Positions 1-64,000 of a stretch of 64,000 bases of DNA are shown one piece after another. Source of the stretch: an uncultured Bacteroidales bacterium (GTDB taxonomy: Bacteria; Bacteroidota; Bacteroidia; Bacteroidales; UBA932); assembly GCA_944323445.1 (NCBI GenBank), contig CALUSM010000001.1:1-64000 (forward strand). The letters run 5' to 3'. The notes beneath the pieces were generated by a model. The model was not told where the DNA came from. It searched no databases and was given only the letters and a program-made list of their open reading frames with translations. Numbering within the stretch: position 1 is the stretch's first letter; each line of letters begins with the position of its first letter. The position numbers were made by a program, and so were the translations under genes.

Positions 1-1926
1 ACCACAGCCTTCTGGCATTACAACGGAGAGACCTATCAGATCAACCTGATAGACACTCCGGGCCACGTGGACTTTACCGTGGAGGTCGAGAGATCTCTGC
101 GCGTACTTGACGGAACTGTAGCGACATTCTGCGCAGTAGGCCGCGTACAGCCTCAGTCTGAGACCGTATGGCGTCAGGCTGACAAGTACCATGTTCCCAA
201 GATCGCCTACGTCAATAAGATGGACCGCGTAGGAGCTGACTTCTTCGCCGTAGTGGATGAGATCCGCGAGAAGCTGGGCGCCAACCCTCTTCCCATCTGC
301 ATCCCCATCGGAGCGGAGGACAAATTCGCAGGTATCGTAGACCTGATAGCCATGAAGGCCATCTACTACGATCAGGACAGCAAGGAGCTCGTCAACTACG
401 AGATAAAGGATATTCCGGCAGACCTGCAATCCGACGCCGAGGAGTGGAGGAACAGGTTGCTGGAGACTGTCGCCGAGTATGACGACCGTATTCTCCAGAA
501 ATTCTTCGATGATCCTGCCACCATTACCGAGGATGAGATTATCGCCGCTATCCGCAAGGCTACCATCGAGATGGCAGTCGTGCCCATGTGCTGCGGCTCC
601 TCATTCAAGAACAAAGGTGTACAGTTCCTCCTGGATGCTGTCATGAGGTATCTGCCGTCCCCCCTGGATGTTCCCGAGGTGGAAGGCACCAACCCCACGA
701 ATGACAAGCCGGAGGTACGCCGTCCCGATGCCAAGGAGCCTTTCTGCGCCCTGGTCTTCAAGATTGCCACAGACCCCTTCGTAGGCCGTCTGGCATTCCT
801 CAGGGCTTATTCTGGAAGGCTGGATGCAGGTACATACGTGCTCAACACCCGTTCCGGCAAGAAGGAGCGTGTGGCCCGTCTGTATCAGATGCACTCCAAC
901 AAGCAGAACCCCATCGACTTCGTAGAGGCCGGCGACATCTGTGCCGCAGTAGGCTTCAAGGAGCTGCGTACAGGTGATACCATCTGCGACGAGAACCATC
1001 CCATCGTCCTGGAGTCCATGACCTTCCCTGATCCCGTGATCGGACTGGCCGTGGAGCCCAAGACCCAGAAGGACCTCGACAAGCTCGGCATCGCCCTCGG
1101 CAAGCTCTCCGAAGAGGACCCCACATTCACCGTGCGCTCCGACCATGAGACCGGACAGACCGTCATCAGCGGTATGGGTGAGCTCCATCTGGAGATCATC
1201 GTGGACCGTCTGAAACGCGAGTTCGGCGTGGAGATCAACCAGGGTGCGCCTCAGGTCAACTACAAAGAGGCCATCCGCTCCACCGTACAGCATCGTGAGG
1301 TATTCAAGAAGCAGACCGGTGGCCGCGGTAAGTTCGCCGACATCATCGTCGAGATCGGACCTGCCGACGAGGGAGTCACAGGACTTCAGTTCATCGACCA
1401 GGTCAAGGGAGGAAACGTTCCCCGCGAGTACATCCCCGCAGTGGAGAAGGGCTTCAAGTCCGCAATGGCCAACGGTGTCCTTGCCGGATTCGAGGTTCCC
1501 TCGCTCAAGGTCACTCTGCTCGACGGATCGTTCCACCCCGTGGACTCCGACGCCCTGTCCTTCGAGATCTGCGCCCGCATGGCATTCAGGCATGCCCTGC
1601 CCAAAGCTAATCCTATTCTTCTGGAACCTATCATGTCATTGGAAGTCGTTACTCCCGAGGATTACATGGGTGACGTCATCGGCGACCTCAACAAGCGCCG
1701 CGGACAGATCACCAACATGGACTCGAAGGGCAACGCGAGGATCGTCAAGGCCAAGGTGCCTCTTGCAGAGCAGTTCGGCTATGTCACCATCCTCCGTACC
1801 ATCACTTCGGGACGTGCGACCAGTACTATGGAATTCTCGCATTATGCAGAGCTTCCCGCCAACCTCGCCAAGGAGGTTATCGAAAAGGCCGGCGGAGCCC
1901 GCAAATATGACGAGGACGAAGAATAA
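1..1926 (+). CDS. fusA: Elongation factor G, 5' end outside window
   Basis: Translocation GTPase that moves tRNA and mRNA through the ribosome. The frame is open from base 1, so the start and the P-loop lie upstream. What is seen begins just before the G3 motif (DTPGH, about residues 18-22 of the visible part) and continues with G4 (NKMD) and then domains II to V, ending in a Glu/Asp-rich tail. It is followed after 20 bp by rpsJ, the usual str-operon neighbour. Rich use of CGT/CGC Arg and preferred codons fits a highly expressed gene. The identity is certain; whether a second fusA paralogue exists cannot be seen here. Confidence 0.97.
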
Positions 1927-1946
1927 CCAGATTAAAATTAAAAGCA

Positions 1947-2252
1947 ATGAGCCAAAAAATAAGAATAAAACTGAAATCATTCGATCACGCTCTCGTGGAC
2001 AAGTCCGCGGACAAGATCGTGAAAACGGTGAAGGCTACCGGTGCTGTCGTGAATGGTCCTATACCTCTTCCTACAGACAAGAAGATATTCACCGTCAACC
2101 GCTCTACTTTCGTCAACAAGAAGTCACGCGAGCAGTTCGAGCTTAATTCCTACCGTCGTCTCCTCGACATCTACAGCTCGACACCCAGCACCGTTGACGC
2201 TCTGATGAAACTCGAGCTTCCCAGCGGAGTCGAAGTTGAAATCAAAGTTTGA
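1947..2252 (+). CDS. rpsJ: Small ribosomal subunit protein S10 (uS10)
   Basis: 101 aa, the full normal length for S10, a 30S head protein that also works in antitermination with NusB. It lies 20 bp after fusA and is surely cotranscribed. Uses TGA as its stop, which shows the host reads TGA as termination. Odd point: the rest of the S10 operon (rplC, rplD and so on) does not follow; a tRNA gene with its own promoter and a terminator come next, so the operon is cut here. Confidence 0.98.
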
Positions 2253-2269
2253 CGATAAGAAAAAAACAC

Positions 2270-2277
2270 TATCTTTG
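2270..2277 (+). promoter_or_regulatory. -7 promoter box for the CAT tRNA
   Basis: TATCTTTG matches the Bacteroidota sigma-70 box TAnnTTTG and lies 26 nt before the tRNA. The box and CAAAGATA 11 nt downstream form an inverted repeat, so the start of the transcript could fold back. Confidence 0.75.
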
Positions 2278-2303
2278 CAGCTCTGATTCAAAGATAGTGA
2301 TTA

Positions 2304-2378
2304 GGACCCGTAGCTCAGTCGGTTAGTAGCACCTGACTCATAATCAGGGGGTCGCTGGTTCAAGCCCAGCCGGGTCCA
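2304..2378 (+). tRNA. tRNA with CAT anticodon (elongator Met or Ile2)
   Basis: Cloverleaf seen directly: acceptor GGACCCG pairs with CGGGTCC, anticodon stem CCTGA/TCAGG with loop CTCATAA, and a T-arm with GGTTCAA. No 3' CCA is encoded. The acceptor is not that of an initiator. Elongator Met and lysidine-modified Ile2 both carry CAT and I cannot separate them by eye. The D-arm has one nucleotide more than usual (GTAGC where GAGC is expected), which leaves only three good pairs. Confidence 0.9.
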
Positions 2379-2399
2379 CCCTTTTTAAAAGTGAGAATG

Positions 2400-2432
2400 A
2401 AGCACTTGCAGTCATAATGCAGGTGCTTTTTT
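2400..2432 (+). terminator. Rho-independent terminator after the tRNA
   Basis: Stem AAGCACTTGCA / TGCAGGTGCTT with a 7-nt loop, followed by a run of six T. It closes the fusA-rpsJ-tRNA unit. Confidence 0.85.
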
Positions 2433-2556
2433 ATGTACTTCATTACTGAAATACACTGGACTTCTGCTTCTGATGTACAGAAAAGGGACAGAATTCACAA
2501 GGCCATGAAGTGGAGTTAAAAGTTCCTGATAACCGTTAAATGTAGAAAAATGTTTT

Positions 2557-2564
2557 TATATTTG
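2557..2564 (+). promoter_or_regulatory. -7 box for the lipoprotein at 2585
   Basis: TATATTTG, an exact TAnnTTTG match, 20 nt before the start codon. Confidence 0.65.
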
Positions 2565-2584
2565 CATAAGTCTAATTAATATTT

Positions 2585-4009
2585 ATGCTTATGAGAACTA
2601 CCATTTTTACAGCAGTCTGTACTTTTTTGGCGGCTATGACATTGATTTCCTGCGAGAAAGTTGTCGAAGAGCCGCAGCTTGAATCCCCTGTTCTGTCGAT
2701 AGTGGAGACCGGTCCGACCCATTTTGTTATCGGTTGGGAGCCTGTCGACGGAGCTACTGAATATATCTGTGCAATCACAGACGGACCCGAGCGTCCTGTC
2801 GTAGATTGCTCGGTGACTTATACCGGTATGGTGCCTGGAACTTACAATGTGAGGGTAAAGGCTGTCGGAAAGGGATACGAGGATTCTCCCTGGGGACGTA
2901 TCGAGGTGACACTGGAAGCCGTTGAGCAGCCTACCCTGGCCATGGAACTCTCATACGTTGAAGACGGGGCATTTGATATCAGTTTTACCCCCTCCGACAA
3001 TGTCAGCGAGATTCGTTATGCCGTTGTTTCCTCAGTAGCAATGAAGCTCTCCGAGTCTCTCGCCGCGTTCAATGACGGAAGCCTGGAATCTATAGAGACC
3101 TTCGTTCCCGGAGCGGAGAATGTTGTGCATATCCAGCGTGATTCCATAGGCCCTTATGCCGTATATGCCAAGGCTTTCAATGTGGATGAAGGTACGGAGA
3201 GCGAGACTGTCTCAGGCCAGATTATGGCGGCAAGCGCCGGATTTACGGTCGATGCGTATGATTTGGTGGCAATGGACGTGACGAGCACAGTGTATGACGC
3301 AGACCAGACATCTTCGGGAGCCCTCGTTGTATCAAAGCAGGTCCTGGATGAGCTCGGCATGTCTATCGAGGAGCTGCTCGAGACCTACGCCATGTTCGGA
3401 ATGGTGCCTTATGTGGCTGACGGAGAATCCATGACTGTGGCCTTGAACGGGTATGTGAATTATGACTATATAATCGGTGTCGTCGGTTTCGATGCTTCCG
3501 GAATGCCTGCATCCTACGGCAGTTTCTCCCTTTCCACAGGAAATCCCGATCCTTCGCTGTCGCTGCCTTCGCCTATGACTATAGAGGTTTCTGAGGTGAC
3601 CGAGTCGAGTGCCAGGATCAAATATACGATGGGCGAGAATACCCGCATATACTATCAGATGGTGACAACACTTGCAGATTACAACGACCTTATCGATTAT
3701 GGATCTTCTCTGCCTGATTATGAGAAACCCGAGGATTATGTAAGGGATTATGCAGCAGTCTATGGAACACCTATGTTTGCAGATGACGACTATGTCTGGG
3801 GTGGTCTTGCGGCCGGTACTGACTATGTGGTGCTCGGATTTCCTGCAAACGGCAACGGAGCTCAGGGATATGGTGATATGGCCAGGGCCGATTTCACGAC
3901 AGCCGGATCATCTTCGTCCTCGTCTGTCTCTGTCGGCGCTGTTGTCAAGGAGGGTGTGAAAGTCCTTCGTCCCGTTACTGCAGATGAGGTGAGAGCACTG
4001 CTCAGATAG
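2585..4009 (+). CDS. Fibronectin III-like repeat lipoprotein, function unknown
   Basis: 474 aa. The signal peptide ends in a lipobox (TLISC, Cys about 23), so it is probably an outer-membrane or surface lipoprotein. Residues 30-115 read like a fibronectin type III module (GWEPVDGATEYICAI, then GTYNVRVKA), and at least two weaker all-beta modules follow. A Ser-rich stretch (GSSSSSSVSV) comes near the C terminus. A second ATG two codons in (2591) is equally possible as start. It has its own promoter and ends 26 bp before pruA, so it may be cotranscribed with it. No enzyme motif is seen and the role is unknown. Confidence 0.8.
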   Translation: MLMRTTIFTAVCTFLAAMTLISCEKVVEEPQLESPVLSIVETGPTHFVIGWEPVDGATEYICAITDGPERPVVDCSVTYTGMVPGTYNVRVKAVGKGYEDSPWGRIEVTLEAVEQPTLAMELSYVEDGAFDISFTPSDNVSEIRYAVVSSVAMKLSESLAAFNDGSLESIETFVPGAENVVHIQRDSIGPYAVYAKAFNVDEGTESETVSGQIMAASAGFTVDAYDLVAMDVTSTVYDADQTSSGALVVSKQVLDELGMSIEELLETYAMFGMVPYVADGESMTVALNGYVNYDYIIGVVGFDASGMPASYGSFSLSTGNPDPSLSLPSPMTIEVSEVTESSARIKYTMGENTRIYYQMVTTLADYNDLIDYGSSLPDYEKPEDYVRDYAAVYGTPMFADDDYVWGGLAAGTDYVVLGFPANGNGAQGYGDMARADFTTAGSSSSSSVSVGAVVKEGVKVLRPVTADEVRALLR

Positions 4010-4035
4010 AAACGACCAATAAAAATCCATAGAGT

Positions 4036-5667
4036 ATGAAAAATGCAGTTTTTACCTTCCCCCTGCCGGCAAACGAACCGGTGAAATCCTATATGAAAGG
4101 CTCTCCGGAACGGGAGGCACTCGAAGCAGAACTGAAGAGACAGAGCGGTATCGAACTGGATATTCCCCTGATTATCGGCGGTAAGGAAGTGCGTACAGGC
4201 AACACCGGCAAGGTGGTTATGCCTCACGACCATGCCCATGTGCTGGCAACATACCATAAGGCCGGTCCCGAGGAGGTCAGAATGGCCATCAAGGCTGCTC
4301 TCGATGCTCACGAGGAGTGGGCAGAGCTGGACTGGACGGTCCGCGCATCCATTATCCTCAAGATAGCCGACCTGCTCGCAGGCAAGTACCGCGCAGTTAT
4401 CAACGCGGCCTGCATGCTCGGACAGAGCAAGAACTTTTATCAGGCAGAAATTGACTCCGCGTGCGAGACTATCGACTTCCTGCGCTACAATGCGGCCTAT
4501 GCCTCGAAGATTTACGGCATCCAGCCCAAGAGCGGTCCCAATCAGATCAATAGCGTGGAGTACCGTCCCCTCGAGGGCTTTATCTTCGCGCTGACTCCGT
4601 TCAACTTCACTTCCATCGCCTCAAACCTCTCAATGACTCCTGTCCTGATGGGCAATACCGTGGTATGGAAGCCTTCCACCACCGCCATCCTCTCCAACTA
4701 CTATCTGATGAAGATATACGAGGAGGCCGGCGTACCCGCAGGTGTAGTGAACTTCATCCCCGGCAGTGGTGCCGTCATCGGTAAGGAAATCTTCGCATCG
4801 AAGGACCTGGCCGGCGTGCATTTCACCGGTTCCAGCGCCACATTCAATACCCTGTGGCGTCAGGTGGGCGAGAATATTGCCAACTACCGCTCCTATCCCC
4901 GTCTGGTGGGTGAGACCGGAGGCAAGGACTTCATCTTCGTGCATCCTTCGGCAGTGGCCGAGGAGGTCGGCAATGCGGCTTACTGCGGTGCCTTCGAGTA
5001 TCAGGGCCAGAAATGCTCCGCCGCTTCCCGTATGTACGTGCCCAAGTCCCTGTGGCCTGCTGTCCTCGAGAAGATTAAGGATACAGCCGCAAAGGTGAAA
5101 ATGGGTGATGTCTGCGATCCGATGAACTTCATCAACGCCGTCATCGACGAGGCTTCCTTCGACAACATCGCTTCCTACATCGACTACGCCAAGGCATCCA
5201 AGGATGCTGAGATCGTGCTCGGCGGCGGATACGACAAGTCCAAGGGCTACTTCGTGGAGCCTACCGTCATCGTCACCACCGACCCTCATTTCAAGAGCAT
5301 GGAAGAGGAGATCTTCGGCCCCGTCCTCACAGTCTATGTGTACGATGACGCCGATGTGGACAAGGCTGTCGAGCTTTGCGACACTACCTCGCCTTACGGC
5401 CTGACCGGAGCCATCTGGGGCCGTGACCGTCTGGCACTCGAGAAGATTTCCCGCAAGCTGAAATACGCAGCCGGCAACTTCTACATCAACGACAAGCCCA
5501 CCGGAGCTGTGGTCGGCATGCAGCCTTTCGGCGGAGCCCGCGCTTCCGGTACCAATGACAAGGCCGGCGGCGAGTTCAACCTCATCCGCTGGGTGCTGCC
5601 GCGTGCGGTGAAGGAGACGCTGGTGCCTCCCACCGACCATCGCTACACCTACATGAAAGAGGAGTAG
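4036..5667 (+). CDS. pruA: 1-pyrroline-5-carboxylate (L-glutamate gamma-semialdehyde) dehydrogenase
   Basis: 543 aa aldehyde dehydrogenase that oxidises glutamate semialdehyde/P5C to glutamate with NAD+, the second step of proline catabolism. Family motifs: PFNFTSIA (cofactor site), GETGGKD holding the general-base Glu, GQKCSA holding the catalytic Cys, and EIFGPVLTVYVY. The length and N-terminal extension match the stand-alone P5CDH type. No proline dehydrogenase gene is adjacent. The 3' side ends in repeats and a terminator. Confidence 0.95.
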   Translation: MKNAVFTFPLPANEPVKSYMKGSPEREALEAELKRQSGIELDIPLIIGGKEVRTGNTGKVVMPHDHAHVLATYHKAGPEEVRMAIKAALDAHEEWAELDWTVRASIILKIADLLAGKYRAVINAACMLGQSKNFYQAEIDSACETIDFLRYNAAYASKIYGIQPKSGPNQINSVEYRPLEGFIFALTPFNFTSIASNLSMTPVLMGNTVVWKPSTTAILSNYYLMKIYEEAGVPAGVVNFIPGSGAVIGKEIFASKDLAGVHFTGSSATFNTLWRQVGENIANYRSYPRLVGETGGKDFIFVHPSAVAEEVGNAAYCGAFEYQGQKCSAASRMYVPKSLWPAVLEKIKDTAAKVKMGDVCDPMNFINAVIDEASFDNIASYIDYAKASKDAEIVLGGGYDKSKGYFVEPTVIVTTDPHFKSMEEEIFGPVLTVYVYDDADVDKAVELCDTTSPYGLTGAIWGRDRLALEKISRKLKYAAGNFYINDKPTGAVVGMQPFGGARASGTNDKAGGEFNLIRWVLPRAVKETLVPPTDHRYTYMKEE

Positions 5668-5814
5668 CGGCGCGTCATAGCGGGCAGACTGCTGCGTTGT
5701 CTTCGGCTCATGGCTCAGTCACTTACGCGCAGTAAGCTCCTTCGCCAGGAACCTCGACGCCTTGCATTCTACCCACTCTGACACACCGTTAGGGAGAATA
5801 AGTGGGTAAATAAG
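5668..5814. other. Intergenic stretch with short inverted repeats
   Basis: No gene is seen. CTTAC/GTAAG at 5731-5745 and TACCCACT (5770-5777) with AGTGGGTA (5801-5808) are inverted pairs. The latter could form a 39-nt hairpin. The stretch could be an interspersed repeat, but only one copy is in the window. Confidence 0.4.
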
Positions 5815-5852
5815 AATCCCCGCCACGTTTACTTTTCGTGGCGGGGATTTTT
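5815..5852. terminator. Bidirectional terminator between pruA and parE remnant
   Basis: 13-bp perfect stem AATCCCCGCCACG / CGTGGCGGGGATT with T-run on both strands, placed between two converging genes. Confidence 0.9.
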
Positions 5853-5854
5853 GT

Positions 5855-6049
5855 TTATCTGAACCGCTGCCGCACATCCATCCGTTCGTGCAGGATGCGG
5901 ATTATTGTTACGTCTCCGCTTTCGGAAATAGTGTGGAATATGATGTGACGGCCTGTTTTAAGTCCGAGCAGACCGGGCATGATGTCATCGTAGTGCCGGC
6001 ATATATCCGGGCCCGGTTCAGTGAGGCTGCCGCATGCGTTCATGAGCAT
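5855..6049 (-). pseudogene. parE: ParE-type toxin, N-terminally truncated remnant
   Basis: 64 codons from ATG 6049 match only the C-terminal part of RelE/ParE toxins (GRHIIFHTI..., then IRILHERMD). Upstream in the same frame the DNA still encodes RQAERYYN, typical of the middle of ParE, but these codons lie inside the antitoxin gene and no start or N-terminal helix (about 25 residues) precedes them. The arrangement looks like a deletion that joined the end of parD to the middle of parE. The ATG used overlaps the antitoxin stop. The toxin is probably inactive, though a short product could still be made. Confidence 0.7.
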
Positions 6050-6285
6050 GTTGTAGTATCTTTCAGCCTGGCGAGGTGTGCGACAGGGTCGAAGTTGGTG
6101 GCGATGCCGCTGTTCAGACCATCATCGATGGCACGTCTGAGTGCATTGACGCGCAGTTCCTCCTCCTCGAGAAGGCGCAGCCCGGCGCGGACCATCTCGC
6201 TGGCGCTGCCGTAGCGTCCCTCTTCTATGGAGACCTGAATGAAATTGTCAAAATGAGGGCCGAGGGCCACTGATGTATTTTTCAT
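6040..6285 (-). CDS. parD: ParD/CC2985-type antitoxin
   Basis: 81 aa. N-terminal ribbon-helix-helix (VALGPHFDNFIQVSIEEGRYGSASEMVRAG) followed by the acidic toxin-binding helix (LRLLEEEELRVNALRRAIDDG). The C-terminal tail after HLARLK is unlike the usual Lys/Arg-rich end and runs into the former parE sequence, in line with a deletion. Probably autoregulated through the palindrome 23 bp upstream. Confidence 0.85.
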   Translation of the reverse strand: MKNTSVALGPHFDNFIQVSIEEGRYGSASEMVRAGLRLLEEEELRVNALRRAIDDGLNSGIATNFDPVAHLARLKDTTTCS

Positions 6286-6307
6286 CCTTTTATAAATTTC
6301 CCGTAAG

Positions 6308-6324
6308 TTACCAATTTTTGGTAA
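6308..6324. promoter_or_regulatory. Perfect palindrome upstream of parD (operator candidate)
   Basis: TTACCAA-TTT-TTGGTAA, 7-bp arms and 3-nt centre, 23 bp upstream of the parD start. Ribbon-helix-helix antitoxins bind such palindromes to repress their own operon; binding here is inference. Confidence 0.6.
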
Positions 6325-6336
6325 TGCGCCAAAATT

Positions 6337-8028
6337 TTATTTGCTCTTTGTGAAATCGGTTATGTAATCAGGGATGAGACAGCCGAGGACGGAGGATATT
6401 CGGGAGCGCTCGACGTAGAGGGAGTTTTCGCTGATGCCGCGGAGGCGGGCTGTGGTGCCGGTGGAGAAACCGCAGGCGGTGCAGGCTATGGTCAGGAGCT
6501 CGCGGGGTTTGAGTCCTGGGTGCTGCTCCCGGATACGGGCGATGAGTCCGGGGCAAATAGCCTCGCACAACTCCAGGACTTTCTCCTGGCTGCCGTTCCC
6601 ATCCGCTTTCTTTTTGTCCGGATCTCCTATAAATTCTCTCAGGACATCCTTCACCTTTTCGTCCAGCCCCGGTGTACTTCCGTAGCGGTAGTAAGTATCT
6701 ATCAGGGAATCTGTCATGGTGAGCATCTGCCCCAAGGTCTCGAGATGGGTTTTCTTTGGAGTGTTGTCCTCCACTTTTTTATGGAGGCCATCGTTCTCTT
6801 TTTCAAGCTGCGCAGAGCGGGCTTTTATGCGTTTTACGCTGAGTGTCAGTACAGTAGCCAGTAGGGCAAGGATTATGACAGAGGCTATGACAATTATCCA
6901 GGTGGTAAGCAGTTTGTGGCTGAGCCGTTCGTTCTCCAGCTCAGTCCTGCTGTAATCGTAGAATTTCTCAGCCTGAACGAGGCTGTTCCGGTAGCCGGCC
7001 TCTTTGAGACTGTCGGCCATGTCCCAGGCCTTGCCGTGGTATTCCAAAGCTGAGGCGAGATTGCCCTGTGCTTCATAGATGTGGCTGTAGGTAAGCAGCC
7101 GGCTGTATTCCCCTGCAGTCTCCCAGTCGATGCGGGCGGCTACTGCTGCGGCGGAGTCCGGCCGGCCGAATTTTGCGTAAGCACTGGCACACGCGGAAAG
7201 AATATTGCCCATCATCTGTGGTGCTGTAGGTCCCTCTACTGTCCAGCCGAACTCTTTTACCGCTGTATGAGCAGTCTCTATCACTTCTCTCTGTCTGCCC
7301 TGTTTTTCGTAGATATAGCTGATGAGTTCATATCCTATGAGGACTGCATTTCTGTTGTCTGTCATCTGGGCGAGGGCTATGCCTTCCCGGATGTGACGCT
7401 CGGCCTCATTATAGGATTCCGTGGATATCAGTGATCTGGCAAGACTCAGATGGGCCTGGGTTATCCTGCCGATGTCATCTGTCATGTCGAAATAATGCAG
7501 GGCTTTGCGCAGTCTTTCAGTCTCCTCGGGGTCATTTACAAGGGAAAGTCTATATATTTCCCCAATTCTGGTGTTTATTAGACCTAACAGCATATTGGAG
7601 CCTGTTTTTTCCAGTGCTCGCTCTGCGTTTTTGTATGATTCAAGCGCATCCTTTGTTCTTCCCTGCTCATACAGCACCGCACCTTGATACATCAGCGCCT
7701 CTCCCAATTCTTTGTCGTTGCCATGTTTCTGAAAATATCTTACGGCATCATGTATGAGAGTGTCGTCCTTGACAGCCTGAAAACACCTGTATCTTGCTTT
7801 GGTTCCGACAAGAGCAAGCCTGGCATGGTTTTCTCCGCCGAAGTGGATATGCAGGCTGTCTATTTTTTCGATAATAGTCAGCGCAGTATTCGGATCCGTC
7901 TCAGCTAAAACCTCGGCTTCGGCAAGCATACGGACGGCCTCAGCTCTGTCTCCTGAGCAAGAGGCGGCTGTAATCATATATGCAGCAAATAACGCAGCAG
8001 CGGCTACTTTAGTGAGGATTGTATTCAT
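6337..8028 (-). CDS. Membrane-anchored TPR regulator with C-terminal HTH
   Basis: 563 aa. The signal sequence has a lipobox-like ITAASC (Cys about 24). A row of tetratricopeptide-type helices covers about residues 40-340 (for example ALMYQGAVLYEQGRTKDALESYKNAE). One membrane helix follows at about 376-400 (WIIVIASVIILALLATVL), then a coiled coil and a C-terminal LuxR-like helix-turn-helix (LKPRELLTIACTACGFSTG...). This layout is a known Bacteroidota one-component type in which a periplasmic TPR sensor controls a cytoplasmic DNA-binding domain. It is divergent from the peptide/beta-propeller cluster at 8233-10374 and is the likely regulator of it (inference). Confidence 0.85.
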   Translation of the reverse strand: MNTILTKVAAAALFAAYMITAASCSGDRAEAVRMLAEAEVLAETDPNTALTIIEKIDSLHIHFGGENHARLALVGTKARYRCFQAVKDDTLIHDAVRYFQKHGNDKELGEALMYQGAVLYEQGRTKDALESYKNAERALEKTGSNMLLGLINTRIGEIYRLSLVNDPEETERLRKALHYFDMTDDIGRITQAHLSLARSLISTESYNEAERHIREGIALAQMTDNRNAVLIGYELISYIYEKQGRQREVIETAHTAVKEFGWTVEGPTAPQMMGNILSACASAYAKFGRPDSAAAVAARIDWETAGEYSRLLTYSHIYEAQGNLASALEYHGKAWDMADSLKEAGYRNSLVQAEKFYDYSRTELENERLSHKLLTTWIIVIASVIILALLATVLTLSVKRIKARSAQLEKENDGLHKKVEDNTPKKTHLETLGQMLTMTDSLIDTYYRYGSTPGLDEKVKDVLREFIGDPDKKKADGNGSQEKVLELCEAICPGLIARIREQHPGLKPRELLTIACTACGFSTGTTARLRGISENSLYVERSRISSVLGCLIPDYITDFTKSK

Positions 8029-8033
8029 AAGAG

Positions 8034-8041
8034 CAAATATA
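8034..8041 (-). promoter_or_regulatory. -7 box for the TPR regulator
   Basis: On the minus strand TATATTTG lies just upstream of the start at 8028, an exact TAnnTTTG. The roughly 200-bp divergent region 8029-8232 is AT-rich; I see no clear box for the plus-strand cluster. Confidence 0.6.
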
Positions 8042-8232
8042 GTTAATGTTAGAAACAGTAGGAGACAGATTATTGAAAAACAGCTTAATTAAGATTCAAT
8101 AAATCTTAAAAGTTATAATATGAGGCTGAAAATCAACGCGGTGTAATATTTGTTGTTCTAATATCAAAGTTCTTGCAAAACCAGCTGTGGTGACATATTT
8201 TTGTTACAAAATTTTAAAACCTGAATTGAAAT

Positions 8233-8580
8233 ATGAAATTTATCTCTGTTTTATTTATGGCAGTTGTACCGCTCTCATTATTTGCCTCAAATGATGAGAT
8301 AGATGTAAAACATAAAAATGGTACATATATAGAAACCCGCAGCATAGAAAATCTGCCGGATGCGACCATAGAGAATCAAATATTGACAGTCTCCTTCGAC
8401 AATGTCGGTATATATTCTCTATATATTGAAGACGATTCCGGAACCATTGTTTACTCTTCGGCCTTGCCTGCTGATGGCATGGAGTACAACTATGACCTTT
8501 CCACTGTGAAAATGGGATTATATCGCCTTGTATTGAGCGGGTACAAGGGAGAGTATGAAGGTTGTTTTTCTATTAATTAA
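8233..8580 (+). CDS. Small secreted protein, DUF3244-like
   Basis: 115 aa with a short signal peptide (MKFISVLFMAVVPLSLFAS). The rest is a single predicted beta-sandwich that ends in GLYRLVLSGYKGEYEG, the kind of C-terminal strand pair seen in short Bacteroidota DUF3244 proteins. First gene of the cluster, 19 bp before the next. Role unknown. Confidence 0.65.
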   Translation: MKFISVLFMAVVPLSLFASNDEIDVKHKNGTYIETRSIENLPDATIENQILTVSFDNVGIYSLYIEDDSGTIVYSSALPADGMEYNYDLSTVKMGLYRLVLSGYKGEYEGCFSIN

Positions 8581-8599
8581 CATTAAAAAATTTAATCAA

Positions 8600-8827
8600 A
8601 TGAAAAAGAAAATTGCAATTATGTTGTCAGCAGTAGCGACACTGTTGATTTTGTCAGCAGGAGCATTTGTGTTAAATGCCGCAAGGTGTAAGGGCGTTGA
8701 CGGAGATAGAGGTACTTTTAAATGTAAAGGGACAGGAGAATGTGTGATAGTTCAAGGTAATGTTAGTATTAAGTGTAGTGGTAAGAGAGTGTACGATACA
8801 CCATTAGTAGTAACACCTTCAAACTGA
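8600..8827 (+). CDS. Small Cys-rich exported peptide, NVEALA-like
   Basis: 75 aa. I chose ATG 8600 over an upstream ATG at 8555 because it begins the signal-peptide signature MKKKIAIMLSAVATLLIL and does not overlap the previous gene. The mature part is about 50 residues with four Cys (ARC, FKC, GEC, IKC), enough for two disulfides. In Bacteroidota such peptides (NVEALA family) sit beside 6-bladed beta-propeller lipoproteins, as here. The NVEALA motif itself is absent, so membership is by context. AT-rich codon use differs from most of the window. Confidence 0.65.
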   Translation: MKKKIAIMLSAVATLLILSAGAFVLNAARCKGVDGDRGTFKCKGTGECVIVQGNVSIKCSGKRVYDTPLVVTPSN

Positions 8828-8834
8828 TTTTATA

Positions 8835-9905
8835 ATGAGAAAATTCAGTATATTTCTACTTGCTGTGATTGTTGCCTCAGGCTGCGTCGGGGAAACAGGA
8901 ATGATTGACGAAGTAGTTTTGACTGAAAAAATAATAGCAGATGGAGTCAGTCTTCAAGCTGACTCCGTTTTTCAGTTTAAAGATTCCGTTTTTCAGTGGA
9001 AAGCCTGGGTTTATGATGACAGATATGCTGTATGTGCAATACAAGGAGAAACTTATTCAACGGCATTGTATGATTTGGAGTCTGGAGCGAGGTTGCATGA
9101 GTTCTTGTATTTTGGAAATGGGCCGAAAGAAGTAATTTTCCCATCGTATAGCCTGCAAAACGATACTTTGGTCATACATGACAAGAGCAGGAATATAATT
9201 TATCAAGTCCCATGTTGTAGATTCCCCGATATAGAAGTAGAGGAAGCTGGAAAAATGGAGGCTCTGTCGATTTCTACTATTCCGTATAAAGGTGGTTTTT
9301 TAGCATTGAATCCATATTGGTTCAAAAACGACAGGATGGGAATAGATAATAAGGAACCGATGCTGTATTTGACAGACGGGAAAGAAACACGGTATAATAG
9401 CAAAAAAACCTTAGCCATAAATGTAGTGCAGGGTCCACTACTATACAGTGATGTGAAAGATAGGGTCGCATTTGTTAATACATCGGAGGCCTGTGTAAGT
9501 ATTTTTGACGGCAACCTGGAAAAAGTGGCAGAGGTGTCAGGGCCTGCGGATTATGAGGTACAGTATATTCAGCACAAGACATCAAATGAGTTGTCCTTTT
9601 ATCAGGAACTGGCAACTTCTTACGTGTCTGCTGCCTCGGATAATGATTTTATATACCTTCTGTACGAAGGTGCTGTAAGGGATTCATACGATGATGCGGT
9701 GGATTGGGATTTCTCAAGCGAGAATCTCTATCTTTTTGTCCTGGACTGGAACGGGACATTTATTGAGAGCTATGTGTTGGATGGAATCAGAAGCCTTCAT
9801 TCTGTGCTCAGTGTAGGTGCTGAGCCTGGTATTATCTATGTGTCCACACTTGAATACGGTACAGAAGATTTTGCAATAAAGCGGTTTAATTTAAACAAAA
9901 GGTAA
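8835..9905 (+). CDS. 6-bladed beta-propeller lipoprotein (BF3164-like)
   Basis: 356 aa. Lipobox VASGC at residues 13-17. The body has repeated blades with aromatic and Asp-rich loops, for example HEFLYFGNGPKE and IYLLYEGA. This matches the TolB-like BF3164 group found next to NVEALA peptides. It starts 7 bp after the peptide gene and ends 1 bp before the next, so it is clearly part of one operon. Probably exported to the outer membrane; molecular role unknown. Confidence 0.75.
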   Translation: MRKFSIFLLAVIVASGCVGETGMIDEVVLTEKIIADGVSLQADSVFQFKDSVFQWKAWVYDDRYAVCAIQGETYSTALYDLESGARLHEFLYFGNGPKEVIFPSYSLQNDTLVIHDKSRNIIYQVPCCRFPDIEVEEAGKMEALSISTIPYKGGFLALNPYWFKNDRMGIDNKEPMLYLTDGKETRYNSKKTLAINVVQGPLLYSDVKDRVAFVNTSEACVSIFDGNLEKVAEVSGPADYEVQYIQHKTSNELSFYQELATSYVSAASDNDFIYLLYEGAVRDSYDDAVDWDFSSENLYLFVLDWNGTFIESYVLDGIRSLHSVLSVGAEPGIIYVSTLEYGTEDFAIKRFNLNKR

Positions 9906-9906
9906 A

Positions 9907-10374
9907 ATGAAGCGAAATTCGGTTTTCGTTCTTATTGCAATGTTTTTGTGCTCGTGTTCGAATGTGGATTATACTGCAAGTAAAAAACAGATAGAGAATT
10001 TCTTAAAACAAGAGAAATTTGTTTTGCCTGATACATTGCGGGAGAGTGTTCGGAAGGTTCAGGAAATATGCCCTGAGCCTTCATGTATAGTGTATGTCAC
10101 AGATGTCGGGTGCTCTTCATGCATTTTCCAGATAATAAAGGATTTTATTTCGATGAAAGATTATCACTCTGAGGTGAATGTCTGGATAGTGCCGAGTGAT
10201 GAAACCAGTACTTTGCAGATCAGGTATTATTTGAATGACAGAAAGGATGATTTGGGATTGTCAGATATTCCGTTCAGATACTTTGTAATGGAAGGTATAA
10301 TTGCTTCATCGGTGAGAGAAGGTCTGTATAGGTTTTCAAATGGTAAACTGGCAAATGTTTTACTTGTTGAATAG
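9907..10374 (+). CDS. CxxC lipoprotein, thioredoxin-like fold suspected
   Basis: 155 aa. Lipobox FLCSC at the N terminus. A strand-turn-helix VYVTDVGCSSCIFQI (about residues 64-78) carries a CxxC motif where thioredoxin-fold proteins keep it, and a later cis-Pro-like SDIPFRYFV follows. Last gene of the cluster. It might form or reshuffle the disulfides of the four-Cys peptide encoded two genes earlier (inference). Confidence 0.65.
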   Translation: MKRNSVFVLIAMFLCSCSNVDYTASKKQIENFLKQEKFVLPDTLRESVRKVQEICPEPSCIVYVTDVGCSSCIFQIIKDFISMKDYHSEVNVWIVPSDETSTLQIRYYLNDRKDDLGLSDIPFRYFVMEGIIASSVREGLYRFSNGKLANVLLVE

Positions 10375-10385
10375 TTAGTAAGGAG

Positions 10386-10733
10386 TTATTGCTCAATAAG
10401 ATGGCTGCTACGGCGGTCGTGCAGGAGGCCGGCGAGGGCGAGGAGGAAGACGGCTAGGACAATGCCGGTGACGGGGCCGGCGGGGGTGGTCAGGGCCGAA
10501 TGAAGGAGGGCGGAGAGCCTCGAGAGGAAGTCTGAGACGGGACCAATCAGCAAACTCAGGTCAATGCCGTAGCGGCGGAGGATGATGACGGCTGCGGCGA
10601 TGACAGCGGCTCCGCCGAGGATGCCGCCGGCGACGGCTGCGGCGCGTGTCCTGCGGGCTGCGGCCCTCTCCCGCACCTCGATTCTATGCATCACCCTGTC
10701 GGTGAAGTCTTCCGGTAATCTGATATTTTCCAT
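10386..10733 (-). CDS. Two-helix membrane protein, putative anti-sigma factor
   Basis: 115 aa. A short cytoplasmic N-terminal segment (LPEDFTDRVMHRIEVRERAAARR) is followed by membrane helices at about 31-52 and 86-106. It starts 9 bp after the sigma factor gene, the usual place for a cognate anti-sigma. No zinc-binding HxxxCxxC motif is present, so it is not the ZAS type. Function by position only. Confidence 0.6.
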   Translation of the reverse strand: MENIRLPEDFTDRVMHRIEVRERAAARRTRAAAVAGGILGGAAVIAAAVIILRRYGIDLSLLIGPVSDFLSRLSALLHSALTTPAGPVTGIVLAVFLLALAGLLHDRRSSHLIEQ

Positions 10734-10742
10734 GGTGTCCTC

Positions 10743-11318
10743 CTATTTTTCCAGGTCCTTATCTATTTTCAGCATCCGTGCCAGCCGGTTGCGGCAGCGG
10801 AAGAGCCGTACCTTGACATTGGCCTGAGTCATGCCTGTGATCTGTTCAAGATCGGCGATGCTGCGGCCCTCCTCGTAGAACGCGCTGATCAGGAACCGGT
10901 CCTGCGGTTCGAGTGCCGCCACCGCCCTTTCCAGAGCCTCGTACTGCCTCTCGCGCAGCTCTTTCATCTCCCGGTCCTCCCCGCTTTCGAGCCATGCGCT
11001 GCTCTCCTGCAGCTCCCGTTCCGTGAACCTTTCCCGGCTTACCGTCCATTTCCTTTTCCTCAGCGACGAGACCGCGAGGTGCCAGGCGATGCTGTAGAGC
11101 CAGGTGGAGATGGAGCTCTCGCCCCTGTACCTGCCCAGGGAGAAATATGCCTTGACAAATGTCTCCTGCGCCAGGTCCTCCGCATCCTCCCTGCTGCCCG
11201 TCACCCGGTAGAGCACTGAGAAAATCATGCCGCTGTGAGCGTCCACCAGCTGACGGAAGAGGTCCTTGTCCCCTTCCATTATCTTAAGGATCAGTGCGCT
11301 CTCTTCGGCTCTTGTCAT
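10743..11318 (-). CDS. ECF-family RNA polymerase sigma factor
   Basis: 191 aa. Region 2 holds DAEDLAQETFVKAYFSLGRYRGESSISTWL (about 46-75) and region 4 holds EGRSIADLEQITGMTQANVKVRLFRCRNRLARML at the C terminus, the -35-reading HTH. It directs polymerase to ECF promoters. The sequence upstream has two matching divergent ECF-type promoters, one of which would drive this gene, so it is likely autoregulated. The putative anti-sigma follows in the operon. Confidence 0.93.
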   Translation of the reverse strand: MTRAEESALILKIMEGDKDLFRQLVDAHSGMIFSVLYRVTGSREDAEDLAQETFVKAYFSLGRYRGESSISTWLYSIAWHLAVSSLRKRKWTVSRERFTERELQESSAWLESGEDREMKELRERQYEALERAVAALEPQDRFLISAFYEEGRSIADLEQITGMTQANVKVRLFRCRNRLARMLKIDKDLEK

Positions 11319-11344
11319 AGGTGCGGTATTCTGTCTTTAGATAA

Positions 11345-11428
11345 GACGAATGTAAATGTAAAAGGTTACACTGAAATTTAAAAATTAATTTTTTCAAAAA
11401 ACATGTAACCTTTTCCCGCTTATGCGTC
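11345..11428. promoter_or_regulatory. Divergent twin ECF-type promoters
   Basis: Plus strand: TGTAACCTTTT at 11404-11414, 10 nt, then CGTC at 11425-11428. Minus strand: the same TGTAACCTTTT at 11370-11360, 11 nt, then CGTC at 11348-11345. An AAC-containing -35 and a CGTC -10 are hallmarks of ECF promoters. They face the sigma gene and the membrane-protein gene at 11470. Confidence 0.75.
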
Positions 11429-11469
11429 AAAGATGCAAACGGAACATATAAACCTTAAAATATAAAGTT

Positions 11470-11871
11470 ATGAATGGAGCAATTATTTGTGCGATAATTT
11501 TCTACTTCGTTTATCGCGTACTCGAGAACCTGATTCACCGCAAGGAGCGGCTTATCATCGCCCAGAAGATAGAGACCCTCGACCCTCAGAAGAGCGGGCA
11601 GATGGACCTGAACAAGTGGTTCGGGGCAGCGGCTCCCAACAAGTATGCGCCTCTGCGGTGGGGCCTGCTGCTGACCGGAGCTGCTTTGGGCATCATACTG
11701 GCATTTTTTATACATCAGGGTCTGTATCCTGAAATGAAATGGTACAGTACGGGAGCCGAGATGCTGTATTTTGGCCTGACATTCCTCTTCGCCGGTATCG
11801 GCCTGCTGATATCGTTCATGCTTGAAAGGAAGTTCTCCGCAGAGGATGCGGAGAAATCCTCCAAGCAGTAG
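11470..11871 (+). CDS. Membrane protein, likely DUF6249-like, in the ECF regulon
   Basis: 133 aa with three hydrophobic helices: N-terminal (AIICAIIFYFVYRVL), middle (GLLLTGAALGIILAFFI) and C-terminal (LTFLFAGIGLLISFML). The first cytoplasmic loop is basic (IHRKERLIIAQK). It resembles small Bacteroidota membrane proteins that follow ECF sigma genes. Divergent from the sigma factor and probably a direct target. Confidence 0.7.
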   Translation: MNGAIICAIIFYFVYRVLENLIHRKERLIIAQKIETLDPQKSGQMDLNKWFGAAAPNKYAPLRWGLLLTGAALGIILAFFIHQGLYPEMKWYSTGAEMLYFGLTFLFAGIGLLISFMLERKFSAEDAEKSSKQ

Positions 11872-11885
11872 AATATTCATGTAGA

Positions 11886-13940
11886 TTATTTCCGTACGAT
11901 GCGGCCGACGGCCTCGAGCAGCGGATCCACGCTGACCTCGGAGCCGACGGCCTGCTGCATCCATATCTGAGGGGTCAGGCGGCCGAGGGTGTAGATGCGG
12001 CGGATCTCCGAGGCGAACTCAGACTTGGTGCGGCACTGGGCCAGATGGCTCTCGAGCTGGTACTCGATGATGTGGCCGAAGGGGTAGTTGGGCAGGTACA
12101 TCGGGGAGTTGATCATGTGCGAGTAGACGGCCAGCAGGGGACAGTCGGGGGTGCCGAGCACGGGGGCGTAGTACTTGTTCCATACGTCCTTGGCTATGCT
12201 GTTGACGGCATCGCGCAGCTCGGCGGCCGTGGCTTCGGGATGGCTGTAGAGCCACTGCCAGGTGTACATGTCGGTCAGGGCCACTCCCATGATCTCGTAG
12301 GCGCCCCAGAAGATGTCGAGGGTGGTGTTGTCGTCCATCGCGTAGTCGAAGCCGAGGAGCTGGAGGTCGCGCTTCTGGAAGATGAAGGCGAGGGCCTCGG
12401 TGTAGGCGGTGTTGGGTACGCCGTTGAGCATGTAGTAATCGATGTTGTAGAGGTCGAGGGTCTGCTCGACGTTGTGGCCGAACTCGTGGACGGCGATGTT
12501 GTAGCCCTTGTAGTCCATGCCCTTGTCTCCGATACGGGTGCGCAGGCGGGCGGGCTCCCAGCGTCCCTGTGCTCCCCAGGCATGGCCTGAGCCGCGGGCC
12601 GGTTCCACTACGATGCGGTCAGCCAGGTAGCGGGCATCCTTGGCGGAGAAACCGAGGGCTCTCAGCATACGCGGCATGTCATCGGCGAATGCCTGCGCGT
12701 CAGGATATTTGCGCCGGGTCATCTCGGTCAGTTCGTCCTCGGGCATGGCCGAGCGGCTCTTGAATCCGTCGTACCAGATGTCGTAGGGTCTCAGGTCGCG
12801 GCCCAGGCGCTCGCGGATGACGGCGGCCACCTCCTTTATCTCGGGCGAGGAGATCAGATGGATGAACAGCTCCTCGATGTCCTTAGCGGACACTTCCATG
12901 CCCTCCTCGAAGTTGCGGGCGATGCCGGTGGGCAGCTCAGGGCTGTAGAGGTCGATCTGCTCTTCCACATGGAAGGTGTTGAGGATATGCGAGTAGCGCA
13001 CGTCGGTCTCGGGCTGGAGCTGCACTTCCTTGCCGTCCTTCCAGGTCTTGTTGGAATAGGGTGCCCAGTCGTAAGCCGGGTTGTTCACCACGTCTTTCGG
13101 GATGGTCTGGTCCACGATACGGAGCATCACCTGGAAGATCATCTCCTGTTTCTCGTTTGCGTTGGGGATGTCAGCGTAGTTGCTCTTGAGCTCGTCGCGC
13201 AGGTTCCAGTGCGAGAGCAACACCATGTCCTCGGGGAAGAGGCGGCGGCCGTCATCTGTGAGCAAATGTCCCATCATGATATTGTAAGAGGCGATGTAGT
13301 TCTCGCAGCCGCTGAGTACTTGGGCGTAACGGGCCTTGACTGCTGCCGGCACTCTGGTGGTGAATGCGTCTCCCATGCGGGCGTAGGCCCAGTCGAGACG
13401 GCTCCAGTCCTTCCCGAGGGTGTTTTTCTCCTCGAGGGTGTAGAACGGGAAGTTGAGGATGGTGACGAATGCCGTCTTGTTGGCGAAGAGGTCGTCCGAC
13501 AGGTGAGAATAGGGGTCGAATGCTCCGAGGATGTAGTCTATCCCGGTGAGCTCCGGGCCGGTCAGATGCAGCGGAGCCTGCAGCCGCACGGCCACTTGGT
13601 TGGATGTGCCGTAAAGGGTCTCAAATGCCGCCGACAGTTTGTCGAACAGCGCCTTGCGGTCCTCAGGCGTGGCAGCGTAACTTTCGGTTGCGAACTGCCC
13701 GAACTCCGCTTCAGTGCCGTCCTCAGCCCTCCACAGTGCTGCCGCCTGGGCCACGCCCTTCTGCACCAGTGCCTGGTCAGCCTGCGGACATTTCTCCACG
13801 ATGGCCTGTACCGTCCTACCGACGGTCTCTTCCGAAATATTGCTCATGGTCTTCTGTTGATTGCCGTTATTGTTTCCGTTACAGCCGCTCATAATCATCG
13901 TTGCCGCGGCCAGCATGACAGTAGGTATCCGTTTCATCAT
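11886..13940 (-). CDS. Lipoprotein zinc metallopeptidase (HExxH)
   Basis: 684 aa. Lipobox MIMSGC near residue 20. A zincin core is seen at NIAVHEFGHNVEQ (HEFGH, about residues 486-490) with a downstream TEALAFIF that offers the third zinc ligand Glu. The arrangement recalls gluzincin M2/M3-type helical peptidases. Natural substrate unknown. Single gene, convergent with 11470. Confidence 0.8.
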   Translation of the reverse strand: MMKRIPTVMLAAATMIMSGCNGNNNGNQQKTMSNISEETVGRTVQAIVEKCPQADQALVQKGVAQAAALWRAEDGTEAEFGQFATESYAATPEDRKALFDKLSAAFETLYGTSNQVAVRLQAPLHLTGPELTGIDYILGAFDPYSHLSDDLFANKTAFVTILNFPFYTLEEKNTLGKDWSRLDWAYARMGDAFTTRVPAAVKARYAQVLSGCENYIASYNIMMGHLLTDDGRRLFPEDMVLLSHWNLRDELKSNYADIPNANEKQEMIFQVMLRIVDQTIPKDVVNNPAYDWAPYSNKTWKDGKEVQLQPETDVRYSHILNTFHVEEQIDLYSPELPTGIARNFEEGMEVSAKDIEELFIHLISSPEIKEVAAVIRERLGRDLRPYDIWYDGFKSRSAMPEDELTEMTRRKYPDAQAFADDMPRMLRALGFSAKDARYLADRIVVEPARGSGHAWGAQGRWEPARLRTRIGDKGMDYKGYNIAVHEFGHNVEQTLDLYNIDYYMLNGVPNTAYTEALAFIFQKRDLQLLGFDYAMDDNTTLDIFWGAYEIMGVALTDMYTWQWLYSHPEATAAELRDAVNSIAKDVWNKYYAPVLGTPDCPLLAVYSHMINSPMYLPNYPFGHIIEYQLESHLAQCRTKSEFASEIRRIYTLGRLTPQIWMQQAVGSEVSVDPLLEAVGRIVRK

Positions 13941-14020
13941 ATTGCGCAGTGTTTAGCCATTACGCATACAAAGATATGAAAATTAACCATATATTTGTTG
14001 TCTGTTTTAGAATAAGTAAA

Positions 14021-14515
14021 ATGGTTATGAATGAAAGGAATATACGGATGAGGTGGAGCAGGAGTGCCGTGGCGTGGACTGTGGTTTTCGTAGCACTTAT
14101 GGTCATTCTGGCAGCAGAAGGTATTGAAGAGTGGCGGAATGGAGAGCCGGATGCGGGTATAGTATGTTGGGTGATAGCCGCTGTGGTGTCAGTCTGTGCC
14201 CTTTGGACTCCGTTGCGTATCATCGTGACGGACCGGCAGATCCAACTGTGCCGCCCGGTTGGCCGCCTGCGTATCAACCGCAGCGATATCGTCAGGGTTG
14301 AGGAAGTCTCTTCCGGTGTCGTCCTGAATTCGTTCCGGGTGGGCAGCGGCGGTCCGTTCGGTTATTGGGGCCGTTGGCAGAGCGACTCTTTGGGCTGGTA
14401 CACTCTTTTCGCCACAAATTTAAAAGACCTGTGTTTAATCAGGCTCTCCAATGGCAGGGCCTACATCGTCAGCAGCCGTACTCTGCTGTTGACCATAAAG
14501 CAAGAGAAATTTTGA
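14021..14515 (+). CDS. Membrane PH-like domain protein, unknown
   Basis: 165 codons from ATG 14021 (14027 is also possible). The open frame runs further upstream, but a TATATTTG box at 13990-13997 puts the transcript start just before this ATG. Two membrane helices (AWTVVFVALMVILAA and WVIAAVVSVCALW) are followed by a compact beta domain (LRIIVTDRQIQLCRPVGRL) that looks like a bacterial PH domain. Function unknown. Confidence 0.6.
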   Translation: MVMNERNIRMRWSRSAVAWTVVFVALMVILAAEGIEEWRNGEPDAGIVCWVIAAVVSVCALWTPLRIIVTDRQIQLCRPVGRLRINRSDIVRVEEVSSGVVLNSFRVGSGGPFGYWGRWQSDSLGWYTLFATNLKDLCLIRLSNGRAYIVSSRTLLLTIKQEKF

Positions 14516-14557
14516 TAATGCGCTTGTAATCAAATGTGTATAAATTGATGGATTGCT

Positions 14558-15178
14558 TTATGGCCTGTCGGAATGTGAGTAGTTGCTTTGGGGCGCAGTG
14601 TGGTGGGCGAGGCTGAACTCGCAGCCGCAGTACTGCTGGTTGTAGAACTGGCGGACGAGGATGTTGCGGCGTTCATAGAGGCCGCCCTTGCGCCAGTTGC
14701 GGTCCCAGAAGCGGGTCAGGCCCCGGCCGCAGTGCTCCTCGGCGTAGAAGCCGGCCTCGTTGATCTGCCGGATGTCCTTCCAGCGGGAGGAGGCGAGGGT
14801 GGTGGTGAAGAGGGGGAAGCCGTGATCTGCTGCGTAGGAGGCTGCTGTGCAGAGGCGGTGCCTGAAGCAGGCGAGGCAGCGTCCGCCCCGTTCCGGCTCG
14901 TCTTCCAGTCCGACAGTGCATTCCAGCCATTGTGCGTGCTGTTGCTCCCACGGGCCTCCTGCATTGTCCCCGGTATTGCTCCCGTCCAAGTCCACTATCG
15001 CCACCCCGATTTCCCTAGCGTACCTCACTATCTCATTTTTCCGCTTGAGATACTCCTCCTCTGGGAAAATGTTGGGGTTGTAGAAGAGGATGGTCGGTTC
15101 ATAGCCGTTCTGTCCCATCCATTCGAGGATGGCGGCGGAGCAGGGGGCGCAACAGGAGTGCAGAAGTACTTTTTCCAT
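14558..15178 (-). CDS. queH: Epoxyqueuosine reductase QueH
   Basis: 206 aa, DUF208 family. The N-terminal HSCCAPC holds the adjacent Cys pair, and C-terminal Cys (CLACFRHR, and QYCGCEF) complete the iron-sulfur and redox set. It performs the last step of queuosine synthesis in tRNA. Divergent from the fusion gene at 15225. Confidence 0.92.
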   Translation of the reverse strand: MEKVLLHSCCAPCSAAILEWMGQNGYEPTILFYNPNIFPEEEYLKRKNEIVRYAREIGVAIVDLDGSNTGDNAGGPWEQQHAQWLECTVGLEDEPERGGRCLACFRHRLCTAASYAADHGFPLFTTTLASSRWKDIRQINEAGFYAEEHCGRGLTRFWDRNWRKGGLYERRNILVRQFYNQQYCGCEFSLAHHTAPQSNYSHSDRP

Positions 15179-15224
15179 TGGATTGGCGCTGGGATTTTAT
15201 ATTTTTGCGAAAATATTGAAAATT

Positions 15225-16742
15225 ATGGAAAGTAAAAAGGAACTTCGCAAATTGATATCGATGCGCAAGAAGCAGGTGCCCCTCGAGGAGCGCCGCCGCC
15301 GCTCTGTGCCTGTGATGGAGCGTCTGATGGCGCTGCCGCGTTTCCGAAAGGCTCGGAATATTCTGTTCTACTGGGCAATGCAGGATGAGGTGGCGACTCA
15401 GGACGCTGTGCTCGCCTGTGCTGCGGCCGGGAAGAATGTGTTTCTGCCGGTGGTGGACGGGGATTTCTTGAGAATCAGAAGGTTCTCCGGTCGGGCCGCG
15501 CTGACTCCGGGCGAATCGTACGCTATTCCGGAGCCTGTGGAGGGGTCGGAGGAAGTGCGTATCTCCGATATCGACCTGGTCGTGGTGCCTGGAGTGGCCT
15601 TCGATATGGACGGCGGCCGGATGGGACGCGGCAAGGGTTTCTACGACAGGCTGCTGGCAGGGGCATCGGACTGCTCTCAGGGCGGGCCGTACAAGGTCGG
15701 GGTCTGCTTCGATTTTCAGGTGGTGGATGCGGTGCCCAGGGAGGCTCACGATATGCTGATGGATGCGGTGGTGTGCGAGTCGCGTACTGAAATCATCCGC
15801 AATGACAACCGGGTGTGCTCGGTGTTCTGCATCCGCTATCCGATAGTCTCCGGCGGAATGGTCTGGTGCAGCGGGTGGAGGCTGGCTTCGGCGGTGAGTG
15901 CCGCGGGCAGTCTGGGTCTGCTCGGTGCCGGGTCGATGAAGCCTGAGCTGCTGCGGGAGCATATCGCCGCATGCCGCGCCGCTACTGACAGGCCGTTCGG
16001 GGTCAATGTCCCGCTGATGTCTCCGTATGCCGCAGAGCTGATGGAGGTGGTGCTGTCTGAGAAGGTGCCGGTGGTGTTTACCTCGGCCGGTAATCCCAAG
16101 ACATGGACACCGAGGCTCAAGGATGCCGGGGTGAAGGTCGCGCATGTGGTGTCGAGTTCGAAGTTCGCGGTCAAATGCGCTGAGGCCGGGGTCGATGCGG
16201 TGGTGGCCGAGGGGTTCGAGGCCGGCGGTCACAATGGCCGGGAGGAGACGGCTACGATGGTGCTGGTGCCTCAGGTCAGGGCGGCTGTGTCGCTGCCTCT
16301 GCTGGCGGCGGGCGGTATCGTCTCTGGTGCGGGCATGGCTGCGGCCTTCGCTCTCGGAGCCGAGGGCGTGCAGGTCGGTACCCGTTTCGCCCTGTGCCGC
16401 GAGAGCAGTGCCAGCGAGGAGTTCAAGCAGCTCTGTCTCGGGCTCAAGGAGGGCGATACGATGCTTGCCCTCAAGAAGGTGAGCCCGACCCGCCTGATCA
16501 AGAACGATTTCTATGCACAGGTGCAGGAGGCAGAGGACCGCGGGGCTTCGAAAGAAGAGCTCGTGGAACTGCTGGGACGCGGTCGGGCCCGTCAGGGTAT
16601 CTTCGAAGGCGACCTGTCAGCCGGCGAGCTGGAGATAGGCCAGGGCGTCTCCCTCATCTCCGACCTGCCCTCGGCTGCCGATATCGTCCGCTCGATGGTG
16701 GACGGCTACCGTCAGGCCGTGGCCGGGATGGAGGTGCTGTAA
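15225..16742 (+). CDS. Fusion: 5-formyl-THF cyclo-ligase plus nitronate monooxygenase/FabK-like protein
   Basis: 505 aa from ATG 15225, preceded by TATATTTTTG. Residues 1-190 are a cyclo-ligase (RKARNILFYWAM, then VPGVAFDMDGGRMGRGKGFYDR), which converts 5-formyl- to 5,10-methenyl-tetrahydrofolate with ATP. Residues 200-505 are an FMN-dependent nitronate monooxygenase or enoyl-ACP-reductase-like barrel (YPIVSGGMVWCSGWRLASAV, EGFEAGGHNGREE, GAEGVQVGTRF). These are normally separate proteins. The join (NDNRVCSVFCIRYP) has no start codon or stop between the parts, so it is a true fusion or the result of a lost stop. Confidence 0.85.
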   Translation: MESKKELRKLISMRKKQVPLEERRRRSVPVMERLMALPRFRKARNILFYWAMQDEVATQDAVLACAAAGKNVFLPVVDGDFLRIRRFSGRAALTPGESYAIPEPVEGSEEVRISDIDLVVVPGVAFDMDGGRMGRGKGFYDRLLAGASDCSQGGPYKVGVCFDFQVVDAVPREAHDMLMDAVVCESRTEIIRNDNRVCSVFCIRYPIVSGGMVWCSGWRLASAVSAAGSLGLLGAGSMKPELLREHIAACRAATDRPFGVNVPLMSPYAAELMEVVLSEKVPVVFTSAGNPKTWTPRLKDAGVKVAHVVSSSKFAVKCAEAGVDAVVAEGFEAGGHNGREETATMVLVPQVRAAVSLPLLAAGGIVSGAGMAAAFALGAEGVQVGTRFALCRESSASEEFKQLCLGLKEGDTMLALKKVSPTRLIKNDFYAQVQEAEDRGASKEELVELLGRGRARQGIFEGDLSAGELEIGQGVSLISDLPSAADIVRSMVDGYRQAVAGMEVL

Positions 16743-17093
16743 TATCGTTTCCCGCAATTCGTTGCCGTTGTTGCAGGAACGGATGTCCCCCACCTTCGGA
16801 AGGTGGTTGAGGCCGGGAGGCGAAGGATCTAATGGTAAGTGCAGGAGCGGGGTGTTTTGATAAGTTCTGGATTTAGAGGTAGTTGGAAATATAACGAGAG
16901 TCTTTCGGATATTTTGATGCGGCCGAAAGACTCTCGTTGTATTGCGATATAATTGGTTGTCAATGTTTTACAAATAATAACCGCTGCAGTATTTACCGTT
17001 AGTTGTGAATAGCTTACAAGTGGTCACAAGTGGTCGTACCGCAACGGCAGCAAATCGCGGGAAACGGTGCCGTTGTGGAAGTGGGAAGGAGGT
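16743..17093. other. Intergenic region with several hairpins
   Basis: 351 bp between converging genes, no ORF of note. It holds CCACCTTCGGAAGGTGG (about 16789-16805), a perfect 15-bp inverted repeat at 16894-16908 and 16923-16937, the doubled word ACAAGTGGTC (about 17017-17036), and a third inverted pair around 17039-17074. Likely terminators or a small repeat element. Confidence 0.5.
16894..16937. repeat. 15-bp perfect inverted repeat
   Basis: ACGAGAGTCTTTCGG and its exact reverse complement, separated by 14 nt. No T-run follows closely, so it is not a classic terminator. Confidence 0.6.
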
Positions 17094-19169
17094 TCAGCGG
17101 CCGACGATGAGGGCTTGCTGTGGTCCGACGGTGAGGACGGGGCCGGAGAGGGTGCCGAGGCCGTCGACGGAGATGCGGCCGTCCCGGCAGTAAACGGTAT
17201 AGCTGTGAGTATCGGTCGTGGGAACAGTGTTTCCGGAGGACGGGCTGCCAGTGCCGGAATTACCGGAAGCGCTGTCCGAAGAACCCTGCCCCGGAACGGT
17301 AACCGACACAGCCTCCTTCCGCGAGTTGATCACCACGACGATCTCCTCGCAGGGGTCTCCGCCTGCATGTCCGGTCAGGCGCCAGGCCACGACTCCGTCA
17401 GGTGCATCGAGGAACTCCAGATGCTCACGTACCAGGTCGGCGTCCCCGAGACGGAAAGCGGGATGGGCCTTGCGCAGGGCGATGAGTCCGCGGTAGTAGT
17501 CGTACAGGTCGGCGTAGCGGGTCTTGAAGGACCAGTCGATGGCGTTGATGGCGTCGGGGCTGTTGTAGCTGTTGTGTACGCCCTGCTTGGTGCGGAAGAG
17601 CTCCTCGCCGGCGTAGATGAAGGGTATGCCCTGGGAGGTGAAGACCACGGTCTGGCCCAGTTTGTCCAGGCGCAGCAGCTCAGCCTCGGAGGCGCCGGGC
17701 AGGGTCGCGGCAAGGCGGTCGCGCAGGCACATGTCGTCGTGGCAGGAGATGTAGGATATCATCTGTGTAGGCTCAGAAGCCCAGCATGTGTCGGAATAGT
17801 TGACCGCTGAGTAGTCCACGCCCGGATGCTGTACAGCTCCTGCTACACCGAACTTGACGCTCTCCTCGAGGTCGGGCACTCCGCCGAGGAATCCGGCCTT
17901 GGAGTTGTCGCTGAACGGTCCGCGGAGGGCGTCGCGCATCTCGTCGGAGAAGGCCGCGATACCGGGCATCTCCCAGGTATTGGCCTTCATGGCCAGCAGC
18001 GAGCCGTCGTAGAGGGGCGCCGAGGCTGCCCAGCCCTCACCGTAGATAAGCACTGAGGGATCTATCTCGGAGACAGCCGCCCGTATCGCATTCATCGTCT
18101 CTATATCGTGTATGCCCATCAGATCGAAGCGGAAGCCGTCGATATGGTATTCCTCGACCCACCAGCATACGGACTCGACCATGAAGCGGCGCATCATCTC
18201 GCGGTCGGAGGCGGTCTCATTGCCGCAGGCCGAACCATCAGCGAAGGAGCCATCCTCCCTCATGCGGAAGAAGTAGCCGGGTACGGTCCGCTCGAAGGCC
18301 TGGGAGGCAGCGTCGGAGACATGGTTGTACACCACGTCTAGCACCACCCTGATACCGGCCTTGTGCAGGGCCTGGACCATCTCCTTGAATTCCCGGATGC
18401 GGCAGGCAGGGTCGTAGGGGTCGGTGGAGTAGGAACCGTCGGGGACGTTGTAGTTCACCGGGTCATAGCCCCAGTTGTAGACATTGTCCTCCAGACGGGT
18501 CTCGTCCACGGAGGCGTAGTCGAATGAGGGGAGGATGTGCACATGGGTCACGCCCAGTTCCACGAGGTGGTCCACTCCTGTACGCACGCCGCGAGGGCCG
18601 CGTGTTCCGCTCTCGGTCAGAGCCAGGAACTTGCCGCGGTGCTCAGGGGATATGCCGGAATTGCCGGAGATGGAGAAGTCCCTGTGGTGCATCTCATATA
18701 CCACTGCATCGGCAAATGAGCGGAGCTCCGGGCGGCGGTCCTCCGCCCAGCCTTCGGGGTCAGTGCTCCTGAAATCCACGATAGCGGCACGATGTCCGTT
18801 GACTCCCACTGCGGTGGCGAAAATACCGGGAGTCTCCTCGAGCCACTGTCCCGAAACATTGACCCTGAAGGTGTAGAAACGTCCGGCGAGGTCTCCCTCT
18901 GCGACAGCTTTCCAGGAGCCGTCTGCGGTGTTTTTCTTCATCTCAAGCACTTCGTAAGGCAGCCCTTCGAGGCCGTCTTCATACAGCAGAACGCGGGCAG
19001 AGTCAGCGGTGGGTGCCCAGAGGGAAAATTCAGAACGTTCCTGGGTGTACCCGAGTTCCTGGACGGAGCCCTCTTTCGGTGGAAATTGCTCTGTGGTGAC
19101 TGTGCAGCCTAGTGTCAGTACAGCTGCAGCAAGGGCCATGAGACCCGACGGTAAACATATCTGTTTCAT
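17094..19169 (-). CDS. pulA: Type I pullulanase, GH13, lipoprotein
   Basis: 691 aa. Lipobox LTLGC (Cys about 22) puts it in an outer membrane. An N-terminal CBM48-like domain (FSLWAPTADSARVLLY) precedes the GH13 barrel. Type I signature YNWGYDP is present. Catalytic set: Asp in DGFRFDLMGIHD, Glu in IYGEGW, Asp in ISCHDDMCL. Cleaves alpha-1,6 links in pullulan and limit dextrin. A Ser/Gly-rich insert (GSSDSASGNSGTGSPSSG) near the C terminus is an odd linker within the last beta domain. Single gene. Confidence 0.94.
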   Translation of the reverse strand: MKQICLPSGLMALAAAVLTLGCTVTTEQFPPKEGSVQELGYTQERSEFSLWAPTADSARVLLYEDGLEGLPYEVLEMKKNTADGSWKAVAEGDLAGRFYTFRVNVSGQWLEETPGIFATAVGVNGHRAAIVDFRSTDPEGWAEDRRPELRSFADAVVYEMHHRDFSISGNSGISPEHRGKFLALTESGTRGPRGVRTGVDHLVELGVTHVHILPSFDYASVDETRLEDNVYNWGYDPVNYNVPDGSYSTDPYDPACRIREFKEMVQALHKAGIRVVLDVVYNHVSDAASQAFERTVPGYFFRMREDGSFADGSACGNETASDREMMRRFMVESVCWWVEEYHIDGFRFDLMGIHDIETMNAIRAAVSEIDPSVLIYGEGWAASAPLYDGSLLAMKANTWEMPGIAAFSDEMRDALRGPFSDNSKAGFLGGVPDLEESVKFGVAGAVQHPGVDYSAVNYSDTCWASEPTQMISYISCHDDMCLRDRLAATLPGASEAELLRLDKLGQTVVFTSQGIPFIYAGEELFRTKQGVHNSYNSPDAINAIDWSFKTRYADLYDYYRGLIALRKAHPAFRLGDADLVREHLEFLDAPDGVVAWRLTGHAGGDPCEEIVVVINSRKEAVSVTVPGQGSSDSASGNSGTGSPSSGNTVPTTDTHSYTVYCRDGRISVDGLGTLSGPVLTVGPQQALIVGR

Positions 19170-19287
19170 AACACGTTAAAATGTTGTATGTCAAAAAGAG
19201 AAATATAAGTGCAAATTTAGGAAATTTCTCTTATTTGGCACAATCGTTGCTAGCCCGAACTCAGAATTTTTTAAAGAGTTATACAAT

Positions 19288-20424
19288 ATGCAGTATCTGA
19301 AAATTGCGGCTGTAAGCCTTCTTGCGGTTTTGAGCATGGCGTCGTGCAAGCAGAAGGCCGCCGGCCAGATGGAAGCGGTGACATATCCGCTTTTGAAGGT
19401 TTCTCCTGAGGACAGGACTCTGTCTGTCAGTTATTCAGCAGTAATAGAAGGAAAACAGGATGTCGAGGTGAGACCTCAGGTATCAGGTTTTATTACCGAT
19501 GTGCGTGTGAAGGAAGGTGCCAAGGTCAGCAAGGGCCAGACACTGTTCGTCATCGACACTATCCCCTATGCGGCGGCATACAGGCAGGCAAAGGCGGCAG
19601 TGGCCACAGCCGAGGCGCAGCTCGCCACAGCGCAGCTTTCACTCGAGGGCAGCGAGGACCTGTACGCCGACAAGGTCATTTCAGACTTCGAGCTCCAGAC
19701 CGCCCGCAACTCGTACAACAGTGCGGTAGCGGCTCTCCGTCAGGCGGAGGCGGCAGAGGCCAGCGCGGCCCAGAACCTGTCCTATGCCATCGTCAAGAGC
19801 CCCGTCAACGGCTCGGCCGGCATGACTTCCGTCAGGGTGGGCGCCTTAGTGAGCTCGGCCATGACAGAGCCTCTGATCAGCGTGTCCGACAACTCCGAGA
19901 TGTACGTCTACTTCTCCCTGCCCGAGAAGGAAGTGCTGTCAATGACCCGCCAGTACGGCTCGATAGACAACACCATAGCATCCTTCCAGCCCGTCACCCT
20001 GACTCTTACCGACCAGACCCTGTATGAGCGCGAGGGTCATATCGACGTCATCAGCCGTATCGTGGACAAGGGTACCGGTACAGTGAGCGTAAGGGCCGTT
20101 TTCGAGAATCCCGACGGACGTTTGATGAGCGGAAGTTCCGGCCGTGTGAACATCTCCTATGAAAAGGAGGACTGCATCGTGATTCCTCAGACAGCCACGT
20201 ACGAGATTCAGGACAAGATATTTGTATATAAGGTAGTGGACGGAAAGGCCGTTTCCACTCAGATCAGTGTTTTCAGAATCAATGACGGCAAGGAGTATGT
20301 CGTAGAGAGCGGCCTCTCCACAGGCGATGTGATCGTTTCTGAGGGCGCCGGTCTGCTCAGGGAGGGCACTCCCATCGCCGGTACTCCGGTTGAAGCCGGC
20401 TCTAACTCTAATAAAGGAGAATAA
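19288..20424 (+). CDS. RND efflux periplasmic adaptor
   Basis: 378 aa, AcrA/MexA type. Lipobox LSMASC tethers it to the inner membrane. The lipoyl half-motif EVRPQVSGFITDVRVKEGAKVSKGQTLF precedes an alpha-hairpin rich in Ala/Glu (about 100-160), then the barrel and membrane-proximal domains. First gene of a three-gene tripartite pump; 5 bp before the transporter. Confidence 0.95.
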   Translation: MQYLKIAAVSLLAVLSMASCKQKAAGQMEAVTYPLLKVSPEDRTLSVSYSAVIEGKQDVEVRPQVSGFITDVRVKEGAKVSKGQTLFVIDTIPYAAAYRQAKAAVATAEAQLATAQLSLEGSEDLYADKVISDFELQTARNSYNSAVAALRQAEAAEASAAQNLSYAIVKSPVNGSAGMTSVRVGALVSSAMTEPLISVSDNSEMYVYFSLPEKEVLSMTRQYGSIDNTIASFQPVTLTLTDQTLYEREGHIDVISRIVDKGTGTVSVRAVFENPDGRLMSGSSGRVNISYEKEDCIVIPQTATYEIQDKIFVYKVVDGKAVSTQISVFRINDGKEYVVESGLSTGDVIVSEGAGLLREGTPIAGTPVEAGSNSNKGE

Positions 20425-20429
20425 GAGAT

Positions 20430-23400
20430 ATGAATCTTAAAACGTTTATCGACCGGCCCATCCTGTCGGTCGCCATATCCATCTTCCTGGTACTGGTGGG
20501 TATCATCGGACTTGCGATGCTGCCTGTGGAGCAGTATCCGGATATCGCACCGCCTACCATCCGTGTCTCTACCACATACAGCGGCGCCAACGCGACCGCC
20601 GTGCAGAATGCCGTGATTGCTCCCCTCGAGGAGGCCATCAACGGTGTGGAGAACATGACCTACATGACCTCCGAGGCAAGTAACTCAGGAAGTGCTTCCA
20701 TTACAGTGTATTTTAAGCAGGGTATCGACCCTGACATGGCGTCTGTGAACGTGCAGAACCGTGTGTCCAGGGCCACATCCCTTCTCCCTGCCGAGGTGAC
20801 CAGAGTCGGTGTCGAGGTGTCCAAACGCCAGAGCAGTACCCTGAAGGTGTTCGCCATCGTATCGCCTGACGGTACATACGATGAGACCTTCCTCACCAAC
20901 TACCTTTCGATCAACGTAAAGCCTCAGATCCAGCGTATCTCGGGCGTCGGTGACTGTAACGTCATGGGCGGCGACTATGCCATGCGCGTGTGGATGAAGC
21001 CCGACCTGATGGCCCGCTACGAGCTGGTGCCCAGTGATGTGAGCGCTGCCCTGGCCAGTCAGAACATCGAGGCCTCAACCGGTGCTATCGGAGAGAACTC
21101 TGACAATGCCTTCCAGTACACACTCCGCTACAAGGGCCGTCTGTCCACCGAGGAGGAATTCGGTGAGATAGTCATCAAGGCCTACGAGGACGGCCGTGTC
21201 CTGAGACTGAAGGATATTGCTGACATAGAGCTGGGTGCCCTTTCCTACAACTACGAGGGCCGCGTGAAGGGCGCTCCCGGTGTGAGCTGTATGATCAACC
21301 AGACCGCCGGCAGTAACGCCAACGAGATCATCAAGGAGATAGACGCCTACCTGGAGACAGTGAAGGCCGACCTGCCCAAGGGTGTGGAGCTCGTGGACAT
21401 CATGAGTACCAAGGACTTCCTTGACGCCTCCATCAATGAGGTGATCAAGACCCTCTTCGAGACCCTCCTCCTCGTGATTCTGGTGGTGTATGTCTTCCTG
21501 CAGAACCCCAGGTCCACACTTATTCCTACGATATGTATATTCGTCGCGCTGATTGCCACATTCGCCTTCCTGATAGTGGCCGGCTTCACGATCAACCTCA
21601 TCACCCTCTTCGCATTGATATTGGTTATCGGTACGGTCGTCGACGACGCAATCATCGTGGTCGAAGCGGTGCAGGCACGCTTCGACATGGGTTACCGCTC
21701 TCCTTACAAGGCCGCTGTCGACGGTGTGGAGGGCGTGTCTGCAGCCGTAATCTCGGCGACACTGGTCTTCATGGCAGTGTTCATTCCCGTATCCTTCCTT
21801 GGAGGTACTTCCGGTCTGTTCTACAAGCAGTTCGGTCTTACCATGGCGGCAGCGGTGGGTTTCTCGGCCATCAACGCCCTGACCCTGTCCCCCGCACTCT
21901 GCGCCATCATACTCAAACCTAACGAGATCGTCCGTCCCGGCGAGAAACCCAAACAGTTCTCGACCAGGTTCAGAATCGCCTTCGAGACCTCTTTCGGACG
22001 TCTGATCACCAAGTACAAATACGGCGTCAAGTTCTTCATCAAGCACAAGTGGGTCGGTGTCAGCCTGCTCGTAGCAGCCTGCGGTCTGCTCGTGTACTTC
22101 ATGGCTACGGCCAAGACATCCCTGGTGCCCAACGAGGATACCGGTTCCCTCTTCATCAGTGTGGACGCTGCTCCCGGTACTACTCTGGCCGAGACCAACG
22201 ACATCCTCACCGAGATGCAGAAGAGCATCAGCGGTATCGAGGAGATACAGACCTACAACCAGGTGGCCGGTTTCTCCTTCTCCGGAAGCGGTGCCTCCCA
22301 CGCCATGATGATGGTCCGTCTCAAACCCTGGGACCAGCGCGAGGGTAAGGAGCACAGCAATACCGCCGTCATCGAGAAGATATACGCCAATACGGCCCAC
22401 ATCACCAACGCGCAGATATTTATCTTCGCGCCTCCTATGATCTCCGGTTACGGTACCGGTAACAGTTTCTTCGTTGACCTGCAGGACCGCTCGGGCCGTG
22501 GTATCGACGCCCTTGAGACAGTTACCCATCAGTTCATCGACGCCCTCAACCAGAGACCCGAGGTGCAGCTGGCCTACACCTCCTTCAGTTCCAACTTCCC
22601 TCAGTACGAGCTGGATGTGGATGCCGCCAAGTGTATCCGCGCCGGTACTACCACTGACGCCGTGCTTTCGGTCATCTCCGGTTACTACGGCAGTATGTAC
22701 GTGTCGAACTTCAACCGCTTCACCAAGCTCTACCGTGTCATGCTTCAGGCTCCCACCGAGTACAGGGACAACATGCAGTCGCTCGATGACGTATATGTCA
22801 GGACATCCAACGGCATGGCTCCCGTAAGCCAGTTCGTCACCATGCGCAAGATATACGGCGCCGAGGTGCTCAACCGTTTCAATATGTTCACCTCGATTAC
22901 CGTTCAGGGTATGCCTAATCCAGGCTACAGTTCGGGTGATATTATCCAGGCCATCGAGGAGGTCAGCAAGACAGCCCTGCCTACCGGATTCGGATACGAG
23001 TTCTCCGGTATGACCCGTGAGGAGGCCGAGCTGGCCGAGTCCAACACCACGGCCATCGTCTACGTTATCTGCGTGATCTTCATCTACCTCATCCTCGCCG
23101 GTCTGTACGAGAGTCTCTTCCTGCCTCTCGCGGTGCTCTGCTCTGTACCTTTCGGTCTGATGGGCAGCTACATGTTCACCAAGATGTGGGGTCTTGAGAG
23201 CAACATCTACACTCAGGTCGGAATGATCATGCTGATCGGACTGCTTTCCAAGACGGCGATTCTGATTACCGAGTACGGTACCCAGCGCCGCAAGATGGGC
23301 ATGAGCCTCAGCGCCGCAGCTCTATCGGCAGCCGGTGTCCGGCTCAGGCCCGTGCTCATGACCGTGCTCACCATGGTCATCGGCCTGCTCCCTCTGATCA

Positions 23401-23579
23401 CCGCTTCCGGAGTAGGTGCCAACGGTTACCGCTCCCTCGGTGTGGGAACTGCCGGCGGTATGGTGGTCGGAACCATAGCACTTATGTTCATAACGCCTAT
23501 GTTCTTCGTCATCTTCCAGTATGTGGAGGAGAAGGTAATGGGCAATAGAAAGGAGAAAAGAGAAGCCGCATCATTATGA
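20430..23579 (+). CDS. RND multidrug efflux transporter (HAE1 type)
   Basis: 1049 aa, the normal length for AcrB-like proton antiporters. FIDRPILSVAISIFLVLVGI starts TM1. The proton-relay Asp pair is seen in GTVVDDAIIVVEA (TM4), and the periplasmic porter loops and 12 helices are intact. Works with the adaptor upstream and the outer-membrane channel downstream, whose start overlaps its stop by 4 bp. Substrate unknown. Confidence 0.96.
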   Translation: MNLKTFIDRPILSVAISIFLVLVGIIGLAMLPVEQYPDIAPPTIRVSTTYSGANATAVQNAVIAPLEEAINGVENMTYMTSEASNSGSASITVYFKQGIDPDMASVNVQNRVSRATSLLPAEVTRVGVEVSKRQSSTLKVFAIVSPDGTYDETFLTNYLSINVKPQIQRISGVGDCNVMGGDYAMRVWMKPDLMARYELVPSDVSAALASQNIEASTGAIGENSDNAFQYTLRYKGRLSTEEEFGEIVIKAYEDGRVLRLKDIADIELGALSYNYEGRVKGAPGVSCMINQTAGSNANEIIKEIDAYLETVKADLPKGVELVDIMSTKDFLDASINEVIKTLFETLLLVILVVYVFLQNPRSTLIPTICIFVALIATFAFLIVAGFTINLITLFALILVIGTVVDDAIIVVEAVQARFDMGYRSPYKAAVDGVEGVSAAVISATLVFMAVFIPVSFLGGTSGLFYKQFGLTMAAAVGFSAINALTLSPALCAIILKPNEIVRPGEKPKQFSTRFRIAFETSFGRLITKYKYGVKFFIKHKWVGVSLLVAACGLLVYFMATAKTSLVPNEDTGSLFISVDAAPGTTLAETNDILTEMQKSISGIEEIQTYNQVAGFSFSGSGASHAMMMVRLKPWDQREGKEHSNTAVIEKIYANTAHITNAQIFIFAPPMISGYGTGNSFFVDLQDRSGRGIDALETVTHQFIDALNQRPEVQLAYTSFSSNFPQYELDVDAAKCIRAGTTTDAVLSVISGYYGSMYVSNFNRFTKLYRVMLQAPTEYRDNMQSLDDVYVRTSNGMAPVSQFVTMRKIYGAEVLNRFNMFTSITVQGMPNPGYSSGDIIQAIEEVSKTALPTGFGYEFSGMTREEAELAESNTTAIVYVICVIFIYLILAGLYESLFLPLAVLCSVPFGLMGSYMFTKMWGLESNIYTQVGMIMLIGLLSKTAILITEYGTQRRKMGMSLSAAALSAAGVRLRPVLMTVLTMVIGLLPLITASGVGANGYRSLGVGTAGGMVVGTIALMFITPMFFVIFQYVEEKVMGNRKEKREAASL

Positions 23580-24976
23580 GAAAGATAATCCTTACAATAG
23601 CAGCGGTAGCCGTAGTCAGCAGCTGCTCCATCTACCGCAAATACGAGAGGCCTGAGAATGTGGTTCCCATGGACAGTCTCTACCGCGCAGAGCTGGTCTC
23701 CCCCGAGGAGGACGCTCAGGCCGCTGAGGACAGCACCTCCTTCGGATACATGCCCTGGGAGGAGATGTTCACCGACCCTCACCTGCAGTCACTTATCCGC
23801 ACTGCCCTGGACAACAACACCGACCTGCTCAGCGCCGCTCTTAGGGTGGAGCAGGCCCAGCATCGCCTGAGAGCGTCCAAGCTGGCATTCACCCCGACGC
23901 TTTCCCTCAGTCCCAACATTAGTTACAACTACTCCTATTCCAATGACCAGGGAGCCTCGTCATGGAAGTACAGCCTGAATCCCACCGTCACATGGGACAT
24001 CGACCTCTTCGGGTCGCTGCTCAACGCCAAGCGCGGAACCCAGGCCGCCCTTCTCCAGCAGGAGGCCTACCGTCAGGCCGTGCGCTCCCAGCTCATAGCC
24101 ACCGTGGCCAATACCTATTATTCCCTTCTGATGCTCGACGAGCAGGTCCGTGTCAGCGAGGAGAATGTGGCCCTGTGGGCAGAGCAGATAAGGTCCATGG
24201 AGTCAATGCTCAAGGTCGGCCGTGTCAATGAGAACGCCGTCACCCAGTCCCGCGCCCAGCTCTACGGCCTGGAGGCATCCCTCGCCGATATGAAGCGTCA
24301 GCGCCAGGAGGCGGAGAATGCCCTCTGCTCCATCCTTGGCTCCGTGTACACTCAGATAGAGAGAAGCACCATCGACGAGCAGACTCTTCCCAAGGATTTC
24401 TCCGTAGGAGTGCCCCTCGAGCTGCTCTCGAACCGTCCCGACGTATATCAGGCGGAGATGGCTCTGGCAAGCGCTTATTACTCGACCAATCAGGCCCGTT
24501 CGGCCATGTATCCCCAGCTTACCCTCTCCGGCAGCGGGGGATGGACCAACGCCTTAGGTCAGGCAGTCAATCCCGGCCAGCTCATCGTGACGGCCATTGC
24601 CCAGCTGGCCAAGCCTATATTCTACAAGGGACAGCTGACTGCCAACCTTCGCGTGGCCAAGGCTGAGGAGGAGATAGCCAAGCTCACATACAAGCAGACC
24701 CTGCTCAATGCCGGCGAGGAGGTCAACAACAACCTCTACGCCCTTGAGATCTACGACGAGATGCTTCAGAAGCACCAGTCTCAGCTCAGCGACCTCGAGC
24801 GCACAGTCGAGACAGCGGAGTCCCTCTATCAGAGGAGTACGAAGATGACCTACCTCGAGGTGCTCACGGCCCGTCAGTCCCTGCTTACGGCCCAGCTCAA
24901 CGTCATCTCCGACAAGTATCAGTTACTGCAGACTACGGTCAACCTGTACCGCTCGCTTGGCGGAGGCCGACAGTAA
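23576..24976 (+). CDS. Outer-membrane efflux channel, TolC/OprM (NodT) family
   Basis: 466 aa. N-terminal signal with lipobox VVSSC. Two OEP repeats of coiled-coil helices (DNNTDLLSAALRVEQAQHRLRAS; LSNRPDVYQAEMALASAYY). ATG overlaps the stop of the transporter, so translation is coupled. Completes the tripartite pump. Confidence 0.95.
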   Translation: MRKIILTIAAVAVVSSCSIYRKYERPENVVPMDSLYRAELVSPEEDAQAAEDSTSFGYMPWEEMFTDPHLQSLIRTALDNNTDLLSAALRVEQAQHRLRASKLAFTPTLSLSPNISYNYSYSNDQGASSWKYSLNPTVTWDIDLFGSLLNAKRGTQAALLQQEAYRQAVRSQLIATVANTYYSLLMLDEQVRVSEENVALWAEQIRSMESMLKVGRVNENAVTQSRAQLYGLEASLADMKRQRQEAENALCSILGSVYTQIERSTIDEQTLPKDFSVGVPLELLSNRPDVYQAEMALASAYYSTNQARSAMYPQLTLSGSGGWTNALGQAVNPGQLIVTAIAQLAKPIFYKGQLTANLRVAKAEEEIAKLTYKQTLLNAGEEVNNNLYALEIYDEMLQKHQSQLSDLERTVETAESLYQRSTKMTYLEVLTARQSLLTAQLNVISDKYQLLQTTVNLYRSLGGGRQ

Positions 24977-24998
24977 CCAAGACATCATACATGGCAAT

Positions 24999-26423
24999 AT
25001 GAGACGAATAGATATTATCCTAACAGCCGTCGCCGCACTCGCGGTGGCGGCTTCTTGCAATGACAGCACCGTCCCCGCTCCCTACGGTCCCGTGCCCACG
25101 GAGGCGCAGGTCCAGTGGCAGCGGATGGAGTACTACATGTTCGTACATTTCGGCCCCAACACGTTTACGGACAGCGAGTGGGGGACGGGGGAGGAGGACC
25201 CGGACGTCTTTGCTCCCACCGGCCTGGACTGTGAGCAGTGGGCCCGCATCGCCCGGGAGGCCGGGATGAAGGGCATCATCCTCACGGCCAAGCACCACGA
25301 CGGTTTCTGCCTTTGGCCCAGCAAATACAGCAGGCACACCGTGGCTCAGAGCGCCTGGCGGAACGGTCAGGGCGACGTGCTCCGCGAGCTGGCGGACGCC
25401 TGTGAGAAGTACGGTCTCCGCCTGGGAGTCTACATCTCGCCCTGGGACCGCAATCATCCCGCCTACGGCACGGAGGCCTACAATGAAGTCTTCGCCGGCT
25501 GCATCACCGAGGTGCTGACCGAGTACGGCGATATCTTCGAGCTCTGGTTTGACGGAGCGGATGACGGGGAGGGCGATGCTCCGAGCCGTTACCGCTGGAA
25601 CTATTTCAATGCTACGGCCCATACCCTCAATCCGGACCTGGTGATATTCAGCGACGTCGGCCCCGGCTGCCGCTGGATAGGCAATGAGCGCGGATTTGCC
25701 GGAGAGACCAACTGGTCCCGCCTCGACCCTGCCGGATTTGCCCCCGGCCGTCTGGCCCCTTCCCGCGACACCCTCAACTGCGGCAATGTGCACGGTTCTC
25801 AGTGGATACCCGGAGAAGCCGACGTGTCGATCCGTCCCGGGTGGTTCTATTCCCCCTCGACCGACAGCCTGGTCAAGAGCGTGGACGAGCTGATGGAGAT
25901 CTACTACGCTTCGGTGGGCCGTAACGCCAACCTCCTGCTCAACGTGCCTCCCGACCGCCGCGGCCGCATCCATCCCGCTGACTCGGCCCGTCTGATGGAG
26001 TTCCGCGATGCCCGTACCGAGGCCTTCCATGCCGATTATGCCAAGATGTCGCGGGCCTATTCCGAGTCAGTCCGTGCCAATTCTCCCAAATATGCCGCTG
26101 CCAATGCGGTGGACGGCCGCTACTCGACCTACTGGGCTACGGACGACAGTGTCACCTCCGCCTCCTTCACCGTGTATTTCCGCAGGGACAGGGAGGTCAG
26201 CAAGGTGCTGCTGCAGGAGTATATCCCCTTGGGTCAGAGGGTTAGGGAGTTCAGCGTGGAATGCCGCTTAGGCGATACAGGAGAGTGGAAGGAGGTCTGC
26301 CGCGGCACGACCATAGGCTACAAGCGTATCATGCGGTTCGACCCGGTCATGGCATCGGAGGTAAGGATCAATATCATAGACTCTTACGCCTGCCCGCTGA
26401 TCAGCAATGTCTCGATATATTGA
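24999..26423 (+). CDS. Alpha-L-fucosidase, GH29, lipoprotein
   Basis: 474 aa from ATG 24999, chosen because the lipobox signal (VAVAASC) follows it; the frame is open upstream into the channel gene. GH29 motifs: YMFVHFGPNTFTDSEWG, KHHDGFCLWPS, and ELWFDGADD, whose Asp (about residue 183) is the expected nucleophile. The last 130 residues are a discoidin-like carbohydrate-binding domain. It starts 22 bp after the efflux operon with no terminator between, so it may be read through from it, an unusual partnership. Confidence 0.92.
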   Translation: MRRIDIILTAVAALAVAASCNDSTVPAPYGPVPTEAQVQWQRMEYYMFVHFGPNTFTDSEWGTGEEDPDVFAPTGLDCEQWARIAREAGMKGIILTAKHHDGFCLWPSKYSRHTVAQSAWRNGQGDVLRELADACEKYGLRLGVYISPWDRNHPAYGTEAYNEVFAGCITEVLTEYGDIFELWFDGADDGEGDAPSRYRWNYFNATAHTLNPDLVIFSDVGPGCRWIGNERGFAGETNWSRLDPAGFAPGRLAPSRDTLNCGNVHGSQWIPGEADVSIRPGWFYSPSTDSLVKSVDELMEIYYASVGRNANLLLNVPPDRRGRIHPADSARLMEFRDARTEAFHADYAKMSRAYSESVRANSPKYAAANAVDGRYSTYWATDDSVTSASFTVYFRRDREVSKVLLQEYIPLGQRVREFSVECRLGDTGEWKEVCRGTTIGYKRIMRFDPVMASEVRINIIDSYACPLISNVSIY

Positions 26424-26524
26424 CGCCCTGTCGGTCTTTTGTGACATTGTGGCACTGACGGGCGGGTGTGGTATCGATTTTGCAGAGGTATAAGTCAGAA
26501 TTAAAAATTTAAAACATTACTACC

Positions 26525-27007
26525 ATGATTACCGAAAAATTACAGAATGCGATCAATGATCAGATAATCGCCGAGATGTGGTCTGCCAACCTCTACCTTT
26601 CCATGTCTTTCTATCTTGAGAAAGAGGGTTATGACGGATTTGCACACTGGATGAAGAAACAGTCTCAGGAAGAGCTTGAGCATGCCTATGATATGGCATC
26701 GTTCCTCCAGAAGAGGGGCGGCACTGCCAAGGTCAGCATGATCGACGTAGTGCCTCAGGGCTGGGGCAGCGTGGAGGCTCTCTTCAAGCATGTCTATGAG
26801 CATGAGTGCCATGTGACTGCTCTTATCGACAAGATTGTGGACATCGCCCGCGAGGATAAGGATAAACCTTCCGAGGACTTCTTCATGGGCTACATCCGCG
26901 AGCAGGTAGAGGAGGAGGCTACCGCGCTCTCCATCTATGAGAAAGTACAGAAAGCCGGTGAGGCCGGTCTCGTAATGCTGGACAGCAAGCTCGGCGAGCG
27001 CAAATAA
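26525..27007 (+). CDS. ftnA: Ferritin, non-heme
   Basis: 160 aa four-helix ferritin that oxidises and stores iron. Ferroxidase ligands are visible in EMWSANLYLSMSFYLEKEG and SQEELEHAYDMASF, with a QVEEEATA ligand later. Full normal length. Single gene with a terminator after it. Confidence 0.96.
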   Translation: MITEKLQNAINDQIIAEMWSANLYLSMSFYLEKEGYDGFAHWMKKQSQEELEHAYDMASFLQKRGGTAKVSMIDVVPQGWGSVEALFKHVYEHECHVTALIDKIVDIAREDKDKPSEDFFMGYIREQVEEEATALSIYEKVQKAGEAGLVMLDSKLGERK

Positions 27008-27028
27008 TCCAGGCGGACAGTAAAGAAA

Positions 27029-27062
27029 TAAGGGCTGACCCTTCAAGGGCCGGCCCTTTTTC
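27029..27062. terminator. Terminator between ftnA and RHH gene
   Basis: AAGGGCTG pairs with CGGCCCTT (one wobble) and an inner CCCTT/AAGGG pair, followed by T5. Confidence 0.8.
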
Positions 27063-27068
27063 GTATCA

Positions 27069-27245
27069 TCAGTCGTGTTTTTTGGCCGGGAGGCGGCCGG
27101 AGCGGCGCAGGGCGTCGTCGATGAGCCACTGGAGCTGGCCGTTGATCGAGCGGAACTCGTCGGCGGCCCATTTCTCCAATGCTTCCATCGTCTCAGCATC
27201 TATGCGGAGTACGAAACTTTTCGTCTTTGACTGCTCTTTTGCCAT
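27069..27245 (-). CDS. Arc-type ribbon-helix-helix protein
   Basis: 58 aa. Reads MAKEQSKTKSFVLRID, then ETMEALEKWAADEF and SINGQLQWLIDDALRRS, the beta-alpha-alpha pattern of Arc/MetJ DNA-binding proteins. It starts 15 bp after the SPFH gene and is probably cotranscribed. In many Bacteroidota a small Arc-like protein follows an SPFH gene; the link is unexplained. Confidence 0.8.
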   Translation of the reverse strand: MAKEQSKTKSFVLRIDAETMEALEKWAADEFRSINGQLQWLIDDALRRSGRLPAKKHD

Positions 27246-27260
27246 CCTGTCTTTCTCGTT

Positions 27261-28229
27261 TTACTGGTAGAGCGAACCGGTGTTGAGTACTGGCTGGGCG
27301 GACTCGTCGGCGCAGAGGACCACGAGCAGGTTGCTGACCATGGCGGCCTTTTTGGCCTCGTCCAGCTCTACGATATCCTTGTCGTTTATCTCCTTGAGGG
27401 CCATCTGCACCATGGATACGGCGCCCTCGACTATCTTCTCGCGGGCGGAGATGATGGCCTCTGCCTGCTGGCGGCGCAGCATGACCGCCGCGATCTCGGG
27501 TGCGTAGGCGAGGTAGTTGATGCGGGCCTCGAGCACCGATATGCCGGCCATCTCCAGGCGCTCGTTGAGTTTCTCGACCAGCTCGCTGTTGATGACGTCG
27601 CCTCCGCTGCGCAGAGTAATGGTGTCGGCCTCTTCCATGCCGAGGTTGTCGTAGGCGTAGTTGCCGGCCACCTGGCGCAGGGCCGCGTCGCTCTGTACGC
27701 GGACGAAGGACTCGAGGGCTGTCATTATGCCGGTATTGCCGGCGGCGATGTTCTGGGTGTCTATCTCGAAGATGGCCTTGTAGACGTCCTCGACCTTCCA
27801 GACGAGGATGAGACCGACAAGGATGGGGTTGCCGTTGCGGTCATTGACCTTGATGGGGTCTACGTTGATGTTGCGGGCGCGGAGCGAGACTTTCTTCTTG
27901 GAGTAGAAAGGATTGACCCAGAAGAAGCCGGTGCGGGTGAAGGTGCCGCGGTATTTGCCGAAGAATACCATGGCCCTGGCCTGGTTCGGCTCGAGGATCA
28001 TGAGGCCGATGAGCAGTACGGGTGCGATGATAAGCAACAGGACTGCGAAGATGCATAGAGTGTTGTAGGTGGAGTTCCCGAGTTCAGCTTTGTTTACCTC
28101 GGAGAGAATGATCAGTGCGATACCGGCGGCGAAAAGGAGGATGCTGATGAATATCATCAGAAATCCGTTGGAAGCACGTCCCTGGAAGACGGTGTCTTTT
28201 GAAATCTGGTTGGCTGGGTTGTTCTTCAT
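27261..28229 (-). CDS. SPFH/Band 7 membrane protein
   Basis: 322 aa. Two N-terminal hydrophobic helices (about 23-42 and 57-79), then an SPFH domain (NQARAMVFFGKYRGTFTRTGFFWVNPF; GLILVWKVEDVYKAIFE) and a C-terminal helical part with EARINYLAYAPEIAAVMLRRQQAEAI. Scaffolds membrane microdomains. Immediately followed by the RHH gene. Confidence 0.92.
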   Translation of the reverse strand: MKNNPANQISKDTVFQGRASNGFLMIFISILLFAAGIALIILSEVNKAELGNSTYNTLCIFAVLLLIIAPVLLIGLMILEPNQARAMVFFGKYRGTFTRTGFFWVNPFYSKKKVSLRARNINVDPIKVNDRNGNPILVGLILVWKVEDVYKAIFEIDTQNIAAGNTGIMTALESFVRVQSDAALRQVAGNYAYDNLGMEEADTITLRSGGDVINSELVEKLNERLEMAGISVLEARINYLAYAPEIAAVMLRRQQAEAIISAREKIVEGAVSMVQMALKEINDKDIVELDEAKKAAMVSNLLVVLCADESAQPVLNTGSLYQ

Positions 28230-28390
28230 CGTGATATGATATTAAAATGATATCACAAAAGTATCGTATTTTTTTGTAAAAACAAATAAATTTTGAAAAT
28301 ATCTTAAATTGTAATAAAAATTTAAAATGCTGTATTTGTAAAATATGATATATTTGCGCTTTGAAAAGTTACAGTTTAATCTCAAACAAA

Positions 28391-30367
28391 ATGAATTTCA
28401 AAAAAGTACTTTTAGCGTTAGCCGCTTTCGGAGCGCTGTTCGTGACTTCTTGTAAGGAAGTTCAGGACAAACCGATTACCCCTGTGGATATCAGAGTTTC
28501 GTCTGACTATCTAGAAGTGGACTCAGTCGCCGGAACTTACACTGTCGAACTGTACAGCAGTACAGCATGGACTGCTGAAATCGTGGTAAGCAATCCTTGG
28601 GGAGACGAGGAAAAGAATTTCGAGGCAGATCCCTGGATAAGCGTTGATCCTGTAGAGGGTGCTGCCTGCGCAAGCACTTCGGACTTTAAGGAAATAACCA
28701 TAAATGTGAAGGAAAACGTTTCTGATTCGGTTAAATATCAGAGGGAAGTGATTATCTATTTCCGTTCGGACAACATGATATACGCCACTACGACAGTACA
28801 CCAGATGGGCGGAGTGATCAAGCCCAACGGAGATACCGGCCCTAAACCCGTATCCGTGGCCGAATTCCTTGCAGCCGAGGAGTCCAACCAGTGGTACCGT
28901 CTGAGCGGCAAGGTTGTAGGACTCTACAATACCGAATACGGCAACTTCAACATAGAGGATGAGACAGGCTCTGTCCTGGTATACGGTCTCAATCTCAACG
29001 CGACAGCCGGGGACAAGACATTCTCCCAGATAGGTATCGGAGAAGGCGACAATGTGACTCTCGTCGGCCGCAGGTCATCCTACAACGGAACCCCTCAGGT
29101 AGGTGATGCCTACTATGCTCCTGTGAAAGTGACGGTAGCCGAGTTCCTCGCCGCTGAGATTTCCGATGACCAGCTCTATGAACTTACAGGTATCATGGAA
29201 GGTCCTGTCAATACTGAGTACGGTAATTTCGATATAACGGACGAGTCCGGTTCAGTGTACGTCTACGGTCTGACATCCAGCATCATCCTCGGTGAGAGCA
29301 ACGACAAGTCGTTCTCTTCTCTCGGATATGCGGAGGGTGACTCCCTCACAATCGTCGGCACCAGAGGCGACTACAACGGCAAGCCTGAGGTTATGGGCCC
29401 GGCATACGCCATCAGGGCCAAGGGCGGAGCTCCTTCTCCCGAACCCGATCCTCAGCCCGAGCTTACCAAGGCGACAATTGCTGATGTGATAGCGGCAGAG
29501 GTCAGTGATGATGTATGGTATGAGCTGACCGGAACTATCACTGACGTGCAGAACACCGATTACGGTAACATCGTTATCGAGGATGAGACAGGCTCGATTC
29601 TGGTATATGGTCTTACAAAGGAATGGAACGGAGGCAGCAACGACAAGTCTTACTCCGAGATAGGTCTGCGCGAAGGTGATATCGTCACCCTCGGCGGCAC
29701 CAGGGATGAATACAACGGTGAGCCCCAGATCGGCGGTACCGCCTTCTATATCTCGCACGTTCAGGGAGAGGCTCCCGAAATTCTGGTATCCACGATTGAG
29801 GATTTCCTCGCTGCAGAGGAGTCTGACCAGTGGTATCGGCTCTCCGGCAAGATATCAAACCTCGTGAACACTGATTACGGCAACTTCGACATTGTGGATG
29901 AGGAAGGCAACAGTGTCTATGTATACGGTCTGAAGGTTACTTCCGATGCCGGCGGCCAGACATTCGGCGAGACCGGACTGCAGGAAGGCGACTATGTGAC
30001 CCTTGTCGGCAAGAGAAGTTCCTTCAACGGCGAGCCTCAGGTGGGCAGTGCCTACTATGCCGCCCTTATCGTGACCGTGGACCAGTTCCTCGGAGCTGAG
30101 GTCAATGATGACCAGCTCTACCACATCGAGGGCACGATACAGGATCTCGAACCCGGCAACTACGGCAACTTCAACATCGTGGATGACTCCGGATCGGTCT
30201 ATGTCTACGGTCTGACATCCACGCCCAGGCTGGGACAGAGTAACAATCAGTCTTTCCCCGAGCTCGGACTTCAGGATGGAGACAGAATCATTCTGGTAGG
30301 TGTGAGGGACGAGTATAGCGGTGAGGCTCAGGTGGGCGGTCCTGCCTATCTGGTAAGAGCTGAATAA
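28391..30367 (+). CDS. BACON-like lipoprotein with five OB-like repeats
   Basis: 658 aa from ATG 28391; a TATATTTG box lies at about 28347. Lipobox LFVTSC. Residues about 30-150 resemble a BACON/Ig module. Then five units of about 95 residues, each beginning (V/I)xxFLAAE...W/LYxLxG, passing YGNFxI.DE.GSVYVYGL and ending in EGD.VTLVG.R..YNGxPQVG. Units 1 and 4 and units 2 and 5 are most alike, so a two-unit block seems duplicated. The units look like OB-fold nucleic-acid-binding domains. The next gene carries one unit fused to a nuclease. Confidence 0.8.
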   Translation: MNFKKVLLALAAFGALFVTSCKEVQDKPITPVDIRVSSDYLEVDSVAGTYTVELYSSTAWTAEIVVSNPWGDEEKNFEADPWISVDPVEGAACASTSDFKEITINVKENVSDSVKYQREVIIYFRSDNMIYATTTVHQMGGVIKPNGDTGPKPVSVAEFLAAEESNQWYRLSGKVVGLYNTEYGNFNIEDETGSVLVYGLNLNATAGDKTFSQIGIGEGDNVTLVGRRSSYNGTPQVGDAYYAPVKVTVAEFLAAEISDDQLYELTGIMEGPVNTEYGNFDITDESGSVYVYGLTSSIILGESNDKSFSSLGYAEGDSLTIVGTRGDYNGKPEVMGPAYAIRAKGGAPSPEPDPQPELTKATIADVIAAEVSDDVWYELTGTITDVQNTDYGNIVIEDETGSILVYGLTKEWNGGSNDKSYSEIGLREGDIVTLGGTRDEYNGEPQIGGTAFYISHVQGEAPEILVSTIEDFLAAEESDQWYRLSGKISNLVNTDYGNFDIVDEEGNSVYVYGLKVTSDAGGQTFGETGLQEGDYVTLVGKRSSFNGEPQVGSAYYAALIVTVDQFLGAEVNDDQLYHIEGTIQDLEPGNYGNFNIVDDSGSVYVYGLTSTPRLGQSNNQSFPELGLQDGDRIILVGVRDEYSGEAQVGGPAYLVRAE

Positions 30368-30398
30368 GAGGACGCTGAACGTCCCGTACGGAATAAGC

Positions 30399-30435
30399 GG
30401 GCTGCATGGAATGCGTGCAGCCCCTTTGTTGTTTT
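30399..30435 (+). terminator. Terminator after the repeat lipoprotein
   Basis: GGGCTGCA / TGCAGCCC with a 9-nt loop followed by a T-rich tail. Confidence 0.75.
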
Positions 30436-30457
30436 AATCAGTAAAACCGAAATAAGC

Positions 30458-31939
30458 ATGAAGAAACGGAACCATTTTATACTCACATTGTCGATTCTTT
30501 CATTTGTACTAGCCCTGGCATCATGCCGGATAGACCCGATGTCGCTTCCTGCGGAGATATCTTCCGGGACAGACAGCCTGGAATTTACCAGTGCGGGAGG
30601 AGAGGCCCTTGTCACTCTGGATGCTACCAGGGACTGGGATACAGAGATAAGGTATATCTCCGGAGATTCACAGGACTGGCTGACAGTCACACCTTCGTAC
30701 GGGACCGCGTCTGCGGACCCCGTTGCGGTTACAGTGAGGGCAGAAGCCAATGACGCATCGGACCGGGAGGCCGTTGTCGTCTTCCGTGCCGATGTGATAG
30801 AGGCGGAGGTCAGGGTGGTCCAGGCAGGGGCCTATCCCGATTACACTACCATAGAGGAGTTCCTTGCTGCTCCGGTCGATGATGCAACATGGTATGAGCT
30901 GCGCGGAACTGTCTTTGTCATCAAGAACTCCACCTACGGCAACATCTGGATTAAGGACGATACCGGTATCCTCTACATCTATGGTCTTACCGCCACGCAG
31001 GTTGAGCGTAATGACCAGTCTTTCTCTTCGATAGGTCTGGAAGTCGGAGATGTTGTGGTGCTCCGTACTCTCAGAGGGGAGTACAACGGCGAGCCTCAGG
31101 GGGGAGGTGATGTCCCTGCGTACTGCATCAGTCACGGCCCTGCCGAGAATAATCCGGAGGACGATATCCTGGTGTCGGACGATCCTGCCCAGAGCTGGCT
31201 TGAGCTTCCCGTGGTGGAGATCGGTGATGACGAGGTGTTTGTATTCCACCATACCCAGGCCGGGGGAGCTCAGGTGCGCAACTATTCGATGCTTTACAAT
31301 ACTTCTGAGCGCCTGGCTCTTTGGGTGGCTTATCCGCTGTGCCCGGATTATCTGTCCACAGGCAACCGTACCGATGCCTGGGGATTCGATCCCAAGATTC
31401 CTGACAAGTGGGAACCGATAATCCCTGACAGTTGGGGAGTGGACGGTTATGCCCGTGGCCATCAGATACCTTCAGCGGCCCGCAACGCCAACAAGGAGAT
31501 GAACCGTCAGACCTTCTTTTTCACCAACATGACAGTGCAGGACTACGATTTCAACAGCGGTCTGTGGGCGGAGGTCGAGCAGCTGGAGCGGGAGGTAGCG
31601 TCCGATTACGATACTCTGTATGTCATCACCGGTCCTGTCCTTGATGCCGACGGTGACGGTGAGTGGATGCATGTCTATGACAATGCAGGCAACAGCGTCG
31701 CTGTTCCAGAGGGCTATTTCCGTGTCTTTCTGGGAGTGAAGCCCGATGTCTGGGAGTACAGAGCGGTAGGATTCTTCTATCCCAACGAGGATGACGGCCG
31801 CACCCGTCCTGAAGCATCCGATCTCCGGACTGTGGCTCAGATTGAGGAGCTGACGGGCTTAACATTTTTCAAGAATCTTTCTCCAGAGCAGGCTGCCGAG
31901 GTGAAGTCCCAGCTTGACCCGGGCCGCTGGGGACTATAA
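30458..31939 (+). CDS. Secreted DNA/RNA non-specific endonuclease with OB-like unit
   Basis: 493 aa. Lipobox LALASC. BACON-like module (SLEFTSAGGEALVTLDATRDW), then one OB-like unit of the type repeated in the gene before (EEFLAAPVDDATWYELRG ... YNGEPQGGG), then a beta-beta-alpha-Me nuclease domain. Active-site segment YARGHQIPSAARN keeps the general-base His (RGH) and the following Asn-rich metal site; canonical DRGH has Asp where Ala is here. Probably degrades extracellular nucleic acid at the cell surface. Confidence 0.85.
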   Translation: MKKRNHFILTLSILSFVLALASCRIDPMSLPAEISSGTDSLEFTSAGGEALVTLDATRDWDTEIRYISGDSQDWLTVTPSYGTASADPVAVTVRAEANDASDREAVVVFRADVIEAEVRVVQAGAYPDYTTIEEFLAAPVDDATWYELRGTVFVIKNSTYGNIWIKDDTGILYIYGLTATQVERNDQSFSSIGLEVGDVVVLRTLRGEYNGEPQGGGDVPAYCISHGPAENNPEDDILVSDDPAQSWLELPVVEIGDDEVFVFHHTQAGGAQVRNYSMLYNTSERLALWVAYPLCPDYLSTGNRTDAWGFDPKIPDKWEPIIPDSWGVDGYARGHQIPSAARNANKEMNRQTFFFTNMTVQDYDFNSGLWAEVEQLEREVASDYDTLYVITGPVLDADGDGEWMHVYDNAGNSVAVPEGYFRVFLGVKPDVWEYRAVGFFYPNEDDGRTRPEASDLRTVAQIEELTGLTFFKNLSPEQAAEVKSQLDPGRWGL

Positions 31940-32379
31940 TGACAGCTGCAGGTATGGACAGAACAGTACGGTTTTTGACGGTCGCCGCGTTTGTTTTCGC
32001 GGTGACCGTTATTCCCGGATGCTCAGGCGGAAGGGCGCAGGAGGCCCGGGAGGTGGCGGAAAGTTTCGCCGATGCCTTTTATTCGGCCGACTATGAGACA
32101 GCGGCAGGTCTCTGCTCTCCGGAGCTTGTGCAGATGATAGAGGAGTCGGGTGCCGTTGTGGATTCCCTTCCGGGAGATGTCAGGGAAGAGTTTATGGAGC
32201 TTTCACGTGGGGTGCAGACCTACACGGGAGACGTGCATGTGTGGTCGAAGGATTCCGTGACAGTGGATTTCGACATCATCTACCCCGGTGAGATAGAGCC
32301 GATGAAGACCTCTCTCACGGTGGTCCTGAGGCCTGACACCGGTCTTTGGAAAGTAGTTTACGCACAGGAGAGGCAGTGA
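31939..32379 (+). CDS. Lipoprotein, DUF4878-like
   Basis: 146 aa. Lipobox TVIPGC. NTF2-like pattern: ESFADAFYSADYETAAGLCSPEL, then VDFDIIYPG and GLWKVVYAQE. ATG overlaps the stop of the nuclease gene by one base, and its own stop overlaps the next ATG, so the three genes form one operon. Function unknown. Confidence 0.75.
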   Translation: MTAAGMDRTVRFLTVAAFVFAVTVIPGCSGGRAQEAREVAESFADAFYSADYETAAGLCSPELVQMIEESGAVVDSLPGDVREEFMELSRGVQTYTGDVHVWSKDSVTVDFDIIYPGEIEPMKTSLTVVLRPDTGLWKVVYAQERQ

Positions 32380-33215
32380 TGGAACGAAGATATTTCGACA
32401 ATCATACCCATTCGTATTTCTCCGAGGATTCCCGGATGAATATCGATGATGCTGTTAAAGTGGCCTTTCAGAGAGGACTGAGGGGAATATGCCTGACGGA
32501 CCATCTGGATTTCGACGCACCGGTCGGTGTTACTGAGTTTACATTCGAGGTGCCGGCACAGCAGGAGGCCATAGACGCGGAGGTGGAGTATCTGGGACTC
32601 AACGGCAGAGGCGGCAGGTACGGAGACTTCCAGCTGCTGAAGGGGGTGGAGATCGGTCTTCAGGACAAGAGCATGCCCAAGATAAGGAAGGTATTGCAGG
32701 ACAATAGGTTTGACTGTGTTATCGCATCCCTGCACCTGATAGACGGTCATGACCCGTATTTCGGGGACTATTACAGGCCCTATACCTACCGCTATGCCTA
32801 CGGGCACTATCTCGAGGAGTTCGCAAGGCTGATAAGGGTGATGCCGGATTTCGACATTCTGGGACATTACGACTATATCACCAGATATCCTGATTACAAG
32901 GAGACGACCATCTTCTATTCGGAGTTCGGGGAGGCGCTGGACTCAATACTGACATTCATCGCTGGCAGCGGAAAGACCATGGAGATAAATACCAAGACCT
33001 ATCAGCTTTACCGCGGGCGGCGTCCTGAACTGGACATAGCTGTGCTCAAGCGTTTCCGTGAGTTGGGCGGCGAAGCTCTGTCGTTCGGATCAGATGCCCA
33101 TGACATCACGCGTCTGGGAGACCGTTTCGACTGGTGCAGGGAGGCAGCGCTGGCGGCCGGTTTCCGGTATGAGGTGTACTACAGGGACAGGAAACCGGTA
33201 TTCATAGAACTTTAG
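32379..33215 (+). CDS. PHP-family phosphatase, histidinol-phosphatase-like
   Basis: 278 aa from ATG 32379, which overlaps the preceding stop (TGATG). Metal-binding motifs: NHTHSYFSED at the N terminus, LTDHLDF, ASLHLIDGHD, DILGHYDYI and SFGSDAHD. These fit the HisK branch of PHP phosphatases, but no other his genes are near, so the substrate is uncertain. Confidence 0.85.
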   Translation: MERRYFDNHTHSYFSEDSRMNIDDAVKVAFQRGLRGICLTDHLDFDAPVGVTEFTFEVPAQQEAIDAEVEYLGLNGRGGRYGDFQLLKGVEIGLQDKSMPKIRKVLQDNRFDCVIASLHLIDGHDPYFGDYYRPYTYRYAYGHYLEEFARLIRVMPDFDILGHYDYITRYPDYKETTIFYSEFGEALDSILTFIAGSGKTMEINTKTYQLYRGRRPELDIAVLKRFRELGGEALSFGSDAHDITRLGDRFDWCREAALAAGFRYEVYYRDRKPVFIEL

Positions 33216-33667
33216 TCTTTCCCCTTCCTGGCTTTCTCTGCCTCCTTGGCAGCTTTCTTGTTGGCTTTTTCCTTGGCTTTCAGGGCTTTAAGCTCTTCCT
33301 TGCTGAGTTTTCCGGTGGAGCGGCAGTACTGCATCCACTGTTCCTCGGTGAGGACTTTTTTGTATGCGCTGTCTATCCGGGCGATCCATTTGTCCCGTAC
33401 CTGCTTGAATGCCACGTATTCCCTGGTGCCTGACATCTGCAGCTGCTGCAGTTCATCGTGCAGGGCCCGCATGTCGTGCTGCAGGATGGAGTCTATGTAG
33501 AATGTCTGATGGGGCTGCAGCACCAGCATCTCCTCCAGGCGGTCGGCTTCTTCGAGAGCCATCTCCTCAGGACTTTTCTGCTCTTCTTGTTCCTGTGCTT
33601 TAAGTGCTGTCGCCGAGAGTGTTATGGCGAGCATAAGAGTAATGATGCGGATAATGTTGCGGTGCAT
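33212..33667 (-). CDS. Small exported helical protein, unknown
   Basis: 151 aa from ATG 33667 (a longer frame starts at 33718 but lacks a signal peptide at its start). Signal peptide with ALKAQ cleavage site, then helices and a strongly basic Lys/Ala C-terminal coiled coil (LKALKAKEKANKKAAKEAEK). A helix with EEQWMQYCR resembles Spy/CpxP-like periplasmic proteins. Stop codon overlaps that of the PHP gene. Confidence 0.65.
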   Translation of the reverse strand: MHRNIIRIITLMLAITLSATALKAQEQEEQKSPEEMALEEADRLEEMLVLQPHQTFYIDSILQHDMRALHDELQQLQMSGTREYVAFKQVRDKWIARIDSAYKKVLTEEQWMQYCRSTGKLSKEELKALKAKEKANKKAAKEAEKARKGKD

Positions 33668-33742
33668 GATGTTGGATATAAAATATAAATTCACTATTTT
33701 TGGTCTTATTTTGTGCAAATTTATATAAAATCGGATACTGAC

Positions 33743-35455
33743 ATGAATAATTTTTTTAAATCAGCACTGTGCGCCGTTCTTGGGCTGTCTATCGCGCAGG
33801 TCGGTCTTGCATGCACTAACGTATTGGTAACCAAAGGAGCGTCGAAGGACGGCTCGGTTCTCGTGACCTATTCGGCCGATTCCCATCAACTCTATGGCGA
33901 ACTGTATTTCACCCCTGCCGGCTTCTTCGCTCCCGGTCTGTGGATGAGTATCAATGAGTGGGACAGCGGAAGGTTTCTCGGGCAGATTCCCCAGTTGGCC
34001 GGCAGGACCTATCAGACCGTAGGCAACATGAACGAGCATCAGCTCATCATTACCGAGACGACCTACGGCGGACGTTCCGAGCTGTACGACTCCACCGGCA
34101 TCATGGACTACGGTTCGTTGATCTACATCACCCTTCAGAGGGCCAGGACAGCCCGCGAGGCCATTCAGACCATCGTCAGCCTGGCCAACGAGTACGGCTA
34201 TGCCTCCAGCGGTGAGTCCTTCTCGATAGCCGACAAGGACGAAGTGTGGATCATGGAGCTCATCGGCAAGGGGACGAAGCTCGACAAGAAGGGCCGCAAT
34301 GTGAACAAGGGCATCGTCTGGGTGGCTGCCCGCGTGCCTGACGGATATATCTGTGCCCACGCCAACCAGTCCCGTATCGACCATATCGTGTTCGATGACC
34401 CCGAGAACTGGCTTTATGCCGAGGACGTGGTTGACTTCGCCCGTGAGATGGGGTATTTCGAGGGCACAGACGAGGAGTTCAGTTTCTGTGATGCCTACAA
34501 TCCACTGGAGTTCGGCGGCATGAGAGGCTGCGAGGCCCGCGTGTGGTCTGCTTTCAACATCCTCGGAGGAGGAATGATAGGTGACAGGAAGGCCGAGGAG
34601 TACCTCGACTTCGCCATGGGCTACAACGCCGATAACAAGATGCCCCTCTTCATCAAGCCCGCCGGGAAAATCGGTGTGAAGGAAGTGGCAGACGTGATGC
34701 GCGACCACTACGAGGGTACTCCCATGGACATGACGGTGGATGCCGGAGCCGGCGGACACCACACCCCTTACAGATGGAGGCCCATGTATTTCGAGTATGA
34801 CGGCAAGGAATATCTCAACGAGAGGGCTATCGCCACCCAGCAGACCGGATTCTGGATTGTCTGCCAGAGCCGCAGCTGGCTGCCCGATGAGATCGGCGGA
34901 GTCCTTTGGTTCGGAGTGGATGACGCGTCCACTTCCTGCCTGACTCCCGTCTACACATCCGTGTACGATGTTCCCAACTGCGTGGAGGTCGGCAACGGAA
35001 GTCTCGTGGAGTATTCTCCCACATCCTTGTTCTGGGTAACCAACCGCATAGCCAATTTTGCATACATGCTCTACGACCGTATCGAGCCGGAGGTGCGTGC
35101 TGTCATTGACGAGAGGGAGAACGCCGCCTTAGAGATGCAGCCCGTCATCGACGCTGCTGCCATGGACCTGCTCGGAGAGAATCCTACTCCCGAGAGTACC
35201 GCTGCTGCCCGCAGTTTCCTGACCGAGTACAGTATCTCCGCGGCCCAGGACCTCTTCGACACATGGTCCAAGCTGGACATCTATCTGCTGGTAAAATATA
35301 TGGACGGTAACGTAAAGAAGCAGACAGAGTACGGAACATTCATGGACAACGGTTACTCGCCCCGCATACCCGCATCTCCCGACCAGCCCGGTTACAGCGA
35401 CAAGTGGAAAGAGGCTGTCGCCAAGGACGCCGGAGATGTGCTTGAGGTAAAGTAA
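33743..35455 (+). CDS. Dipeptidase, peptidase family C69
   Basis: 570 aa from ATG 33743. The signal peptide ends at Ala23 so that Cys24 (ACTNVLV) becomes the N-terminal nucleophile, as in PepD-type Ntn hydrolases. NEHQLIITETTYGGR is the family hallmark. Cleaves dipeptides in the periplasm. The next gene cdaA starts 3 bp later. Confidence 0.93.
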   Translation: MNNFFKSALCAVLGLSIAQVGLACTNVLVTKGASKDGSVLVTYSADSHQLYGELYFTPAGFFAPGLWMSINEWDSGRFLGQIPQLAGRTYQTVGNMNEHQLIITETTYGGRSELYDSTGIMDYGSLIYITLQRARTAREAIQTIVSLANEYGYASSGESFSIADKDEVWIMELIGKGTKLDKKGRNVNKGIVWVAARVPDGYICAHANQSRIDHIVFDDPENWLYAEDVVDFAREMGYFEGTDEEFSFCDAYNPLEFGGMRGCEARVWSAFNILGGGMIGDRKAEEYLDFAMGYNADNKMPLFIKPAGKIGVKEVADVMRDHYEGTPMDMTVDAGAGGHHTPYRWRPMYFEYDGKEYLNERAIATQQTGFWIVCQSRSWLPDEIGGVLWFGVDDASTSCLTPVYTSVYDVPNCVEVGNGSLVEYSPTSLFWVTNRIANFAYMLYDRIEPEVRAVIDERENAALEMQPVIDAAAMDLLGENPTPESTAAARSFLTEYSISAAQDLFDTWSKLDIYLLVKYMDGNVKKQTEYGTFMDNGYSPRIPASPDQPGYSDKWKEAVAKDAGDVLEVK

Positions 35456-35458
35456 CAG

Positions 35459-36250
35459 ATGTTTGATTTTATCAACATATCAGTAATCGACATTATCGAC
35501 ATCATTCTGGTAGGTATCCTTATCTACCAGATGGTGCGGATAATGCGCGGTACGTCCGTGTTCAACATCTTCACCGGCATCCTCCTGATGTACCTTGCGT
35601 GGATTGTGGTGAAGGCGTTGAACATGAAGTTGCTTTCGTCCATTCTGGGACAGATTCTGGGAGTGGGTGTCATCGCCCTGATTGTCATTTTCCAGCCGGA
35701 GATCCGCCGCTTTCTGCTGCATATCGGAAGCCGATACCTGTCCTCGTCGCGCAACAACCTCGTCACCCGTATCCTCCTGGGACGCCGCGACAAGGAGATG
35801 CAGGCCACATCCCTGGACGAGATCGCCCAGGCCTGCCGCAGTATGGCAGAGACCCGGACTGGAGCTCTGATTGTCCTGCAGCACAACTCCTCCTTGGAAT
35901 TTGTCACGGAGACAGGAGACAGCATTGATGCAGCTGTCAACAGACGTCTGATAGAGAATATTTTCTTTAAGAACACTCCTCTGCATGACGGGGCCATGGT
36001 CATAGACCTGGACCGTATCGTCGCGGCCCGCTGCACCCTTCCCATCGTGGACAATCCCAATATCCCCCCGCAGTACGGAATGCGTCACCGGGCCGCTGTC
36101 AGCATCACCCAGGATACTGATGCGGATGCCATCGTCGTTTCTGAGGAGACAGGCAACATTTCCTATGTGAGCGGCGGAGAGATGAAGACCATCACCAGTA
36201 TAAGCGAGCTGAAGCTCTCAATAGAGAATTCCTACCGGAAGGATAATTAA
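35459..36250 (+). CDS. cdaA: Diadenylate cyclase CdaA
   Basis: 263 aa. Makes c-di-AMP from two ATP. Three N-terminal membrane helices, then the DAC domain with HDGAMV (about 177-182) and MRHRAA (about 208-213), the catalytic DGA and RHR motifs. It is 3 bp after the dipeptidase and 11 bp before mutS2, so the three are likely cotranscribed. Confidence 0.95.
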   Translation: MFDFINISVIDIIDIILVGILIYQMVRIMRGTSVFNIFTGILLMYLAWIVVKALNMKLLSSILGQILGVGVIALIVIFQPEIRRFLLHIGSRYLSSSRNNLVTRILLGRRDKEMQATSLDEIAQACRSMAETRTGALIVLQHNSSLEFVTETGDSIDAAVNRRLIENIFFKNTPLHDGAMVIDLDRIVAARCTLPIVDNPNIPPQYGMRHRAAVSITQDTDADAIVVSEETGNISYVSGGEMKTITSISELKLSIENSYRKDN

Positions 36251-36261
36251 CAGTTGTGTCC

Positions 36262-38826
36262 ATGACTAATGTCGTAAAAATCGAAAGCAAGCTCGCCTTC
36301 GACAAGATCCGCGAGTCCATAGCCGCCCGCTGCTCTACTGGCTACGGCAGGGAAAGGGCCGAGAGCGAGCAGATCTCTGTGGATCCTGCCGAGATTGGAC
36401 GGCGTCTCGGTCTTGCCGACGAGATGCGGGTCATCCTTATGTTCGAGACATCTTTCCCGACATCGGGATATGCCGACTGCATTCCTTTTCTGGTCCCGTT
36501 GCGGAGTCCCTTCTCGCATATTGACCTGCCGTCTTTGGTTCTTCTGCGCGGAGCCCTGGATACACTCCGCAAGATTCTCAATTTCTTCGGCAGTTGCAGG
36601 GACGGGCAGTATCCTCTGCTGAGGGACATGACCTCGGCGGTAATTTCTTTCCCGGAGGTGCTCCGGAGGATAGATGAGATACTGGATAAATACGGGGACG
36701 TGAGGGATAATGCCTCGGAACAGCTGTATTCCATCCGCAGGGCTATCCGGGACAAGGAGGGAACGGTCTCCAGGCGTATACAGGCAATTCTGCGCAAGGC
36801 TCAGGAGGACGGAGTGGCAGATGCTGATTCCTCGGTGTCCGTACGTGAGGGCAAGATGCTGATTCCGGTCGCCTCGGGCAACAAGAAGAAAGTGCCAGGA
36901 ATAGTCTATGGGGAGTCGGCCTCGGGCAAGACTTCGTTCATCGAGCCGATGGAGATTGTGGAGCTCAACAATCAGCTCAGAGAGCTGCATTTCGAGGAAC
37001 AGAGGGAGATACTCCGGATACTTACTGAGTTCACTGATTTCCTGCGGCCGTATATCGAGGATGTCATAGATTCTCAAAAATTTATGGGTGAGCTGGACTT
37101 TATTCTGGCCAAGGCTGCTGTCTCGTCCCGTTTCCGAGGCGGCAAGCCGGTGCTCTCGGACAGGGGGGAGGTGCTGCTGCGCCAGGGCCGGCATCCGTTG
37201 CTTGAGGAGGCGCTGGAAAAAGAGGGCAAGAAGATAGTGCCCCTGGATGTGGTGCTGACATCCCAGAAGCGGATACTGCTCATATCCGGGCCCAATGCCG
37301 GAGGTAAGTCTGTATGCCTTAAGACTTTGGGCCTGCTGCAATATATGTTCCAATGGGGTGTCCTCATCCCGGCTTCGGAGAGCTCCGAGATGACAGTTTT
37401 TCACGATATGTTTGTGGATATCGGGGATGATCAGTCGTTGGAGAACGATCTGAGTACCTACAGTTCGCATCTGCTCAACATGAAAGAGGCCCTGGCTCTG
37501 GCGGATGACCGCTCGTTGGTGCTCATAGACGAGTTCGGTTCGGGAACCGAGCCTGCGGCGGGAGGAGCGATTGCCGAGGAGATTTTGAGCGAGTTTGAGA
37601 AGAAAGGCTGTTACGGGGTGATAACCACGCACTACACCAATCTGAAGTTCTATGCCAGCAACAGCAGCCGTATCGCAAACGGCGCGATGCTTTTCGACGT
37701 CCAGAAAATCCAGCCTCTTTTCCGCCTGGAGATAGGTCTGCCGGGCAATTCCTTCGCGTTCGAGCTGGCCCGGAAGATAGGTCTGCCCGAGAGTATTGTC
37801 CACGGTGCTGAGGAGAGGGCCGGTAAGGATTATGTTGCTGTGGAGCGCAACCTGCGCAGGATAGCCCGCAACAGGCGTGAACTGGAGGAACGGCTGGTGA
37901 GGGTCAAGGCCGCGGACCGTACGCTGGATTCGATGACTGAGAAGTACGAGAAGGAACTTTCTGAGATAAAGGCTCTTCGCAAGAGTGTCCTGGATGAGGC
38001 ACGGGCGCAGGCCGCCGAGATAGTCGCTCAGGCCAACAGGCAGATTGAGCGCACGATACGCGAGATACGCGAGTCTCAGGCAGAGAAGCAGCGGACTCAG
38101 GAGGTGCGTTCGGAGCTGAAGGACTTTGTGGCTTCGGTGGCGGATGATGCTGCCGCCCGCAGTGAGATGGAGGCCCGGATAGAACGGAAGATGGCTCAGA
38201 TTATTGAGCGGAAGCGGAGGCAGGAGGAAAGGCGGGCCCGTCGTGCGGCAGGCGGTGGAAACGGTCAGGGACAGTCTGGCTCAACGGACGGCCCTGATGG
38301 ACCGGAAACCTCCGCGCTTTCTGATGTGCGTCCCGACAGTATTGCCCCGGACCGGATAGCTCCTGGGGTGTACGTCCGGCTCGAGGACAGCGGTATGTGC
38401 GGCGAGGTGGTGCAGGTTGCCGGCCGAAAGGCCACGGTAGCCGTCGGGGAGATACTCTCCCGCGTGGATGTCTCAAAGCTCATTCCCCTGTCCGCCAATC
38501 AGTACCGCACGTCTGTCAAGTCTCCGCGTCCAGCAGCTCCGTCTGTCAGGCTCTCCTCGTCGATTTCCGAACGCAAGCTTAACTTCAAGCCTTCGATTGA
38601 TATCCGTGGCATGCATCTGGACGAAGCGATACCTGCCGTCACCCGCTTCATCGACGATGCCCTGATGGTCGGCATGTCCGATGTCAGCATCCTGCATGGC
38701 AAGGGAGCCGGTGTCCTCAAGGAGGAAATCCGCAAGCTCCTGCGCATCACCCCCGGGGTCGTATCTTTTGCCGACGAGCATGTCGAACGCGGCGGCTCCG
38801 GCATTACCGTCGTAAAGTTGGAATAG
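36262..38826 (+). CDS. mutS2: MutS2 ATPase/endonuclease
   Basis: 854 aa from ATG 36262 (a GTG two codons earlier is possible). Core and lever helices, Walker A GPNAGGKS near residue 343, Walker B LVLIDEFGSGTEP, a long coiled coil, and a C-terminal Smr domain (DIRGMHLDEA; LHGKGAGVL). Acts on collided ribosomes or recombination intermediates. Followed by comF after 2 bp. Confidence 0.95.
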   Translation: MTNVVKIESKLAFDKIRESIAARCSTGYGRERAESEQISVDPAEIGRRLGLADEMRVILMFETSFPTSGYADCIPFLVPLRSPFSHIDLPSLVLLRGALDTLRKILNFFGSCRDGQYPLLRDMTSAVISFPEVLRRIDEILDKYGDVRDNASEQLYSIRRAIRDKEGTVSRRIQAILRKAQEDGVADADSSVSVREGKMLIPVASGNKKKVPGIVYGESASGKTSFIEPMEIVELNNQLRELHFEEQREILRILTEFTDFLRPYIEDVIDSQKFMGELDFILAKAAVSSRFRGGKPVLSDRGEVLLRQGRHPLLEEALEKEGKKIVPLDVVLTSQKRILLISGPNAGGKSVCLKTLGLLQYMFQWGVLIPASESSEMTVFHDMFVDIGDDQSLENDLSTYSSHLLNMKEALALADDRSLVLIDEFGSGTEPAAGGAIAEEILSEFEKKGCYGVITTHYTNLKFYASNSSRIANGAMLFDVQKIQPLFRLEIGLPGNSFAFELARKIGLPESIVHGAEERAGKDYVAVERNLRRIARNRRELEERLVRVKAADRTLDSMTEKYEKELSEIKALRKSVLDEARAQAAEIVAQANRQIERTIREIRESQAEKQRTQEVRSELKDFVASVADDAAARSEMEARIERKMAQIIERKRRQEERRARRAAGGGNGQGQSGSTDGPDGPETSALSDVRPDSIAPDRIAPGVYVRLEDSGMCGEVVQVAGRKATVAVGEILSRVDVSKLIPLSANQYRTSVKSPRPAAPSVRLSSSISERKLNFKPSIDIRGMHLDEAIPAVTRFIDDALMVGMSDVSILHGKGAGVLKEEIRKLLRITPGVVSFADEHVERGGSGITVVKLE

Positions 38827-38828
38827 AT

Positions 38829-39545
38829 ATGGACTGGAGCAGGGGTTGGCTGGAGCTGGCGGATATGATATGGCCCAGGAGGTGCGGAGTGTGTGGTGAC
38901 TGTCTGGACACTGATGAACGGTATGTCTGCGCTGAGTGTCTGGCAGATATGCCGCTGACGTATTTCTGGAGCTGGAGGAACAACCCGGCCGAGCAGATTC
39001 TCTGGGCCCGGACATATCTTCAGGGAGTGGTGTCCCTCATGTATTTTTCAAAGGACAATGATTACAGGCGGCTGCTGTATGCAGTCAAATATCAGGGTAA
39101 TGCGCCCATGGGCCGCTGGTTGGGCCATATGCTGGGGCTCCATATGCATGGGGAGTATCCCGTTCCCGATGTCATTGTTCCGGTGCCGCTGCACTGGTGC
39201 AGGAAGTGGAAGCGCGGGTACAATCAGGCTGAGGTCATAGCCCGCGGCATATCGGAGGGACTGGGAGGCAAAGTTCCGGTCCTGACCGGAATCCTGCGCC
39301 GTGTCCGCTACAGCACATCCCAGACCCGCATGTCGGTAGGAAACAAATGGGAGAATGTCACAGGTGCGTTTGTCATCGGAGACATAAAAAAAGCCGCTGA
39401 TAAGCTCAGCGGCCGTCATGTACTGCTCGTGGACGATGTGCTCACTACCGGTGCGACTGTAGAGGCCTGCTGGGAGGCTCTCCGTTGCATACCCGACGTC
39501 AGAATCTCTTACGCCAGTGTGGCCTTCGTCCCGAGGAACGTCTAG
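38829..39545 (+). CDS. comF: ComF-family phosphoribosyltransferase-like protein
   Basis: 238 aa. N-terminal zinc-finger Cys pairs (RRCGVCGDCL; YVCAECL) and a C-terminal PRTase motif LLVDDVLTTGAT. Involved in DNA uptake in competent species; role in Bacteroidota unclear. Convergent with metK, 3 bp between stops. Confidence 0.92.
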   Translation: MDWSRGWLELADMIWPRRCGVCGDCLDTDERYVCAECLADMPLTYFWSWRNNPAEQILWARTYLQGVVSLMYFSKDNDYRRLLYAVKYQGNAPMGRWLGHMLGLHMHGEYPVPDVIVPVPLHWCRKWKRGYNQAEVIARGISEGLGGKVPVLTGILRRVRYSTSQTRMSVGNKWENVTGAFVIGDIKKAADKLSGRHVLLVDDVLTTGATVEACWEALRCIPDVRISYASVAFVPRNV

Positions 39546-39548
39546 ATG

Positions 39549-40838
39549 TCAGATTCCGAACTCCTTCTTTATCATGTCAACCGAGTCGAGGAGCTCCCAG
39601 CCGAAGAACTGGACTTCCTCCTCTACTGACTTTCCGTCGCGCATGAGCTGAACCTTGCGTCTGAAGGGGTCTCGTCCGAAATGGCCGTATGCGGCTGTGG
39701 GCAGGTAAATCGGGTTCTTGAGTCCGAAACGCTTGATGATGGCTGCGGGACGCAGGTCGAAAATCGTGCGGATCTTCTCGGCTATCTGTCCGTCGGTCAG
39801 GGGTATCCTGGACTTTCCGTAGGTGTTGACGAAGATGCTGACAGGCTCGGCGATGCCTATCGCGTAGGCTATCTGGATAAGAATCTCATCGGCCACACCG
39901 GCTGCTACCAGGTTCTTGGCAATATAGCGGGCCGCGTATGCCGCCGAGCGGTCCACCTTGCTGGGATCCTTGCCCGAGAACGCTCCGCCGCCGTGTGCGC
40001 CCTTGCCTCCGTAGGTGTCCACGATTATCTTGCGTCCTGTCAGTCCGGTGTCTCCGTGGGGACCTCCTATGACGAACTTGCCGGTGGGGTTGACATGGAG
40101 GATGAAATTGCCGTCAAAGAGCTGACGGGTCCTTTCAGGCAGACGGGCGATGATTCTGGGAATCAAGATGGTTTCTATATCCTTGCGGATACGGCTCTGG
40201 ATGGCTGCATCGTTCTCTGGAGTGCCGGGCACCATGTCTTCCGCAGCGGGAAAGTCATCGTGCTGGGTGGATATGACGATGGTGTGCACTCTCAGCGGCC
40301 TGTGGTCATCGCTGTACTCGATGGTGAACTGGGACTTGGCATCCGGACGGAGATAGGGCATGGGGGAGGGGTTCTCCCTTCGTATCCTGGCCAGCTCTAT
40401 CAGTGCTATGTGGGCGAGGGTGAGGGGCAGGGGCATGTATTCTTCGGTGTCGTTGCAGGCGTATCCGAACATCATGCCCTGGTCACCGGCTCCCTGCTGC
40501 TCCTCCTCGGTGCGTTCAACGCCACGGTTGATATCGGGCGACTGCTCGTGCAGGGCGGAGAGGATACCGCATGACTTGGAGTCGAACATGTAGTCGGCCT
40601 TGGTGTATCCGATCTTCTCTATTACGCCGCGGGCGACATGCTGGATGTCCACGTAGGCGTTCTCTGAGCGGACCTCACCGCAGATGACGGCAAGTCCGGT
40701 GCTTACAAATGTCTCACAGGCCACCTTGGCCTCGGGGTCCTGACGCAGGAAGTCATCGAGTATGGCGTCCGATATCTGGTCGGCCACCTTGTCAGGATGT
40801 CCTTCTGAAACTGATTCTGAAGTGAAAAAATATGCCAT
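39549..40838 (-). CDS. metK: S-adenosylmethionine synthase
   Basis: 429 aa from ATG 40838, where [17 protein letters not shown] begins; the open frame runs further up but only into the leader. Motifs [20 protein letters not shown]-type segment (GGGAFSGKD) and [16 protein letters not shown]. Makes SAM from Met and ATP. The leader carries a terminator hairpin. Confidence 0.97.
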
Positions 40839-40861
40839 AATATATAAAAGGTATATAAAAC

Positions 40862-40897
40862 AAAAAAATCTCTTCCGAACGAGTTTCGGAGAGATTT
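40862..40897 (-). terminator. Intrinsic terminator in the metK leader (attenuator candidate)
   Basis: On the minus strand the stem AAATCTCTCCGAA / TTCGGAAGAGATTT closes a 5-nt loop and is followed by T7, 24-30 nt before metK. Loop-side AAACTCGTT (40886-40878) is complementary to AACGAGTTT farther upstream (40981-40973), which could form a competing helix. Confidence 0.7.
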
Positions 40898-41093
40898 GAC
40901 AAAACACTAACTGTATGAAAGATTCATTTTAGCATTTTTTAGTGTGGTTGCAAGCAGGCAAATCTGTCCACAAAACTCGTTTTGACATTCCTTTTTGGAA
41001 ATGTCACGCAAATGTCATAACAAAAATTTGGATATGCAAATTTTTTTGAATTTTTTTGCGAGAAATTTTACAACCAATTTACAATCTACACCA
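40898..41093. other. Divergent metK / TonB-receptor control region
   Basis: About 200 AT-rich bp. Contains GACATTCC/GGAAATGTC at 40984-41004, a hairpin on either strand, and several poly-T tracts just before the receptor gene. I see no exact TAnnTTTG box for metK. Confidence 0.4.
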
Positions 41094-44000
41094 ATGAAAA
41101 GAACAATCAGAAAGATTGCCTTGACCCTTTTGAGTCTCTTTGCGGCTGTTGCCGCATCGGCTCAGGTCACAACTTCATCAATCAGCGGTAGGATTACAGA
41201 CGAGAACGGCACCGACCTGGCCGGTGCTACGGTTATCGCAGTTCATGTACCTTCGGGAACACAGTATTGGACAATAGCTGATTCCAAAGGCAACTACCGC
41301 ATTCTCAACATTCTTCCTGGCGGTCCCTATACTGTCAGAGTCGAGATGCTCGGCTTCAGGATCACGGAGATCACCGACATCAATGTAGCGCTGGCCGACA
41401 ATTTCGTAGTCAATGCGGCCCTCCAGGAGGAGAGCATGGATCTTGATGAGGTGGTGGTAGTGGCTGAGAGTGCTACCTCCAATATGCGCTCGGACCGAGC
41501 AGGAGCCGTGACATCCCTCAATGTCAGGGCTATCAACAGTGTTCCTGTCATCAGCCGTGACGTGCAGGATATCATCAAGCTGACTCCTCAGGCGTATGAC
41601 AGCGGCAACGGACCTCAGATCGGTGGCGGTACCTACCGGCAGAACAACTTTACTATCGACGGTGCTGCGGCCAACAACGCATTCGGTATCGGAGGCACCA
41701 TGCCCGCAAACGGCTCTCCTATATCAATGGACGCCATCGAGCAGATATCCGTGAACGTGACACCTTATGATGTGCGTCAGAGCGGATTCATCGGGGCGGC
41801 AATGAACGCCGTTACCCGCTCGGGACACAACCAGTTCGAGGCATCTGCCTACTCCTATTTCTACAATGAGAAGTTCAGAGGCAAATGGGTGGAGGGCAAC
41901 GAGCTCACCATCAATCCCGAGCAGCACCTCCTCGTAGGTGCCCGCGTCGGCGGTCCCATCATCAAGGACAAACTCTTCTTCTTCCTCAACTTCGAGATGG
42001 AGAGGGACGTGGAGCCCGGTCCTTCGAGACGTGCCGCTACACCCGAGAATCCCTGGACTAACGGTGATGACGGTATCGCACGTCCTTCCGCATCCGTGAT
42101 GGACGCTCTTTCGAACTATCTCATCAACGAGTATGGCTATAACCCCGGCTCATATCAGGGATATTCCACAATCAGCCCTGCCTACAAGTTCCTCGCCCGT
42201 CTGGACTGGAACATCAACAACAACCACAAGCTGAACGTGCGTTTCAACATGACCAACTCCAAGAGTCCACTTCCTCCTTCGACATCTACCAGCGGTCTGG
42301 GTGACAGGAACTTCGCTACCGGTAACAGGCAGGATATGGAGGCAATCTACTTCCAGAACGCCCGCTATTTCCAGGAGAACAACTTCATGTCGGTGGTCGG
42401 TGAGCTCAACTCCCGCTTCCTCGACGGAAAGGTCAACAACGTGCTTCGTGCCACATACTCCCATCAGTATGAGCCCCGCAGCACGGAGGGCGGTATGTTT
42501 CCCTTTGTGGATATCGCTGTAGGTGACTACTACTACACATCTTTCGGTACAGAGCTCTTCTCGCTCGGCAACCTCAGGGACGTGAATACCGTAACCGTTA
42601 CCGACGAGGTGACAGCATCTCTGGGTATCAACCAGTTGACCGCCGGTGTCCAGTACGAGTGGAACAGGACCAAGAACGGTTTCCAGAGATTCGGTGCAGG
42701 CTACTATACATTCTGCTTCGATGACGAGGATGCCCTGATGTCCGCCATAAACAGCAATACTCTTTTCGACAATCCTCACCAGTTCGCTATCACCCACTCT
42801 TTCAACAGTGACTGGTCCCAGGCATTCCCTCAGTTCGACTTCCATCAGATATCCGCATACATCCAGAACGAGATGTCTTTCGAGCGCTTCAAGCTCTCTT
42901 ACGGTCTCCGTGTAGAGGTGCCCATCTATCCTGATCTCGGTATCATGGAGAATCCTCAGGTGTCTAACGGAACATTCGCAGACTACAACGGCAACGGAGG
43001 CAAGTACAGCACTCTGCAGCTTCCTTCCACTACAGTGATGTTCTCGCCCCGCATCGGCTTCAACTGGGATATCCTCGGGGACCGCAGTCTCGTGCTCCGC
43101 GGAGGCTCGGGCTTCTTCACAGGCCGTCTGCCTTTCGTATGGATTGTAGCTCAGGCCGGTGACGCGGGTGTAATCCAGGCCACCACCACCAGGGTGGAGG
43201 GCGACCAGCAGGTTCCTCCTTTCATGGTGAACCGGGTTGACCAGCTCAACTGGCTCTATCCTGAAGGAGTGGAACCCGGTGCCGCTTCCATCTCCAGCAT
43301 CTCCCTGATGGCTCCTGACCTCAAGATGCCCCAGACCTGGAAATCCTCCCTGGCTCTCGACTACATCATGCCCGGTGACGTGATGCTGTCCGTTGAGGGT
43401 GTGTTCAACTATGACATCAATCCTGTGACCATCACCAACGTAGGTCTGCTCGACCCCGTATACTCCAATATCAACAACTTTGCTGACAACCGCTACGTGT
43501 GGGACGGCTACTATGTGCCCAGTCTCCAGAACGTATACCTGCTCAACAACTCCAAGAAAGGCGGTCACTACTACTCAGTCACCGTCAAGGCAGAGAAGCA
43601 CAACTTTTATGGTTTCGACGGTATGATCGCATACACCTACAGCGACGCCAGAAGCTACGGTGACGGCTGGGGAGACCAGGTGTATTCGGCTTGGCAGAAT
43701 GCTGCTACGGTCAACGGTCAGAACCTTGTGGAGCTCGGCTACGCCGGCTACGTGATGCCTCACCGTCTGATCGCTTCACTCAGCTATACCGCAGAATATG
43801 CGAAGAACTTCGCTACCGGTATCAGCATTTTCTATGAGGGCGGTCCCCGCGGCAGGTACTCCTATACCTATACTGACAACATCGTGGGTGACGGCGGAGC
43901 CAACAACCTGATTTATGTTCCTGCAAGCAAGGACGAGCTCACCTTCGAGGACTATACTCCCGATAACTGGGACCGCGTGTATACAGCCGAAGAGCAGGCT

Positions 44001-44417
44001 GAGGACTTCTGGAATTTTATCAACAACAGCAAGTATCTCAGCTCCCGCAAGGGTATGTATGCCGAGCGCAACGGCCTGGTGGCTCCCTGGACCCATCAGT
44101 TCGATGTCCGTATCTTCCAGAACTTCTATATCCCTCAGAAGAACGGTCAGCGTCACACACTTCAGATCGGCCTCGATATTGAGAACATCGGCAACCTCTT
44201 CAGCCAGAACTGGGGACACTTCTGGTCGTCAAACGGCACCCAGATTCTCGAAATTGCCGGCAACGGCTACAATCAGGGCGGTGTCGGACAGAGCGCTGCT
44301 CCTGTCTACCATTTCATGGCGAACGGTACACAGCGTCTGACCAGGGAGTTCTCTCCTTCCGTAAGCCTCTCTTCCACATGGATGATGCAGCTCAGTTTCC
44401 GTTGGATCTTCGATTAG
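41094..44417 (+). CDS. TonB-dependent outer-membrane receptor
   Basis: 1107 aa from ATG 41094 (the open frame begins earlier but the signal peptide starts here: MKRTIRKIALTLLSLFAAVAASAQ). Residues 25-110 form a carboxypeptidase-regulatory-like domain (ISGRITDENGTDLAGATVIA), then a plug (SPISMDAIEQISVNVTPYDVRQSG) and a long beta-barrel ending in WMMQLSFRWIFD with terminal aromatic. No SusD partner follows, so it is of the stand-alone OmpA/Oar-like type. Substrate unknown. Confidence 0.93.
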   Translation: MKRTIRKIALTLLSLFAAVAASAQVTTSSISGRITDENGTDLAGATVIAVHVPSGTQYWTIADSKGNYRILNILPGGPYTVRVEMLGFRITEITDINVALADNFVVNAALQEESMDLDEVVVVAESATSNMRSDRAGAVTSLNVRAINSVPVISRDVQDIIKLTPQAYDSGNGPQIGGGTYRQNNFTIDGAAANNAFGIGGTMPANGSPISMDAIEQISVNVTPYDVRQSGFIGAAMNAVTRSGHNQFEASAYSYFYNEKFRGKWVEGNELTINPEQHLLVGARVGGPIIKDKLFFFLNFEMERDVEPGPSRRAATPENPWTNGDDGIARPSASVMDALSNYLINEYGYNPGSYQGYSTISPAYKFLARLDWNINNNHKLNVRFNMTNSKSPLPPSTSTSGLGDRNFATGNRQDMEAIYFQNARYFQENNFMSVVGELNSRFLDGKVNNVLRATYSHQYEPRSTEGGMFPFVDIAVGDYYYTSFGTELFSLGNLRDVNTVTVTDEVTASLGINQLTAGVQYEWNRTKNGFQRFGAGYYTFCFDDEDALMSAINSNTLFDNPHQFAITHSFNSDWSQAFPQFDFHQISAYIQNEMSFERFKLSYGLRVEVPIYPDLGIMENPQVSNGTFADYNGNGGKYSTLQLPSTTVMFSPRIGFNWDILGDRSLVLRGGSGFFTGRLPFVWIVAQAGDAGVIQATTTRVEGDQQVPPFMVNRVDQLNWLYPEGVEPGAASISSISLMAPDLKMPQTWKSSLALDYIMPGDVMLSVEGVFNYDINPVTITNVGLLDPVYSNINNFADNRYVWDGYYVPSLQNVYLLNNSKKGGHYYSVTVKAEKHNFYGFDGMIAYTYSDARSYGDGWGDQVYSAWQNAATVNGQNLVELGYAGYVMPHRLIASLSYTAEYAKNFATGISIFYEGGPRGRYSYTYTDNIVGDGGANNLIYVPASKDELTFEDYTPDNWDRVYTAEEQAEDFWNFINNSKYLSSRKGMYAERNGLVAPWTHQFDVRIFQNFYIPQKNGQRHTLQIGLDIENIGNLFSQNWGHFWSSNGTQILEIAGNGYNQGGVGQSAAPVYHFMANGTQRLTREFSPSVSLSSTWMMQLSFRWIFD

Positions 44418-44443
44418 CGGACCAGAGCTGGCTGTAAAAAAAT

Positions 44444-44482
44444 ATCCCGGCAGTCATTGTCAACGGCTGCCGGGATTTTATT
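44444..44482. terminator. Terminator after the TonB receptor
   Basis: ATCCCGGCAG / CTGCCGGGAT stem, 13-nt loop, T-rich tail; lies between converging genes. Confidence 0.85.
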
Positions 44483-44502
44483 TTATTCAGTCAGAATTGT
44501 TT

Positions 44503-45531
44503 CTAGATGGAGGTCTCGAACTCCCTGAGGAAACGGACATCGTTCTCGAAGTAGAGTCTGAGGTCCTTGACCTGCCACTTGAGCATGGCTATGCGCTCTA
44601 CTCCCATTCCGAAGGCGAATCCGGTGTAGACGGCCGGGTCTATCCCGCAGGCCTCGAGGACATTGGGATCCACCATGCCGGCACCCATTATCTCGAGCCA
44701 GCCGGTACCCTTGCAGATGTTGCAGCCCTTGCCGCCGCAGATGTTGCAGCTGATGTCCACCTCTGTGCTGGGCTCTGTGAAAGGGAAGTAGGAGGGACGC
44801 ATGCGGATTTTGGTATCCGGACCGAACATCTCGCGTACGAAGATCAGAATCGTCTGCTTTAAGTCGGCAAAAGAGACATTGCGGTCTACGTACAGTCCCT
44901 CGACCTGATGGAAGATGCAGTGGGCGCGGGCAGAGATGGCCTCGTTGCGGAACACCCTGCCGGGGCAGATGACGCGGATAGGAGGCTTGCGGCTCTCCAT
45001 TGTTCTTACCTGAACGGAGCTGGTGTGTGTGCGCAGCAATATGGGATTGGAGCCGGAGGAGATGAAGAATGTGTCCTGCATGTCTCTTGCCGGATGGTCG
45101 GGAGGGAAGTTCAGAGCCTCGAATACGTGGTGGTCATCCTCGATCTCGGGCCCTTCCGCCAGGGCGTATCCCTGCTTGCGGAAAATCGAGATGATCTCCT
45201 CGCGGGTGATTGATATAGGATGGCGGGTGCCCAGCTCGAAGTGGTCTCCGGGCATGGTCATGTCGAATGAGGGTGCAGTGCTTTCGGAGGATGTCGCGGT
45301 GCTGTTGCGGAGTTCCTCGATTTTAGCCGCAGCCATATTCTTGAGATTGTTCAGTTTTTGGCCGAATTCCTTCTTCTTGTCCGCCGATATGGTGCGGAAC
45401 TCCTCGAAGAGCTGGGTGATTTCTCCTTTCTTGCCGAGCAGACGGACCCTCAGTTCTTCTATTTCCTTGTCTGTCCTTGCTTTTGCATTCTGGATTTCCG
45501 CCAGTATGCTGTCGATTTTCTCGTTGATCAT
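44503..45531 (-). CDS. pheS: Phenylalanyl-tRNA synthetase alpha subunit
   Basis: 342 aa from ATG 45531 ([14 protein letters not shown]). N-terminal coiled coil, then class II motifs 2 and 3 ([27 protein letters not shown]). Odd small feature common in this family: two Cys pairs [14 protein letters not shown]. Last gene in a run yraN, manC, arginine deiminase, pheS. Confidence 0.96.
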
Positions 45532-45548
45532 ATTCTGTAATAGATATT

Positions 45549-46826
45549 TTATTCCCATTTAACAGGCTTACGCGACAGAGGCATGGTCATGCAGCGTGCT
45601 CCGCCGCCTCCACGGGGCAGTTCTGAGCCTTCGATGGTGATTACGCAGCGCTTGTCTCCTTCCACTGACGCCTTGCCCTCGATGAAGTCCCATGCCGGGA
45701 TAATCTCGAAGCCGTGCTTGGAGAGCTCGTCGAGGGTGTGGGTGTTGCGGGCATATGAGATAACCTTGCCGGGGGCGAAGGCGAAGAAGTTGGCGCCGCT
45801 GTGCCATTGCTCTCTCTCCTGGTCCCACTCGTCTGACTCGCCTCCGCAGATTATGGGCTCGAGGTCCATGCCCAGTCGCCTGAGGACTGACAGGATGTTG
45901 GATACGCTGTTGATTTTCACTACTTTTCCGTTTTCCATGGTGATGTGGACGGTCTGGTACTGATTGTCACCCAGGATGAGCGGTTCGAATACCATGCATT
46001 TGTCCCTGTCCAGAAGGGTGAATACCATGTCGAGGTGTATGAAAGACTCCGGTTTGTGCGGAAGCTGCTGTACGATGATGTGGCGGCGTCCTTCAGAAAC
46101 CAGCGCTCCGAGGCGGGCTGTCAGCAGGTCTATGCCTTGAGTGCTGGTACGGGCTCCGTTGCCCAGCAGCAGGATGTCGTCGCGGGCGATGAGGATGTCT
46201 CCGCCTTCCATGTATATGTCGTGGTTGCCTGGCTGGTAGTCATATGCGTTGATGATGCCGCAGCTGAACTCGCCGCTGCCCTTGTAGATGGCTTCCATTA
46301 TCAGTGACTCGCGGGTCCTTACGCGGTTGGCCATTTTGCATATCAGGGCGTTGTTGCCTATGGTCACGGCGGCGTCACGGGTAAAGTAGAAGTTGTACAG
46401 GGGGAAGAGGGCGTAGTAGTCCTCGTTGAGAAATGATGTCAGGGTGTTGATTTTTGCCGGCAGTCCTTCGATGAGCACTTTGGCAAGGCGGGCAGAGGAC
46501 ATGTCCATCAGCATGTCGAAGTAGTCGGTGACCTGTTCCATTACGCAAATCTTGCCTATGAGGGCCTGGCGTTCGGTCTCGTTGTCCAGGACCTTAACCA
46601 ACAAGTCGCTGACTGTGTATACTTTGGCAAGCTTGTGGAGCACTCCGCTGAGCTGAGCGTATTCCTCCTGTGCGATGGACAGGTTGAGGATGTCGCTGTA
46701 GAGCGCTCTCTGGGCCATCTTGGGGGTCATGTTCTCGACTTCTGCTCCGGGAGTGTGGAGCAGGACAGCATCAAGCCCGCCTATTTCGGACTGGATGTTT
46801 ATGTTCAGTGGTTTTTTCTCTGTCAT
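45549..46826 (-). CDS. Arginine deiminase-like amidinohydrolase
   Basis: 425 aa. Hydrolyses arginine to citrulline and ammonia. Motifs of the guanidino-modifying fold: [25 protein letters not shown] and the catalytic Cys in [10 protein letters not shown] near the C terminus. No ornithine carbamoyltransferase or carbamate kinase genes are adjacent. 17 bp before pheS. Confidence 0.9.
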
Positions 46827-46844
46827 ATATGTCTCCTAATTAGT

Positions 46845-47939
46845 TTACATGTATTTGGATTTGTCGTTCACCGCGAGGTCGGCAATTACCTCCTTGAACC
46901 GACCCTCGTCCCGGGGACAGATCATGAGCACGTCATCGGTGTTGACGACCAGGTAGTTGTCAAGGCCTTTGACTACGATCAGCTTGTCTTTCTCATGAGA
47001 GATGATGACGCTGTCTGTGGTGGAGTCTATCATGGAGTCGTGGCATTTTACCAGATTGCGGCTGCTGTCCCTGGGGGCATGGAGGTAGAGGGATTCCCAT
47101 GTACCCAGATCTGTCCAGCCGAAAGATGCCTGGAACACCCAGGCCCTGGCTGTTTTTTCCATGACTCCGTAGTCTATCGAGATGGCGGGGCATTCCTCGT
47201 AGATCTTGTTTATGAAGTCCTGCTCCTGCGGTGTTCCGTAGTATCTGTCGCCGTCCTTGAACAGGGAGTAGATTTCTGGCAGCCATTTTTCCAGTGCCTT
47301 GCAGATGGTACATGCGTTCCATACGAAGATGCCCGAGTTCCAGAGGAATTCTCCGCTGTCGACGAACACCTGGGCCAGTTCCCTGTTGGGCTTCTCCGTG
47401 AAAGTCTTGACTTTGTAAGCGATGTTGCCGTTAACAGTAGTGGATTCCTTGAGGCTGCACTGGATATAGCCGTAGCCGGTCTCGGGACGGGTAGGGTCGA
47501 TTCCCAGGGTGAAGAGCTCGTCCCGTCGGGATGCATAGTCGAGGGCGGAGGTTATGGTGTCCACGAAAAGACTTTCATTGGATATGAAATGGTCGGACGG
47601 GGCCACTACCATGGTGGCGTTGGGATTCATGTGCCGTATTTTCGTGGCGGCGTATGCTATGCAGGGGGCCGTGTTGCGTCTGTACGGCTCGATCAGGATA
47701 TTCTCTGCGGGCAGTTCCGGCAGGTGGGTGTGCACAAGACCGGCGTATGCCGCAGACGTGACCACTATAATGTTTTCTGCAGGAACAATCTTGAGGAACC
47801 TGTCGTATGTGAGCTGGATGAAACTTTTGCCTATGCCCAGTATGTCAAGAAACTGCTTGGGACGGGTATTCCTGCTGACAGGCCAGAAGCGGCTTCCCAC
47901 TCCACCGGCCATAATAACGCAATAGAAGTTATTGTTCAT
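46845..47939 (-). CDS. manC: Mannose-1-phosphate guanylyltransferase
   Basis: 364 aa. Makes GDP-mannose for glycans. Nucleotide-binding GGVGSRFWPVSR near the N terminus, then VVAPSDHFI, GYIQ and FTEKPN. It lacks the C-terminal isomerase domain of two-domain ManC/AlgA proteins. Confidence 0.94.
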   Translation of the reverse strand: MNNNFYCVIMAGGVGSRFWPVSRNTRPKQFLDILGIGKSFIQLTYDRFLKIVPAENIIVVTSAAYAGLVHTHLPELPAENILIEPYRRNTAPCIAYAATKIRHMNPNATMVVAPSDHFISNESLFVDTITSALDYASRRDELFTLGIDPTRPETGYGYIQCSLKESTTVNGNIAYKVKTFTEKPNRELAQVFVDSGEFLWNSGIFVWNACTICKALEKWLPEIYSLFKDGDRYYGTPQEQDFINKIYEECPAISIDYGVMEKTARAWVFQASFGWTDLGTWESLYLHAPRDSSRNLVKCHDSMIDSTTDSVIISHEKDKLIVVKGLDNYLVVNTDDVLMICPRDEGRFKEVIADLAVNDKSKYM

Positions 47940-47987
47940 CTCTTTAATCTTTTTTATAGTTGTGTTTTGTCTTTTGCCTCTTCTGGG

Positions 47988-48494
47988 TTATAGGCCGATA
48001 GGAAAGAATGCATCCTGGATATGGATAAGCCTGACTTCCGTGTCCGGGTCTCTGAGCACAACCGAAACGATGTCGAAATGTACGTCACGGCTGTACCCTG
48101 TTTTTCTTATGTAGGCACCGGCGGCCGCTACCAGATTGTACTGCTTCTCCTTTCCGACAGTATGTTCGGGCGCGACTGCAGCCGGCTCTCTTCTGGTCCT
48201 GACCTCCACTATGTGGAGCCCGTCGTCCCATTCCATAATCAGATCTACTTCCTTGTACCTGCAGCGCCAGTTTCTTTCAAGCAACTTATATCCTCTTTGC
48301 AAAAGGTATTCCAAAGCCATTTCCTCGCCCAGTGTTCCAGTAGCGTGTCTGTCTCCGTTCTCCCTGAGGGGGCTCACTTTTCCGGCTCCTTCATTTCCAC
48401 CGCCGGTCTTCTTTTTACTGTACACCCTGCATCTCCGTCCCGTTCCTCCTATGTTGACCGGTCCGGGCCCCTGCATGTATTTCCTTCTCCCCAT
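47988..48494 (-). CDS. yraN: YraN/UPF0102 nuclease-fold protein
   Basis: 168 aa. The UPF0102 core starts near residue 52 (GTLGEEMALEYLLQRGYKLLERNWR, YKEVDLIM, IVEVRTRRE), a restriction-endonuclease-like fold. The basic N-terminal 50 residues are an extension, and a later start is possible. A minus-strand TATATTTG box lies about 20 bp upstream. Confidence 0.85.
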   Translation of the reverse strand: MGRRKYMQGPGPVNIGGTGRRCRVYSKKKTGGGNEGAGKVSPLRENGDRHATGTLGEEMALEYLLQRGYKLLERNWRCRYKEVDLIMEWDDGLHIVEVRTRREPAAVAPEHTVGKEKQYNLVAAAGAYIRKTGYSRDVHFDIVSVVLRDPDTEVRLIHIQDAFFPIGL

Positions 48495-48546
48495 AGTTCT
48501 CCTGTTTCATACTTTTTGCAAATATAGCCAAAATCTTCTCAAAAAA

Positions 48547-48577
48547 TTTGGAAATACGAAAATATTGCCTACCTTTG
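48547..48577 (+). promoter_or_regulatory. Promoter of tRNA-Gly
   Basis: TTTG at 48547-48550, 19 nt, TACCTTTG at 48570-48577: a full match to the TTTG-N19-21-TAnnTTTG layout. Confidence 0.8.
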
Positions 48578-48588
48578 CAATCCCAATC

Positions 48589-48701
<113 letters not shown>

Positions 48702-48812
48702 ATCAGTCTGTTATGTCGCTCTGACATGGTTATGGCATATATGTGGCCTTGTCTGAAATTTCAGTGAACGGAGGCGGATTTCCGATAAAATGTGGCTGAT
48801 TTCGGGGGAATG

Positions 48813-48844
48813 TTTACCCCTGCATTTACCCCAATCTTTACCCC
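48813..48844 (+). repeat. Three TTTACCCC repeats, 12-bp period (left arm sites)
   Basis: TTTACCCC begins at 48813, 48825 and 48837. The same octamer with the same 12-bp step recurs at the other end of the element (59039, 59051). Spacing and location fit arm-type binding sites of the integrase. Confidence 0.65.
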
Positions 48845-48885
48845 TGTCGGTATAGGGATTCATCGTTTGCTCATATCGTAACAGT

Positions 48886-50103
48886 ATGAGTATCAATATA
48901 AAAATCATTCAAAGAAAAGATAAGGCCAGTAAAAGCAATACCGCTCCGATACATATAAGATTTACCCTTAAAGGCAAAGTCCGCTATCTTGCGACAGGAG
49001 TTGTGCTTCCACTTGGCGCATGGGATGATACAGAACAGCATATAATCCCCACATATCCAGATTCGGAAGTTCTCCAGATGCAGATAACTGCAAAGAGACT
49101 GGAGATAGAGAAGAAGATTCAGCGGCTTGAAGCACTTGATGCGGAGGTCAGCTTTGATACCCTGTTCGGCCAGAAAAGCAGGTACATCAACTGCACTGTC
49201 TCCGAATACTTCCGGCAGCAGATAGACTATCTAAAGGGTATAGGCAAGGTCGGTTCGGCAGTCAAATATACCTCGTGCAAGCACCTGCTGGAACAATGCG
49301 GTCTGGGTAGAAAGAGGTTTGAGCAGATAGACCTCCAGTATTTACAGGACTTCGAGGCTTTTCTCATCCGTAAGGGCAATACCTCCAACAGCATAGCAAC
49401 GAAGTTCAGTGTGCTTCGTGCGGTATATAACAAGGCCGTTAAGCATAAAGTGTTTGCCGAGACTGAGAATCCGTTCAAGCAGTACAATGTCGGCAGATTC
49501 TGGAAGCCTACACGCAAAAGGGCCATCACCAAAGAGGACGTGCAGAGGATTCAGTCACTGGAACTTCCGGCAAGCACTGAGGTGTATTCTATCGCATTTG
49601 CACGGGACATATTCCTGTTCAGCTACTGTGTGGCAGGGATAAACTTCAAGGATATAGCCACTCTGAGGTACGGGGATATCCAGAACGGGCGCATCTACTA
49701 TCAGCGGCACAAGACAGGCAAGGAACTCAACAGCCCGATACTTCCGCAAACAAGGGAGATAATGGAGAGGTATTCCAAGCCGAATGCAAGTCCAGATGAC
49801 TATATCTTCCCGATACTGGACAGGCATATTCATAAGAGCGAGCAGCAGATATGCAACCGTGTTCATAAAGTGATAGGCCATGTCAATGCCAACTTGAAAC
49901 GGATTGCAGAAATGGCTGGCCTAAAGGTTAATCTGACCACATACGTAGCACGGCATACATTCGCAACCGTCTTGAAAAGGTCTGGAGTGAACATAGCCAT
50001 AATCAGCGAGAGTCTGGGACATTCCGACCTTGAAACCACCCAAATCTACCTCGACAGTTTCGAGAACTCCCAGATAGACGAGGCTATGAAGAATCTTCTG
50101 TGA
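48886..50103 (+). CDS. int: Tyrosine recombinase (site-specific integrase)
   Basis: 405 aa. N-terminal arm-binding domain (IHIRFTLKGKVRYLATGVVLPLG), SAM-like core-binding domain (about 100-200) and catalytic domain with GINFKDIATLRYGDI, HKTGKE, ARHTFATVLKRSG, LGHSDLETTQIYLD holding the nucleophile Tyr near residue 394. Typical Bacteroidota element integrase; points away from the tRNA it uses. Ends in TGA used as stop. Confidence 0.95.
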   Translation: MSINIKIIQRKDKASKSNTAPIHIRFTLKGKVRYLATGVVLPLGAWDDTEQHIIPTYPDSEVLQMQITAKRLEIEKKIQRLEALDAEVSFDTLFGQKSRYINCTVSEYFRQQIDYLKGIGKVGSAVKYTSCKHLLEQCGLGRKRFEQIDLQYLQDFEAFLIRKGNTSNSIATKFSVLRAVYNKAVKHKVFAETENPFKQYNVGRFWKPTRKRAITKEDVQRIQSLELPASTEVYSIAFARDIFLFSYCVAGINFKDIATLRYGDIQNGRIYYQRHKTGKELNSPILPQTREIMERYSKPNASPDDYIFPILDRHIHKSEQQICNRVHKVIGHVNANLKRIAEMAGLKVNLTTYVARHTFATVLKRSGVNIAIISESLGHSDLETTQIYLDSFENSQIDEAMKNLL

Positions 50104-50173
50104 ATCCTCCATATATCAAACTCTATTCAACGACAAAGGGCAGGTGAAATATCCTGTCCTTTTCTGTTATTGT

Positions 50174-50204
50174 AATCATCCAAAATAACTGACAATCATC
50201 CAAA
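50174..50204 (+). repeat. Two AATCATCCAAA repeats, 20-bp step
   Basis: AATCATCCAAA at 50174-50184 and 50194-50204. The word AATCATCCAA occurs again at 50721-50730 and 55278-55287. Possible protein-binding sites (excisionase or replication protein). Confidence 0.45.
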
Positions 50205-50215
50205 TATCATACATC

Positions 50216-50701
50216 ATGAACAGCACATCATTCACTTCCTACCAACGCCTCGCACTCAAAGGCATGGACAACCAATCCCTAATCAACCTAATCAGACAAG
50301 CATCAACCAACTTCCCCGACACATCCCTCATCATCACACCGAGAATAGACCAGTCGGAACAAGCCTACTACTGGACAGGTCTGAGATACGGCAATACCGA
50401 ACTGGACTTCGCACTCCTGCTGAACCGAGAGATAGAGGCATTCATCCTCTGTTTCCTCATAAAGGGCAGGGACGGTATGACAGACATCTCCAGCTACTCA
50501 CCGGACCCGACAATGACAAGGGGAATCAACTGGCTCCAGTCCCACATGTACAGACACCTCGAATACTCACAGCAGACACAGGACTTCATCAGATACAGCA
50601 AAGGACGTACATTCCAGAACAGAAAACTGACATTCCCGTTCGGAAGTATAGTCTACTCACAGGAAATTGAGAACGTCCTATCTGTAAACAGAGCCATTTA
50701 A
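50216..50701 (+). CDS. Hypothetical element protein
   Basis: 161 aa, not recognised. Predicted mixed alpha/beta with YYWTGLRYGNTELDFALLLN and a basic C-terminal third (RYSKGRTFQNRKLTFPFG). No signal peptide. Unusual codon choice with many TCA, ACA and ATC. It has normal TGG Trp codons and a TAA stop, with no internal TGA. Lies between the AATCATCCAAA repeats. Confidence 0.6.
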   Translation: MNSTSFTSYQRLALKGMDNQSLINLIRQASTNFPDTSLIITPRIDQSEQAYYWTGLRYGNTELDFALLLNREIEAFILCFLIKGRDGMTDISSYSPDPTMTRGINWLQSHMYRHLEYSQQTQDFIRYSKGRTFQNRKLTFPFGSIVYSQEIENVLSVNRAI

Positions 50702-50736
50702 CGGAGTGGAGAAAAATTGAAATCATCCAATAATAT

Positions 50737-51147
50737 ATGGCCCTCTGAAAAAGTTGTCATTCCATTTTATCGCTGAATATCAACATTTCAATTCCTGCAT
50801 GGGAATATAGTCCAGAATCACAGCAAATGCATTGAAATCATACCAAGAAACATGCTTTTCTGAACATTTACGGAACAGAAACGGTGCTTCGGGATAGAAA
50901 ACGTACTGGAAACAGTAATTTCTGAACATTCAAGGAACAAAAACAGGGATTCAAGGTCTTAAATGAACCCAGAACACGGCAGACGGCAGCATATAGGACA
51001 GGATGCAAAGTCTCCAAATCAATTTCCAACCGTATCTTGACCCAGCACTCGGGCAACATATATAAACCGGCCTCCAGCCTCATCAAATATCCCGACAACA
51101 CATTGCACATAGCATCCGCCAGCATGATGAAGCCATTACTCCAATAG
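50737..51147 (+). CDS. Candidate TGA-recoded ORF A (three in-frame TGA)
   Basis: Read with TGA as Trp, a 136-residue frame runs from ATG 50737 to a TAG at 51145 with no TAA or TAG. The TGA codons are at 50746, 50833 and 50923. One TGG Trp is also present (PAWEYSP). The product would start MALWKSCHS and pass NSNFWTFKEQKQGF; it is basic and Ser/Asn-rich. No homologue recognised. Read with the standard code nothing longer than about 70 codons remains. Support is weaker than for the helicase gene because no motif confirms the frame. The same plus-strand frame phase is used by the helicase gene. Confidence 0.35.
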
Positions 51148-51178
51148 GTTCAATTCTCTGTAAATCAGTGGAATTTTA

Positions 51179-51210
51179 TTTGGATAAGTCGGAAAAATTT
51201 CCTATCTTAG
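51179..51210 (+). promoter_or_regulatory. Promoter upstream of ORF B
   Basis: TTTG at 51179-51182, 20 nt, TATCTTAG at 51203-51210. Good fit to the Bacteroidota consensus apart from A for T at position 7. It would start a transcript about 10 nt before ATG 51225 and drive ORFs B, C and the helicase gene. Confidence 0.6.
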
Positions 51211-51224
51211 CATTACAGATTCAG

Positions 51225-51440
51225 ATGAGACAGATGCCACGCCCGGCACAGGTCTGATGGAGGGAATACCCCATACAGGCAGCTCACATATGCGTAACGG
51301 TACATAAGGACAAGGGGGAGGCTCACAGGCGCTTTCCCCTTAACTTGTGCCATGAAGTACCATATTTTCTGAGCGGTGACTGAGCTGTACTGGGGCCCCA
51401 AAAAGAGACAGGGACGCAGAAGATACATTTAACCGAATAA
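51225..51440 (+). CDS. Candidate TGA-recoded ORF B (two in-frame TGA)
   Basis: 71 residues from ATG 51225 to TAA 51438 if TGA (51255 and 51381) is Trp. Reads MRQMPRPAQVWWREYP early and CHEVPYFLSGDWAVLGP late. A promoter lies just upstream and the next ORF starts 11 bp after its stop, as in an operon. The word VPYFLS is encoded by the same DNA repeat that occurs at 51606 and 53650. Function unknown. Confidence 0.45.
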
Positions 51441-51451
51441 AACGAACAGAA

Positions 51452-51634
51452 ATGGAGAGAGAAAAAGCAAAACGCAGGAGACACGGACCGACAATATGCT
51501 CAAAGGCCAAGGAGATGCCGATATTGCTGGAGATACTGATGACACGGAGGCAGAGGGCATACATAATAGAGCCTGTGGAGTACTCATGCACGGAGACCCT
51601 GTATCTACCATATTTTTTGAGTTGTGAAAATTAA
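51452..51634 (+). CDS. Small basic ORF C between ORF B and the helicase gene
   Basis: 60 aa with no internal TGA: basic start MEREKAKRRRHGPT, middle helix MPILLEILMTRRQRAYII, and end ETLYLPYFLSCEN. Its 3' end lies inside the first hairpin repeat, and its LPYFLS echoes VPYFLS in ORF B. It may be a small nucleic-acid-binding protein. Not recognised. Confidence 0.45.
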   Translation: MEREKAKRRRHGPTICSKAKEMPILLEILMTRRQRAYIIEPVEYSCTETLYLPYFLSCEN

Positions 51635-51675
51635 AGTCTATATAAAATACACTTCGTTACTCAAATTTTATGGTA
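51606..51675 (+). repeat. Hairpin repeat, left copy
   Basis: Arms TACCATATTTTTTGAGT (51606-51622) and ACTCAAATTTTATGGTA (51659-51675), three mismatches, with internal AGTCTATATAAAATA. Near-copy of 53650-53719 in the same orientation. The two bracket the helicase gene. A single arm (TACCATATTTTCTGAG) also occurs at 51358-51373. Confidence 0.7.
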
Positions 51676-51741
51676 ATGGGAATATGTAAGAGATAAGGCT
51701 GAGCGCAGCCGATTTAAATCCAACTAAAGTACCGAACTAAT

Positions 51742-53601
51742 ATGATAGCAAAAGCAACAACATCAATCTGAACAGAAACAAAAGAGATTACAGCAGATAC
51801 GAGGATAACAGCACCAGACAAGGCAAGATACCTCGGAGACTGAATGGAAGAGATACCCTCCAACTGCGTTCTGAGCAAGGGAACGACTGGATGCGGAGCC
51901 ACCACACTTGCAACGGAGCAGAGAACACCCACAATCATAGCCGCACCATTCGTGGAACTGATAGGGAACAAGGCGGCACAGTACCCCGATAACGACAACG
52001 GAAGACCAGTGCTGCTGCCGATATACGGAGAGGGAGACAAGACAAGGGAGATAGCAGAGTACATGCAGAGACACGGAGACCTGCCGAAGATAATGACCAC
52101 ATACGATTCAGTGCCAAAGGTCTGCGGGATACTCACATCAATGGGATACGACCCTTATGAGACGATGCACCTGTGTATTGACGAGTGGCATCTGCTGTTG
52201 AACCAGTACAGTTTCCGCAACAGGGCTATAAGGAACCTGCTGGAGACCGCGAGGAAGTTCAACAGAGTAACCTGCATGTCCGCCACACCGATAGAGAGGA
52301 AGTACTGGCTGGAGGAACTTGCCGATATGCCGGAGTACAGGATAGACTGACCGCACATCACTCCGATAAAGGTGAGAAGCCACAGGATAGACGGAAGCCC
52401 CTTAAAGTACATGACGGGAATATGCAGGGACACACTCAGACATGATACCCAGTACAACCTGCACATCTTCCTAAACAGTGTGGAGGGTGCAAAGGCAGTT
52501 ATAGACGCACTGGAACTCACGCCGGACATTGCGAGAATCGTATGCGCGGACAATGACGAGAATACGGTGAAACTGGACGGATTCCCGAGAAGCAGCACAA
52601 AGGACACGGTAAGGAGAATCAACCTTTACACCTCAACGGCTTTCGAGGGGTGCGACATATACGACAGTGACGGAATGACATTCATAGTAAGCGACACGAG
52701 GAAAAGACATACCCTCATAGACATATCGACCTCGATGATACAGATATGCGGACGTGTGAGGGATTCAAGATACGGAGAGACAGTACACCTGTATGACACG
52801 CTCCCCTACAAGGACACCACGTTGGAGCAGTTCGAGGACGCCACGTGAAAGAGTGTGGAGGAGGCTGAGGAATACGTGCGATGGCTCAACTCGGCACCAG
52901 ACAGGATAAAGCCAAAGACACGGGGAATAATATCATACAGCGATGACAGATACATAATAAACAACGGAGGAACATACAAAGTGGACAGGAACATGGCAAA
53001 GTACGAGATACTGAACTGAAAGACGGTGAACGGCATATACACGGCAGGCAACACAGTAGAAGATGAAATAAAGAGACAAGGGATAGAGATAACCAACAGC
53101 GACAGCTATACTGAGCCTAAAATGGCAGCGGTATTATCCCCGAGGGCAAAGTTCGAGGACCTTTTTGAGAGATACTGCGAGATAAGGGACAAGGAGCCGG
53201 AGATATGTCTGACCCCGAGCATAGAGAGACAGATGATAGAGACGAGGAATCCTCTTGTTAAAGAAGCATATGAAAAGATAGGGGCAGTGGAAGTGAGGAG
53301 GATGAAATACCACCAGTCCAACATCAAGCGCAGACTGATAGCGGAGAGCAGCAGGAACTTCGCGGTAAAGGTCGTGGAGATGCTGGATTTGGCGTTGAAG
53401 AAACAGACATGGATACCGTCAGCCAAGGTAAAGGCGGAACTCCAGAAGATATACGACAGCCTCGGAATCAAGAAAACCGCAAAGGCAACCGACATAGACG
53501 AATGGTACGAGGTGAGGAGGGAGAGCAGGAAGATTGACGGCAAGAACATCCACTGCATGATGATACTGCGCAGGACATTCATATCACTTAGGAACTTCTA
53601 A
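51742..53601 (+). CDS. Superfamily-2 helicase-like gene with five in-frame TGA codons
   Basis: A continuous frame of 619 codons from ATG 51742 to TAA 53599. The only interruptions are TGA at 51769, 51841, 52348, 52846 and 53017 (codons 10, 34, 203, 369, 426). Five TGG Trp codons also occur. Helicase motifs span the TGA codons: Walker A-like GTTGCGATT at 47-55, with Ala or Thr where Lys is usual, DEWH at 147-150, SATP at 180-183, TSTAFEGCD near 298-306 and QICGRVRDSR at 334-343. The C-terminal 190 residues are helical and basic. Arg is mostly AGA/AGG and Ile often ATA, unlike the host. In the standard code it falls into three pieces. It may belong to the degenerate P-loop helicases of Bacteroides phages (from memory). 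TGA read as Trp is the simplest reading; a very young pseudogene is the alternative. Confidence 0.8.
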
Positions 53602-53649
53602 CACGGTGGGGAGGATAGAAGAAGCCCTCCCTGCCGAAACTCCAGAAAG

Positions 53650-53719
53650 TACCATATTTTCTGAGTAACGAAATTCAGAGTCTATATAAAATAACATTCA
53701 TAACTCAAAAAATATGGTA
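53650..53719 (+). repeat. Hairpin repeat, right copy
   Basis: Arms TACCATATTTTCTGAGT (53650-53666) and ACTCAAAAAATATGGTA (53703-53719) with one mismatch; internal AGTCTATATAAAATA as in the left copy. Starts 48 bp after the helicase stop. Confidence 0.75.
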
Positions 53720-54335
53720 ATGCGCTTCCAAGTAAGAGAACAGGCAATCAGACCGATATATAAGACCTGTAATGGATAGATAAACGGTAAGAATGAAGTC
53801 ACTCTGCCTCCATATAAAAAACTGACAGATTTTTTCGGGCACGAGATTGAGGTTTCTATAAGAATAGCATTTCATGCCATAAAAAATATTACCTCAAATC
53901 CACGGTCAAGAGGAGGTCACTGTTACCATATAAAGAATGTGCTAACGAAATTGCGCTGTAACTTGATTCTGCTATAAGAAAATTTGACTTTAGGCGCAGA
54001 ATTGATAGCACTTTATGATACTGGGAACAAAGACCGCTTCGCGGGTATATAAAGAGAAAAGGATAATGGAAAGTTGGTATATATAAGGACAGATACTGAT
54101 TCTCCAAAACAAATTTCAGTCGGATGAAAATGGAGTTGGAGACATTATATACTCCTTTATATGAAAGGCGAAGCCGTAACTGTATTAGACTTCATCCTTT
54201 TAAAGATACTGCTTATAAGGTGGCATTTTAAGGGTATCCATTTAAAGAAAGATTGTTCATCTCCAGATAAAGTTGGTGTGAAAAGCATCGGTTTACGGAT
54301 AAAAGTGTTATATTTGCCATATAAGCCACGGAGTT
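53720..54335. other. AT-rich region with scattered TATATAA words
   Basis: No convincing gene. One frame (53780-53977, 65 codons, no start) reads PPYKKLTDFFGHEIEVSIRI and might be a remnant. Words of the type ATATAAG or ATATAAAG occur near 53754, 53807, 53924, 54045, 54080 and 54318. A TATATTTG box at 54310-54317 is the likely promoter of the next gene pair. Confidence 0.45.
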
Positions 54336-54653
54336 ATGAAATCGAGCGACATACTTAAGGAGATAAAGCGGATAGCCAAGGAAGTTCTCCCGAAAGGAGC
54401 GCGGTTGATACTGTACGGCTCCAGAGCGAGGAATGAGGCTGATGAGGATTCCGACTGGGACCTGCTGATACTTCTGGACAAGCCGAAGATAGAGCATGGA
54501 GATTATGACAACGTGCTTTACCCTTTTGCCGCACTGAGCTGGGATGTAGGTGAACTGATAAGCCCTGTTATCTATACCAAGGAGGAATGGGGAAAATGCT
54601 CGTTCACTCCATTTTACAAGAATGTTGAACAGGACGGAATAGTATTGGTATGA
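54336..54653 (+). CDS. MNT-type nucleotidyltransferase antitoxin (MntA-like)
   Basis: 105 aa minimal nucleotidyltransferase: LYGSRARNEAD with GS at 28-29 and the metal-binding pair D40 and D42 in SDWDLLI. In the family such proteins AMPylate the partner HEPN toxin. Its stop (TGA) overlaps the start of the HEPN gene by four bases. Confidence 0.9.
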   Translation: MKSSDILKEIKRIAKEVLPKGARLILYGSRARNEADEDSDWDLLILLDKPKIEHGDYDNVLYPFAALSWDVGELISPVIYTKEEWGKCSFTPFYKNVEQDGIVLV

Positions 54654-55048
54654 GACTGAATGATGAAGAACGCCGGATTATTGTCAATCTGGAATATGAA
54701 AAGGCATTGTCATTCTTGAAACAAGCGGAAAGCATAGCTGCGCTGGACTTCTGGGATGCCGTTGCCAACAGACTTTACTATGCGGTATTCCATGCAGTAT
54801 CAGCACTTCTTGTTAAGGATGGATACAATGTCAGCACTCATAAAGGGACACTGGTGATGTTCGGACAACATTATGTGAAGACAGGCATATTTACGGCAGA
54901 TGCATCCAGTCTGTACATCAAACTCCAGACAATGAGAGAGAAAAGCGACTATAACTGCGTTTATGTAACAACTGCCGAAGAAATGCAGCCGCTGTTCGAG
55001 CCAGTAAGGGAGTTTATAGCAAAGGTCGGCAATCTGATAAAGGAGTAG
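54650..55048 (+). CDS. HEPN-domain toxin (HepT-like)
   Basis: 132 aa all-helical HEPN protein. The RNase motif RX6H is seen as RLYYAVFH (R41 to H48). Later THKGTLVMFG and REKSDYN fit the HEPN fold. Together with the preceding gene it forms a toxin-antitoxin pair; it may defend the element or ensure its retention. Confidence 0.88.
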   Translation: MRLNDEERRIIVNLEYEKALSFLKQAESIAALDFWDAVANRLYYAVFHAVSALLVKDGYNVSTHKGTLVMFGQHYVKTGIFTADASSLYIKLQTMREKSDYNCVYVTTAEEMQPLFEPVREFIAKVGNLIKE

Positions 55049-55079
55049 ACATTAGAAGAAGCAAACTTTAAAGATACCA

Positions 55080-55110
55080 CCCTCCGGCAAATAACTGGAG
55101 GGTTTCTTTT
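55080..55110 (+). terminator. Terminator after the HEPN gene
   Basis: CCCTCC / GGAGGG stem followed by TTTCTTTT. The following 55111-55367 has no gene but holds a fourth AATCATCCAAA word at 55278-55288. Confidence 0.75.
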
Positions 55111-55367
55111 ATACTGGCTGAGCACACGGCCATCGTATCTATCCAAAACACCCCCGCCCATACTTCGAGAAAAACCAAAATCCATTTCAAGTGACTACTA
55201 TACTGGGGTACTCCCGACAGGTACTGTATTAGATATATCCATTTAAAGGAAGCACCACTCCCGAAACATCAACCTACAATCATCCAAAAAAACGAACTAA
55301 GACAACATACATTACCGAGACTATTGTTTAACCAGCCGTTCTCACAAGGGGCGGCATTTTTTTATTT

Positions 55368-55661
55368 ATGGACATGACAGCGAATGAAATCACAGACAGA
55401 CTTATCCTCGAAAATCAGAATCTGGTCGTAGAAGAACTCATGAGACACGATGAAAGCCTATTGGACAGTCTCCAGAACCTCGATGAGAACAGTGAAATCA
55501 TGGAATGGTGGCTTGTTACTCCCTACATGGCAGAACTGCTTAAAGAAAAGGGAGAGGTAATTTTATCGGACTATGGCTGCTACTGGTGGGGACGAACAAC
55601 AAGCGGGCAGGCACTTTACATGGACGGAGTGATACAGGAGATAGCGGAACAGATGAGGTGA
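55368..55661 (+). CDS. Small acidic element protein, unknown
   Basis: 97 aa, acidic, Trp-rich: IMEWWLVTPYMAELL and YGCYWWGRTTSG. Seems a soluble alpha protein. Start may be ATG 55368 or 55374. Ends in TGA as stop. Not recognised, though such short acidic proteins are common on Bacteroides mobile DNA. Confidence 0.6.
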   Translation: MDMTANEITDRLILENQNLVVEELMRHDESLLDSLQNLDENSEIMEWWLVTPYMAELLKEKGEVILSDYGCYWWGRTTSGQALYMDGVIQEIAEQMR

Positions 55662-55965
55662 TGGGAAGTACAGGAACATTGAGAGGCTTCCAACTTGATT
55701 TGGGGAAACTGGAGACTGAGTTGGAGGTCTTTTGGTTTTAAATGTATCCTGTTAAATATCGGCTTATAAAGGTGTGACAAAATTTTGGAGGGTATATAAA
55801 GGAGATTTTCAAAATTCTGTCATTCGTCCTTAAATATGCTTCCAACTCAGTTTGGATATGAAGAACTGATTTGAAATCACATCAACAGTGTTTACATACT
55901 GAGAACAAAATAAATTCATAGATGCAATACTCCTCATTTTGAGTGCTGTTTGAGAAAAACTTTAC
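55662..55965. other. Intergenic region with a spaced inverted repeat
   Basis: No gene. ACTGAGTTGGA (about 55722) and TCCAACTCAGT (about 55846) are an 11-bp inverted pair; TTATAAAGG and TATATAAAGG words lie between. Confidence 0.4.
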
Positions 55966-55973
55966 TATCTTTG
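55966..55973 (+). promoter_or_regulatory. -7 box of the structured RNA
   Basis: TATCTTTG, exact consensus; the TTTG -33 element is at a poor distance (55938 or 55949). Confidence 0.6.
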
Positions 55974-55977
55974 TCGT

Positions 55978-56235
55978 GTCTTACGGAGCAATCTGTGGGA
56001 CAAGACATGTTGAAAGTGTTTTCGCACTGTCCTTAACTGAAAATGTGGAAGTTTTCAATAACAACGGGACAAACGAACAGCACTCATTCTTGTTTAGACT
56101 ATGGCCTCGGTGTGTCTATGCCGATACCCCATATCTATACGAGTGTGGGGTATTGCATCGTTTATCGTTGTTAAGGTCCTTCCACAACCTTCAGTTAGAT
56201 AAGCGGAACAACTCCACACTTTCTTTTTATATGAA
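55978..56235 (+). ncRNA. Long structured RNA or mRNA leader
   Basis: Three nested helices are visible: AACTGAA (56035-56041) with TTCAGTT (56190-56196), TGTGGAAG (56044-56051) with CTTCCACA (56179-56186), TAACAACG (56059-56066) with CGTTGTTA (56166-56173). An inner hairpin ATACCCCA/TGGGGTAT (56124-56131, 56146-56153) lies within. It follows a clear -7 box and precedes the gene at 56271. An open frame across it (55943-56254) is probably chance. Ends are approximate. Confidence 0.6.
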
Positions 56236-56270
56236 CGTCATTAGGGGTTGGTGACACAAGTACAAATCAA

Positions 56271-56600
56271 ATGGTACGAGAAGCAAAGACCACAAAGGAA
56301 ATCAATCTGCAAGAAGCAGTAACTAAAGCATTGAAGAATTGTCCAGCATTGCTATCATCAAATGTTATCTCCACAGAGGCAATCGGAAATGCAGGAATTT
56401 GTGGATGTTATGATGCGGAAGGTAATGCAATTGAGCCAGATTGTGTCGAAAACTGCAAAAGCGGTAATTTCAGTGCTACTGTCCGAGTAAATCATTCGAA
56501 TGGAGAAAGTCTAATAAAAGACATATCTGGAACTTTTAAGGTAACAGAATACGATGCTCAAAATTGCTTATTTAAAGTAGAATTACAAATCAACCAATAA
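56271..56600 (+). CDS. Small protein downstream of the structured RNA, unknown
   Basis: 109 aa. N-terminal helix (EINLQEAVTKALKNCPALL), then a Cys-rich loop (GICGCYDAEGNAIEPDCVENC) and beta strands. Four Cys in that loop could bind metal. No signal peptide. 12 bp before the LRR lipoprotein gene. Not recognised. Confidence 0.65.
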   Translation: MVREAKTTKEINLQEAVTKALKNCPALLSSNVISTEAIGNAGICGCYDAEGNAIEPDCVENCKSGNFSATVRVNHSNGESLIKDISGTFKVTEYDAQNCLFKVELQINQ

Positions 56601-56612
56601 ATTACAGTTATT

Positions 56613-57251
56613 ATGAAAAAGATTTTATTACTTGCATTGCCACTTATGGCGATGTGCGCAGTTTCGTGCGAGAAATGGAAAGATGACAGCCAGATTATCC
56701 ATTTCAAAGACCCGAGCTTTTTAAAGGCTGTACTTGAACTTGTTTTTGATTTTGGAAGTATAGACAGAAATGGAGACGGGCGGATTTCTGAAAAAGAGGC
56801 CTTAGTCGTTGAGACTCTTGAAGTAGGAAGTGGTGGTATTGAGTATTTGGATGAAATCAAGTATTTTACAGCTTTGACATATTTGGATTGCAGTTTTAAT
56901 CAGCTCACCTCACTAAATGTAGGTTTCAATTTTGCTTTGACATATTTGGATTGCAGTTTTAATCAGCTCACCTCACTTGATTTAAGCAACAATACTGCTT
57001 TGACAGATTTGAATTGCATTTATAATCAGCTCACCTCACTTGATTTAAGCAACAATACAGCTTTGACAGATTTGTATTGCTTTTATAATCAGCTCACATC
57101 TCTTGATTTAAGCAACAATACTGCTTTGACAGATTTGAATTGTAATGGCAATCAACTGAAAAAAATCATCTTGCCTAGTAATCATAGTCTTGATGACTAT
57201 GTTATACAGGAAATCATATCTGTATACGGAGATATAATAGAATACAGATAA
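56613..57251 (+). CDS. Leucine-rich-repeat lipoprotein with EF-hand-like loop
   Basis: 212 aa. Lipobox MCAVSC (Cys 19). A DRNGDGRISEKE calcium-loop motif at about 51-62, then 21-residue LRRs (LTSLDLSNNTALTDLNC). At DNA level five near-identical 63-bp units start at 56871, 56934, 56997, 57060 and 57123, so the array has expanded recently. Surface-exposed, probably an adhesion or binding protein. Confidence 0.85.
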   Translation: MKKILLLALPLMAMCAVSCEKWKDDSQIIHFKDPSFLKAVLELVFDFGSIDRNGDGRISEKEALVVETLEVGSGGIEYLDEIKYFTALTYLDCSFNQLTSLNVGFNFALTYLDCSFNQLTSLDLSNNTALTDLNCIYNQLTSLDLSNNTALTDLYCFYNQLTSLDLSNNTALTDLNCNGNQLKKIILPSNHSLDDYVIQEIISVYGDIIEYR

Positions 57252-57311
57252 CTAATGTTAAACTGTCCCTCTGCTGCTGAGGTGGTGGAGGGACTTTAAT
57301 AATATGCTAGA

Positions 57312-58070
57312 ATGAAAAGAAAACTGTGGATTACACTCATACTTATTCTTGTATTGATTACACCCATTATTCTGAACATAATCATAGGCTCAACAAACCC
57401 ATTGGATAGTATAAGAGTTGTCGGAACAGAGGTGAATTGGCTTGGATTCTATGGCTCATATATTGGTGGAGTATTATCTGCTACTGTAGCTTTTATAGCG
57501 ATGTGGCAATCTTCCAAACATAACACATTGAATATTCTGATTCCACAGCAAGAAGCGCATATTAAGGAACTAAACAGTGCGCTATCAGAGCGTATAAGTA
57601 AACTGGACTTTGCTTATATCGGTAGCATTTCTCTACATACACCAAAAGAAGAATCAGAGGAATTTTATCAGAAGATACCAAAAGTGTTAGATGAATTGAA
57701 TGAGTTATCAAAGGAGACATCAAGACTGTATAATTCTTATGGATTACTGCATAGTCAAACGCAAAATACGGATGAAAAAGACCTAAATGAATTTTATGAG
57801 ACTTGTGTTAAGCAGTACAAAAAGAGAATAGATGAAATGACCATAATGTTGGTAACAGTTCAGAATAGTAGAATGACTGTTCAATACAGTACAAATTATC
57901 AATCATTCCGTTCCGAGCTAGCAGATTTTAATATTAAATTGAAAGATGATAAAGAGCATTACACAGATGTCCTTTTCAAGAAAGCCAATTCAATAATTCA
58001 AGCCGAGGAAAAGAAATTGGAAAAACTGAATAGAGAAAAGAAGAAGATATTCCCTAGAATTCCCCAATAA
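57312..58070 (+). CDS. Membrane protein with coiled coil, unknown
   Basis: 252 aa. Two membrane helices (LWITLILILVLITPIILNIII; LGFYGSYIGGVLSATVAFIAMW) then about 170 cytoplasmic residues of coiled coil, ending in Lys-rich EEKKLEKLNREKKK. The NWLGFYGSYIGG anchor is shared by several membrane proteins of mobile and defence loci. Function unknown. Confidence 0.65.
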   Translation: MKRKLWITLILILVLITPIILNIIIGSTNPLDSIRVVGTEVNWLGFYGSYIGGVLSATVAFIAMWQSSKHNTLNILIPQQEAHIKELNSALSERISKLDFAYIGSISLHTPKEESEEFYQKIPKVLDELNELSKETSRLYNSYGLLHSQTQNTDEKDLNEFYETCVKQYKKRIDEMTIMLVTVQNSRMTVQYSTNYQSFRSELADFNIKLKDDKEHYTDVLFKKANSIIQAEEKKLEKLNREKKKIFPRIPQ

Positions 58071-58084
58071 ATATCTCTTTTACT

Positions 58085-58110
58085 CCCCTCCAAAACAACG
58101 AGGGGATTTT
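58085..58110 (+). terminator. Terminator after the membrane protein gene
   Basis: CCCCTC / GAGGGG stem with 9-nt loop, followed by ATTTTT. Confidence 0.75.
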
Positions 58111-58227
58111 TGTGTCATCGCCTACGACACAATTCTTAGAGGGGTATATTAATTGAAAATTTGAAGAAATATGGCGTAGGGGAAGAGAAAAACATACCTC
58201 TTGGGTTGTATTTTTATATAACTTTTG

Positions 58228-58235
58228 TATCTTTG
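58228..58235 (+). promoter_or_regulatory. -7 box directly before the toxin start codon
   Basis: TATCTTTG ends 4 nt before ATG 58240, with TTG 19 nt upstream. The transcript would begin at or just before the ATG, so the mRNA is likely leaderless. Confidence 0.65.
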
Positions 58236-58239
58236 CAGC

Positions 58240-58563
58240 ATGAAAAGGATAATCGCATATAAAGGGTACTATGCCGAATTTATGGCAAAGTTGTCGGAGC
58301 AGGAGAGGAAGAAGATAATGCGTGCGTTGCTGCTGTTTGAGACGGAGGACAAGATACCGCATCATTACATCAAGTTCATAAGGGACGGAATATACGAGTT
58401 TAGGGTGAACTATGGAAACAATGAGTTCCGGCTGCTCTTTACCTATGACGGAGATACGATAGTCATTCTCTTCAACTGCTTCAAGAAGAAGACACAGAAG
58501 ACCCCTAAAAGCGAGATAGATAAAGCAATAAAGTTAAAAAATGAATATTATGAGCACAAATGA
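58240..58563 (+). CDS. higB: RelE/HigB (Gp49-like) toxin
   Basis: 107 aa from ATG 58240. Beta-strand core GIYEFRVNYGNNEFRLLFTYDGDTIVILFNCFKKKTQKTP, the Gp49/HigB mRNA-interferase pattern with its basic C-terminal region. Overlaps the antitoxin by 23 bp. Toxin-first order as in HigBA. Confidence 0.88.
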   Translation: MKRIIAYKGYYAEFMAKLSEQERKKIMRALLLFETEDKIPHHYIKFIRDGIYEFRVNYGNNEFRLLFTYDGDTIVILFNCFKKKTQKTPKSEIDKAIKLKNEYYEHK

Positions 58564-58843
58564 CATTTACGATGTTAGCGCAGAACTTGAGAAGGAGTTC
58601 GGAGCAAAAGGTACGCCTCAGAGAGACGCAGCAATAAACCATGCATGGGAGGAGTACAATGCTCAGATTCTTCTGGATGCAAGGAAGAATGCAGGACTTA
58701 CACAGGCAGAGCTGGCCAAGCGCATAGGAGCGGATAAAGGCTATATCTCCCGTGTGGAGCGAGGTCTTACCATACCCACGGTCGCAACACTCTACAAGAT
58801 AGCAGCGGCTATGGGAATGACAGTTGAGCTGAGGCCTCTATAA
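58541..58843 (+). CDS. higA: HTH antitoxin (HigA/XRE type)
   Basis: 100 aa. C-terminal XRE helix-turn-helix (AGLTQAELAKRIGADKGYISRVERG). Starts inside the toxin gene at ATG 58541. Binds the toxin and represses the operon. Confidence 0.9.
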   Translation: MNIMSTNDIYDVSAELEKEFGAKGTPQRDAAINHAWEEYNAQILLDARKNAGLTQAELAKRIGADKGYISRVERGLTIPTVATLYKIAAAMGMTVELRPL

Positions 58844-59142
58844 TCTTCGTGATATTATATATCGACTAATACAACTTATTGATTTACAAAGATATTATTT
58901 AATGCCATGCAAAGTAAGATTCATTTCACCAGTCTCGAATATGGCTAAGTGCTGTAAGAGACAAGTCTTTCATTGAACATCTGTATGTTACAGTGAGCAA
59001 TCATCAACAGTCATTAACCGCAAACGATGTTCTGTACCTTTACCCCGATATTTACCCCTGCTCATTTTCTCGTGATATCATAGATGGGAAATATCGTTCT
59101 TTAAATTCACCTCAACTGTATAAATCGCTGATTATAAGGGCT
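58844..59142. other. Right-end region of the element
   Basis: No convincing gene. Holds the two TTTACCCC arm-type sites and AT-rich DNA. Confidence 0.5.
59039..59058 (+). repeat. Two TTTACCCC repeats, 12-bp period (right arm sites)
   Basis: TTTACCCC at 59039 and 59051, the same word, orientation and 12-bp step as at 48813-48844. Confidence 0.65.
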
Positions 59143-59289
<147 letters not shown>

Positions 59290-59350
59290 TATGACTGCGC
59301 ATGTTCTCGGCACGGGGTTTGCGGTGAGTTCTGGGAATGTTTCAAAAGAA

Positions 59351-61339
59351 ATGAACAATATTGGAAAATTTATAATGCGGCTGATGCTCAGCGTGCTGCT
59401 GTCGGCCGCTCAGGTTGCGGGCTCAGTCGTCGGAGCGCAGGACAGCGGACTTCAGCCGTACAGGGACTGGTTTGGCAGCTACGGATATGTGGATAGTCTC
59501 GGCAACATAGTGGTAGACTGTCAGTTCGATGATGCGAAGAATTTCTCGGAGGGTCTTGCGGCCGTGTTGTCCAGAGGCGGAAGTGTTTCGGAGGACGGGG
59601 TGTTCGGTCAGCTTTCCCTGACACTCAAATGGGGTTATGTGGATACAAGTGGACTGACGGTGATTCCGTGCCGTTTCGATTTCGCGGATCAGTTTGCCGG
59701 AGGCTATGCTGCAGTGATGTCAGGCAACAGGTGGGGGTTCATAGATCATGACGGGGATACCCTGGTGACATACAGATATGATGAGGTCCGCCGTTTTGTC
59801 AACGGCTATGCGGCAGTCTGCCGGAACGGTCTCTGGGGGTATGTCGATACTGACGGCAATGAGCTTGTTCCCTGCCGTTATGACATGGCGGAGGATTTTG
59901 GCTCCGACGGATTCGCAGCAGTGAGACGGGCTGACTCGACCGGCTTTGTCTTCAGAGACGGACTGTGGTATGCCACGAAGGACAGGGCGCTCAACTGGAT
60001 CCGTGGTATTCCTTTTTCGGTCTATGCCAAGGACAAGGTGATGAACAGGGTCAATGAATGGCAGCTTCCTGAGCCGGGAGAGACGGTGCCTGACTGGGAG
60101 GCCAGAGTCAACGACGAGACTTTCGCAGCCCGTCTGGAGGGACTCGAGATGCGCTATGAGGCTGAGTATACCGGAGCCAACAGGCTTGAGGATCCGGAGC
60201 TTGTACCGGGACCGTACGATGCGGCCTCCGGCACTTTCCCTGTGGAAATAATCGACAGGGGAGACCACGGGGACGGCCGTCATTTCCATATCGACCTGCC
60301 AGTGCCTGCGGATGAGGCCCGGGAGATAGCCGACACCTGGAAGAGGGCTGACGCGCAGTTCCGCTACTTTGTCTCTGATGACCACACAGCCCTGGCTCAG
60401 GTTACACTCGATTTTCCGGGGCGCCGGACATTTACCTGGACTTCCCCTGACTATAATCCGAAGAGGACACTTCTGCTGGATTACGACCTTGAGGACCTGG
60501 ATTTTACCCTGCCGGGCAAGATTTACCGCCGGATGATGCAGGACGAAGCCGACTCTGCTGCCGCCGATATTGATACCGCAGTTCCGGAGAGAGGACGCCG
60601 CAGTTCCGACATGTATGCTGTAGTCATTGCCAATGAGAACTATACGACAGGGATGACTGTTCCCTATGCACTTAATGACGGGGCGGTTTTCCGGGAATAC
60701 TGCCGTTCCAGACTTCATATTCCGGAGGATCAGACCTACTTTCTGACCAATGCCGGTGCCGGGGATATCAGTTCCCTCATGCAGTGGCTGGACAAAACTT
60801 CAAGGGTCTTTGATGCAGATACGAGGATATTGCTCTATTTTTCAGGGCAATGCTTGCTGGACAAGGGGGTGGGTGAGACTTATCTTCTGCCTGTGGACTA
60901 TGCTACTGCGGGCGTGCAGAGTGGACTTGGGCTCAGTAGCCTCTATTCCAGAATCTCGCAGTGGGGAGTGGATGATGCACTTATTCTGGTGGATGCCTCG
61001 TATGGAAAAATCAGCCGCAACGGCATGAGGGTAAATGTCTTCCGGGACAGGGATACCCCGCAGGAATGGCTGCGGCCCAAGGACCGCATAGTGACATTCT
61101 ATGCGGCCGGAGAAAATGAGGCGGCCCTTCCTTATCCGAAGATGCGGCACGGGCTGTTCACCTATTTCCTTCTGAAAGCCCTGCAGCAGCATCCTGAGGA
61201 GATCTCTTTCGGGGCCCTTTTTGATTTTATTTCTGAAAATGTGAGAACTGTAGCGGAACAGCTCTACGGTGTGGTTCAACGGCCTCAGGTCTGGTCTTCG
61301 GAGTGGGACGGTGAGGCGTGGAGGGAGTTCTCTCTCTAG
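59351..61339 (+). CDS. WG-repeat protein with inactive caspase-like domain
   Basis: 662 aa from ATG 59351 (59375 also possible; both leave a signal peptide ending VVGAQ). Four WG-type repeats in the first 200 residues (WGYVDTDGNELVPCRYD). The C-terminal 240 residues are peptidase C14-like (MYAVVIANENY; ALNDGAVFREYCRSRLHI). The usual catalytic His site SGHG reads SGQC, and the DAC(Y/F)SG Cys site reads DASYGK. Both catalytic residues are thus replaced, so a pseudoenzyme. Immediately right of the element. Confidence 0.85.
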   Translation: MNNIGKFIMRLMLSVLLSAAQVAGSVVGAQDSGLQPYRDWFGSYGYVDSLGNIVVDCQFDDAKNFSEGLAAVLSRGGSVSEDGVFGQLSLTLKWGYVDTSGLTVIPCRFDFADQFAGGYAAVMSGNRWGFIDHDGDTLVTYRYDEVRRFVNGYAAVCRNGLWGYVDTDGNELVPCRYDMAEDFGSDGFAAVRRADSTGFVFRDGLWYATKDRALNWIRGIPFSVYAKDKVMNRVNEWQLPEPGETVPDWEARVNDETFAARLEGLEMRYEAEYTGANRLEDPELVPGPYDAASGTFPVEIIDRGDHGDGRHFHIDLPVPADEAREIADTWKRADAQFRYFVSDDHTALAQVTLDFPGRRTFTWTSPDYNPKRTLLLDYDLEDLDFTLPGKIYRRMMQDEADSAAADIDTAVPERGRRSSDMYAVVIANENYTTGMTVPYALNDGAVFREYCRSRLHIPEDQTYFLTNAGAGDISSLMQWLDKTSRVFDADTRILLYFSGQCLLDKGVGETYLLPVDYATAGVQSGLGLSSLYSRISQWGVDDALILVDASYGKISRNGMRVNVFRDRDTPQEWLRPKDRIVTFYAAGENEAALPYPKMRHGLFTYFLLKALQQHPEEISFGALFDFISENVRTVAEQLYGVVQRPQVWSSEWDGEAWREFSL

Positions 61340-62691
61340 GGCAGTTTTTCTTGTGCTATGTAGCGGCGGCAGACGCGGCGGAAGCGCACGTTGAACAGCA
61401 GCGCGGCCACGGCCAGTCCCAGCAGCAGTCCGATCCAGACCCCTTCCGGGCCGAGTCCGAAGGTAAATCCGAGGAGGTAGGCGCTCGGCAGGCAGATGAC
61501 GTAGTAGGAGATGCCGGAAAATACAGTGGGAATGTTGATGTCCTTGAGCCCCAGCAGGGAAGAGCGGCTGGCCAGCTGCACGGCGTCGAAGACCTGGTAG
61601 AGGGCCAGGATGATGATCAGTCTTCCGGCTATGGGGATGACGGCCGGATCCTCAGTATATATGAAAGGTATTACCCGGTGCAGGCTGATGAACAGCAGAC
61701 CGAAGAAGACCATGATGGCCACGGCCATGTGGACTGCGGCTATGCCGGCGTGGTAGGCGTCTTCCCGGCGGCCAGCTCCGAACTGGTGTGAGACGCGGAT
61801 GGTGGCGGCGGCACCGATGCCGGTGGCTATCATGAAGGACAGGGAACTGAGATTCTGGGCTATCTGGTGGGCTGCCAGCTGGTATTTGCCCATCCAGCCT
61901 ACCATGATGGCGGCGAAGCTGAATGCCGTGACCTCCAGCAGGTTCTGCAGCGATATGGGCAGGGAGAGCTTGAGCTGGCGGAGCATCTCACGCAGGTGTA
62001 CCGCCCGGTGCGGGGTGAGCCTGACGAACTTGCGGTACTCCTCAACCCGGAAGAGGATGATCAGGAAGGCTATTGCACCCAGTACTCTGGATATCAGCGT
62101 AGACCAGGCTGCTCCTGCCACTCCTAAGGCGGGAGCACCGAGTTTTCCGTAGATGAGCACCCAGTTGAGGAAGATGTTGAGGATGTTCGTACCTATCGTT
62201 ATCCACATCTCGTTGCGGGTGTTGCCGATGCCCTCGGAGAAGAAGCGGACGTTGAAGAAGGCAATCATGGGTATGAATCCCGCGACAATGATGAAATAGT
62301 ACTGCCTGGCGTACCGGAGCACTTCCGGGTCCTGACCCATCCGGTCCATGAAGGCGCCGACGGTCAGCATGATGCCGGTGAGGACCACTGCCATGATGGC
62401 GTTGAGGGCGGCCGAGTTGCTCAGGGCCACCGCCACGGCCCGTCCGTCACCCTTGCCGAAGTGCTGTCCCACCACCGGGGTTACGCCCTGCGCGAAGCCT
62501 ATCGCGAAGACCAGCCCGATCATGATGATGGCGTTGGCGAAGGACACTCCCGCCAGCTGGGCCGCGCCTAGGTGCCCGACCATGATGTTGTCCGCCAGCT
62601 GCACCAGCACCTGCCCGGCCTGGGTAATCATCACGGGGAAGGCCACTTTCAGGTTGCGCTTATAGAAAGGTACGTATTCTCTTAAAGTCAT
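61336..62691 (-). CDS. MATE-family exporter
   Basis: 451 aa, 12 predicted membrane helices in two similar halves (VQLADNIMVGHLG; QNLSSLSFMIATGIGAAATIRVSHQFGAG). Sodium- or proton-coupled drug/metabolite export. Overlaps the stop of the preceding gene by 4 bp. A minus-strand TATATTTG at 62719-62726 is its promoter. Confidence 0.94.
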   Translation of the reverse strand: MTLREYVPFYKRNLKVAFPVMITQAGQVLVQLADNIMVGHLGAAQLAGVSFANAIIMIGLVFAIGFAQGVTPVVGQHFGKGDGRAVAVALSNSAALNAIMAVVLTGIMLTVGAFMDRMGQDPEVLRYARQYYFIIVAGFIPMIAFFNVRFFSEGIGNTRNEMWITIGTNILNIFLNWVLIYGKLGAPALGVAGAAWSTLISRVLGAIAFLIILFRVEEYRKFVRLTPHRAVHLREMLRQLKLSLPISLQNLLEVTAFSFAAIMVGWMGKYQLAAHQIAQNLSSLSFMIATGIGAAATIRVSHQFGAGRREDAYHAGIAAVHMAVAIMVFFGLLFISLHRVIPFIYTEDPAVIPIAGRLIIILALYQVFDAVQLASRSSLLGLKDINIPTVFSGISYYVICLPSAYLLGFTFGLGPEGVWIGLLLGLAVAALLFNVRFRRVCRRYIAQEKLP

Positions 62692-62837
62692 ATTGTATTT
62701 GTCTGTAGGAAACGGGACGCAAATATAAGTTTAAACCGGCAATCGTGGATATAAAATAAAAATGTCAGTTGGTAGCAGATGTGGATTTTCACCGTCACCT
62801 TAAGCTCTATACTTCCGGATAACATAAAAATATTGCG

Positions 62838-63020
62838 ATGAAAAAGGAACTTATCGACTACGAAGCCCTGAAGGAGAAGATATTCTCTCTGGCGAGGAAA
62901 GCGGGTCGGGCCGGGGCGCGGCCTCTCCTGCTGTTTTATTATGTGATGAGAAGAGTGCAGTGGAAGGAGAAAGCGGTCATCGGCTGCGAGTATGGGCTGT
63001 TGGATTCAAAACTGGGGTAG
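62838..63020 (+). pseudogene. Truncated DUF1232 (YkvA)-like protein
   Basis: 60 aa. KAGRAGARPLLLFYYVMR and WKEKAVIG match the start of DUF1232 proteins, but the hallmark SPIDLIPD segment and second helix are missing: the frame ends EYGLLDSKLG. Probably a frameshifted or deleted remnant, 12 bp before the next gene. Confidence 0.55.
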
Positions 63021-63032
63021 GAGGGTCTTGCG

Positions 63033-63587
63033 ATGCCGACCAAAGCGCAGAAACGGGAGCACCGCCGCCGGTATGAGGAACAGAAGGCCAGGGGAGGAGT
63101 TATGTTCCGCGGGAAGATGACTCTTCCGGAGGAGCTTGCGGAGATTTTCCGGCCGCGTCTTGTTCAGGATTGCGGTGCATACACTATATGGAAATATGAC
63201 GTTGAGGCTCCGATTACCGTTTTCGGCCATACTTTCAACGGCATGAAAGATGTTATGCGATGTGTCCAGCTGTCAGCAGTATGTGGTTTCGGAGGAATGA
63301 GTGTTGTTCCGGAAGTACCGGAGCTTGCGGTTCCCGGAATCTATTGTGCCCGGATTTTTCAACCTTATCCTAAATTTGATGTTTATGACCTGGGAGACAG
63401 CAGGGATTACGTCAATGTTTTTTTCTCCCGAACGCCTTTTACATCGGACAGACTGGCGGAATTGTGCGGCCTGGTCAGTGGATATAATTTCTGTATGGTG
63501 CATGACAGGCTGCCTGCCGATGCCCTTCCAGTGCTTTACCGCGATGGTGACAGCCTGGACATGCTGTATGCGTCAGTGTCTGATTGA
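63033..63587 (+). CDS. Hypothetical protein
   Basis: 184 aa. Basic start (MPTKAQKREHRRRYEEQKARGG) then a mixed alpha/beta domain with many aromatic residues (IYCARIFQPYPKFDVYDLG). No signal peptide or known motif. Not recognised. Confidence 0.65.
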   Translation: MPTKAQKREHRRRYEEQKARGGVMFRGKMTLPEELAEIFRPRLVQDCGAYTIWKYDVEAPITVFGHTFNGMKDVMRCVQLSAVCGFGGMSVVPEVPELAVPGIYCARIFQPYPKFDVYDLGDSRDYVNVFFSRTPFTSDRLAELCGLVSGYNFCMVHDRLPADALPVLYRDGDSLDMLYASVSD

Positions 63588-63884
63588 CACTGTGAAAGTA
63601 GCAAGAACTCTCCGATGGCTGCAGTCTATGCTTGACGAATTTTTGTCGGACTGAGGGTTGACAGCTTTCGTGCTGGTATTCAGTCTCGTTTGATTGGGGC
63701 CTCCCGCCGTAAGCGTTTTGAAAAGCCTTACGGCGGGAGGTGTGTTTTCAAATGGATGGGTGTCAGTGTTTTGTGAAAAGAGCGTCGGCCCGATAAAATA
63801 TAGTTGAAGAAAAGGAGGGAAAATAGATGCGGAAAGTATGTGAAAAATGACGGGGAACTGGTGCGGAATGTCGCCAAATGGTAT
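63588..63884. other. Intergenic region before the last gene
   Basis: About 300 bp without a convincing gene; contains the hairpin listed next. Confidence 0.5.
63700..63740. terminator. Strong hairpin, probable terminator
   Basis: CCTCCCGCCGTAAG (63700-63713) and its exact complement CTTACGGCGGGAGG (63727-63740), followed by TGTGTTTTC. Confidence 0.65.
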
Positions 63885-63928
63885 TATATTTGCGTTTAAT
63901 AAATCATTTAATTGCTTATTAAATACGC
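63885..63928 (+). promoter_or_regulatory. Promoter and inverted repeat before the last gene
   Basis: TATATTTG at 63885-63892. Immediately after it GCGTTTAATAA and TTATTAAATACGC form an imperfect inverted repeat (63892-63928) ending 1 bp before ATG 63930, where a repressor could block transcription. Confidence 0.55.
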
Positions 63929-63929
63929 G

Positions 63930-64000
63930 ATGAAAGACAAGGACGACAAAGAAGGCCGGGAGGGCGGCGACAGCAGCATGGAGGAACGGATACTCGCGAG
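63930..64000 (+). CDS. Start of a gene, cut by window end
   Basis: 23 codons: charged MKDKDDKEGREGGDSSMEER then ILA. The pattern of a charged lead followed by EERILA, with an operator-like palindrome, resembles the start of TetR-family regulators, but too little is visible to be sure. Confidence 0.45.
   Translation, partial: MKDKDDKEGREGGDSSMEERILA

What the first reader, a model, noticed from the sequence alone, without database searches (positions are those of the whole stretch)
51742..53601. Helicase-like gene interrupted only by TGA: UGA-as-Trp inside a standard-code genome?
Seen: 619 codons in one frame with five TGA and no TAA, TAG or frameshift before the final TAA. Helicase motifs lie on both sides of the TGA codons, and five TGG Trp codons are mixed in. 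Random decay of Trp codons would give TAG as often as TGA, and would add Gln and frameshift losses. The host (rpsJ) and neighbouring element genes (int, the MNT gene, the 97-aa gene) end in TGA, so it is a true stop here. Inference: a gene from a TGA-recoded phage or plasmid, or UGA readthrough used to limit the full helicase to certain conditions. I found no UCA-anticodon tRNA in the element.
Basis: partly seen in the sequence, partly recalled or inferred. Interest (0 to 1): 0.9.

Follow-up and report, generated by a model that had tools for sequence, protein, structure and literature searches.

The report
Mobile-element helicase gene with UGA-tryptophan
A small mobile element in a gut bacterium carries a replication-type helicase gene in which the stop signal UGA stands where relatives have tryptophan; some viruses with a related gene use UGA in the same way, so this gene may stay silent until such a virus changes how the cell reads UGA.

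Summary
Frame 51742-53601 holds five UGA and no internal UAA/UAG. It is not decay. Twelve homologues hold 37 UGA, 31 UGG and no internal UAA/UAG. At 29 of 37 UGA positions another homologue has Trp; random positions gave a mean of 1.7, maximum 7, in 2000 draws. Downstream of a UGA shared with a sister element dN/dS is 0.12, with no indel. So UGA is read as Trp here. The host has RF2, tRNA-Trp(CCA) and ORFs ending in UGA. The gene sits in a 10.6-kb element between 85-nt repeats in tRNA-Gly; no capsid, terminase or suppressor-tRNA gene was recognised. A homologue's model matches SF2 helicases, viral origin-binding proteins among them. One homologue lies in a phage with UGA in terminase, portal and helicase and a candidate UCA-anticodon tRNA beside the helicase. 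Best reading: a satellite-like element whose replication helicase is translated only when UGA-decoding comes in trans, probably from a recoding phage. The sense reading is strong; helper dependence is inferred.

The parts
48589..48664 (+). tRNA-Gly (GCC), integration target, left end
   Evidence: ARAGORN and Rfam
48617..48701 (+). attL copy of the 85-nt direct repeat
   Evidence: 99% identical to 59205-59289
48886..50103 (+). tyrosine integrase, 405 aa
   Evidence: Phage_integrase E 3.3e-20 and SAM_5, Arm-DNA-bind_5
50216..50701 (+). 161-aa conserved protein of the element, function unknown
   Evidence: 88-94% identical in three sister elements; no Pfam or PHROG match
51179..51210 (+). promoter-like sequence TTTG-N20-TATCTTAG
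   Evidence: read from the sequence; the Bacteroidetes consensus is recalled, not from a call
51161..51350 (+). non-coding leader, 99.5% identical in the sister element
51606..51675 (.). imperfect palindrome upstream of the helicase
51742..53601 (+). SF2 helicase gene, by homologue of the viral origin-binding-protein kind; TGA at 51769, 51841, 52348, 52846 and 53017
53650..53719 (.). second copy of the palindrome, downstream of the helicase
   Evidence: z -4.2
54336..54653 (+). nucleotidyltransferase (MNT) of an MNT-HEPN pair
   Evidence: NTP_transf_2 E 1.3e-10
54650..55048 (+). HEPN partner
   Evidence: HEPN E 4.7e-15
55368..55661 (+). 97-aa Trp-rich phage-type protein, shared by related elements
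   Evidence: phrog_26364 E 1.1e-10; homologues in L011, L012, L013, L014, one read by eye in L182, partial matches in three phage records
56613..57251 (+). lipoprotein-like leucine-rich-repeat cargo with 63-bp repeats
   Evidence: type read from the sequence, not searched in a library
58240..58563 (+). Gp49-like protein (toxin of a toxin-antitoxin pair, by family)
   Evidence: PF05973 E 3.5e-23
58541..58843 (+). HTH antitoxin-like protein
   Evidence: HTH_3 E 2.7e-15
59205..59289 (+). attR copy of the 85-nt direct repeat

Best explanation
The frame is a working gene in which UGA means tryptophan. It encodes an SF2 helicase, probably of the viral replication-origin-binding kind, and belongs to a roughly 10-kb tRNA-integrated, satellite-like element. 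In the resident state the host reads UGA as stop, so translation ends at codon 10 or 34 and no helicase is made. When a phage that recodes UGA infects or is induced, its UGA-decoding tRNA supplies Trp at UGA, the full helicase appears, and the excised element can replicate. Shown: UGA at Trp positions, purifying selection downstream of the stops, element borders, kinship with a gene of a UGA-recoding phage, no decoder found in the element. Inferred: that decoding comes in trans from a phage, that the helicase replicates the element, and that the element is packaged by the helper.
For: UGA falls on Trp columns: 29 of 37 cells, random mean 1.7. dN/dS 0.124 over 582 codons behind the UGA shared with the sister element, 71 synonymous against 34 non-synonymous changes (p 5e-20 against a neutral share set at 0.25). 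The helicase co-diverged with its element: int 92.9%, helicase 94.0% with no gap, 97-aa gene 94.2% nucleotide identity. Same pattern in elements of another family of the order, G413. Repeat-bounded elements of 8.7-12.9 kb: 6 of the 8 tested, four of the six with the UGA helicase. Phage L146: terminase frame 6 UGA, portal 3, helicase 2, but none in four other ORFs of 361-436 aa, and a candidate tRNA(UCA) about 125 nt after the helicase. Among the 12 genes, the 9 with a Trp codon at the entry column (codon 34) all use UGA, none UGG. In three diverged elements the only UGA with both flanks conserved in another element lie in the helicase, 8 of 114 sites.
Against: No helper was found: no terminase of the phrog_9 kind in any of 19 genus genomes (other terminase families not searched), no UCA tRNA there by a pattern that recovers the tRNA-Trp(CCA) motif in 16 of 19, and the recoded phage found (28% GC) has no demonstrated link to this host; that its own host uses the standard code is inferred only from its UGA-free ORFs. 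Excision and packaging were not tested. Only 11 of 73 phages predicted to use table 4 carry a UCA tRNA in PMC11210395, many of them viruses of hosts with that code (passage). The two assemblies L029 and L030 have no homologue of the window's integrase among the ORFs held, and L029 is truncated. Three close relatives (L159-L161) carry no UGA inside the gene, so UGA is not required by the family. The phage L149 helicase has no UGA although its terminase and portal frames have one each. For L011 and L182 no second repeat was found in the bases held.
Confidence: 0.52

Rival explanations
1. Host read-through: the host's own tRNA-Trp(CCA) misreads UGA often enough that a little helicase is made, and little is needed.
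For: Host tRNA-Trp has a U11-A24 pair in the D arm, which I recall as the change in the classical UGA suppressor tRNA-Trp. UGA read-through of 6% in Bacillus subtilis is cited in PMC7918605 (passage).
Against: Two to five UGA per full-length gene multiply the losses. Host RF2 is present in 17 of 19 genus genomes. Other element genes and host ORFs end in UGA. If UGA were simply tolerated it should appear in other element genes too, and conserved-flank UGA were seen only in the helicase of the three diverged elements.
Confidence: 0.2
2. Defence gate: the product harms phage replication and the UGA codons make it a trap that is sprung only when a phage brings a UGA-decoding tRNA.
For: The elements carry MNT-HEPN and, in one of G413, a TIR-domain protein; the helicase differs between elements that are 92-93% identical in flanking genes; UGA always at the entry column.
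Against: Homologues are genes of phages themselves, and the model resembles replication origin-binding helicases. PADLOC gives only weak partial matches.
Confidence: 0.12
3. Fossil: helicase genes recently captured from UGA-recoding phages, selected only in the phage and never translated in the element.
For: Helicase module swapped between elements that are 92-93% identical in the flanking genes; palindromes flank it; a homologue in a recoded phage.
Against: Window and sister helicases diverged together with their elements, without a gap and under purifying selection, after the shared UGA arose. The pattern recurs in several host species and two host families.
Confidence: 0.1
4. Ordinary pseudogene.
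For: Stops in a mobile gene are usually decay.
Against: 0 UAA/UAG against 37 UGA in 12 genes, Trp columns, dN/dS 0.12, no indel.
Confidence: 0.03
5. Selenocysteine at UGA.
For: UGA only.
Against: The columns are mostly Trp and aromatic; several UGA per gene; no selenocysteine-element family among the Rfam matches in the element.
Confidence: 0.01

Closest known systems
Stop-codon-recoded phages, code 4 (UGA as Trp), including prophages in standard-code hosts (PMC10746230 and PMC10879173, passages read; PMC11210395, passages; the primary 2022 paper is not held)
   Same: UGA as Trp in selected genes within a standard-code host; a homologous helicase in phage L146.
   Different: In the window's element no structural or packaging gene and no suppressor tRNA were found, and UGA was seen in one gene only.
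Phage satellites (P4-like, PICI; PMC8628076 and PMC10111431, search listing with start of abstract only; traits recalled)
   Same: About 9-13 kb, tyrosine integrase, tRNA target, own replication-type gene, toxin-antitoxin or defence cargo.
   Different: Dependence would act through the genetic code rather than through a repressor or capsid protein; no helper known; no satellite marker gene was recognised, though none was searched for by name.
Viral replication origin-binding helicases (herpesvirus UL9/OBP kind, SF2)
   Same: Fold match of an uninterrupted phage homologue.
   Different: Best PDB matches are DEAD-box helicases, origin-binding protein is rank 5; motif I lacks the usual GKT lysine; origin binding not tested.

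Membership tests
UGA-recoded (code 4) phage | UGA at Trp positions under purifying selection | tested here: met
   for the helicase gene
UGA-recoded (code 4) phage | UGA in several lytic genes such as terminase and portal | tested here: not met
   no such gene recognised in the element; conserved-flank UGA only in the helicase in three diverged elements
UGA-recoded (code 4) phage | encodes a tRNA with anticodon UCA (some such phages do: 11 of 73 in PMC11210395) | tested here: not met
   present as a candidate in phage L146
Phage satellite | site-specific integrase and exact att borders in a tRNA gene | tested here: met
Phage satellite | no own capsid and terminase set | tested here: met
   no structural match among nine window ORFs besides the helicase given to Pfam, four of them also to PHROGs; the repeat-bearing ORF 56613-57251 was not given
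Phage satellite | induction and packaging by a helper phage | not testable with these tools
   no helper identified
Origin-binding SF2 helicase | SF2 core with the fold of viral origin-binding proteins | tested here: met
   model of homologue L149, pLDDT 78.9; 9hgi_B is rank 5 and the only such entry of 50 shown in the PDB search; 11 of 50 shown in BFVD are named origin-binding; TM-scores by query 0.29-0.43, moderate
Origin-binding SF2 helicase | canonical Walker A lysine | tested here: not met
   GCGATT in place of GxGKT in the window; no such lysine in the alignments
Origin-binding SF2 helicase | binds and opens an origin | not testable with these tools
   palindromes on both sides are candidates only
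Pseudogene | mixed stop types, frameshifts, relaxed selection | tested here: not met
Selenoprotein gene | UGA at Cys-type positions | tested here: not met

The most novel reading that the evidence does not exclude
A code-locked satellite: an integrated element keeps its replication helicase untranslatable in the host's code and opens it only in the altered code that a recoding phage imposes, so that the genetic code itself is the induction signal.
Probability: 0.42. Interest if true: 0.93.

Novelty: new variant of a known kind. Interest (0 to 1): 0.8.

Why it matters
Recoded phages are known, but why they recode is debated. An element in which no suppressor tRNA and no structural gene was found, and which keeps a UGA-Trp gene under selection in a standard-code host, means that something else in the cell supplies the decoding. 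That would be direct evidence that recoding is exploited by a third party, and a gene whose translation reports the code in use. It also warns that such genes are annotated as broken.

Tried and rejected
Pseudogene and selenocysteine readings were tested and rejected. Genome-wide recoding of the host was rejected: a prfB match over the family cut-off in 17 of 19 genus genomes, and UGA as the last codon of 6 of 33 window ORFs. Of the two exceptions G005 shows prfB in two pieces, and G002, which holds two UGA helicases, shows a 33-residue match only; I read both as contig breaks, but that is not shown. A UCA tRNA in the host genus was not found (one and the same tRNA-Trp(CCA) motif in 16 of 19 genomes, five of them run through ARAGORN and called tRNA-Trp; the one CTT match, G011, is a tRNA-Ser). 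An earlier form of the pattern had the wrong gap length and missed even tRNA-Trp (its CTT match in G010 held no tRNA); it was corrected. A strongly diverged UCA tRNA such as that of phage L146 would escape this pattern. A relaxed tRNA search of the window's element gave nothing with UCA. A four-bp anticodon stem in host tRNA-Trp (the mechanism of PMC13092985, start of abstract) was looked for: the stem is normal. A resident prophage with a phrog_9 terminase was not found in 19 genomes. PADLOC gave only weak partial matches, NCBIfam nothing.

Counts and dropped rows. One search read 89 loci; 9 have a TGA between -1 and 560 of the match: L019, L028-L033, and also L085 and L100, whose frames soon end in TAA and which I take as truncated. 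TGA upstream (-17 and beyond) or after 560 was taken as outside the gene. One search used 35 rows: 12 rows of the 47 of the tree were left out to keep the alignment modest, L146-L148 stand behind L145, whose helicase frame they repeat, L022 and L048 were left out of the tree, and some rows called TGA-free have TGA outside the body. The 111 UGG against 0 UGA in other element ORFs is biased, because ORFs chosen under table 11 cannot hold UGA; the scan is the fair test, and part of its printed output was cut (the three diverged elements were shown whole). The 161-aa dN/dS run failed and was replaced by nucleotide identities. While checking this report I withdrew a first label of the 436-aa ORF of L146 as an integrase: it matches only a family of unknown function.

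Not in print: searches listed no paper whose title or abstract start names a satellite or small integrative element with a UGA-recoded gene. This covers only the held open-access library.

Full report
Observation. The frame 51742-53601 has TGA at codons 10, 34, 203, 369 and 426, five TGG, and no TAA or TAG before the final TAA.

Sense, not decay. Of 99 relatives searched with the piece between the second and third TGA, 7 matched (the window's own genome among them), and 80 loci of public genomes (the output cap) and 9 viral loci followed; further scans gave 11 and 3 viral loci, in part the same records, and 11 of 393 genomes of the order, the window's own among them. Twelve homologues carry TGA inside the gene: the window, its sister in G002, genes of G013, G014 and G016, a second element in G002, two assemblies (L029, and L030 from goat rumen), a viral contig (L019), two elements of G413 in another family, and a recoded phage (L145). 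Together they hold 37 TGA, 31 TGG and no internal TAA or TAG (L019 is cut by its contig end and L029 is truncated). On an alignment of 35 rows with placeholders at the stops, 29 of the 37 TGA cells face a Trp in another row (random mean 1.7, maximum 7 in 2000 draws) and 26 face a Trp in rows outside the TGA set (random mean 1.5, maximum 6); the mean aromatic share of those rows at TGA columns is 0.50 against 0.10 at random. TGA and the ordinary Trp codon alternate between relatives at several columns, including one in the helicase motif II region. Eight of the 37 cells face no Trp. On a tree of 47 rows the TGA label needs at least two changes (shuffled mean 10.8, 0 of 500 as low): one clade, in which three rows (L159-L161) have no TGA in the gene, and separately the phage L145.

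Selection. Window and sister share three TGA. Downstream of the first shared one, 582 codons show 71 synonymous and 34 non-synonymous changes, dN/dS 0.124; segments between and after the later TGA give 0.07-0.14, while the 23 codons between the first and second TGA give 0.40. The three genes of G013, G014 and G016 give 0.25-0.38 behind their first TGA, weaker but below 1. The sister aligns over 1758 nt without a gap, at 94.0%, close to the integrase (92.9%) and the 97-aa gene (94.2%), so the gene diverged inside the element.

Host decoding. RF2 is over the family cut-off in 17 of 19 genus genomes (see Tried and rejected for the other two). The tRNA-Trp(CCA) motif was seen in 16 of 19 and a UCA form in none. 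Six of 33 chromosomal ORFs in the window end in TGA. The same G002 genome also holds a distant homologue without any TGA (L058). I therefore take the host for a standard-code cell.

The element. An 85-nt repeat, 99% identical, at 48617 and 59205 bounds 10,588 bp in tRNA-Gly. Gene order: integrase, 161-aa protein, leader, palindrome, helicase, palindrome, MNT-HEPN, 97-aa phage-type protein, cargo, Gp49-HTH pair. Five related elements have repeats 11.4, 12.9, 9.6, 8.7 and 10.4 kb apart; for two others (L011, L182) no second repeat was found in the bases held. No capsid, terminase or relaxase was recognised, but not every ORF was given to the libraries. Between the window and G014 the flanking genes are 92-93% identical while the helicase is replaced by one with 54% amino-acid identity in the first piece.

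What the protein is. Pieces match DEAD and SNF2 weakly. The model of an uninterrupted phage homologue (585 aa, pLDDT 78.9) finds SF2 helicases: DEAD-box proteins lead the PDB list and HSV-1 origin-binding protein is rank 5, and 11 of the 50 viral models shown are named origin-binding. Homologues stand in tailed phages, for example Psychrobacter phage D'Alembert beside an HNH nuclease and an RNA ligase, and one distant viral-contig homologue (L026) is fused to a BT4734-like domain. A role in replication is the natural inference.

Link with recoding. The phage in L145-L148 has TGA in the frames of terminase (6), portal (3), a head protease (1) and the helicase (2), and none in four other ORFs of 361-436 aa, which have 1 to 4 TGG each. 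A candidate tRNA with anticodon UCA lies about 125 nt after its helicase (Rfam 45.9 bits against a cut-off of 29; ARAGORN finds it only at a relaxed threshold and the anticodon stem is poor). L149 has one TGA each in terminase and portal frames and none in the helicase. Two other viral homologues carry tRNAs with anticodon CUA (L152) or UCA (L153), and L151 and L152 are more open when TAG is read as sense; their helicases have no internal stop. The helicase family thus occurs repeatedly in recoding phages, though other homologues (L144, L150) lie in contigs that show no sign of recoding.

Model. UGA at codon 34 sits at the entrance of the gene; among the 12 genes, the 9 with a Trp codon in that column all use UGA (about six lineages by my count; suggestive only). 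In the resident state no helicase would be made. A recoding phage would supply the tRNA, the helicase would be translated, and the element could replicate. The supplier, the induction and the packaging remain inferred. Read-through by host tRNA-Trp is the main rival.

Literature. Code-4 phages, their suppressor tRNAs and recoded prophages in standard-code hosts are known (passages of PMC10746230, PMC10879173 and PMC11210395). Conserved in-frame stops in bacteria, over-represented in the mobilome, were surveyed in PMC7918605 (passages), whose authors expect multi-stop recoded genes to become pseudogenes; the present case looks like an exception to that expectation.

Noticed in passing
window 51606-51675 and 53650-53719; L183 7472-7540: Roughly 70-nt imperfect palindromes stand on both sides of the helicase in the window and its sister; in the diverged element L183 of another family a clear one stands on one side and a weak match on the other. 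Not seen in L011, L013-L015, L182, L185 or L019 at that stringency. They could be origins, terminators or exchange sites.
   Followed up: partly
window 51161-51350: Non-coding leader 99.5% identical to the sister element, more conserved than the genes around it, after a Bacteroidetes-type promoter; no Rfam match there.
   Followed up: partly
window 51230-53601 against L013: The helicase module is exchanged between elements that are 92-93% identical in the flanking genes.
   Followed up: partly
window 59143-59249: Before attR the element carries a copy of the first 21 nt of tRNA-Gly followed by an insertion, so that Rfam calls a split tRNA there; the 21-nt copy is also in L012 and L013.
   Followed up: no
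L029 and L030: In two assemblies the UGA helicase stands without a homologue of the window's integrase in the bases held, as if the helicase unit moved alone; L029 is truncated.
   Followed up: no
G000:C12, G002:C12, G009:C30, G015:C4: A 203-231-aa frame with a partial release-factor match, perhaps a PrfH-like rescue factor (name recalled).
   Followed up: no
host tRNA-Trp, L120 and L131: The D arm has the pair U11-A24, recalled as that of the classical UGA-suppressing tRNA-Trp.
   Followed up: partly
L183 3803-5254: TIR-domain protein as cargo of a sister-type element, as in satellites that carry defence genes.
   Followed up: no
L194 (contig of 523,836 bases): Very large viral contig whose long-ORF density rises from 0.16 to 0.60 when UGA is read as sense in the 9.9 kb held.
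   Followed up: no
window 40919-40977 (-): SAM-II riboswitch upstream of the ORF 39549-40907 on the minus strand.
   Followed up: no
window 56867-57181: 63-bp tandem repeats in a leucine-rich-repeat lipoprotein-like cargo gene.
   Followed up: no
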